Source of the DNA: Streptosporangium minutum
Lineage (GTDB): Bacteria > Actinomycetota > Actinomycetes > Streptosporangiales > Streptosporangiaceae
Direction: 5' to 3'
DNA: 32,510 bases
Assembly (NCBI RefSeq): GCF_002149035.1
Contig: NZ_NGFP01000088.1
Coordinates: 1 to 32,510 of the forward strand
Shown piece after piece: positions 1 to 32,510 of the stretch. How positions within the stretch are numbered: position 1 is the stretch's first letter; each line of letters opens with the position of its first letter. The notes under the pieces were generated by a model. The model ran no database searches. It saw nothing but the letters and a program-made list of their open reading frames with translations, and was not told the origin of the DNA. Made by a program: the position numbers and the translations under genes.

Positions 1-511
1 GTGTAGGCGTCGGGGACGGGGAGGCTCCGGGACCGTCGAAGCTCATGTCGTCGGCGTAGTAGGCGCCCTGGCCGTACCAGCCGTGCAGGTAGATCACGGC
101 GGTGGTCTGGTTGGCCGCGGTGGTGAAGGGGACGGTGAGCCGCGTGTACGCCGTCGCCGACGAGGTCCAGGTGGACCCGCCGCCGTTCACGCCGAGGTAT
201 ACGTAGTTGCCGCGGACCCAGGCGGTCAAGGTGTAGGCGGTGCTCGGCCGGACGGTCACGGACTGGCTGCACTGGGCGGTGTCGGAGGCGCTCGCCGCGC
301 CGGCGAGCGCCTTCGTGCCGGAGCGGACCGGCGAACTGACCACTGATCCCAGCCCGCCGGCGCAGGACCAGGGCGAGAGGGTTCCGGTCTCGAAGTCCGG
401 ATTCACGAGCAGGTTGGCCGCGTTGGCCGGCGTCTGGGTGACGAGGGCGCCCACGGTCGCCAGCAGTAACGACACTGCCAGCATCAGCAGACGCGATGTT
501 CGGTTACGCAT
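1..511 (-). CDS. Secreted carbohydrate-active enzyme, N-terminal part (chitinase-like, CBM)
   Basis: The gene is read on the minus strand from ATG at 511, with GGGAGA upstream as ribosome binding site; it runs off the left edge with no stop. The first 31 residues are a signal peptide: MRNRTSR, a hydrophobic core, then an A-N-A cleavage region. Next comes a beta-sandwich carbohydrate-binding module of the CBM_4_9 type, starting NLLVNPDFETG, with WVRGNYVYLGVNGGG and the closing segment YLHGWYGQGAYYADDMSFDG. In actinomycetes this module is typically fused through a Ser/Pro/Thr linker to a GH18 chitinase; the linker begins just before the edge (SPSPTPT). The catalytic domain lies outside the window, so the enzyme class is inferred. 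The operator at 653-690 supports chitin or aminosugar control. Confidence 0.85.
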   Translation of the reverse strand, partial: MRNRTSRLLMLAVSLLLATVGALVTQTPANAANLLVNPDFETGTLSPWSCAGGLGSVVSSPVRSGTKALAGAASASDTAQCSQSVTVRPSTAYTLTAWVRGNYVYLGVNGGGSTWTSSATAYTRLTVPFTTAANQTTAVIYLHGWYGQGAYYADDMSFDGPGASPSPTPT

Positions 512-652
512 GAAGGTCTCCCGAACCAGGAGCGATCGGAGCCTCTGCGCCGATCGAGGGGGGTGAGGGTACGGGTGATGGCGCACTGGCAAGGCCGGTG
601 GATTCTCCCGCCAGTGAGCTTCTGGATGAGTGCACGGATCCGCGTGGTTACA

Positions 653-690
653 TGGTCGGGACCAGCAGCGCAACTGTCAAGTTTCTTAAC
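653..690 (-). promoter_or_regulatory. DasR-like operator and promoter of the secreted enzyme gene
   Basis: On the minus strand a TTGACA box (675-680) is followed 17 bases later by a weak -10. The perfect arm pair TGGTC/GACCA (653-664, sequence TGGTCGGGACCA) lies over or just after the -10. It resembles the dre element bound by the GntR-family regulator DasR and the 12-bp repeats of Streptomyces chi promoters. A second, imperfect inverted repeat, GTTAAG-AAA-CTTGAC, covers 676-690 and overlaps the -35. Two operators over one promoter would fit repression lifted by chitin breakdown products. The motifs are seen; the regulators are inferred. Confidence 0.55.
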
Positions 691-837
691 AAATAACTCT
701 CCTGCCAGCGAGAACCCTCTCAGCTGGGAAACGCCGGCCATGGATCGCAGGGGATCCGGGTCATCGGCCCGGATCGCGACGATCAAAGGCGTCCGGTCTG
801 GGATGGAACCCGCCGAGGTTCTCGCCCTGGCCGGCGG

Positions 838-2541
838 TCAACCGGCCATGGCGCGACGGCAGCGGGCCAGTTCCGCGCGCAGGTCGCGCCGGAGCGCCCG
901 GTCCAGGCCGGGCTGGTCGAGCGCGTGGGCGAAGTCGCGGGCGGCCTCGTCCCACCGCTTCAGCCGCATCAGCGCCGTACCCCGGTTGTAGCGGGGCACC
1001 GGCGCTGCCGACAGCGCCACCGCCCGGTCCAGGTCGGCCACGGCGGCGGCCACGTCGCCGCGTTCGAACCGGACGGCGGCCCGGTTCGTCCATGCCTCGA
1101 CCAGCTCCGGATCCCCGTCCAGGGCCCGGGTGAGCAGCTCGTCGGCCTCGGCGAGGCTGCCGCGCTCCGAGCGGATCAGTCCGAGGGTGCACAGCAGCGC
1201 GGGCTCCTGCGGGGCCAGCGCCAGCCCGGCCCGCGCGTGTGCCTCGGCCGCGTCGAACGCGCCGCGCTCCGCCTGCAGGTTGACCAGGGCGATCCGGGCG
1301 TCGAGGTGTCCGGGGTCAACGGCGAGCGCGCGCTCCAGGTCGTCCCGCGCCCGTTCGAGGCGGCCCCGCTCCTGCTGAAGCACGGCCCGGTTGTAGTACG
1401 CCTCGGGCAGGTGCGGCCCCAGGTGGATCGCGGTGCCGTAGTCCCTGATCGCGGCCTGGGACCGGCCCGCCGCACGGTGCAGGGCGGCCCGGTCCACGTA
1501 GTACTCGCAGTTGTCGGGGTCGTGTGCGATCACGGTGTCGAGGTCGGCCAGGGCCTGTGCCGGATCGCCTAGGGCCAGATGCACCTGCGCCCGGTTGTGG
1601 CGTAGCCGGGCCAGGTCCTGCGGGCGCTCGCCGGGGGTGAGCACCGCCGTCAGCCGGGCCAGCCCGTCGTCGATCAGCCGCAGCGCACGGGCGGGCTCAC
1701 CCGCCTTGGCGTCCAGCAGCGCCAGCCCCTGCTCGTAGAAGACGGTGGACAGCACCCGCTGCCGCGGGTCGTTCAGTCCGGCGGCGAGGTGGAGTGCCTG
1801 TTCCAGCCAGTGCCGCGCCTGCGCCGGGTCCTGATCGGCCGCCGACAGGTGTCTGGCGTACAGCATGGCGGTTGCGTACGCGGCCGACATGGTGATCTTC
1901 GGGTCGTCGGTGGCGGCGCGCGCCTCGTGGTAGAGGTCGAGCGCTTCGGCGGCGCGGTCCAGCGCCGCCAGGGCGGTGGCCAGGCCGGTGGTGAACGCCC
2001 ACCAGTGCCGCAGGTCGCCGTCCGGGGTAACCGTGGCGCGCCCGCGCCGGGCGATCCGGGCCGCGTGATGATAGAAGCCGCGGGCCAGGCTGTCGCCCAG
2101 GGCCGTACGCATCGCCTCCGGCGCCGGGTCGGCCGCCACCGGCCGGGGGGCGCCGCCGTCGCGCAGGTCCAGGCGCACCGGGGACGACCCGATCCGGCGG
2201 ATCAGCACGTCCAGCAGCTCGCGGGTGGTCTCGTCGGCACTGCCGACGTGGTCGAACCGGACCGTGACCGGGTGCCGGAGCGTGCCAGCCCAGGCCGCCA
2301 CGAACTCCGCCGCGCCGTAGGCCAGGCAGGCGGTGCGGCGGGCGGGATGGAACCGGATCGGCTCCTCCTCGGCGGCCGGTCGTGCCGCGTGGTCGAGCCA
2401 GGGCGCGATGGCGTGCAGCTCCACCTTGTGGGGGGACGCCAGACGGGGCCGCTCGGCGGCGATCCGGCCGAGGAAAGCGGCGACCCCGGCGTACGGCCCG
2501 TGGTCGCGGTGGCAGTCGTAGCCGTCCGGCTCGCCGGTCAC
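838..2541 (-). CDS. Large TPR-repeat protein with a degenerate ATPase-like N-terminus
   Basis: 567 residues from GTG at 2541. Residues about 15-165 resemble the part of actinobacterial STAND/AAA regulators that starts after the P-loop: VRFDHVGSADETTRELLDVL looks like a decayed Walker B region, with no Walker A. From about 170 to the end there are at least ten tetratricopeptide-type helical pairs (for example YYVDRAALHRAAGRSQAAI and AWTNRAAVRFERGDVAAAV). No HTH, enzyme motif or membrane segment is visible, so the protein is probably a cytoplasmic peptide- or protein-binding scaffold. It is the second gene after the 27-residue peptide gene, separated by a strong hairpin and with no good ribosome binding site of its own, so expression probably depends on readthrough. 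Family membership is clear; the role is unknown. Confidence 0.85.
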   Translation of the reverse strand: MTGEPDGYDCHRDHGPYAGVAAFLGRIAAERPRLASPHKVELHAIAPWLDHAARPAAEEEPIRFHPARRTACLAYGAAEFVAAWAGTLRHPVTVRFDHVGSADETTRELLDVLIRRIGSSPVRLDLRDGGAPRPVAADPAPEAMRTALGDSLARGFYHHAARIARRGRATVTPDGDLRHWWAFTTGLATALAALDRAAEALDLYHEARAATDDPKITMSAAYATAMLYARHLSAADQDPAQARHWLEQALHLAAGLNDPRQRVLSTVFYEQGLALLDAKAGEPARALRLIDDGLARLTAVLTPGERPQDLARLRHNRAQVHLALGDPAQALADLDTVIAHDPDNCEYYVDRAALHRAAGRSQAAIRDYGTAIHLGPHLPEAYYNRAVLQQERGRLERARDDLERALAVDPGHLDARIALVNLQAERGAFDAAEAHARAGLALAPQEPALLCTLGLIRSERGSLAEADELLTRALDGDPELVEAWTNRAAVRFERGDVAAAVADLDRAVALSAAPVPRYNRGTALMRLKRWDEAARDFAHALDQPGLDRALRRDLRAELARCRRAMAG

Positions 2542-2562
2542 GGCCGGGCCGATCGCCGCAGG

Positions 2563-2586
2563 GGCGGGCGCCCGGGAGCGCCCGCC
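2563..2586 (-). terminator. Hairpin between peptide gene and TPR gene (attenuator-like)
   Basis: A perfect 9-bp GC-only stem (GGCGGGCGC / GCGCCCGCC) with a 6-base loop lies 10 bases after the peptide stop and 21 bases before the TPR start. No U-tract follows, so it may be a partial terminator or an mRNA-stabilising hairpin that makes the short peptide more abundant than the TPR protein. Confidence 0.55.
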
Positions 2587-2596
2587 GTGTCGGCAG

Positions 2597-2680
2597 CTAC
2601 CAGCACCACTCGATCCAGAGCCGGCGGGCGCCGGACAGCAGGCGCAGGGAACTCTTGTGGCGTATGGGCATTTTCCTCAT
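2597..2680 (-). CDS. 27-residue basic, Trp-rich peptide (candidate RiPP precursor or signal peptide)
   Basis: ATG at 2678-2680 is preceded by a textbook GGAGGT with a 5-base spacer (2686-2691); the stop is TAG at 2597-2599. The product starts MRKMPIRHKS, has a basic amphipathic middle and ends LWIEWCW: three Trp and one Cys in the last six residues, with six Arg and two Lys upstream. A basic leader followed by a short aromatic tail at the extreme C-terminus is the layout of small ribosomal peptide precursors such as those cyclised at Trp or Tyr, but no P450, radical-SAM or YcaO gene is visible nearby. The TPR gene is directly downstream on the same strand. It could instead be a signal peptide sensed by the TPR protein, or a regulatory leader. 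The ORF and ribosome binding site are seen; function is inference. Confidence 0.65.
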   Translation of the reverse strand: MRKMPIRHKSSLRLLSGARRLWIEWCW

Positions 2681-2691
2681 GGGGCACCTCC

Positions 2692-3466
2692 GCGTGATCC
2701 ACTTCAGGACTGCCCAGAGCATAATCCGGCGCGACAGAAATATGAAGGCTACTCACGATCAAATTGGTGCGGTCAGGCCTTGCCCAGTGGAGGTGGGGCG
2801 CGACAGGCAGGTGTCCGGCGACCTTCGTGGCACCGTGCGGAACCGTGGCGCGGCCTGCGGGATTCGAGGTTCCCGTGGTGGAGGTGCGCTCGATCGAGGT
2901 CTTTCACGCCTGGCCGGTCGCTCAGCCGGATGCCTGCTTCGCTCTGAGGAGTGAGACCGTGAAAGCCGCGGAGATCGCGGCTCGCATCGGGCTTGAGCCG
3001 GACGAGGCCACAGTCCGGGGCAGCCGGATGAGGCCACAGTCCGGGGCAGCCGGACGACAGAGCCGCCCCATCCTGTTGTGCATGAGCGCTTTCCGTGTCT
3101 TTTCTCCCGGGAGCCTGCCGACAATGTTGCTATTTCCTTGCCTGTCATTTTCCGTCCCCGTGGCGCCGCATTGAAATCTGCGGGGAAGTCCGTCCGCGAT
3201 TCCGTTGGCGGTACGAATTCGCAGGTCGAGGGCTGACAGCGACCGGCTGGGGTTCAATGCCACTTTTCTCTAGTAGATGCGGATAGTCGTATTTATGTAG
3301 CGATGCGACAGAAGTAACTTTTTGCCTCTGGCTGGGCGATTTCATCTGACGACGCGATTAGTGTGAGTGATGTTCAGCGCCGCATCGGTGTATCCCGGGA
3401 CCCGGAACCGACGCTCGTCATCCCCGTCAATCGGGGTTCGGTCCTCACCTCAGGGAGTGATCTCTG
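2692..3466. other. Gene-poor region with promoters and decayed sequence
   Basis: The left part should carry the minus-strand promoter of the peptide gene; a candidate -10 TATGCT lies at about 2717-2722. Plus-strand codons at about 2880-3000 read like a helical regulatory segment (VKAAEIAARIGLEPDEATV) but have no start or ribosome binding site and run into the tandem repeat at 2997-3048, so they are best seen as a remnant. The AT-richer stretch 3240-3360 probably holds the promoter of the secreted protein at 3467. Confidence 0.4.
2997..3048. repeat. 26-bp tandem duplication
   Basis: Two consecutive copies of a 26-bp unit beginning GCCGGACGAGGCCACAG differ at one base, and the first seven bases of a third copy follow. 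The unit length is not a multiple of three, so the duplication would break any frame crossing it. Confidence 0.8.
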
Positions 3467-3703
3467 ATGCTCAAGCGTTTGCTCTTCGCCGTCGCGCTGG
3501 CGGCGTCCACGCTCATCGTCACCGGAACCGTCACCGGGACCGCGCAGGCCGCCGGGCCAGGCGCATGCGCGTCGGCCCAGCACGGCACCCTCACCTCCAA
3601 CCCCAACCTGTGCAAGTGGAGAGATGACGGCTGCTACTACTGCTACGACTACAGGACGGCAAGGTGGGACCAGCAGTACTGCAACGGCGGCTCCGATGGC
3701 TAA
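3467..3703 (+). CDS. Small secreted Cys/Tyr-rich protein
   Basis: 78 residues from ATG at 3467, with AGGGAG upstream. Residues 1-28 form a Sec signal peptide (MLKRLLF, hydrophobic core, AQA-A cleavage). The mature part of about 50 residues has five cysteines, including CYYCYDY, and ends WDQQYCNGGSDG. The small size and Cys content suggest a disulfide-stabilised extracellular peptide; the odd Cys number leaves one free or allows a dimer. No known family is recognised. It is a single gene facing the minus-strand gene at 3980, with a shared terminator at 3933-3962. Confidence 0.7.
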   Translation: MLKRLLFAVALAASTLIVTGTVTGTAQAAGPGACASAQHGTLTSNPNLCKWRDDGCYYCYDYRTARWDQQYCNGGSDG

Positions 3704-3932
3704 CCGCGTCGGCGACTAGCCTCGATGGTGAGCGGCAGCCCGGCGAAGCACTGCCTCGCGGGGCTGCCCCGCGCGTGGAGGAGCGCATCGCGGACGTGCG
3801 GCCGGTGTCCGGCGCGAGCACGGGCAAGACGTGCAGCCAGTGTTCCGCGCGAGCACGGGCACGGCGACGGGGGCGACCAGCGCATCATGGACGCGCTCGC
3901 CGCGTGAGACGCCGTAGGAACACCGTGGAAAC
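3704..3932. other. Noncoding or remnant stretch
   Basis: No supportable gene. A direct repeat (GCGCGAGCACGGGCA at two places about 45 bases apart) and a plus-strand CxxC segment (KTCSQCSARAR) hint at a decayed gene end, but no frame stays open with normal codon use. Confidence 0.35.
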
Positions 3933-3962
3933 GGAGGGTCCCGGTTAACGCCGGGACCCTCC
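3933..3962. terminator. Bidirectional terminator between convergent genes
   Basis: A perfect 12-bp stem (GGAGGGTCCCGG / CCGGGACCCTCC) with loop TTAACG lies between the plus-strand secreted protein gene and the minus-strand gene ending at 3980. Confidence 0.85.
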
Positions 3963-3979
3963 GCCATGCACGGAGGTGA

Positions 3980-4411
3980 TCATCGTTCGTGGATGCGGTG
4001 ATACCACCACCCGCCGAAGCGTCCCGGGTGGCGATGCGGCCGGGGGTCGGGGAGCGTGCGGCGGTGGAACTCCTCGTCCAGCCTCGCCACAGTCCGTGAA
4101 AGCTCTGTCCTGGCTGAGCGTCGGAGACGCCGCAGGGCGTATTCCAGGATGTCCCGGGCTTCCAGCGGGTCGCAGCAGGGGCAAGCCGGCAGAGGCAGGT
4201 AGAGGTAGCGGCCGGGCTGGCGGAGGAATCGCCGGTATTCGGCGAGGGCTCCCGCAACGGATCCGGATCCCAAGTACTGGTGCTGGAACTCGATCCGTGC
4301 GATGGCCGCATGGGTCCGGCCGGAGATGCCGGGAACTCTGGGAGCTGGGCGGTAGCGTCGGCGGTTCGCCCACAGGTGCGCGCGCAGGGCACGCGGCCGT
4401 CTACGCGGCAT
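3980..4411 (-). CDS. Hypothetical basic protein with CPCC motif
   Basis: 143 residues, starting MPRRRPRALRAHLW, with strong coding bias. Visible features are an Arg-rich N-terminus, a helical middle, the cluster LPACPCCDPLEARDILEYAL at about residues 77-96 (three Cys in four positions, possibly metal-binding) and an Arg/His-rich C-terminus (GGWWYHRIHER). No family is recognised. The pseudogene lies directly upstream, so its original promoter context may be disturbed. Confidence 0.55.
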   Translation of the reverse strand: MPRRRPRALRAHLWANRRRYRPAPRVPGISGRTHAAIARIEFQHQYLGSGSVAGALAEYRRFLRQPGRYLYLPLPACPCCDPLEARDILEYALRRLRRSARTELSRTVARLDEEFHRRTLPDPRPHRHPGRFGGWWYHRIHER

Positions 4412-4426
4412 CGGCCTTTCGGGTCG

Positions 4427-4762
4427 TCATAGACCGCATGGTGCCACACCCTGACATCGCTGACCACCCCGTCGCCTGCCTCGAAGGACGCGAAACCGTT
4501 CCGCGAACCTTCGAAAGCTCCAGGCCCACCTGGGGAAACGCGCCCCGGTCTCGAAGACCGTTCGGACCGCGCGCTCGCGCAGCCCGTCGGGGTACTCCCT
4601 GAGGAAGGCGTGCCGGGTGTGGCGGTGCTCGGGGGCGTCCTCACCGGGCATCAGGTACTGGATCGCGGCCCACAGCGTGGGGGTCGTGAAGGGACGGCCG
4701 CCCAGGTCCGGATCCGCCGGCGCGATCGAGGCCGATCGCGCCGGTTCCGTCTGAACGGGCAC
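4427..4762 (-). pseudogene. Hybrid remnant: gentisate 1,2-dioxygenase-like cupin joined to IS3 OrfA fragment
   Basis: Residues about 18-52 of this frame (DLGGRPFTTPTLWAAIQYLM, then PGEDAPEHRHTRHAF) match the first cupin of gentisate 1,2-dioxygenase, including the metal-ligand HxH. About 80 residues expected before it and about 250 after it are missing. At residue 54 the frame changes into REYPDGLRERAVRTVFETG, the start of an IS3-family OrfA helix-turn-helix, and then into unrelated sequence. The only start lies in the loop of the hairpin at 4741-4775. It is read as a deletion scar joining two gene fragments and is not expected to make a functional enzyme. Confidence 0.7.
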
Positions 4763-4775
4763 CAGACGGAACCGG
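4741..4775 (-). terminator. Terminator of the pcaIJ operon
   Basis: A perfect 13-bp inverted repeat (CCGGTTCCGTCTG / CAGACGGAACCGG) with a 9-base loop lies 77 bases after the stop of the minus-strand pcaJ gene. Confidence 0.8.
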
Positions 4776-4852
4776 CGGACGGCTGGGAACCTGGGCCGCA
4801 GAGGGATCGTTCGCGGGCATCGCGCCCCCTCGTGACCGGCGGACGGGAGCGG

Positions 4853-5491
4853 TCAGCGGACGCCGTCCGCGAGCGGGACTTCCAGCCGGGCGCGGAGCTC
4901 CTCGACGGAAGTGCCGAACGACTCGAGCACGCGGACGCCATCGGGGGTGATCTCGAATACGGCGTGGTCGGTGTAGACACGGCTGACACAGCCGACACCC
5001 GTGAGGGGGTAGGTGCAGGCGGGCACGAGTTTCGGGCTGCCGTTCCTCGCGAAGAGCGTCATCATCACGTAGACCCGCTTGGCGCCGATCGCCAGATCCA
5101 TCGCGCCGCCGACGGCGGGGATCGCGCCGGGCGCGCCGGTGTCCCAGTTGGCGAGGTCACCGCTCGCCGAGACCTGGAAGGCGCCCATGACGCACACGTC
5201 GAGGTGGCCGCCCCGCATCATGGCGAAGGAGTCCGCGTGGTGGAAGTACGCGGCTCCGGGCAGCTCGGTGACGGGCACCTTGCCGGCATTGGTGAGGTCG
5301 GGGTCGGCCTCGTCGCCGACAGCCGCGGGGCCCATGCCCAGCATGCCGTTCTCGGTGTGGAGGACGACGCCGATCTCGGCCGGAAGGTGGTCGGCGACCT
5401 TGGTGGGCTGACCGATGCCGAGGTTGACGAAACTGCCCGGCTCGATGTCCTGCGCGACCCGGGCCGCGAGCTGGTCGGGATTGAGCGGCAT
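4853..5491 (-). CDS. pcaJ: 3-oxoadipate/3-oxoacid CoA-transferase subunit B
   Basis: 212 residues. Class I CoA-transferase beta subunit with the conserved NLGIGQPTKVADHLP segment and the catalytic glutamate in TENGMLGMGP (Glu47), followed by the family motif FAMMRGGHLDVCVMGAFQVS. With subunit A it moves CoA from succinyl-CoA to a 3-oxoacid through a glutamyl-CoA thioester, normally the penultimate step of the beta-ketoadipate branch of aromatic breakdown; a ketone-body or fatty-acid role (scoB) is the alternative. Its start overlaps the stop of pcaI by one base (TGATG type), so translation is coupled. Length and motifs are complete. Confidence 0.92.
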   Translation of the reverse strand: MPLNPDQLAARVAQDIEPGSFVNLGIGQPTKVADHLPAEIGVVLHTENGMLGMGPAAVGDEADPDLTNAGKVPVTELPGAAYFHHADSFAMMRGGHLDVCVMGAFQVSASGDLANWDTGAPGAIPAVGGAMDLAIGAKRVYVMMTLFARNGSPKLVPACTYPLTGVGCVSRVYTDHAVFEITPDGVRVLESFGTSVEELRARLEVPLADGVR

Positions 5492-6186
5492 CAGCGGGCT
5501 CCCTGCACGGTGTAGTGACGCGGCTCGACCCGGACCACGCGGTCGACGTAGATGCTCGGGGTGACGACGACCTCCGGATCGATCTGCCCCGCGTCCACGA
5601 TCGACGAGACCTGGACGACGGTCGTCGTGGCGGCCGTGGCCATCACCGGGCCGAAGTTCCGAGCGGTCTTGCGGTAGACGAGGTTGCCCGTCGTGTCGGC
5701 GATGTGAGCGGAGATCAGGGCGACATCACCCTTGATCGGGTACTCGAGGACGTAGTCGCGCCCGTCGATCGTGCGGGTCTCCTTGCCCTCGGCAAGCGGC
5801 GTGCCGACGCCTGTCGGGCAGTAGAACGCCCCGATGCCCGCCCCGGCCGCCCGCATCCGCTCGGCGAGGTTGCCCTGCGGGACGACCTCGAGCTCGATCT
5901 CCCCGCGGCGGTAGAGGTCGTCGAAGACGTAGGAGTCGGCCTGCCGGGGGAAGGAGCACATGACTTTCCGCACCCGGCCGGCCTTCAGCAGGGCGGCCAG
6001 GCCCACGTCGCCGTTGCCGGCGTTGTTGGACACGATGGTGAGGCCGCCCGCGCCGTGCCGGATCAAGGCGTCTATCAGGTCGAACGGCATGCCGGCGAAT
6101 CCGAAGCCGCCCACCAGGACGGTGTCGCCATCCTTGACGACGCTCACCGCCTCGTACGGCGATGCGAAGATCTGCGCTCTGCTCAC
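5491..6186 (-). CDS. pcaI: 3-oxoadipate/3-oxoacid CoA-transferase subunit A
   Basis: 231 residues from GTG at 6186. The CoA-binding alpha subunit is complete: the glycine-rich VGGFGFAGMP, SNNAGNGDVGLAALL, CSFPRQADSYVFDDLY, and the PcaI-like block FYCPTGVGTPLAEGKETRTI. These segments resemble Pseudomonas PcaI more than AtoD, supporting 3-oxoadipate as substrate, though substrate cannot be fixed from sequence alone. The start overlaps the stop of an upstream thiolase stub by four bases (GTGA), showing the pair was once coupled to a thiolase gene that is now almost entirely lost. Its present promoter is uncertain. Confidence 0.92.
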   Translation of the reverse strand: MSRAQIFASPYEAVSVVKDGDTVLVGGFGFAGMPFDLIDALIRHGAGGLTIVSNNAGNGDVGLAALLKAGRVRKVMCSFPRQADSYVFDDLYRRGEIELEVVPQGNLAERMRAAGAGIGAFYCPTGVGTPLAEGKETRTIDGRDYVLEYPIKGDVALISAHIADTTGNLVYRKTARNFGPVMATAATTTVVQVSSIVDAGQIDPEVVVTPSIYVDRVVRVEPRHYTVQGAR

Positions 6187-6345
6187 GCTGCTCCTCCAGT
6201 GACGTTCTCGACGACCACGGCGAGCGCCTGGCCCATGCCGGTGCGGATCGCGGCGACGCCGTACCCCTCGCCCCTCGCGACCGGAACCCCGGCGAGAGTA
6301 CCGAGGATCCGGGGCCCGAGGCGCCGAGCGTGAGCGTCAGGGCTT
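6183..6345 (-). pseudogene. C-terminal stub of acyl-CoA thiolase (pcaF-like)
   Basis: The frame ending in the TGA at 6183-6185 reads RILGTLAGVPVARGEG, then YGVAAIRTGMGQALAVVVEN. This is the end of a thiolase; the family's usual CIGVGQG is altered to RTGMGQA, replacing the catalytic Cys by Arg. Just upstream LGASGP, the family GHPLGASG block, sits one frame away, indicating a one-base deletion. Everything before it is replaced by IS5-type sequence. In pca operons the thiolase follows the transferase step, so this is the expected neighbour, now dead. Confidence 0.75.
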
Positions 6346-6362
6346 GTTCTGAGTCCGGATCT

Positions 6363-6700
6363 TCAGGAGGGGCCAAGGCTTCGGATCCATAGGATGGCGC
6401 CTCGCATGGAGAGCCCGGCGCCGTCGCCTCGACCGCCGGCGTCCAGCACGTCTGTCTTCCCTGTCCTCGCCTGTCCTCGCCCGGCTCCGCCCCTTGAGCT
6501 TTTGTCCCTTTTCGTGAATCCCTTTTCCCTCTCGGCCGCCTTCTCCGACTCCTGTGGCGGCGCCGGATCGAGTGCCGTCCCCGCGGTGTGACGGTGGGCG
6601 CGAGCCGTCGTGGAGTCCACGCCGACCAGGTCGAGGCCCGCCTGCCCGCGGGCGGCGGCCTCACCGATCATGGCTTCCATCAGGTTCTGCAAGACGTGAG
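6363..6700 (-). pseudogene. IS5-family transposase remnant
   Basis: The minus strand reads LQNLMEAMIGEAAARGQAG, then LDLVGVDSTTARAHRHTAG, the first catalytic Asp region of an IS5-type DDE transposase, followed by a Lys-rich segment. The rest of the catalytic domain is missing and the frame drifts. It abuts the truncated thiolase, so insertion of the parent element probably removed the thiolase 5' part. Confidence 0.65.
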
Positions 6701-6741
6701 TACACTCGGCGCTCTTGTCCACGTCGAAGCATGGAGCCGGA

Positions 6742-7056
6742 ATGACGAAGCCCCACAAGCTCGGTTCCGTCGGCTGCCTTGCTCTCGCCTACTCCGGTCT
6801 GGTGCTGGCTCTGGGCATCTACTCGATCGTGGTCCTGCTGACCGTACAGGATCCGATCCTGCTGTCCGGGGTGGCGCTCATGTACCTCACGTTCCCCCTC
6901 GGCTGGTTGGTCTGGCAGGCGTGGGACCTGCTGCCGATCGGGCTGACGGATCCGATCGTGCTCGTCCTGCTTCTCATGGGCGCGGGCTGGCTCCAGGCAT
7001 GGGCGGTCTCGCGCCTCGTACGGCGGCTGACTCGCCGGAGCGGCGAATCCGCATAG
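6742..7056 (+). CDS. Small integral membrane protein (SCO4225-like)
   Basis: 104 residues from ATG at 6742 with GGAG five bases upstream; a longer frame from 6715 lacks a ribosome binding site. Three hydrophobic segments can be seen (about residues 10-32, 37-58 and 68-88), with a basic C-terminus VRRLTRRSGESA facing the cytoplasm. The pattern resembles the uncharacterised SCO4225 family of actinobacterial membrane proteins, but this is a resemblance from memory only. It stands alone between IS remnants. Confidence 0.65.
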   Translation: MTKPHKLGSVGCLALAYSGLVLALGIYSIVVLLTVQDPILLSGVALMYLTFPLGWLVWQAWDLLPIGLTDPIVLVLLLMGAGWLQAWAVSRLVRRLTRRSGESA

Positions 7057-7160
7057 ACGCGTGGCTCCGATGTGGTTGGCGGTGGGCCGCCTGCCGATCT
7101 TGTGGGGCAACGCAGGCGCGGGGGAGCCGCCTCCCGAAGTTGTCGGTGGCGGCTTGTTCA

Positions 7161-7607
7161 ATGTGGCTCATGGCGATGGACACGGAAAGACGTGGGCTGT
7201 TCTGGGATGTGCAGGCGGGGCGGGTCCCGCCGCCGCCTGCAGCGGTGACTTTGGGCTGGGAACTGGTTGGGGTGGATCCGGAGCAGGGGACTGTCGAGGT
7301 GGCGTTTCAGGCGGGTGATCAGTTCGTGAACCCCGCCGGTGTGATCCAGGGCGGGTTCCTGGCCGCGATGCTCGATGACACCTTGGGGCCGGCGCTGGTC
7401 GCGACGTTGCCGGAGGACCAGTTCGCGCCGACTCTCGATCTTCATGTTCAGTTCCTCCGGCCCGCCCGCCCCGGACGGCTTCTGGGGCGCGGACGGATCG
7501 TGCAGCGCGGCAAGGAGGTGTGCTTTCTCGCCGGTGAGCTCATCGGCCCCGACGGCAGGACGGTGGCTGTGGCGACCGCGACCGCGCGGATCCAGACCAT
7601 TCGCTAG
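7161..7607 (+). CDS. PaaI-family hotdog thioesterase
   Basis: About 148 residues; ATG codons at 7161, 7170 and 7176 are all possible, none with a strong ribosome binding site. The hotdog fold is clear: FVNPAGVIQGGFLAAMLDDTLG is the family's central helix with the HGG-like motif (here QGG) and the acidic residue used in catalysis, followed by the beta strands TLDLHVQFLRPARPGRL and GRTVAVATATARI. Members hydrolyse acyl- or phenylacetyl-CoA thioesters; the substrate is unknown. It is a single gene, with an IS remnant starting directly after the stop. Confidence 0.85.
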   Translation: MWLMAMDTERRGLFWDVQAGRVPPPPAAVTLGWELVGVDPEQGTVEVAFQAGDQFVNPAGVIQGGFLAAMLDDTLGPALVATLPEDQFAPTLDLHVQFLRPARPGRLLGRGRIVQRGKEVCFLAGELIGPDGRTVAVATATARIQTIR

Positions 7608-7611
7608 TGCC

Positions 7612-7751
7612 TGCGCCGTCCTCGACGGCACAGCGTCCCCGTCGACCGCCTCGCCGACCAGCGGCCGTACTCCTCCGGCAAGCGCAGACGCCACGGCATG
7701 AACGTCCAGGTCCTCGCCGACCCCGCCGGTCGGCTCGTGTGGATTCGGTGA
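7612..7751 (+). pseudogene. DDE_Tnp_4 (IS5-type) transposase fragment
   Basis: VLDGT, then after a frame change VPVDRLADQRPYSSGKRRRH and GMNVQVLADPAGRLVW, is the middle of an IS5-group DDE transposase (first catalytic Asp and the GK+RHGMN block). The fragment has a one-base frame error and ends at TGA 7749-7751. No terminal repeats were identified. The following 7752-7961 has no supportable gene. Confidence 0.7.
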
Positions 7752-7961
7752 GACCGGCCTGGTGGGCGGCGTGCCGGTAGTCCGCCACGTGACGTTGGTG
7801 TTCGCGCGCGGCGCTCGGGGCCAGGCGCTGGCGGGTCCAGTCCATGGCGCGGACGGTCCCGGCGGTATGCCGGCGCCCCATCACCACGGCCGCCACCGGC
7901 CCGCCCGCCACTGCGGCACCCCGTGCCGCCAAGCCGCGCACCGAGCCCGCCGCGCTCGCGG

Positions 7962-8771
7962 CTAGCCTGGCCGGACTCCGTCGCCGACTCTCAGCTCGCC
8001 GAGATTCCTGGGCACCAGGCGGATGCCGAACCAGGTCTTTCCGTCCCAGCGGCGGTGTTCGGCCAGGGTTCTCAGGGGTTCCTTGCCGCGTTCCTGCGTG
8101 GCCGGGTCCCAGATGGTGGCGGCGCAGCGGTCGCACAACTCCGAGACGCGGAAGTCGATCTCACCGATGCGGACCGACGTCCAGGCGTCCTCCGCGAAGG
8201 GTTCCGCGCCGTCGATGACGGCGTTGGGCCGGAAGCGGGCGACGTCGAGGGGGGCCGGGGGGTGCTCCTGGCGTTCCATGGCGCCTTCGGCGATCCAGTC
8301 GTCCAGGCGCTGGAGCGAACTCCTGGAGACCAGGTGGAGGGGGGCGTCCCAGAGGCCGCCGGGTTCCCCGGTGACGGTCCGGCGTCCGGGGTCGTCCAGC
8401 CAGATGAGGCGGGCGGGCTTGCCGAGCAGGCGGGTGAACCATTCATGGGCGTCGGCGTGGGCGAGGACGGCTCGGTCGAGGTCGGCTCGGTCGAGGTCGG
8501 AGGAACCTACCGGGATCGTGTCGCCGGTGGCCGGGGGGACCTTGAGCCCGTCCATGCCCTTCGCCGACAGGCGGAGGTCGCCTTCGGGGGTTTCGACGGC
8601 CGAAACCGAGAGGAGCCGGGGGTGTTCGCCTACCCAGATCGCTTCTCCCAGCGGGTCCACCACGGCCCAGCGGCGGTCGCCTTCCAGACCCCAGGGGAGG
8701 ACTCGGGCGGATAGGCGGGGGATGCCTTTGGTGGACTTGACGGGGTAGGTGCGGATCTCCGCTAGTTCCAT
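7962..8771 (-). CDS. MOSC-domain protein (YcbX/mARC-like)
   Basis: 269 residues from ATG at 8771. The N-terminal beta-barrel domain opens MELAEIRTYPVKSTKG, the hallmark of the YcbX/mARC group, and the C-terminal MOSC domain ends with SELCDRCAATIWDP, carrying the conserved Cys expected to bind the molybdenum cofactor, and GIRLVPRNLGELRVGD. Such proteins reduce N-hydroxylated compounds or transfer sulfur, and need an electron donor encoded elsewhere. A 15-bp in-frame tandem duplication gives DLDRADLDRA near residue 95. There is no ribosome binding site; a -10-like TATCCT ends seven bases before the ATG, suggesting leaderless translation. Confidence 0.87.
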   Translation of the reverse strand: MELAEIRTYPVKSTKGIPRLSARVLPWGLEGDRRWAVVDPLGEAIWVGEHPRLLSVSAVETPEGDLRLSAKGMDGLKVPPATGDTIPVGSSDLDRADLDRAVLAHADAHEWFTRLLGKPARLIWLDDPGRRTVTGEPGGLWDAPLHLVSRSSLQRLDDWIAEGAMERQEHPPAPLDVARFRPNAVIDGAEPFAEDAWTSVRIGEIDFRVSELCDRCAATIWDPATQERGKEPLRTLAEHRRWDGKTWFGIRLVPRNLGELRVGDGVRPG

Positions 8772-8806
8772 TGGACAAGGATAGAAGAGAGCGCTCTCTT
8801 GGGATA
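8772..8806 (-). promoter_or_regulatory. Promoter with 16-bp perfect palindrome before the MOSC gene
   Basis: AAGAGAGCGCTCTCTT at 8785-8800 is a perfect palindrome. On the minus strand TATCCT follows it immediately and the ATG lies seven bases later, so the palindrome fills the space where a repressor would block the promoter. The palindrome is seen; the regulator is unknown. Confidence 0.55.
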
Positions 8807-9006
8807 TGGGAGCGTGTCCACAGGGCGTCCGGAGCGGGGCATCGGGCCCCTCCGGGATGCGCGTTTCGCAGCTCTTCGACGAGGCGGCGGGGTCCGTCCG
8901 TCGGAAGTCCGGTAGCGGCTTCTGGTGAAACATTCATTGCGGGTGCCGTCGGAGGACGAGGCTTGGCGCCTCCTCTCCAAGCGGGCCCGGCGGCATCGCC
9001 CAGGTC

Positions 9007-9147
9007 CGCCGCTTTCCCTCACGACAGGTTCGGACGCCTTGCCGGCCCGGAGAAGGGCAGCGAAGACGCCGGCGTCCCTGCACCGCCGGAAGCGGTTGCG
9101 GACGGCCGGCCAGGCGCCGAACTCCTTGGGTATCTCCCACCGGAATG
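9007..9147 (-). pseudogene. IS5-type OrfA remnant
   Basis: The minus strand reads FRWEIPKEFGAWPAVRNRF, then RRCRDAGVFAALLRAGK, matching the N-terminal DUF4096-like domain of IS5-group transposases (family pattern: lP..fG.W..v..RfrrW...G+f..ll). No start, catalytic domain or terminal repeats. The surrounding 8807-9347 has no other gene I can support. Confidence 0.55.
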
Positions 9148-9347
9148 CCCCCCGAAGGTGTCATGATCTATTTTGCCGATGATGTCGACCCCCGCCGCCT
9201 ACCCGCACCGAGATCGGCTGACCGGCCTGGGTGAGGCTCACGCCTGCTGCGGCGAGCCCAGATGATCACGATGTAATCTCCTCGGACACGGTCCGGACGC
9301 GCTGTGCGGGGCGTCCCGCGGGATACCCCCTCCTTCGAGAGGCGGCC

Positions 9348-9959
9348 ATGCGGTCACCGACCTACCTGCACGACCTTCTGGTCTCGACCATCTTCACCGA
9401 GGGGCTCGATGCCGAGATGGACCTGTGGGCGCTGGGATTCAGCGCCCTCTGGATCAAGGGCGCGGACCTCGACACCCTCGCTCCGACCCTCCACCTGGAC
9501 CCTGACACCCGCACTCCCTGCTACCTGAGCGAGATCCTCGACCACAACATCGACGACGGCTCCGACTGGGTGGCCGAGGTCAACGGCTGGATCGGCATCG
9601 TGCCGGCGCGTTCCGACGACGCGTTCCTGCTGTCCATCACCGACGACGGTCGTCAGGCCCTCAGCCTGAGCATGGACATCCAAGGCAGGGAATACTTCAA
9701 ATACGCCCGCGACGGGCGCATGATCGTCTCCTTCGAGCCGACCTGGCCGGAGGAGCGGTTCGGCGACGACCCGCACGCGCTCGATCACCTGATGGACGGA
9801 CTGCGCTTCCAGATCACCGATGACGGCGTCCTCGACGATCGCGTGGAACAATACGAGAGCATCAGCTCCGCCTTGGCGCTCATCGGACGGATCACAGAAA
9901 CCGACATCGCCACCGACTGGTTCCAGGCGCGGCACTCACGCATCAGACCCACCTCCTGA
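9348..9959 (+). CDS. DUF6461-like protein
   Basis: 203 residues from ATG at 9348 with GAGAGG upstream. It begins MRSPTYLHDLLVSTIFTEGL and contains WVAEVNGWIGIVPARSDDAF, LSLSMDIQGREYFKYARDG and IVSFEPTWPEERFGDDPHAL, the beta-strand pattern of the actinobacterial DUF6461 group (the VSFEP.WP..R segment is typical). Function is unknown; members are often found near toxin, effector or mobile genes. A second member is at 21308 and a broken one at 30901, so the group is repeated in this window. Confidence 0.7.
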   Translation: MRSPTYLHDLLVSTIFTEGLDAEMDLWALGFSALWIKGADLDTLAPTLHLDPDTRTPCYLSEILDHNIDDGSDWVAEVNGWIGIVPARSDDAFLLSITDDGRQALSLSMDIQGREYFKYARDGRMIVSFEPTWPEERFGDDPHALDHLMDGLRFQITDDGVLDDRVEQYESISSALALIGRITETDIATDWFQARHSRIRPTS

Positions 9960-10422
9960 CGGCTCGCGCTCAGGGCAGGAGCACACCGTTGGCCGGCCGT
10001 GCTGGGAAACCTCCGTCGTGACCTGCTGGAGGCGGGAGAACAGCTGACAGCCTTAACCGCAGACACACGCGCTTTCCTTGCCGACTTCCGCCTCATCGCC
10101 GATGTTTCGGCAGTGCGCGCCTGACGCAGACCGCATTCCTCCGGCCCTCGCCGGTCCGGAAACCGGCTGATGAGACCGCGGTGAAAGCGGAGTCGGCCTT
10201 CTCCGCGAGGATTTGCTTATTTGAAAACGTGATCTGTTCCACGGTGACGCGGACAGATCTTTCATAGATTATGGTCATCGATCGGCGGCGCCGTTCCCGG
10301 CCGAAGCCTCTCATGGAGGATGCACCGTGAAAGACCAATGGTGTCACGGCGTCCCTGCCGTCGGCGGACGAGAACAGACGGCCGCCGCCCGATCGACCGG
10401 ACGAGCACCGGAACAGAGCTGA
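9960..10422 (+). promoter_or_regulatory. Upstream region of the type VII locus with inverted repeat
   Basis: No supported gene in about 460 bases. A perfect 7-bp inverted repeat, GATCTGT (10231-10237) and ACAGATC (10253-10259), is separated by 15 bases and followed by TAGATTAT at 10265-10272, a plausible -10. This would leave a leader of about 145 bases before the WXG100 gene at 10423. Confidence 0.4.
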
Positions 10423-10731
10423 ATGGCGATCTACGACGGATACGAAGTGGACCCACAGGCGCTCCGGCAACGTGCCACCGCCTTCACCGCCGCGGGCACG
10501 ACGCTCGAGGGCGCCAAGGGGCGACTCAGGGCCGCACTGGCCGCCGGGAGTTCCCCCTGGGGCCACGATCAGTACGGCAAGCAGTTCGAGGAGGGCTACG
10601 TGCCGCTCATGACGGCCATCCTCCAAAAGCTGGATGAGTCCGTCGAGGCGTTACACGACATCAAGCGTGGTCTCGACGTGATGGCGGCACGCTATGAAGA
10701 GGTCGAGAGGCAGAGCACGATAAGGCCGTGA
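10423..10731 (+). CDS. WXG100-family type VII secretion protein
   Basis: 102 residues, all helical, with the turn SPWGHDQYGKQF (Trp46-Gly47) between two helices, the ESAT-6/WXG100 hairpin layout in the actinobacterial variant PWG.D..GK.F. It would form a heterodimer with the WXG-like N-terminal domain of the protein encoded 6 bases downstream and guide it to the ESX-type secretion ATPase, which is not in this window. The C-terminal YEEVERQS could serve as part of the YxxxD/E-like export signal. Confidence 0.82.
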   Translation: MAIYDGYEVDPQALRQRATAFTAAGTTLEGAKGRLRAALAAGSSPWGHDQYGKQFEEGYVPLMTAILQKLDESVEALHDIKRGLDVMAARYEEVERQSTIRP

Positions 10732-10737
10732 CCTGAG

Positions 10738-13701
10738 ATGGACAGCCACCTTGAAGCACTGGTCCCTGCCATCGTGCGGCCTTACGTGGGCTGGATCGTC
10801 GGAATGGACTGGCCGGAGGGTGACGAGGAGCGCTGTTTCCAGCTGTCCGACGCCTACCGGGAGGTTGCCGAGGCGATCGCGGTCCTGATGGAGGACGGCG
10901 ACGATGCCTGCCTCAACGTGTGCAAATGCATGGACGGGCCGGCCTCCGACGCATTCAAGGAATATTGGAAGACGTTCACCACGGTCGACCCGCGCCCGTT
11001 GTGCCGTCTGAAGCAGGGGTGCGAGCGGGCAGGCGAACAGCTCAACGCGATGGGCCTGGAGATCGAGTACGCCAAATACATGATTCTGCTGTCCCTGATC
11101 CTGCTGGGAATGCAGATCACCTACTTCGTCGCCCTGGCCGCACCGTCGTTCGGGAGGTCGCTGAGCCTGATCCCCATGGCGTGCAGGCTGACGCAGATGA
11201 CCGTGCGGCAGATCGCCATGCGGCTGCTGCGCAACATCGCCTTGTTCACCGGGGTGATGGTCGGGATGGACGGGCTCATCCAGACCATACAGATGGCCAG
11301 TGGGCGGCGGGAGGATTGGGACTGGCTCAAGACAGGCATGTCACTGGCCGGCGGCGCGCTGGCGGGACTGACGTTCACCGGATTGGGCGTGGTGATCAAC
11401 AAGCTGGGCGGCGCGCGCATGGCGAGCGAGACGGTGGAGCGTCTGGCGATGACGGGAAGGGAGAAGACCGCCGCTTTCCTGGACAACTCGGCGTGGGGCA
11501 TGGCGACGCAGAGCATGATGGCCAACACCACCGCCGCCGTGCCGATGCTGGCGGCGAACGGTCAGCTGAGCTGGGAGATGCTCGCCAAGAGCGCCACCGC
11601 CGGCTTTCTGGGGGGTGCCGACGGCCACCTCATCACCCCGACCGGCCGTCACGGTGTCAACGGCCTGTCCAGCCCGGTCGGCCACTTCCCGGAAATGGGA
11701 GACCCCGCCGCCCCGGGCGGCCGCCACGGCGCCGGTGGTGACCCGTCCCCGCCCATCGCCCTCACCGGGAACGACCCGGTGCCCGCCGGGCTCCATCCGG
11801 CCATGGCTCCAGACGGTTCCGCCAGGGTGACGCCGCCCCATCCCAACGCGGCCGACTCGACGGTCGTCGCCTCCATCCTCCACGACACCGCGCACCCCGA
11901 TCCGGCGACGCCGTCCCCCATCGGCTCAGAAGTGATCGCCGGGGACAGGCCCGGACCTCCGCAGGGCCAGCCGACCCACAGCGGAACGGGCGTGCCTGCC
12001 CGCCCGCCCGGAGACACGCAGGCGCCGGCGGCTCCCCGCGCCCGCCCGGACACACAAGCGGGCGCCCCCGCCGCCGCACGCCCCGACACTCCCGCCGCAC
12101 GTCCCGACACTCCCGCCGCACGTCCCGACACTCCTGCTGCCCCTCGCCCCGATACCCTCGTCGCGGCCCGTCCGGACACGGCCGCCCCTCGCACCGATGC
12201 GCCGGCGGCCGCTGGAGCCCGTCCGGACACGCCCGCATTGACCGGGGAGCGGCCTGCGCCGGGTTACATAGATCGGATGCTCAACCCGGATTCGCCTTCC
12301 GGACCGCCGAAGGACGCCCCCCACCTGGCCAACGATCCCTCGACCTCCGCGCAGCCACACGAGGCACCCGTCCCAGCGTCCCGCGATGCGTCACAGACCG
12401 GTTCGGCCCCGCACGATCCCGCCGCGTCCGGTGCCGTCCCGCCACGGGGGCCCGGGGACGGGGCGCCTCCCCCTGCGGACCCTCCCCGATCCTCGGATTC
12501 AGGTCGCGGTGTGCCTCCGGACGACAAGACAGCACAGCTGCGACCCCGGGAAGACGACAAGACAGCAGGCCTGCGCCCTCGGGAAGACGACAAGACAGCA
12601 GATCTGCGCCCTCGGGAAGACGACAAGACAGCAGATCTGCGCCCTCGGGAAGACGACAAGACAGCAGGCCTGCGCCCTCGGGAAGACGACAAGACAGCAG
12701 GCCTGCGCCCTCGGGAAGACGACGCCTCCGCGCACCCCACCCCCAAAGAGATGGCAGACGACGCCTCCGCTCCGAGAGGGGCGGATGACCCTCACCCCGA
12801 TGGGGACGGTCCCGCGTCACCCCGGGTGGCGGAGCTGCTCGCCGAATTGACAACGGCAAGGGAGCGAGAGCCCCGCATACCGCCGTGGCTGGACCGTGGA
12901 ATCCATTCCGGCATCGCCGGAGAGCCCGTACTGCTGGGCGGCAAAACCGGGGGGGTGGACGGCGTAAGGCCGACCTGGTCCGTGCTGGTAGAGAAATGGA
13001 CGTTCAACGACGGCTCCCACATGATCCGAAAGGTCCTGGCGATCTCGCGAGAGGCAGACGCCGAGGTGCTGGCTGCGATAGTGGGGAAATCCTTGGGGGC
13101 CGACGTCCCCGGGGTTTACCGGGCCGACGACAGAGTCGTCTATCAGGAGTTCAAGGAGGGACAGCACAGAGCGGCGTTACCAGCGGAAGAGGTGCCGACG
13201 AGACCCGAGTTGACGCGGAGCGGCATGCGCATCAGTCTGCTCGACGTGCTGATCACCAACCCTGATCGTCACTCCTTCAACTGGTTTCTGAGTTCTGACC
13301 CGGAACTGAGATCGCCCACCGGCCAGAGGCTGGGGGTCATCGGGATCGACCACAACCTCTCGTTCGAAGACCCCAGAATTTGGGCTCCCAAAGGGGAATT
13401 CGGAACCCAGTTCGTCCGTGGTGAGCTCACACCCGACGGCGCCCACCAGATCTACGTCGGGAGGCCCAACCCGCTCAGCCCGGAGGACGTCCAGGGCATC
13501 ACGCGGGTGCTCAAAGATCCCAGGATGAAAAGGGAGTTCGAACGACGGGGACGATTGGACTGGTACCACACCATGCTCTCCCAGCTCGATATGATCGAGA
13601 GGAACGCGGTCGGGACGGAGCCAAGGATGCCGATGCCCGCACGGGTGATGCCTAAGGTGATCACACGCCCCGAGAGAAGCCCTCTCGCCTCGGAGGAGTG
13701 A
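10738..13701 (+). CDS. Polymorphic type VII effector with C-terminal PI3/4-kinase-like domain
   Basis: 987 residues. Residues 1-100 form a WXG-like helical domain as at the N-terminus of CpnT-type proteins (VGWIVGMDWPEGDEERCFQL). Hydrophobic segments lie at about 105-130, 158-180 and 196-222. Residues about 300-700 are a Pro/Ala-rich linker with ARPDTPA repeats and six DDKTAxLRPRE repeats (595-660). The C-terminal part (about 715-985) looks like a PI3/4-kinase or HipA-like fold: Lys765 in HMIRKVL, a hinge at YQEFKEGQ, the catalytic loop DRHSFN (Asp843, Asn848) and metal-binding Asp871 in GIDHNLSF. The layout fits a secreted toxin that phosphorylates a target; substrate unknown. The stop overlaps or abuts the next gene. 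Confidence 0.82.
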   Translation: MDSHLEALVPAIVRPYVGWIVGMDWPEGDEERCFQLSDAYREVAEAIAVLMEDGDDACLNVCKCMDGPASDAFKEYWKTFTTVDPRPLCRLKQGCERAGEQLNAMGLEIEYAKYMILLSLILLGMQITYFVALAAPSFGRSLSLIPMACRLTQMTVRQIAMRLLRNIALFTGVMVGMDGLIQTIQMASGRREDWDWLKTGMSLAGGALAGLTFTGLGVVINKLGGARMASETVERLAMTGREKTAAFLDNSAWGMATQSMMANTTAAVPMLAANGQLSWEMLAKSATAGFLGGADGHLITPTGRHGVNGLSSPVGHFPEMGDPAAPGGRHGAGGDPSPPIALTGNDPVPAGLHPAMAPDGSARVTPPHPNAADSTVVASILHDTAHPDPATPSPIGSEVIAGDRPGPPQGQPTHSGTGVPARPPGDTQAPAAPRARPDTQAGAPAAARPDTPAARPDTPAARPDTPAAPRPDTLVAARPDTAAPRTDAPAAAGARPDTPALTGERPAPGYIDRMLNPDSPSGPPKDAPHLANDPSTSAQPHEAPVPASRDASQTGSAPHDPAASGAVPPRGPGDGAPPPADPPRSSDSGRGVPPDDKTAQLRPREDDKTAGLRPREDDKTADLRPREDDKTADLRPREDDKTAGLRPREDDKTAGLRPREDDASAHPTPKEMADDASAPRGADDPHPDGDGPASPRVAELLAELTTAREREPRIPPWLDRGIHSGIAGEPVLLGGKTGGVDGVRPTWSVLVEKWTFNDGSHMIRKVLAISREADAEVLAAIVGKSLGADVPGVYRADDRVVYQEFKEGQHRAALPAEEVPTRPELTRSGMRISLLDVLITNPDRHSFNWFLSSDPELRSPTGQRLGVIGIDHNLSFEDPRIWAPKGEFGTQFVRGELTPDGAHQIYVGRPNPLSPEDVQGITRVLKDPRMKREFERRGRLDWYHTMLSQLDMIERNAVGTEPRMPMPARVMPKVITRPERSPLASEE
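12520..12717 (+). repeat. Six 33-bp tandem repeats inside the effector gene
   Basis: Six copies of an 11-codon unit encode DDKTAxLRPRE, with x being Q, G, D, D, G, G. Copies two to six differ only at the variable codon, so they are recent. Copy number can change without breaking the frame. The charged unit lies in the linker just before the kinase-like domain. Confidence 0.95.
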
Positions 13702-13754
13702 TCCGGATCGCAACCCCAGAGATCAACGCCGGCCACGGAACGGATGCTTCGACT

Positions 13755-13973
13755 ATGACGAGACGGGTGCTGGAAGTCGTGGCGGTAGACACCGACAGGG
13801 TCTTAGGAACGATCGAGCTGACCGAGGCGGGCGAGTTGACGGGTAGCTCGCCCGACATCCAGGACATGATCGACACTATGGCGAGCAGCAGGCGGGCAAG
13901 CCCGCAGGAGGCGTTCGAGGGCCTCACCTTCTGGAGCAACGGTTACGTCAAGGTCGTCCCCGCCGAGGGCTGA
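13755..13973 (+). CDS. Small partner protein of the kinase-like effector (possible immunity protein)
   Basis: 72 residues if started at ATG 13755 (MTRRVLEVVAV); an alternative GTG at 13698 overlaps the effector stop by four bases and would add 19 residues. Features: beta strands RVLEVVAVDTD and RVLGTIELTEAG, then a helix and the end AFEGLTFWSNGYVKVV. Small proteins ending SNGYV-like are known to me beside phage MuF and kinase-like genes, so a role as antidote or accessory of the upstream domain is inferred from position. The protein is cytoplasmic, with no signal peptide. Confidence 0.62.
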   Translation: MTRRVLEVVAVDTDRVLGTIELTEAGELTGSSPDIQDMIDTMASSRRASPQEAFEGLTFWSNGYVKVVPAEG

Positions 13974-13997
13974 CCTCGGGTCGCGCCGGACCGGCCA

Positions 13998-14433
13998 TCA
14001 TCCACGCTCCTCCGACGGCAGTTTCGAAGGCTGGGGCAGGGACGACTCGAAACTCGCCCCCTCCCCGAAGATCTCCTCGTACGGCAGGCCCTCCGGCACG
14101 AGGGGGCCCACGAGCCGCTGTGTCTCCGCCGAGACCTCGGCCGCCCCCACACCGATCTGTTCCAGGGGCGACCGCGACAGCTCCGACCGCCACAGCTCCG
14201 ACGGCGACAGCTTCCGGTAGACCCGGGGGTCAAGCTGGATGCCCTGCACCTGCCCCTGCGAGCCGACCGTCACGGCCACCATCCGGTCTTCCGACTACAG
14301 TCTTCCGACTGCGGTCTTCCGACGGCGTGGTCGCCGTCAGCTCGCTGAGCTTGCCGTAGACGTCACGCAGCTCGGCGGCCTGCCGGTTGTGCTCCTTGGC
14401 GAGCTCCTCCATCGTGGCCTGAAACTCATCCAT
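13998..14433 (-). pseudogene. YbaB/EbfC-family gene broken by a 14-bp triplication
   Basis: The first frame from ATG 14433 (GAGGGA upstream) reads MDEFQATMEELAKEHNRQAA, then ELRDVYGKLSELTATTPSED, the YbaB N-terminal helix. The rest, MVAVTVGSQGQVQGIQLDPR then VYRKLSPSELWRSELSR, continues in another frame from 14282. Between them sits the repeat at 14286-14327; removing two of its three units (28 bp) restores one frame through TPSEDRMVAVTVGS. YbaB-family proteins bind DNA or chaperone WXG proteins and are commonly encoded at ESX-like loci, which fits here. As it stands the product is truncated after about 45 residues. Confidence 0.8.
14286..14327. repeat. Three 14-bp tandem units causing a frameshift
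   Basis: GTCTTCCGACTACA, GTCTTCCGACTGCG and GTCTTCCGACGGCG follow one another exactly. Unit length is not a multiple of three, so gain or loss of a unit switches the reading frame of the YbaB-family gene. Confidence 0.95.
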
Positions 14434-14498
14434 CAGCGGCGATCCCTCTAGTAGATCATTTCGAGCATGTGCCGGATCTTGCGAGTACCGTCATTGGC

Positions 14499-14891
14499 AT
14501 GGGTCTGCTGTTGGTGTTGCGTCCTCCACAGGCGCATCCGAAGAGCCTGCGTCGGGCTACCCGGGCCCAGCGCCGTGAGCACCGCCGTGCCGACGCCGAG
14601 GAGTGGGAGATCGCGCAGCAGCGAGGTTGGCTGCTGGACGTGGAGGTGGAGAAGCTACTGTCGCTGGTGAACAGTGCCGGGGGCACCAGGCTACCGATTC
14701 TCGGGCAGCTCGACCCGTGGGCGGACACCGTTCTCGATCGCCGCGACCTACCCCCGCTTGAAGCTGACGTCGATCGTCTGGAGGCAGTCGCCGGCGATGA
14801 CGTACAGGGCGAGTTGGTGGCGGCCATGCGGAAGCTGCTGCTGAATTGGCGTACAGAGCCCGATCTGATGTTGCACTGCTACGGGGATTGA
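14499..14891 (+). CDS. Hypothetical protein
   Basis: About 130 residues from ATG 14499 (MGLLLVLRPPQAHPKSL); a GTG at 14469 would add ten residues, and neither has a clear ribosome binding site. Mostly helical and charged, with DAEEWEIAQQRGWLLDVEVE and an end ELVAAMRKLLLNWRTEPD. No family is recognised. Codon use is normal for the region. It is divergent from the YbaB-family gene and may be part of the same accessory locus. Confidence 0.55.
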   Translation: MGLLLVLRPPQAHPKSLRRATRAQRREHRRADAEEWEIAQQRGWLLDVEVEKLLSLVNSAGGTRLPILGQLDPWADTVLDRRDLPPLEADVDRLEAVAGDDVQGELVAAMRKLLLNWRTEPDLMLHCYGD

Positions 14892-15089
14892 CCGCACCCA
14901 CCTGACCGGAACCCTCCAACGGCTTCGCTCCTGGATCGAGCGGCACACCTCGCCTTGCAATCCGTAGGTCCCCGAACGATGTCCGCAGGCGTCCGGATCA
15001 GTTCGCCGCGCCGGTTACCGGTGATCCGGCCGTTCAGATCCGTCCGCCTCGGTTCATGATCGTCCAACTGGCCGGCTCCCAGGAAACGC

Positions 15090-15539
15090 TTATCCGCGTC
15101 CCAGGACGGGGAATCGCTCCTCTGCGGCAACGAGCGCGTCCACCAGCGGCGGGATGTCTGTCTGGTCCAGGCCTTCGATCACGAAGTTAAGGGTGTTCCA
15201 CTGCCCGGGGGCGTCGGCCACGGTACCGGAGATCGACAATGAGCCTGTGCGATGACATTCGACGGTGAGCTCTATCCAATGCTCAAGGGAGGACAGGGCG
15301 GCACTTCCCTTGACGTCCGCGTGGACGCGCTCCAAAGCCACTCGGAAGTCACGTAGTTCCTCAACCCGGAGTCCTGCATCGATCCTGGCCCTGAACCCTC
15401 CGACCTGCACATGGATCGGCGAGGTCAGCCAGTTCCCATCCCAGAAATCGGTACAGCCAGGATGCATACGACCGAGAACCCGGATCAGCACGTGATCGAG
15501 CTGCTTGTCCCGGCCGATGACAATCTCAGCGTGCTCCAT
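15090..15539 (-). CDS. WapI/DUF6228-like immunity protein
   Basis: 149 residues from ATG 15539 with AGAGGA upstream. The pattern is that of the WapI/DUF6228 group: an N-terminal beta strand, W..SPIHVQVGGFRARID, an acidic helix ELRDFRVALERVH, strands LSISGTVADAPGQWNTLNFV and the end DQTDIPPLVDALVAAEERFP. Such proteins neutralise contact-dependent or secreted toxins such as WapA. No cognate toxin gene is adjacent, so it may be an orphan immunity gene. The 198 bases before its stop (14892-15089) show nothing else. Confidence 0.68.
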   Translation of the reverse strand: MEHAEIVIGRDKQLDHVLIRVLGRMHPGCTDFWDGNWLTSPIHVQVGGFRARIDAGLRVEELRDFRVALERVHADVKGSAALSSLEHWIELTVECHRTGSLSISGTVADAPGQWNTLNFVIEGLDQTDIPPLVDALVAAEERFPVLGRG

Positions 15540-15902
15540 ACGATCATCCTCTACGAGGGGACATGCACCCAGGTCATGGCCACCAGTTCGGCAGATGTCG
15601 GCTCATGGTCCACTGACGTGCTCCGCCTCTGGTCAGAGGCCGTACGGCCCTGCCCATGAGTCCCCGCCACCCTCCCTTGATCACCGCCCCATCGGGCACG
15701 CAACGAGCACGCGCCCACCAGCGACGGCTTTACAGGGCGTCGCTGTTTCTCCCACCGCCCTCTTCCCACCGCCCTCTTCCCGCCGCCCTTTTCCAGCCGC
15801 CGAAGCCGCTTCACCGCCCCCGCCTTTACCGGCGAGTTCGGTTCAAGAAGATCAACAGGAGGCATTCTGGACCGGGCTCGGCGGCTCGGCCACGATGAGG
15901 AC
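15540..15902. repeat. Intergenic region with 14-bp tandem repeats
   Basis: No gene is supported. From 15750 two exact and one altered copy of TCCCACCGCCCTCT follow one another to 15791, with a further degenerate copy. The upstream part should hold the promoter of the immunity gene on the minus strand. Confidence 0.6.
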
Positions 15903-16424
15903 ATGACGGAGAACGGATCAGCGCAGCCGCCGGCGGCGGGCGGAGGAGGAGCAGGCTCGCGCCTGAACTGGACGGCAGTGAGCGCTCTGGCGGGTGCGAT
16001 TGCCGCCGTGGTCGCGCTGATCGCCTACTTGATGCCGCCGACCCCGAGTCCATCGCCTGAGCCCAGCACGCCCCAGCCGCCGATGCCAAGCCCCACGGAA
16101 GTGGTACCGGTTCCCTCCCCACTGCTGTCGGCGGTCCGGCCCGGCGGCTGCGACGAGGCGGCCGCGGCGCTGACCGCATACCACCGGAACGCCGGGACCA
16201 TCCGCAGCAGTCAGGCAGCCGCGGCTCACCAGGCATACACCGACCTGATGGGCGCAGTCCTCGACGCGCAAGGAGTGGTGGGGGCGAAGATCAGTCGACT
16301 GGTCGCCGAATTCCAGGAACTGAACTTCCGCTTGACCGGCATGACCGGCGGTGATCCCAACCAGGTGATCGCGGATATCAATACAGACGTCGCGGAGCTC
16401 AAGAGGCTGTGCGGATCCATCTGA
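15903..16424 (+). CDS. Membrane-anchored hypothetical protein
   Basis: 173 residues. A short Gly-rich cytoplasmic N-terminus is followed by one membrane helix (about 24-44, VSALAGAIAAVVALIAYLM), a Pro/Ser/Thr-rich spacer (about 45-75) and a helical extracytoplasmic domain with two cysteines (Cys83 in GGCDEAAAALTAY and Cys170 in ELKRLCGSI) that could form one disulfide closing the helical bundle. No family is recognised. GAGGA lies very close to the ATG. Single gene. Confidence 0.65.
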   Translation: MTENGSAQPPAAGGGGAGSRLNWTAVSALAGAIAAVVALIAYLMPPTPSPSPEPSTPQPPMPSPTEVVPVPSPLLSAVRPGGCDEAAAALTAYHRNAGTIRSSQAAAAHQAYTDLMGAVLDAQGVVGAKISRLVAEFQELNFRLTGMTGGDPNQVIADINTDVAELKRLCGSI

Positions 16425-16436
16425 CCTGGCGACACG

Positions 16437-16781
16437 TCACAGCCGGACCGACGCGCGACGGCAGCGGAGCAGCGGGAGCCACCGGGTCCGCGCCGGCGCG
16501 CCGTTCCCGCGTGCCCATCGCCTCCGCCAGGGCAGATCCGGCTCGGTCCTGGGCCGCGTCGAGTTCCGACTCGTCCCGCTGAGGACGCTGCAGGAACGGC
16601 AGCAGGGGCCGGCGACCACCGCGCCGAGCGCGTAGGCCGTCACCGCCTGCCCGGCCACCGGGACGGAAACCCGCAGGTCGGCGCTGATCTGCGGTAGGAG
16701 CCCCGCGACCAGGAACTCGGCGGTGCCGACGACGAAGACGCTGAGGCACAGGCACGCCAGAGTGAGAACTGTCCGTTTCAT
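16437..16781 (-). pseudogene. Truncated MFS transporter
   Basis: From ATG 16781 the frame encodes the first membrane helices of a drug:H+ antiporter-like MFS protein (LCLSVFVVGTAEFLVAGLLP, then VPVAGQAVTAYALGAVVAGP). Full proteins have about 400 residues. After about residue 60 the sequence loses hydrophobicity and stops at 115, so most of the gene is missing. It was originally divergent from the MerR-type gene at 16832. Confidence 0.75.
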
Positions 16782-16795
16782 CGCGGAAGGCTAAG

Positions 16796-16815
16796 CTCTG
16801 ACGCCCATGTCAGAG
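16796..16815. promoter_or_regulatory. MerR-type operator between the two truncated genes
   Basis: CTCTGAC (16796-16802) and GTCAGAG (16809-16815) are a perfect inverted repeat around six bases, in the 50-base gap between the divergent MFS and MerR starts. This is the usual position of a MerR-family operator inside a long-spacer promoter. Confidence 0.6.
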
Positions 16816-16831
16816 TCAAATCGGAGGCCCG

Positions 16832-16930
16832 ATGCGCATCGGGGAACTGTCGTGTCGTACGGGAGTCCATGAGCGGCTGCTGCGCTACTACGAGCAGCAG
16901 GGACTTCTCTGGCCGGGTCGACCAACGGCG
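16832..16930 (+). pseudogene. MerR-family regulator, N-terminal stub
   Basis: From ATG 16832, with GGAGG upstream, it reads MRIGELSCRTGVHERLLRYY then EQQGLLWPGR, the complete helix-turn-helix and the start of the MerR wing. The family continues RPSGYR; here the sequence changes to PTAHADP and ends unrelated at 17038. About 100 or more residues of dimerisation and effector domain are missing. Together with the MFS stub this marks a deletion on both sides of an intact operator. Confidence 0.75.
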
Positions 16931-16981
16931 CATGCGGACCCGCGGGCCGCAGGCAGAGTAATTGTGATCTTCGGATCCGGG

Positions 16982-17488
16982 CTATCGCGGTTGTCCCGCC
17001 CTCTGGTCCGGTCCGGGTTGCGAGACGCTCACCTGTAGGCACAGTGTCGTGAGGGCGGCAGCGAGGTGCGGGTCCGCCTGTCCCGCCTCGTGCAAGGCGC
17101 TGCTCAGCGTGTCCTCGTAGGTCCGGCTCGCCTCGGCGTGTCTGGCCCGGCCTGTCTCGGTGATGACCGTGTAGACCCCCCGCTTGTCGTCCGGGCACAG
17201 ATCCCGGACGGCGAAGTCCGCCGCGTTCAGTCGGGCGACCAGGCGGGTCACCGAGCTCTGGTTGAGCCCGACCTTGTCGGCCAGCTCCTGCATGCGCAGC
17301 TCGGAGGTGGGGGAGGCGGCCAGATGGCCCAGCGCGCGGAACTCCGACAGGCCGATGCCGTGCCGCCGCTGCAACGCGGCGGCGAGTTTGTGCTCCACGC
17401 GGGCGTGCAGCAGCAGGATGTGCTGCCAGGTCGCGGCGAGGTCCGAGCCGGGCGGCGCGGCGGCCGGGGCGGGGGCGGTGGGAGTCAT
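16982..17488 (-). CDS. MarR-family transcriptional regulator
   Basis: 168 residues from ATG 17488 with GAGGT upstream; longer frames read through the operators and are not credible. Winged helix: LLLHARVEHKLAAALQRRHG, LSEFRALGHLAASPTSELRM, the recognition helix NQSSVTRLVARLNAADFAVR, and the wing PDDKRGVYTVITETGRA. It faces the SMR genes across a 125-bp gap that contains two near-identical palindromes, so it probably represses its own gene and the exporter operon, released by a cationic ligand. Confidence 0.88.
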   Translation of the reverse strand: MTPTAPAPAAAPPGSDLAATWQHILLLHARVEHKLAAALQRRHGIGLSEFRALGHLAASPTSELRMQELADKVGLNQSSVTRLVARLNAADFAVRDLCPDDKRGVYTVITETGRARHAEASRTYEDTLSSALHEAGQADPHLAAALTTLCLQVSVSQPGPDQRAGQPR

Positions 17489-17535
17489 GACACCTCTTCG
17501 TCCGTAGGACCTTCCCGGTCCTTCCCAGGACCGGC

Positions 17536-17598
17536 TTGACAGAAGCATACATGTACATGCAACATTCTGTCCCGTCAGGAACTTGCACGTACATGCAT
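17536..17598 (+). promoter_or_regulatory. SMR operon promoter with two MarR-type operators
   Basis: TTGACA at 17536-17541 is followed about 18 bases later by CAACAT. Site 1 contains the 10-bp palindrome CATGTACATG (17550-17559) in the spacer; site 2, TGCACGTACATGCA (17584-17597), is a palindrome with one mismatched pair, four bases before the AGGAG of the first SMR gene. Both fit TGCATGTACATGCA. Confidence 0.75.
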
Positions 17599-17613
17599 AT
17601 AGGAGCATCCCTC

Positions 17614-17958
17614 ATGGCCTGGATCTACCTGCTCATCGCAGCCGTCTTCGAAGTCGTCTTCGCCCTGGCCACCAACGCCACCGAAGGCTTCACCCAGCTG
17701 GGCCCGTCCCTGCTCACAGCCGCCGCGGCAGCCGCCGGCATCTTCTTCCTCAGCCTGGCGCTCAAAACCCTGGACGTCGGCGTCGGCTACACCATCTGGA
17801 CCGGCATCGGCTCGGTCGGCACCGTCGTGCTCGGCGCCCTGATCTTCGGTGAGGAGTTCACCCTCTGGAAGATCCTGGCCTTCGTCCTGATCATCGGCGG
17901 TGTCCTGGGCCTCAAACTCTCCGACCGCCCGACCGCCGACAACCCCTCCGCCGCCTGA
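17614..17958 (+). CDS. SMR-family exporter subunit 1
   Basis: 114 residues from ATG 17614 with AGGAG upstream. Four membrane helices, with the essential Glu13 in helix 1 (MAWIYLLIAAVFEVV) and the family block GVGYTIWTGIGSVGTVVLGA in helix 3. SMR proteins are proton-coupled antiporters for guanidinium or quaternary cations and work as antiparallel dimers. The next gene encodes a close relative, so an obligatory heterodimer is likely. The longer C-terminus ends DNPSAA. Confidence 0.92.
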   Translation: MAWIYLLIAAVFEVVFALATNATEGFTQLGPSLLTAAAAAAGIFFLSLALKTLDVGVGYTIWTGIGSVGTVVLGALIFGEEFTLWKILAFVLIIGGVLGLKLSDRPTADNPSAA

Positions 17959-17999
17959 CCACCCCGCCCCGCCACCCCACACCTGAAGGAAACCCCATC

Positions 18000-18320
18000 A
18001 TGGCCTGGATCTACCTCTCCGTCGCGATCGTCTTCGAGATCGGCTTCGCCCTCGGCACCAACGCCACCCAAGGCTTCACCCGCCTGTGGCCGTCGGTCTT
18101 CACCCTGCTGTCGGCCGCCGGCGGCATCTACACCCTGAGCCTGGCGCTCAAGACGCTGGACGTCGGCGTCGGCTACACCATCTGGACCGGCGTCGGCTCC
18201 ATCGGCACCGTCATCCTCGGCGCCCTCATCTACAAGGAGAAGATCACCCCGGCCAAGCTCGGCTCGTTCGCCGCGATCATCGGCGGCGTCGTCCTCCTCA
18301 AGATCGCCGCAGGGATCTGA
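18000..18320 (+). CDS. SMR-family exporter subunit 2
   Basis: 106 residues from ATG 18000 with AAGGA upstream. Same fold and Glu13 (MAWIYLSVAIVFEIG) and the same helix 3 block GVGYTIWTGVGSIGTVILGA as the first subunit, indicating a tandem duplication followed by divergence. Charged loop residues differ (IYKEKITPAKLG against IFGEEFTLWKIL), as expected when two subunits take opposite orientations in the membrane. The two are separated by 41 bases and share one promoter. Confidence 0.92.
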   Translation: MAWIYLSVAIVFEIGFALGTNATQGFTRLWPSVFTLLSAAGGIYTLSLALKTLDVGVGYTIWTGVGSIGTVILGALIYKEKITPAKLGSFAAIIGGVVLLKIAAGI

Positions 18321-18326
18321 GCCGCG

Positions 18327-18800
18327 ATGCCGAACGCCACCGAGCCGCCATGGCTCACCGAGCGCCTGACCCAGACCCTCGCCCTGGCCACCGCCGAGGT
18401 CCACGCCGGCGGCATCCCCTTCGCCGGGCTCGTCGTGGACGACACCGGAACCGTACTCGGCACAGGCATCAACCGGGTCCGGGCGCACCGCGACCCGACC
18501 GCGCACGCCGAGATCGTCGCCCTGCGCGAGGCGGCCCGCGAACACGGCACCTACGCCCTCGCCGCCGCCACGCTGCTCGCCTCGGGCGAGCCCTGCCCGC
18601 TCTGCTACGTGACCGCCCTGTGGTCCGGCATCAGCCGGATCGTCTTCGCCGCCGACCGGCACGCCGCCGCGGCTGCCGGATTCGACTACGCCTCCTCCTA
18701 CGACCTGTTCGCCGTCCCCGTCGAACAGTGGCGGCTGTCCCCGCTGCACCTGCCCGTCGAAGGCGCACAGGAGCCGTTCCGCGCCTGGCTCGCCCGCTGA
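18327..18800 (+). CDS. Nucleobase (guanine/cytosine-type) deaminase
   Basis: 157 residues. Zinc-dependent CDA fold: His60-Ala-Glu62 in DPTAHAEIVALREA and Cys90/Cys93 in SGEPCPLCYVTALW supply the zinc ligands and the proton shuttle. DPTAHAE with PCPLC is the pattern of guanine deaminase and bacterial cytosine/nucleoside deaminases. It starts six bases after the second SMR gene and is surely in the same operon, so deamination of a nitrogen-rich compound may be linked to export of a cationic one; this link is inference. Confidence 0.85.
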   Translation: MPNATEPPWLTERLTQTLALATAEVHAGGIPFAGLVVDDTGTVLGTGINRVRAHRDPTAHAEIVALREAAREHGTYALAAATLLASGEPCPLCYVTALWSGISRIVFAADRHAAAAAGFDYASSYDLFAVPVEQWRLSPLHLPVEGAQEPFRAWLAR

Positions 18801-18812
18801 AGGGAGCTCGTC

Positions 18813-18941
18813 GTGACCGTACGCATCAAGGTCTGGTCCGGCTGCTTCTGCCCTCATGCCCGCCGGCCAGGCAGCCGCTCGCCGAGGTCGCCCACGCGGT
18901 CCTGGCCGGCGACGGCGCGGGATGCCGAACCGCACACGCCC
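18813..18941 (+). pseudogene. Start of a lost fourth operon gene
   Basis: GTG at 18813, with GGGAG upstream and 12 bases after the deaminase stop, opens VTVRIKVWSGCFC. Another frame then reads RQPLAEVAHAVLAGDGAG, better looking as protein, so a frame error follows closely. No family is recognised. The gene is cut at the terminator-like hairpin. Confidence 0.35.
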
Positions 18942-18966
18942 GTACCGCGTGGACCCGACGCGGTAC
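18942..18966. terminator. Hairpin between convergent operons
   Basis: A perfect 8-bp inverted repeat, GTACCGCG / CGCGGTAC, with a 9-base loop lies between the SMR operon and the stop of the hydrolase at 18975. Confidence 0.6.
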
Positions 18967-18974
18967 GGGGACCC

Positions 18975-20036
18975 TCACAGGCCCGCCGTTCCGTCGGTGC
19001 GCTCGCGGAGCAGGTCAGCGTGGCCGTTGTGCCGGGCGTACTCCTCGATCATGTGGATGAGCACCCGGCGCGGCGGCACCGTTCCGCGCCAAGCGTCCTG
19101 CCCGGTGCGGTCGATCTCGTCGACAAAGGCGAGGACCCGGGCGTTGACGCGCTCGGGGAACTCGCCGTTGATGGCGTGGGAGGCGTCCGGCCACAGCTCG
19201 ACGACGCCACGGGCGAGCAGGCGGCGGGCACGCAGGGCGGCCTTGCGTGGATCGTGGATGATGCTGCGCCCGGCGATCAGGGCGAGCACCGGCACGTCGA
19301 CCCCGGCCACCTCATCGTCCGTGGGGTACGTCGGCGGCGGCAGGAAGGCGGTGAAGTCCCGCATCCCGGCCGATATCAGGTTGGCGACGGGTTCGTCATC
19401 GGAGGCGTCGGCTCCGCCGGAGATCCAGCTCAGCAGCCTCCGGCGCCACGACTCGGGGAAGAACGGCACCACCGAGCCCAGCGAAACGACGACGACCTTC
19501 CAGGTGATCCGGCCGAAAAGGATGGCGGGATCGAGCAGGCTCACTGAGGCGATCTTCTCTGGGACGCGCAGGGCGAGGTGGAAAGCGCTCCATCCGCCAA
19601 TGGACACTCCGACGAGGTGCACCCGGTCATGGCCGAGCCGGGCCAGCAGCTCCGCCAGCCAGTCGGCCTGGTCGGCCGCGCTCGCGAACGCCCGGGTCTG
19701 TACCGAGAGGCCAGGCTCGCCGAGCAGGTCGACCGTGTAAACCGGCCGATGGGCGGTGAGGCCGACCAGGTTCGACTCCCACAACGGGGTGGACGCGGTG
19801 CGTCCTGGCAGCAGGAGAAGCGGTACGCCGTCGCCGGCGCCGAAGCGATAGACCCGGACGGTCCCGAAGTGAGTCGCCACGTCCTGGATCTGATCGGGTT
19901 CGGGAAGCTCGGCCATGGCCCGGTCGTAGGCGTTCCGGTAGCGCGCGAAGGCGGGCGCATCGCGGAAGTGGCCGAGCCGCCGCCGGCGGAACGCGGCTCC
20001 GATGTTGGGTGCCACGGAGCCGTTGAAGTCGTTCAC
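18975..20036 (-). CDS. Alpha/beta hydrolase with a fused DUF664/DinB-type C-terminal tail
   Basis: 353 residues from GTG 20036 with GGAGGA eight bases upstream; the frame is open further but would include the operators. The hydrolase part (about 1-315) has the nucleophile elbow GVSIGGW (Ser145), an oxyanion region LLLPGRTAS and the catalytic His in DASHAIN. The last 32 residues, [20 protein letters not shown] to the end, match instead the C-terminal helix of DUF664/DinB-like mycothiol-dependent proteins (family: lR.vl.HmIEE.ARH.GHaD.lRE.iDG). The junction near 19075 therefore looks like an out-of-family fusion by rearrangement. The hydrolase core is complete, so activity may be kept. It is divergent from the TetR gene. 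Confidence 0.85.
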
Positions 20037-20062
20037 GTACGGGATCCTCCGTTCGCCTTTCA

Positions 20063-20105
20063 CAATACGATCGTATTGCATCAATATCACGATACACTCG
20101 TATCG
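20063..20105. promoter_or_regulatory. Two TetR-type operators between hydrolase and TetR genes
   Basis: CAATACGATCGTATTG (20063-20078) is a perfect 16-bp palindrome and CGATACACTCGTATCG (20090-20105) has perfect 6-bp arms. They lie 27 bases apart centre to centre in the 89-bp divergent gap, the second next to the ribosome binding site of the TetR gene, fitting autorepression and repression of the hydrolase. Confidence 0.8.
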
Positions 20106-20125
20106 CAAAAGGAGGAGGCCGGACC

Positions 20126-20713
20126 GTGCCGAAGCAGGTGGACCACGCGGCGCGGCGGGCGGAGATCGCCCATGCCGCCCTCAGACTGTGCGCTCGGGAC
20201 GGTCTGGCCAGTGTGAGCATCGGGCGGGTCGCCCAGGAGGCCGGCGTCTCCAAAGGGCTCGTGCAGCACTATTTCGCGGCGAAGGCCGACCTGCTGCGCG
20301 CGAGCGCACACCTGCTCAGGCAGGAGATCGAGCGCCATGTTCGCGCGGCGCTGCGGGACGCCGACAGCCCGGCCGACACGCTGCGGCGCACGCTGCTCGC
20401 CGTCGTCGAACTGGGCGCGCGCGATCCCGTGCTCCTGCTCGCCGGACACGCGTTTCTGGCCAGGGCCGTCGCCGACCCTGATGTACGCGGGCTGTACCGC
20501 GCAGGCGGCGACGCGGTCCATCGCGAGATCACCGCGCTCGTGGCCGCCACCGCTTCGGAACCCGGCGTCGATGCCGGCGCCGAGGCCCACGTGCTTCTCG
20601 GGCTCGCGCGCGGCCTGGCCGACGGCGTGCTGGTCGGGGAACTGGGCGTCGCGGAGGCGGCCGCGGTCCTCGACCACCAGCTCGGCCGGATCGGCTTGCC
20701 GGCGGACTTGTGA
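20126..20713 (+). CDS. TetR-family transcriptional regulator
   Basis: 195 residues from GTG 20126 with AAGGAGG upstream. The N-terminal helix-turn-helix is standard ([20 protein letters not shown], then [20 protein letters not shown]). The ligand domain is helical, of TetR_C/BetI-like type. It most likely controls the divergent hydrolase and itself through the operators at 20063-20105. The ligand is probably the substrate or product of the hydrolase (inference). Confidence 0.9.
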
Positions 20714-20842
20714 CGGGAAGGAGGGGTCCCGAAACAGGTCGCCGGCGAGAGGCGGTAACGGCGGTTACCGACGAACGTGTGGCGGGAAGGCGGATTCCCG
20801 AAACAGGCCGACGACGGCGGCGGGTGGCAACCAAAGTTGCCA
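20708..20842 (+). repeat. Repeated hairpins after the TetR gene
   Basis: Two imperfect direct copies, 69 bases apart, of CGGGAAGG-(6 bases)-TCCCGAAACAGG start at 20714 and 20783, each able to form a small hairpin. Between and after them lie perfect hairpins CGGTAAC/GTTACCG (20753-20770) and TGGCAAC/GTTGCCA (20825-20842). They may act as tandem terminators. The stretch 20843-20955 shows no gene. Confidence 0.6.
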
Positions 20843-20955
20843 GTCAGCAGTCGATCGGGCCGCGGTAGAGCCACACGCCAGGTCCTCCCTGGCCGGGGTG
20901 GGCTCGTAGACCGCCCGGTCGGCCCATCCCGGGAACGGCGGGCTTCCTTGCATGG

Positions 20956-20979
20956 CATCCTGCTTGCAAATCGGTCTGA
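20956..20979 (-). repeat. Att-like direct repeat, tRNA-Ala(UGC) fragment (left copy)
   Basis: The minus strand reads GACCGATTTGCAAGCAGGATG. From TTTGCAA onward this equals the anticodon loop and 3' anticodon stem of tRNA-Ala(UGC); the 5' stem is replaced by GACCGA. The same 21 bases occur at 24352-24372 in the same orientation. Such partial tRNA copies mark integration sites of tyrosine-integrase elements. Confidence 0.65.
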
Positions 20980-21022
20980 TCACCTGGGGAAACACGTCCG
21001 ACCACGGCAAGAACCACGAACC

Positions 21023-21076
21023 GAGTCCCCGTGATTCCCCCTGATCACCGCCCTTGACGGCACGCTAATGGCACGG
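21023..21076 (+). repeat. Integrase-arm-like repeat, copy A
   Basis: GAGTCCCCGTGATTCCC, then a short gap and TTGACGGCACG followed directly by CTAATGGCACG. The same order of blocks recurs at 22282 and 23131. Tandem 11-mers next to tRNA fragments resemble arm-type binding sites of tyrosine integrases. Copy A lies 44 bases after the tRNA-Ala fragment. Confidence 0.6.
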
Positions 21077-21307
21077 CGATCACGCCTGATCTTCCGCTTT
21101 GCAGGAGTAGGCACCATGATCGCTTGCTTAGGCGTGACCCGGCGGACCGATGGGAATCATCTGGAGCCGGACCGCCCCCGCCGGAGGCAAACGCCGTGAC
21201 CTGTAGGGCAGGTCGTGAGCTGTAGGGCAGGCGGAGGGCACGCCTCTCGGTTCTGATCGTTACCTTGACGGTGTTCCTGAGGAGCGCAGAGACGAGGAGT
21301 GTCGCAG

Positions 21308-21907
21308 GTGGAGACCACTCACGCGGACATCGCTCGGCTGGTCGAGGAAGACGAGCTGGGCGATCTGTGGTGTCTGACCTTCGTAAGGGGGCTCGATGAG
21401 GCTGAGGCACTTCGGCGCATGGGCGCCAGGGAGGAGAGCATCCGGCCGCTGACCTACGAGACGTTGATGGATGAGGGACTGTTCGAGGACATGGTCCTTG
21501 CCGGGCGTCTGGATGACTGGACCGTGCTCATCGAGGCGTACGGCTGGCAGGCAACAGAACCTGATGTCCTGCGGGCGCTGTCGGCCGGGACAGAGGCCGT
21601 GTCCGTCTTACGACACGACCACTATGCCAACGACTTCGTGTATGCCGTTGATGGAGGGTTGGTGACGTATTTCAACTACATGCACCCTGCACGACGGTAC
21701 GGCAGTGATCCGGATCGTCTGGTGGCCGCGATGATGGAGGCGGGCTTCGATCCCGAACACCGGCGAGACGACGAGGAGGACGTCAACGCCCATCGCCCGA
21801 CGATAGATGGAGCTCTACTGCTCGCGGCTCGGCTGACCGGCGTCGTCCTGACACAGGACTTCTTGAGCGGGCCCCTGACAGGCGGCGTTGTTGATTCACG
21901 TGCCTGA
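21308..21907 (+). CDS. DUF6461-family protein
   Basis: 199 residues from GTG 21308, chosen because GAGGAG lies eight bases before it; GTG 21299 would overlap that site. Family pattern: HADIARLVEEDELGDLWCLT, FVRGLDEAEALRRMGAREES, ALSAGTEAVSVLRHDHYAND and FVYAVDGGLVTYFNYMHPARR. The protein is cytoplasmic. Function of the family is unknown; it is expanded in actinomycetes and often lies in variable regions. It is the first gene inside the region bounded by the two tRNA-Ala-type repeats. Confidence 0.82.
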   Translation: METTHADIARLVEEDELGDLWCLTFVRGLDEAEALRRMGAREESIRPLTYETLMDEGLFEDMVLAGRLDDWTVLIEAYGWQATEPDVLRALSAGTEAVSVLRHDHYANDFVYAVDGGLVTYFNYMHPARRYGSDPDRLVAAMMEAGFDPEHRRDDEEDVNAHRPTIDGALLLAARLTGVVLTQDFLSGPLTGGVVDSRA

Positions 21908-22052
21908 TGCGGCATTGGCGGCTGGGCGTTCGTGAAGCCGAAGGGCAAGGGAAAGCGGACGGTGCTGATCCCACCGGCCCCAACCCGCTGCTGACAACTG
22001 CACCCCGGCAGGCATCCCATCACGAGATCCGGGAGTCTGCCCAGGTCATTAC

Positions 22053-22098
22053 GGGTGGGCGGTCAGGGACTCGAACCCTGAACCTACGGATTAGAAGA
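22053..22098 (-). pseudogene. 3' half of tRNA-Arg(UCU), attachment-site remnant
   Basis: The minus strand reads CTTCTAATCCG (loop with anticodon TCT and 3' stem), variable region TAGGTT, a perfect T-arm CAGGG-TTCGAGT-CCCTG (22064-22080) and the acceptor 3' strand ACCGCCC with discriminator A (22056-22063). Nothing upstream pairs with the anticodon or acceptor stems, so the 5' half is absent. This is what an integrase leaves when crossing over at the anticodon loop. It is not a functional tRNA. Confidence 0.75.
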
Positions 22099-22281
22099 AA
22101 TCGATTCGATCGAGCTCTGAGGCTCTGGCCTGCGGGCGCGGTGTCCGTGGACGTTCGCCGGGTTCCGGCGTCGTTCGCTCTCATGGCTGTGTCTGTGGCT
22201 GTACAGCCACAGTACTGTCAGCTCGGGAAGTGTATGGATCACGCCTCGTAGGGCGGCTGACCTGGGCGTCAGGCCGGTCGT

Positions 22282-22335
22282 GAGTAACCGTGGTTGACCC
22301 CTCGTCACCCTGGCTGATGGCACGCTGATGGCACG
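22282..22335 (+). repeat. Integrase-arm-like repeat, copy B
   Basis: GTAACCGTGGTTGACCC, CGTCACC and a perfect tandem pair of CTGATGGCACG (22314-22324 and 22325-22335). It ends 17 bases before the next gene and about 180 bases after the tRNA-Arg fragment. The intervening 22100-22281 shows nothing else. Confidence 0.65.
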
Positions 22336-22352
22336 AACAGCAGGATGATCCG

Positions 22353-23048
22353 GTGAAGCTGAACGAGAAGGTCGCGGCGGGGATCGCGGAGGAGTACCTG
22401 GACCGGTGGCGACGTGTCGCGCGCTACGGCGAGCTCGCCGTGATGGAAAAGAACGGTGACAAGGATTGGGAGAACGTCACCGGTGAGGATGGCCAGGAGT
22501 ACAAAGTTCTCGCCTATGTGCTTCCGCACGGCGACGAGACGCTTCGGATGGTGATCTCGGTAAACCACCGGAGGAGGGATCATGCGGCTCCCGACCCGCT
22601 GATCCGGGAAGCGGTCATGCGCTCAGACGGCACTGTGAACACACCGGCAGATCTGACTGAGCTGGAGGACCGTTGGCTTCTGCCCTACCGGGGGATGCAG
22701 GTGGTCCAAGTACGGGTGAGTTATCAGTTGACGTTGCTCCTCGACGGTGACGCCCAAGTGAACATCGAGTCCACAGCGACGCTCACCAGCGGCTCACTGA
22801 GCGCTCCCGATGCAGAGCCGGTCCATCTGACCCCTGAGCGCCAGGAGGTGGCACCGGCCCTGGCTCTCTTCGGCGCGACAATCGTGTCATCGGTTGCCTT
22901 CAATTCTGGTGCGCTGCGGTTGGTCTTCGACGCCGGGACGCACCTGAACGTGAAGCCCGATTCTCAATACGAGGCGTGGAGCACCCGCGGTCCTGACGAT
23001 TTACGCTTCGTCTGCCTACCGGGCGGCGGTCTTTCGGTTTTTCGATGA
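22353..23048 (+). CDS. DUF6188-domain protein with N-terminal extension
   Basis: 231 residues from GTG 22353 with AGGA upstream. Residues 1-85 (LNEKVAAGIAEEYLDRWRRV, then YGELAVMEKNGDKDWENVTG) look like a separate small domain found in phage- or island-linked hypothetical proteins. Residues about 100-231 follow the DUF6188 pattern: WLLPYRGMQVVQVRVSYQLT, LLLDGDAQVNIESTATLT, and the end QYEAWSTRGPDDLRFVCLPG. DUF6188 proteins are often encoded next to toxins and may be immunity proteins; no toxin is adjacent here. The two-domain layout may be an ancient fusion. Confidence 0.75.
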   Translation: MKLNEKVAAGIAEEYLDRWRRVARYGELAVMEKNGDKDWENVTGEDGQEYKVLAYVLPHGDETLRMVISVNHRRRDHAAPDPLIREAVMRSDGTVNTPADLTELEDRWLLPYRGMQVVQVRVSYQLTLLLDGDAQVNIESTATLTSGSLSAPDAEPVHLTPERQEVAPALALFGATIVSSVAFNSGALRLVFDAGTHLNVKPDSQYEAWSTRGPDDLRFVCLPGGGLSVFR

Positions 23049-23130
23049 TCGGATGAGCCGGTTCGGAAGATCTCGGTACGTAATCCTCTGGCCTGCTGCG
23101 CTCCAGGCCAAAGGCGGTTTGGCCGTGTCC

Positions 23131-23186
23131 GTAAGTCCCGTGATTCCCTCGTAGTCACCCTCCTGACGGGCACGCAGCGGACACGG
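23131..23186 (+). repeat. Integrase-arm-like repeat, copy C
   Basis: GTAAGTCCCGTGATTCCC, CGTAGTCACC, then CCTGACGGGCACG and a degenerate CAGCGGACACGG. Same block order as copies A and B, but the second 11-mer is decayed. No tRNA fragment was found beside it. Confidence 0.55.
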
Positions 23187-23381
23187 ATCCAGTGTCCTTG
23201 TCCAAACCGCATCAGCAGCTCGGGGCGCCATCGTTCAGGACGGTCCCACCTGGACCAACGCCCGTCGGCGATCCTTCTGGAACGGACTGGCGCGGCGGGG
23301 AACCGCAACCCGGACTGCAACCCATGGCGATCACATCCGGAGGAGCCTTCGAGGTGGCGGACAGGACCTTGTGATCATCTT

Positions 23382-23717
23382 GTGTCCCTCCTCACGTTCC
23401 TGGAAATCGTGGGCTCCGTCTTTCCCGGACCGTTCGTCTACGGCATCGTCTTGTGGGTGGTGGGCATGATTCGGCTGTTCAGATGGCGTTGCGCGCTCCG
23501 ATGCATCGACCGGATCAGAGCCGAGGAACTCACCGCCGCATCCGCCGACTCAGGTTCACGGGTGCGAGGAGGAATTGAACCAGCTCGTTCAAACCGAACC
23601 CGGAATGCCGGCGAATACCCGTTCGTGGGTGAAGTCCGTATGAGACGTTACGGGGGAGCGGAGGCCAGGCGAAAGTCACCTGGACATCGGCAGATATGTC
23701 TTCGAGCCATTCCATAA
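23382..23717 (+). CDS. Doubtful membrane ORF
   Basis: The first 35 residues (VSLLTFLEIVGSVFPGPFVY, then GIVLWVVGMIRLFRWR) form one or two credible membrane helices, but there is no ribosome binding site, the remaining 75 residues look random, and the 3' end overlaps the minus-strand gene ending at 23676. It may be a truncated membrane protein or not coding. Confidence 0.25.
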   Translation: MSLLTFLEIVGSVFPGPFVYGIVLWVVGMIRLFRWRCALRCIDRIRAEELTAASADSGSRVRGGIEPARSNRTRNAGEYPFVGEVRMRRYGGAEARRKSPGHRQICLRAIP

Positions 23718-24254
23718 ACCCGTGTCCAGCCGGACACCGCTTTCCAGCTCGATCACCGCCAGACACGTGCCCTCAATGCACATCTCGAGGTCGTCCTCCC
23801 AAGTGTCGTAGACAACAGCGAAAGTCCCTGCATAGGGAGCCAACGGGCCGAGATGGTCTGTCCAGGCAGTGAAAGGCGTCCAACCAGGCTCCGGGAAATC
23901 GAGTTGCCCGTCGCTGTCGCCGTAGCGCACATACATGGTGGTGTTGCCTTCGATGTCTCCGGCCAGATACCAGTGCCGGAAGCCTTCGCCGCCGAGTCGA
24001 TTCGTCACCTCCCTACTGTCGTCGCAAGGGTTGTTCGACCACGTGACGATGCCCGTACCGACCTGTTGAATGGCGAGGTCATCCGGCTGAGCCTCTCCTG
24101 GAGCGCGCATTGCGGCAGCATCGAAACCAAGCCGGCACACCGCGTCCTCGACGGTCAGAACGCCGTAGTCGGGGATCGTCACCGTGTAAGCGACACTCTC
24201 CCACGTCATCAAGTCGATCAACTCTGCGTAACGCGCGACGATCTCGCCGAACAC
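23676..24254 (-). CDS. Hypothetical protein, possibly immunity-like
   Basis: 192 residues from GTG 24254, nine bases after AGGAAGG; the TTG at 24263 is too close to that site. Begins VFGEIVARYAELIDLMTWES and contains FRHWYLAGDIEGNTTMYVRY, PFTAWTDHLGPLAPYAGTFA and a Cys pair in LEMCIEGTCLAVIELESG. The alternation of acidic loops and short strands recalls small actinobacterial immunity proteins such as SMI1 or DUF6461 groups, but I cannot assign a family. Inside the tRNA-Ala-repeat region. Confidence 0.6.
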   Translation of the reverse strand: MFGEIVARYAELIDLMTWESVAYTVTIPDYGVLTVEDAVCRLGFDAAAMRAPGEAQPDDLAIQQVGTGIVTWSNNPCDDSREVTNRLGGEGFRHWYLAGDIEGNTTMYVRYGDSDGQLDFPEPGWTPFTAWTDHLGPLAPYAGTFAVVYDTWEDDLEMCIEGTCLAVIELESGVRLDTGLWNGSKTYLPMSR

Positions 24255-24351
24255 GGGACACAACCTTCCTCAGGTGGATCAAGGTCGACGATCTGCGGGA
24301 CGAGGGCAGCACCCTCGGCACGCGGACCGGTCGATCCAGGGGAACCGTTGA

Positions 24352-24375
24352 CATCCTGCTTGCAAATCGGTCCGA
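24352..24375 (-). repeat. Att-like direct repeat, tRNA-Ala(UGC) fragment (right copy)
   Basis: Repeats 21 of 21 bases of the copy at 20956-20976. Here the tRNA match extends a little further in the minus direction (TTTGCAAGCAGGATGTCA, 18 bases of the tRNA-Ala anticodon arm and variable loop). The two copies bound 3.4 kb. Confidence 0.65.
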
Positions 24376-24450
24376 GCGCAGGCCGTCCAGGCCATGAGCT
24401 GGGTGATGGGCACCCCGCGAGTGAGCGTGACTGACCGCTGTCGACCGTCC

Positions 24451-24717
24451 CTAATGGCTCGGCGATCCGGGAGAGGCCTGCGAGTCCGTCGCCCGCCACC
24501 GACGCATGAGGAATCGACCGCCCGACCGCAAACCACAAAAGAGAAGCCGGACCAACCCGAAGAGAAATGCGACCTCGAACAACAGGGAGCACATGCGTAG
24601 AACTTCGCTGAGTGACTCCCGGTCACTCTTGTGTGCCCATTCGATGAGCAGGGACGAGGCGGCCATGCCCAACACGTACCCGAGCATCGCCAAAGCCTCG
24701 TTATAGCCGGTTCGCAT
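24451..24717 (-). CDS. Small membrane protein
   Basis: 88 residues from ATG 24717. Two hydrophobic segments (about 8-25, AMLGYVLGMAASSLLIEW, and 41-62, MCSLLFEVAFLFGLVRLLFCGL) and a basic C-terminus. No ribosome binding site is visible, so it may be leaderless. No family recognised; close to the right att-like repeat. Confidence 0.45.
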   Translation of the reverse strand: MRTGYNEALAMLGYVLGMAASSLLIEWAHKSDRESLSEVLRMCSLLFEVAFLFGLVRLLFCGLRSGGRFLMRRWRATDSQASPGSPSH

Positions 24718-24719
24718 GA

Positions 24720-25060
24720 GTTGATCTTAGACCTGCCCCAATGCTCAGGCTTTACGAAACCGGCTGGGGACTACACCATGAGCAGATCCACCGACACCCC
24801 TGCGACAGGCGCGCCGTCCGTGGGCCTCTTCCTTATCAGGGCCATCCGGGCCGTGATCAGGAGTTCTCAGCTCGGCTCTGACCAGTGTTGGGCGGATGTG
24901 GGCATGAGCCGTTGTGTGCTTTTGTTGCAGTGCTCGTTGCAGTGCTGTCCTCAGCCGTCCTCTCCCGTGTTCGGTGAGTCGGTGCTGGGGAACGGAGCGC
25001 CGGATCGGCGATCGCCCCAGCCCTGGGCAGAGATCAGCCAGAGCCAGGCGATCGTGAGGG
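24720..25060. other. No supportable gene
   Basis: Both strands have open frames of about 100 residues but without ribosome binding sites or recognisable domains; composition is slightly lower in GC than the neighbours. The stretch ends at the left terminal repeat of the IS3 element. Confidence 0.4.
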
Positions 25061-25396
25061 TGACCCTCCCCTCGTACTGTGGAGATCTGGCCTAAGGGGG
25101 AGGTCGGATCGTGGGAGAGACCAGACGTAGTTTCGATCCGGAGTTTCGTGCGGGTGCGGTGCGTATCGTGCACGAGACCAGGAAATCGATCGCCTCGGTC
25201 GCCAAGGACCTGGGGATCAACGCGGGCACGCTGGCCAACTGGATGCAGATGGACCGCCTGGCCCGTGAGCAGGACACCGGTGGGGAACTGACCGAGTCCG
25301 AGCGCGAAGAGCTGGTCCGGCTGCGCCGGCAGCGGGCTGAGTGGGCCAAGGAACGCGCTGAACTGGAGATGGAGCGTGATGACGCCCCTATGGTTG

Positions 25397-26497
25397 TCAA
25401 GCGGCGGTCGATGGAGGCGGTGCTGGTGACAGGGCTGCTGCGATGATCGGGAAGACCTCGCGAGCGACGTAGCGCTTGAGGCAGCGGATGATCTCTTTCT
25501 TGGATTTGCCTTCGGTGGTGCGGCGTTCGGCGTAGTTGCGGGTGCGCTGGTCACGGCTCAGACGGGTAAGGACGATGATGTAGAGCGCGCTGTTGCCGCG
25601 CCGATCGCCGCCGCGGTTGAGCCGGTGGCGGGTGGTTTTGCCGGAGGAGGCCTCGATCGGGTTGACTCCGCATAGGGCGGCGAAGGCGGCCTCGCTGGTT
25701 AGCCGGTCGGGGTTATCGCCTGCGGCGATCAGTAGGGCGGCGGCGGTGTCCGGGCCGATCCCGTGCCGCTCCAGCAGCCCTGGGGCGCAGTCTGCGACGA
25801 TTGCGGTCATGCGCCGCTGGTGGGAGCGGATCTCCTCGGTGAGCGTCAGGATGCGGCGGGCGAGGGTGCGCAGCACGCAGGTGGCGGCGGTGTGAATGTC
25901 GTCCGCTTCGGATTCGGGCAGGTCGGCGCAGCGGCGCATGAGCGTGGCAGGGCCGAGCCCGGTCAGGGATTCGCGTAGCTGCGGGTCGGCGCGGACCAAG
26001 ATGGCTCGCAGCTGGTTGATGGCCTGGGTGCGGGCTTTGATCGCCGATTCTTTCGCGATCTTGAATATGCGCAGCATCTCCACCGACCCGTCGCCGGACT
26101 TGGCCACGGCCGTGGTCCGTCCTGAAAGGACCGCTCGAGCGGCGTTTTCGGCGTCGATGGCGTCGGTCTTGCCGCGCTGGCGGCGGGTGGCCCGGTCGGG
26201 CCGGTTGACCTCGATCACCCGTACCTGGTGACGGCGCAGGTAGCGGGTCAGGGCGGTGCCGTGGGAGCTGGTGCCCTCCACGCCGGCGCGGTGCAGCCGC
26301 CCGTGGCTGCGGCTCCAGTCCAGCAGCTCGGCGTAGCCGCGGGCGGTGGCCGCAAAGGCGCGAGTGCCGAGCAGGACGCCCAGGACGGTGATCACAGCGG
26401 CGACGTGGGCGCCGGTATGGGTATCCACGCCGAGGATGATCTCCTCGTCCTGAGGGGGGACATCGGATGCGGCGGGCTCGGCGGTGGCAACGGTCAC
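25397..26497 (-). CDS. IS110-family DEDD recombinase
   Basis: 366 residues from GTG 26497 with AGGAG upstream; the frame is open further but that part overlaps the guide RNA. The RuvC-like DEDD domain has ILGVDTHTGAHVAAVI (first Asp), HRAGVEGTSSHGTAL (Glu) and RQRGKTDAIDAENAARAVLS (two Asp). The C-terminal Transposase_20 domain contains the helix-hairpin region LERHGIGPDTAAALLIAAGD and the serine-containing FAALCGVNPIEASSGKTTRH. It excises and inserts the element as a circle using a structured RNA made from the element's own end. Complete and probably active. Confidence 0.95.
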   Translation of the reverse strand: MTVATAEPAASDVPPQDEEIILGVDTHTGAHVAAVITVLGVLLGTRAFAATARGYAELLDWSRSHGRLHRAGVEGTSSHGTALTRYLRRHQVRVIEVNRPDRATRRQRGKTDAIDAENAARAVLSGRTTAVAKSGDGSVEMLRIFKIAKESAIKARTQAINQLRAILVRADPQLRESLTGLGPATLMRRCADLPESEADDIHTAATCVLRTLARRILTLTEEIRSHQRRMTAIVADCAPGLLERHGIGPDTAAALLIAAGDNPDRLTSEAAFAALCGVNPIEASSGKTTRHRLNRGGDRRGNSALYIIVLTRLSRDQRTRNYAERRTTEGKSKKEIIRCLKRYVAREVFPIIAAALSPAPPPSTAA

Positions 26498-26541
26498 GGG
26501 GCTCTCCTGAGGGCACGGTGGTGATGGATGCCGATCAGGCG

Positions 26542-26686
26542 GGGTGGTCAGGACTGTGACGGTGCATGGCAAGGCCCCTATGGGGACACATCCCCACCCG
26601 ATACGGCAGCACCGCCGGCGCCAGGGCGACAGGTCATCACGAAGGCATCGCAGCCAGTCTCAAACTGGGTCAGACCCCGGCGCCAG
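26542..26686 (-). ncRNA. Candidate bridge RNA of the IS110 element
   Basis: Lies upstream of the recombinase, where IS110-group elements such as IS621 encode the bridge RNA. First loop: stem CTGGCGCCGG (26677-26686) with its second copy (26615-26624), which pair with two G-U pairs, closing 52 bases that contain TTTGAGAC (26657-26664) and CGTGATGAC (26633-26641). Second loop: stem GGGTGG/CCACCC (26594-26599 with 26542-26547), closing CCATAGGGGC (26574-26583) and TCACAGTCC (26551-26559). CGTGATGAC equals the plus strand at 25375-25383 across the right junction; CCATAGGGGC equals the element's RE tail (25384-25393); TCACAGTCC equals the plus strand at 26705-26713 across the left junction. TTGAG is shared with the left target. 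Order and placing fit target loop, then donor loop. Confidence 0.75.
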
Positions 26687-26756
26687 GCGGCACGTCATCC
26701 ATCCTCACAGTCCTCAAGCGCTCGGTGGTCTTGTGGGTGAAGGAGGCGACGGGCCG

Positions 26757-27671
26757 GTGAGCGTGGCGGCCTTCATCGCCTCCCAGAAGACCGAGCATGG
26801 CGTTCCTCACGCGGTGGCCTGCCGGATCCTGGAGGTCTCGCAGTCCTGGTTTTACAAATGGCGAGATCACCGGCCGGGACCTCGCCGGCAACGGCGCGAG
26901 GATCTGGATACGGCGATCGCTGCCGCGTTCGAGGCCTCCGGCGCCACCTACGGGTCCCCGCGCATCACTGGCGACCTGCGCGAGCGCGGCTGGCGGGTCT
27001 CGGCCAACACGGTCGCGGCGCGGATGGCTGAGCTTGGCCTGGCAGGCCGGATGCGGCGAACACCTCGATCGTTGACGTGCCAGGGCAAGAGGCCGGCGGC
27101 ACCGGACCTGGTGCACCGCCAGTTCATCGCCGTCGCTGCGGATGTGCTGTGGTGCGGTGATGTCACCGAGATCGTCACCGATGAGGGCAAGCTGTATCTG
27201 GCCACGGTGGAGGATTTGTTCTCCCGTCGGCTGCTCGGCTATGCCATGTCCGAGCATCACGACGCTGAACTCGCGGTCGCCTCGTTGCAGATGGCCGCGG
27301 TTACCCGTGACGGCGACGTCGACGGGGTGATCTTCCATACCGATCGTGGTAGCGAGTACACCGCCGCCCGCTTCCAGGCTGCCTGCCGCTACTGGGGTGT
27401 GGTGCAGTCGATGGGCCGGGTCGGTTGCGCGCTGGACAACGCGGTGGCTGAGTCGTTCAATGCCACGCTCAAGGTCGAGTTCGTCCATCGGCATCGTTTC
27501 GCCACCCGGGCCGAGGCCCGGGTGAGGATCGCCACCTGGATCGCCGATTTCTACAACACCCGCCGCCGTCACAGCGCCGCTGACGGGTTACCACCGATCG
27601 TCTACGAACAGCGGATCATGGCTGCCCGAGCGGCCACCACGGCGAGACGTCAGCAGCTCATCGCCGCATAG
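26757..27671 (+). CDS. IS3 OrfB transposase (rve integrase domain)
   Basis: 304 residues from GTG 26757, overlapping the orfA stop by GTGA. N-terminal HTH_21 region (CRILEVSQSWFYKWRDHRPG) followed by the DDE domain: first Asp in WCGDVTEIVTDEGKLYLATV, second in VIFHTDRGSEYTAARFQAAC, Glu in ALDNAVAESFNATLKVEFVH, and the end FYNTRRRHSAADGLPPIVYE. All catalytic residues are present. Since orfA is split, the element can move only with OrfA supplied by another copy. Confidence 0.93.
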   Translation: MSVAAFIASQKTEHGVPHAVACRILEVSQSWFYKWRDHRPGPRRQRREDLDTAIAAAFEASGATYGSPRITGDLRERGWRVSANTVAARMAELGLAGRMRRTPRSLTCQGKRPAAPDLVHRQFIAVAADVLWCGDVTEIVTDEGKLYLATVEDLFSRRLLGYAMSEHHDAELAVASLQMAAVTRDGDVDGVIFHTDRGSEYTAARFQAACRYWGVVQSMGRVGCALDNAVAESFNATLKVEFVHRHRFATRAEARVRIATWIADFYNTRRRHSAADGLPPIVYEQRIMAARAATTARRQQLIAA

Positions 27672-27721
27672 AAAAGTCTCTACGGTTTCAGGGGATTGCC
27701 AGGGTGGTACAGCCCAAGTGA

Positions 27722-28120
27722 TCAGTCGGGCTGCGGGATAGTGCGGTGCGAGTTCCGCCGCCGCTGCATGATCACCCCGCGAATGACCAGGTGCACCAGC
27801 AGAGATACGCCCACAATCAGCCCAGCCACGCGGAAGAAGGTGGTCTCAAACTCACCGGACACTGATTTGAACACCAGAAAGAAGCCCGCATAAAGCTGGT
27901 ATCCGCTACCAACCCACGCTCGGATGCGTGGGATATTGTAAAGGATTGCCGCGCTGAAGAGGACAAAGGCAAGGATCAAGAAGACCGCGGGCCATGCAGG
28001 AGGCTCAACAAGGAGAAGGGTCACTCCTCCTGTGAGGCCGACCAACGACGCAATAATTGTGATGATCTGTTGCGACAGAGAAAGATGGTCAAACCAGGAC
28101 TTCGGATCTACGGGGCTCAC
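27722..28120 (-). CDS. Four-helix membrane protein
   Basis: 132 residues from GTG 28120 with GGGAGA eight bases upstream; the frame is open to 28387 but the extra part runs into the next IS element. Four hydrophobic segments: about 20-38 (IITIIASLVGLTGGVTLLL), 42-62 (AWPAVFLILAFVLFSAAILY), 72-86 and 93-115, with a basic tail MQRRRNSHRT. No family recognised. Lower GC than its neighbours. It sits alone between two IS3 elements, and 28121-28193 should hold its promoter. Confidence 0.7.
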   Translation of the reverse strand: MSPVDPKSWFDHLSLSQQIITIIASLVGLTGGVTLLLVEPPAWPAVFLILAFVLFSAAILYNIPRIRAWVGSGYQLYAGFFLVFKSVSGEFETTFFRVAGLIVGVSLLVHLVIRGVIMQRRRNSHRTIPQPD

Positions 28121-28224
28121 TCGATTAATCTCCCACAACGATGCGACGACTGACCAGCTGGCAATACCCTCGAACCGTAGTGAGGGGCCACGGAGATTCC
28201 GGACAGCCATCTTACGGGCGTAGC

Positions 28225-29122
28225 CTATGCGGCTGGTCGGGACGGAAGGGACTCGTTGAGCACTTCGAGGGGCGGCCGGTAGCCGAGCGCAGAGTGCGGG
28301 CGCCGCAGGTTGAAGAACCCTTCGATATAGCGGATGACCTGCTTTTTCGCCTTGGCGCGGGTGGCGAACACGAAGCGATGGAACCATTCGTTCTTGATCG
28401 CGTTGAAGAACGACTCGGCCATCGCGTTGTCGTAGCAGACATCGGTGCGGCCGGCCGGGCGGCGGATGCCCAGGCCGGTCAGCAAGCGGCCGAACTCATC
28501 GGAGGTGTAGTTCGAGCCGCGGTCGGAGTGGAAGACGGCACCGGGCTCGATCAGGCCGGTGCCGGCCGCCGTCCGGAACGCGCCCTTGATCGGCTCGGTG
28601 CGGTAATGGTCGGCCCTCGCCCAGCCGAGGGCCGCCTTGCTGTGACAGTCGACGACGGTGGCCAGATAGAGGAAACCTTCCCAGGTGGGGATATAGGTGA
28701 TGTCGCCGACCAGCTTGGTGCCCGGCCGTTCGGCGGTGAAGTCGCGGCCGGGTAGGTCGGGGATGCCGTGAAAGTCGCCTTGCGCGGTGGTGGTGGGCCG
28801 AAACGCCCGCGTCTGGGCCGGGGACAGGCCCTGCTCGCACATCAACGCGCGGACTAGTTCGGCCGGGCAGCTCGCCCCGGCGCAGCAGGGCGGCGTGGAC
28901 CCGCCGATGGACATAGGTTTCGTGCGACTCGGCGAAAACCTCGGCGGCCGGCTGGGTGAGCAGCGCGCGGCTTTGTGCGGTGGCCGAGGTCGGCCGCTCG
29001 CGCCATTCGTAGTAGCCCGAGTCGTAGTAGCCCGAGCGGGACACGTTCAACCAGGTGCGCATCTTGACGATGGCGGGGTGGGCCTTCTCCGCATCGATCA
29101 GCTCGTACTTGGCGAGCGTCAT
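28225..29122 (-). pseudogene. IS3 OrfB, frameshifted
   Basis: Starts MTLAKYELIDAEKAHPAIVK at 29122, contains the duplicated DSGYYDSGYYEW, and runs to about 28870 (VHRRVHAALLRRGEL). It then continues in another frame (AELVRALMCEQGLSPAQTR) through the DDE domain: GDITYIPTWEGFLYLATVVD, GAVFHSDRGSNYTSDEFG, DNAMAESFFNAIKNEWFHRF. The catalytic residues remain but the one-base shift near 28870 prevents a full protein. Confidence 0.85.
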
Positions 29123-29407
29123 CGACTCTCGGCCGCGAAGAAGGCGGCCGCTTTTTCAGGAACGCCGGTTTCTCGCGCAGCTCGGCGTTTTCTCGCGCCA
29201 GCTCCCGGATCCGGGCCCGCTCCGGCCCGGAGACCGGCTGCTCGTCTTGGCCGTGCACGACCCGATGCCCAGTCACCCAGCTGCCCAAGGTGCTGGCGTT
29301 GATGCCGAACTCTCGGGCCACCGCCGCGACCGTGCGATCGCCTCCAGCACCATGCGGACGGCTTCTTCCTTGACCTCGGGCGAGAACTGCCTGCGACGCC
29401 TCGTCAC
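29119..29407 (-). pseudogene. IS3 OrfA, frameshifted
   Basis: Starts GTG 29407: VTRRRRQFSPEVKEEAVRMV, then LE; after a lost base near 29340 it continues TVAAVAREFGINASTLGSWV and RELARENAELREKPAFLKK. A second shift near 29150 separates it from its natural end AAFFAAESR, whose TGA overlaps the ATG of OrfB (ATGA). Confidence 0.82.
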
Positions 29408-29506
29408 GTACCTACCTACCTCTTCCAAACTTCTGTCAGCTTATGTAGCCGACTGTCCGGAATCTGCTAGGCGCCTCAAATCCCGGAAAGTGACTCTCGC
29501 GGCGCT

Positions 29507-30131
29507 TTGACCAGCCATCGCGCCCGCACGACGATCGCCACCCAGCTCCTCAACGCCCGCGAACCGCTAACTCTCGCCGATCTCCAGCAGTGGCTCGGCC
29601 ATAAGCACGCGGCCAGCACCCGCTACTACGCCAAGATCCTCCAACGCACCCTCACCGCCGCCTACCGCAAGGCCGACTACATCGCCCGCAACGTCCGCAC
29701 CATCGAGGTCCTCATCGACCGCGACAGCATCCTCACCGGCGCCGCCGCGACCGGACAACCATGGAAGTACTACGACCTGGGCGACGACTACTGTGCAGCT
29801 ACGACTTCTTCGCCAAATGCCCGCACCGGCTCGTCTGCGCCCGCTGCCCGTTCTACCTGCTCAAACAGTCGAACGCAGGGCAGCTCTTGGCCGTCAAGGA
29901 CGGCATCGATCAGATGCTTGAGCAACTCGACCTCACCGACGATGAACGCGAAGCTCTCGAAGGAGACCGCGACGCAGGCGCGGCCCTCGCCGAACGCCTC
30001 GCCAACACCCGACCCCGGCCGGACCCACCCCGAACGAGTTCGGCGGCAACAGCGTCTTCGTCTCCCTCACGGCCTTGGGAGAGAGCCTGCGCATTCCCAG
30101 AAGCCAACCAGACGGGGAGGACGGCTCGTGA
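29507..30131 (+). pseudogene. Tyrosine integrase, C-terminal part with two frameshifts
   Basis: TSHRARTTIATQLLNAREPL, LQQWLGHKHAASTRYYAKI: catalytic Arg, the GH histidine and the nucleophile Tyr of a tyrosine recombinase, followed by the family tail ARNVRTIEVLIDRDSILTGA. A frame change near 29795 leads to SYDFFAKCPHRLVCARCPFY (a Cys-rich region) and LTDDEREALEGDRDA. Another near 30010 leads to TPAGPTPNEFGGNSVFVSLT and the end PDGEDGS at TGA 30129-30131. The N-terminal arm-binding and core domains are missing, cut by the IS3 element. It may be the integrase of the island whose att fragments lie at 20956-24375 (inference). Confidence 0.82.
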
Positions 30132-30136
30132 CCCCG

Positions 30137-30652
30137 CTATCCGTCAGCGGGCAGCGTCAAGCGCAAGCGCCCAATCGTCCGCAACACCTCGGCGCGGTTC
30201 TTGGCGGTCTTGAGCCACGTGGGCAAGCGCTCTACCAGACTTGCCGGAGCCCCGGCCGTAAGGTCTCCACGTTCGCGCAGCTTCGCTGCCACATAGGCCT
30301 CCAACAGATTGAGATGCCGGACGTCATAGGCCCACAGCACATGTCCGCAGCAACTCGCCTGCAACCACACCGGCTTCTGAAAGAAGGGATCAACAGGACC
30401 GCCGACGACAGCGGAACTGACTGTCTCGTCCTTGAAGTAGCCACACTCCCCACAGCGCAAGCGGCGACGGAAGTTCATGGCCTCGATGGAAGCCGTTTCG
30501 CCGTCCTCAAGCGTCCCCGGATGCGCCAAGACGACAGCGCATCCATCGCACCGAGGACAGCGCACCAACACCTCGTCGATGAAGTCGTACCCGTACTTCC
30601 GTTCGCGCCGATCTCGGAACCGGTCACCAGGTTCCGATGCACTCCCTGTCAC
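30137..30652 (-). CDS. Zinc-ribbon hypothetical protein
   Basis: 171 residues from GTG 30652, without a clear ribosome binding site. Four Cys form a zinc ribbon: VLVRCPRCDGCAVVL and RRRLRCGECGYFKDETVSS. The later part has a hydrophobic/aromatic region WLQASCCGHVLWAYDVRHLN and a helical end LVERLPTWLKTAKNRAEVLR. Members of this actinobacterial group are uncharacterised. Convergent with the dead integrase, with only five bases between the stops. Confidence 0.75.
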   Translation of the reverse strand: MTGSASEPGDRFRDRRERKYGYDFIDEVLVRCPRCDGCAVVLAHPGTLEDGETASIEAMNFRRRLRCGECGYFKDETVSSAVVGGPVDPFFQKPVWLQASCCGHVLWAYDVRHLNLLEAYVAAKLRERGDLTAGAPASLVERLPTWLKTAKNRAEVLRTIGRLRLTLPADG

Positions 30653-30763
30653 ATCATCAGCCTGCCAGAGGCCTGTCCCGCTACAGAGCCGACACCTGTC
30701 TCAACCGACCCGAGCACCATCAGATCTCCGCTCACCGGCCGGCACCGTTACCGGATATTCGCA

Positions 30764-30900
30764 ATGACGTGCCCGTTTCACCGGCTGAACGCCTGGGCCG
30801 ACCAGCGCCGCGACGAACCCGAACTGTTCGCCAAAGCCTGCGCGCTGGAAAGCCCGCTCAACGACCGCCGCGCCGAACTCGGCAAGGACTCCGTGTGGTC
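30764..30900 (+). pseudogene. Fragment resembling PAPS-reductase-like protein end
   Basis: MTCPFHRLNAWADQRRDEPE, LFAKACALESPLNDRRAELG, KDSVW: the CPFH/Q...W segment followed by a helix is seen near the C-terminus of some phosphoadenosine-phosphosulfate-reductase-like proteins of mobile regions. The reading ends abruptly where the minus-strand DUF6461 remnant begins. Assignment tentative. Confidence 0.35.
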
Positions 30901-31209
30901 ACCACTCCGTCGACCGAGTAGACGAAGTGCTCGTCCATGGCGATGCCGGTGATGAGTCTGGCCGTCTCCGTCCCCTGGGAGAGCGCCTCCGGGAGAGCCT
31001 GGCAGTGGTAGTTGGATCAGGACCGCTCCTCCGTCTGCCGCGTAGGCAGCGATGCCTCATTCGCGGGAGACGTCACCGGGGGTGGCGCCGATCCGGTGCA
31101 GCGCCTCCTCGGGAGACAGGCCCTGCACGAACGTCACCCCGATCAGGTCGCTGTCCTTCTCGTACTCCTCGATGAACCAGGCATAGTTCGCCGGCGTTGC
31201 ACGACTCAC
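30901..31209 (-). pseudogene. Broken DUF6461-family gene
   Basis: From GTG 31209: VSRATPANYAWFIEEYEKDS, DLIGVTFVQGLSPEEALHRI, GATPGDVSRE, then a stop at 31057. Other frames continue with AYAADGGAVLIQ and QALPEALSQGTETARLITGI, AMDEHFVYSVDGVVTT, the typical DUF6461 middle. At least two frame errors; the C-terminal part is absent where foreign sequence joins at 30901. Confidence 0.7.
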
Positions 31210-31275
31210 CAGTGCTCTCTTTCTGCCGGCCGGGTCAAAGCGGTCATTAGCCTTGCAGGGTTCACCTGCGGTCAC

Positions 31276-31564
31276 CGGACTAGAAGTGGGTTGCTGCTTA
31301 TCGGCCTGACAGTGCGCTGACCCGCTGACGAGTGGGGCAACCCTGTGCCGACGGAGCGACTACCGCCCATCGTCCATGACCGGAAGGGGTGAGCCGGCCG
31401 TCCGATCTGTGGCTGTCCGCCGCCGACACGCAGTCACCGGCTTCCGGGCCGCAGTCGCATACGGCGCCGGGTTATCCGGTTACCCAAGCAGAGACTCGAT
31501 CCGGTGCGATCTCACTGGCAAGGACCTGGCCTGCTGGTGTCCGCTCCCCGCAATCACCCGGCTG
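31276..31564. other. No supportable gene
   Basis: Open frames are present on both strands, but none has a ribosome binding site or protein-like composition. The right end abuts the stop of the GYD-domain gene. Confidence 0.4.
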
Positions 31565-31885
31565 TCACGCGCCAGGAGCCCGGTATGCCACCTCCATCCG
31601 CGCGGCATCGTCGATCTCCTCTGGCGTCAGCAGGACAGCCGTCTTCGTCCGTACCGCCCCAGACGCCGATATCGTGAGACCCACAGCGGCCGAAGCCGCA
31701 TTGCTCGGCAGGTCGACGATCACATACGTGTCTGTCTCGCCGAACGCGAAATACATCTGCTCGACCCGGCCGCCGACGCTTTCCGTCATGCGCTCCACCG
31801 CTTGCCGGCGTCCGGTGCCGCCATCTTGCAACACTCCTTTGAGGCCATCTGCGGTGTAGGTCGCCTGAATCAGGTATTTGGGCAT
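31565..31885 (-). CDS. GYD-domain protein
   Basis: 106 residues from ATG 31885 with GAGGGA upstream. MPKYLIQATYTADGLKGVLQ, DGGTGRRQAVERMTESVGGR, VEQMYFAFGETDTYVIVDLP: the ferredoxin-like GYD domain with its conserved YTADG start and FGETDTYVIVDLP core. The family (about 100 residues) is small, cytoplasmic and of unknown function, probably a dimeric ligand- or metabolite-binding protein. Complete. Upstream 31886-32260 carries its promoter and no other gene I can support. Confidence 0.88.
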   Translation of the reverse strand: MPKYLIQATYTADGLKGVLQDGGTGRRQAVERMTESVGGRVEQMYFAFGETDTYVIVDLPSNAASAAVGLTISASGAVRTKTAVLLTPEEIDDAARMEVAYRAPGA

Positions 31886-32260
31886 GGTCGAGTCCCTCTT
31901 CTCGTGCCGCCACCCTGCGCTGGGGCGGCCTTTGCGGTCACGAGGTCGAAGTTCTCGGCTTAGGGTGACGGTAATCCCACCCGCTGTACCGGTTTTCCCC
32001 TGTCGCAGTCTTACGCCGCGAAGCCCGCAGTGATTTTGCAGCCCATGACCATTCCTGCTGCTCCTGCTGCGGCAAGGCCTCCCACTTGCGGCGCCACTAC
32101 GGCTTCTCGCTACAAGCCCAATGATCATTGCACGACGATTCGATCATGTCTTGCCCAGAGCAGACGTACAGGGGCCCCGGTTTGCTCGGTTCGGTGGCGG
32201 CTCGTTGATCAGGTTCTTCCTGAGTGCCCGTGCGGACGAGCTGGGGCGTTCCCCCTTGAA

Positions 32261-32510
32261 TGTGGACACCTTGGAGACTGGATCTTGAGGTCCAGGGGAA
32301 GAGATGTCACTGATGGTGATGAAGAACTACCCGCCCGAGTTCAAGGCCGACGCGGTCGCGTTGGTCTTGTCCAGGCCGGACCGGACGATCACGTCGATCG
32401 CGAGGGACCTGGGGATCAGCCGCGAGACGCTGCGGTTGTGGGTACGCGCTGCGCAGATTCGGGGTGAGGGCGCTCCAAATGCGACGGGGCGTGTCGCTGC
32501 TACCGGTAAG
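32261..32510 (+). mobile_element. Left end of a third IS3-family element
   Basis: A TG-starting terminal sequence, TGTGGACACCTTGGAGACTG from 32261, typical of IS3-type ends, precedes a transposase start by about 43 bases. The element runs off the right edge. It is a different subfamily from the elements at 25061 and 28194. Confidence 0.75.
32304..32510 (+). CDS. IS3 OrfA transposase, 5' part
   Basis: ATG 32304 (or 32313, 32319) with GGGGAAG upstream. MKNYPPEFKADAVALVLSRP, DRTITSIARDLGISRETLRL, WVRAAQIRGEG is the HTH_Tnp_1 domain of IS3 OrfA. The frame is open to the edge, at least 69 residues. Confidence 0.88.
   Translation, partial: MSLMVMKNYPPEFKADAVALVLSRPDRTITSIARDLGISRETLRLWVRAAQIRGEGAPNATGRVAATGK

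Follow-up and report, generated by a model that had tools for sequence, protein, structure and literature searches.

A predicted bridge RNA and a proposed one-base core in an IS110-group element of Streptosporangium minutum

The window analysed here, the whole stretch of 32,510 nucleotides from Streptosporangium minutum, contains an IS110-group element that separates orfA from orfB of an IS3-family element and is oriented antisense to them. The locus raises the question of how such an element is addressed to its site, and in particular whether its noncoding left end encodes a guide RNA and what it has in common with its target. It is very probable that the left end encodes a bridge RNA and that the element follows the cycle proposed below. 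As read from the sequence, the build is that of IS621, from which the element differs by its core, by how long its right target guide is and, within one subclade, by a target base that the guide probably skips. The element and its setting are comprised of the following features.

25111-25380, plus strand: interrupted IS3 orfA, with the right target ATCACG at 25375-25380
25381, minus strand: shared core C at the right junction
25382-26709, minus strand: IS110-group element, with ends set from empty IS3 sites
25382-25396, minus strand: right end (RE), 15 nt
25395-25400, minus strand: TTGACA, a −35-like box (sequence match)
25397-26497, minus strand: recombinase gene (DEDD_Tnp_IS110 and Transposase_20)
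26498-26709, minus strand: left end (LE), 212 nt, encoding the predicted bridge RNA
26710, minus strand: shared core C at the left junction
26711-26720: left target of the element
26712, minus strand: target base probably left unpaired by the left guide, the third base of an IS3 Val codon
26760-27671, plus strand: IS3 orfB (rve integrase)

Elsewhere in the window, a second IS3-family orfB-like stretch (28222-28866, minus strand) is 39% identical to the orfB stretch at 26760-27668 and has one TAG inside, and a 987-aa frame (10738-13701, plus strand) carries near-identical repeats of the LRPREDDKTA type in its middle.

The ends were set from empty sites. A pattern of the IS3 site in which some positions were unconstrained was searched in 120 genomes of the family and gave 14 matches in 7 genomes, as against 2 matches for the same pattern read backwards. 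At 13 of the 14 matches, L098 being the exception, the end of IS3 orfA (ERDVLKRSV) is encoded without interruption, and the intact sites read CGCTTGAG-N-A-C-[A/G]TC[A/G]CGCTC. From these sites, the target has one C, the right flank begins with ATCACG, and the preceding GT belongs to the element. The candidate right target GTCATCACG was rejected, since these sites assign its GT to RE. The initial annotation was thus right to place an IS110 element in an IS3 target, but its right junction lay three bases early; positions 25381-25383, which it had counted as target, are two RE bases and the shared C. With these ends and the reading frame, the element has the long left end and short right end of the IS110 group (212 and 15 nt). 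In its own genome it has one full match, the only other match being a fragment of 37 bases at 86% identity. A pattern search of the order that allowed at most 3 mismatches matched 24 of 345 genomes at 27 places, 11 of them exactly, and searches by pattern found copies in 0 of 22 and 0 of 35 genomes of two other families.

The recombinase shows PF01548 (1.1e-20) followed by PF02371 (5.2e-18); its GTG start at 26497 was picked by eye from an AGGAG-like site, while the longest frame begins at 26572. It is related by sequence to the solved recombinases of ISCro4 and IS621. The ISCro4 transposase (9t56) is the best solved relative by sequence (E 3.5e-11), and the E, DxxD, and SG regions of the two align, with the first Asp outside the aligned stretch; the comparison with ISCro4 covered the recombinase sequence. 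On a circle, the TTGACA box would lie 17 nt before GAGGAT, a −10-like box at 26701-26706. Among the relatives, joining the ends puts TTGAC[AG] 16-19 bases before nAnnnT in 78 of 98 elements, compared with 15 of 150 other TTGAC[AG] sites used as a control. A putative promoter would thus be formed where RE and LE meet on the circle, as judged by sequence match.

The predicted fold of LE has two modules (MFE −94.8 kcal/mol, z −3.87), in agreement with the two stem-closed loops that had been seen in the noncoding 5′ end. The modules and the four guides assigned to them are given here.

26609-26693, minus strand: target-binding loop module with its closing stem
26657-26665, minus strand: left target guide, GTTTGAGAC, whose last base pairs with the shared C
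26633-26641, minus strand: right target guide (putative handshake guide)
26529-26608, minus strand: donor-binding loop module (limits approximate)
26574-26583, minus strand: left donor guide, identical to the RE tail at 25384-25393
26552-26559, minus strand: right donor guide (putative handshake guide)

Comparative evidence for the structure is stronger than the fold score. Both modules are clear in an alignment of 40 left ends, and the order of target loop then donor loop, as first annotated, also holds in the relatives. In the target-loop stem, 18 of 27 pairs are changed on both sides among 39 sequences and 91.0% of cells pair, and none of 500 shuffles reaches any of five measures. A covariance model (R1) built from these 39 target-loop sequences matched 67 times in a set of 81 sources and 94 times in one of 98, counts that include the 39 model sequences, which match by construction. 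For the donor module, a hand-made structure, which was drawn from the tested sequences and therefore leans towards itself, has 80.4% of cells paired (0/500 shuffles), 9 pairs changed on both sides (37/500), and further pair types that 98/500 shuffles reach. RNAalifold, applied to the same module, found covariation in 1 of 11 pairs and paired inside the donor guide instead. The covariation is thus very strong in the target-loop stem and modest in the donor-loop stem, so that the earlier expectation of covarying closing stems holds fully for the former only. An Rfam gathering scan of the window gave no match. It appears that LE contains the structured bridge-RNA region of the IS110 group, with guides that match target and donor.

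Three long matches that had been pointed out between LE and the surrounding sequence are all exact. The left donor guide equals the RE tail in 10 of 10 bases, 26633-26641 is complementary to the right junction at 25375-25383 in 9 of 9, and 26551-26559 is complementary to the left junction at 26705-26713 in 9 of 9. Positions 26498-26700 were shuffled 2,000 times with dinucleotide content preserved; a longest match equal to the one seen arose in 0 shuffles for the RE-tail guide, 23 for the right-junction guide, and 0 for the left-junction guide, and all three matches arose together in 0 of the 2,000 shuffled left ends. The two right guides each cross a junction. In the right target guide, 26636-26641 pairs with ATCACG of the target, 26635 corresponds to the shared C, and 26633-26634 to the RE bases GT; in the right donor guide, 26554-26559 pairs with CTGTGA at the start of LE, and 26552-26553 agrees with the target dinucleotide to the left of the C. 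The two matches noted at first are exact, but they fall partly on partner DNA rather than on cognate DNA. The left donor guide lacks a match to the two RE bases that adjoin the C, which counts against the explanation preferred here. The fourth guide, at first regarded as weak, does exist at 26657-26665 and is weak solely in the ungapped register, where it fits the target in 5 of 9 bases; it fits in 8 of 9 if base 26712 is skipped.

If these segments are guides, they should follow the targets of related elements. A scan of genome contigs kept 80 of 98 relatives. In protein searches, the order yielded matches in 56 of 345 genomes and the class in 26 of 394, and another 40 regions were added. In a set of 40 elements, the left target guide (11 positions) agrees with its own flank at 8.63 positions on average, compared with 5.9 after reassignment (30 unique pairs), and the right target guide (6 positions) at 4.84 compared with 2.32 (25 unique pairs), with 0 of 20,000 permutations as high for both; relatives are not independent samples, so these permutation counts and those below are not probabilities. 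In the larger set, 144 of 161 elements were kept after removal of duplicate left flanks and of those too near a contig end, and unique guide/target pairs were used. Here the left target guide scores 6.12 of 9 against 3.33 (112 unique pairs) and the right target guide 3.75 of 6 against 1.73 (83 unique pairs), and for both guides 0 of 5,000 reassignments is as good. The agreement is also present in elements of less than 55% identity (5.50 against 3.26 and 3.24 against 1.73). Outside the IS3 subclade, 90 of 134 elements fit in at least 7 of 9 bases; the remaining 44 fit below this, in part because ends were set automatically in divergent loci. Among mismatches, 22 of 56 in the left target guide are wobble-compatible and 14 are other transitions, and in the right target guide the numbers are 18 and 8 of 63; both comparisons are confounded by codon structure and G+C content, and an excess of G·U-compatible mismatches is not claimed. 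The initial annotation had named unchanged loops at unrelated targets as evidence against its reading. At other targets the loops have changed and fit those targets, which, together with the covarying target-loop stem, argues for the bridge-RNA reading of the left end.

With regard to the core, 49 close elements (at least 55% identity, C at both junctions) were compared. In LE, the C is followed by T in 47 of them, whereas in the target it is followed by A in 27, T in 8, C in 7, and G in 7; in 50 more distant elements, both bases vary. As the target base varies while the LE base is T, target and donor have only the C in common. The guess of a single shared C, made from the window, is thereby upheld by the relatives and the empty IS3 sites, as is the view that the core differs from the CT of IS621, given that T follows the C in the target of only 8 of the 49. 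In the window, the target reads CA and the donor CT; a CT core was rejected for it, and the IS621-type CT dinucleotide in both target and donor is absent. The position of the C relative to the IS621 core can be read in two ways: the guide length followed by the linker U suggests core position 9, and the handshake register suggests position 8.

In structures of IS621, bases beside the right guides pair with partner DNA after strand exchange (from the parts of PMC11208158 used here). In our set, the right target guide continues past the C partner with two bases that are the same as the RE bases of its own element in 79 of 100 cases (AT 67, GT 8, TT 4) and differ in 21. The dinucleotide by which the right donor guide extends past the C is identical to the target dinucleotide on the left of the C in 35 of 40 (GA 24, AA 11), the disagreements being GA/CA in 3, GA/GT in 1, and GA/GG in 1. 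On unique combinations (4 and 5), 3,330 and 4,066 of 20,000 permutations are as high, which is not significant because few states occur. The handshake reading would explain why the right target and right donor guides each cross a junction.

The genes at the junctions were scanned in 46 of 68 close elements, namely those with an open flank piece of at least 45 aa in the chosen frame. When left flanks were translated so that the C took the third codon position, 25 of 39 pieces matched NCBIfam transposase models at E ≤0.001, many of them below the curated cut-off because the flank pieces are partial. The other 14 comprise two matches to the phage/plasmid-like TIGR03299, one ergot/NmrA-like match, and 11 pieces without a match. 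The 8 pieces of the IS3 subclade were taken as the 8 Pfam HTH_Tnp_1 matches, an assignment made from the count; including these, 33 of the 46 scanned close elements are inserted in other transposases. In the window, the target consists of the IS3 orfA codons for Asp-Val-Leu-Lys-Arg. It is tentatively proposed, with some doubt, that the clade consists of RNA-guided hyperparasites of other ISs, which would aim at conserved transposase codons through one shared base, with a wobble base left unpaired in the IS3 subclade and perhaps G·U pairing elsewhere. A somewhat doubtful but possible alternative is that the clade lands in any repeated or harmless sequence that fits the guide, and that transposases are over-represented as common repeats. 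It would account for the 13 of 46 scanned elements without a transposase-model match (one NmrA-like, two TIGR03299, and the rest nothing) and, among the matches listed, for several more distant relatives at TGA-C sites. It is opposed by the constancy of the junction in model coordinates, which is position 231 in 9 of 9 IS630 matches, 239 in 7 of 7 IS5_3 matches, and, for IS256, 299 in 3, 322 in 2, and 193 in 1, and by the match of the guides to those transposase codons. The left flanks of the close relatives L115 and L116 lie in the phage/plasmid-like TIGR03299 (DUF932) gene, in a stretch of Cys-Asp-Asn codons, and thus the clade is not limited to transposase targets. Among the matches listed, distant relatives at ...CTGA-C sites, with multiple copies per genome, include L172, L174, L175, L202, L176, L179, L186, L187, L183, L184, and L185. 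These sites look like gene stop codons, which would be a harmless landing site.

Within the IS3 subclade, the left guide GCTTGAGAC (GTTTGAGAC in the window) faces sites of the form GCTTGAG-N-AC. All 10 subclade elements that passed the duplicate-flank and contig-end filter (144 of 161) fit in 3-5 of 9 bases without a gap and in 8-9 with one skipped target base, always at the same place. There are 13 distinct subclade rows among all loci fetched, of which L228 has no recognised left end, and each of the 12 resolved distinct sites that remain carries the extra base (G in 7, C in 5). Where this base, at 26712 in the window, is C (5 of 12), the right donor guide extension has no match to it. In 13 intact IS3 sites, the same position is C in 5, A in 5 (all from one genome), and G in 3; it is the Val codon's third (wobble) base. 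A skipped target base adds at least 3 matches in five elements outside the subclade, of which only L119 reaches 7 of 9, and a skipped guide base does so in seven.

These observations could also arise, though this is unlikely, if an ordinary bridge RNA had made a near-cognate, off-target insertion that was later carried along with its host IS3, leaving the skip and the single C as its traces. IS621 does tolerate off-target sites (from the parts of PMC11208160 used here), and L106 and L164, both in genome G323, have 585 identical bases upstream of the left guide, so that IS3 and IS110 insert may have been copied and moved as a unit. The five elements outside the subclade point the same way, although L119 stands alone among them in the quality of its gapped fit. 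Such an origin is at odds with the presence of the extra base in all 12 resolved sites opposite a nearly constant guide, and with the single C of close relatives at other targets. In addition, among nine elements the identity of the element does not keep step with that of its IS3 flank (78.6% and 89.1% for L003/L016, 90.2% and 83.3% for L003/L004), which argues against a single old insertion carried along. As a further alternative, LE could serve only as a structured leader in the mRNA of the transposase, with the matches left over from earlier recombination, in favour of which stands the frequency of repeats in IS ends. This is very improbable: across relatives, the target-guide matches vary according to where the element is inserted, they are found in loops whose closing stem covaries, and the recombinase has relatives that are known to work with a bridge RNA.

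The preferred reading, a bridge RNA encoded in LE, can be set beside known systems. From the parts of PMC11208160 and PMC11208158 used here, IS621 resembles the element in the bridge RNA within a long left end, the target loop before the donor loop, and the four guides, and further in the related recombinase; it also has an RE-LE junction promoter and handshake guides, to which the predicted promoter and the putative handshake bases of the element would correspond. In the same parts, IS621 and related orthologues have a CT core in target and donor with an almost invariant T, whereas only the C is common here and the next target base varies; the right target guide of IS621 covers four bases including the core, whereas here it covers the six bases after the C; and, unlike in IS621, a target base would be skipped in the IS3 subclade. 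The seekRNA of ISEc21, as far as described in the parts of PMC11187229 used here, is likewise a target-matching RNA from an upstream noncoding region, with the bottom-strand match before the top-strand match, and its target is also a conserved transposase region of IS3-family elements. In the IS3 transposase, ISEc21 is aimed at the codons that surround the second catalytic Asp, and the present element, compared by description, at the end of orfA in antisense. The IS1111 group also belongs to the DEDD recombinase family with a guide RNA (from parts of PMC11187229 and PMC11208160), but its RNA is located in the right end, which has longer subterminal repeats, inverted and of 7-17 bp. A bridge RNA of this type in a long right end is absent from the element, whose RE is 15 nt and whose RNA module lies in LE.

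The location of the RNA varies among the relatives. Target-binding loops were found both before and after the recombinase gene in L171 (920 and 2163), L195 on the minus strand (886 and 2135), L192 (802 and 2050), and L197 (861 and 2128; all positions 0-based, element orientation). The left guides of both loops look like the left flank in L171 and L195; the right guides fit the right flank poorly. It is possible that these two-loop relatives are a step in a move of the bridge RNA between the ends. In L035 (3526-3598), L037 (4027-4099), and L067 (4011-4094), the only matches of the target-loop model lie downstream of the recombinase gene, and L035 has a donor-guide-like stretch after its match as well. 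Judged by these model matches, the three would have the bridge RNA in RE, while being related to an element with the bridge RNA in LE.

Briefly, the cycle that we propose, should the element be active, would begin with its excision as a circle, on which the joined RE and LE would act as a promoter and transcribe the bridge RNA. The donor loop would hold the RE-LE junction and the target loop the IS3 orfA site. The DEDD/Ser recombinase would then swap strands at the one shared C, the probable position of the cuts, and after the exchange the two-base handshake guides of each loop would pair with the partner DNA. In the IS3 subclade, the left target guide would pair with GCTTGAG and AC and leave the variable wobble base between them unpaired.

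The RNA-guided principle is known already, as is the targeting of transposase codons (ISEc21, in the parts of PMC11187229 used here). What seems new, from the sequence comparisons, is an element that appears to have only one DNA letter in common with its target and a guide that appears to skip one variable letter. Among the matches listed from the open-licence literature, no title or abstract dealt with a single-base core or a skipped target base, which speaks weakly for novelty. As programmable tools for writing DNA, bridge recombinases attract wide interest. A one-C core with a free next target base would relax the CT rule of IS621, and a guide that skips a target base would amount to a new pairing rule; provided that the skip holds true, recombinases of this class could do without unbroken pairing along the target, and the target code would be wider. 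The natural agreement of the handshake bases would support a mechanism that has so far been argued from IS621. The elements also hint at a neat strategy, in which other mobile elements are struck in codons that they have little freedom to alter.
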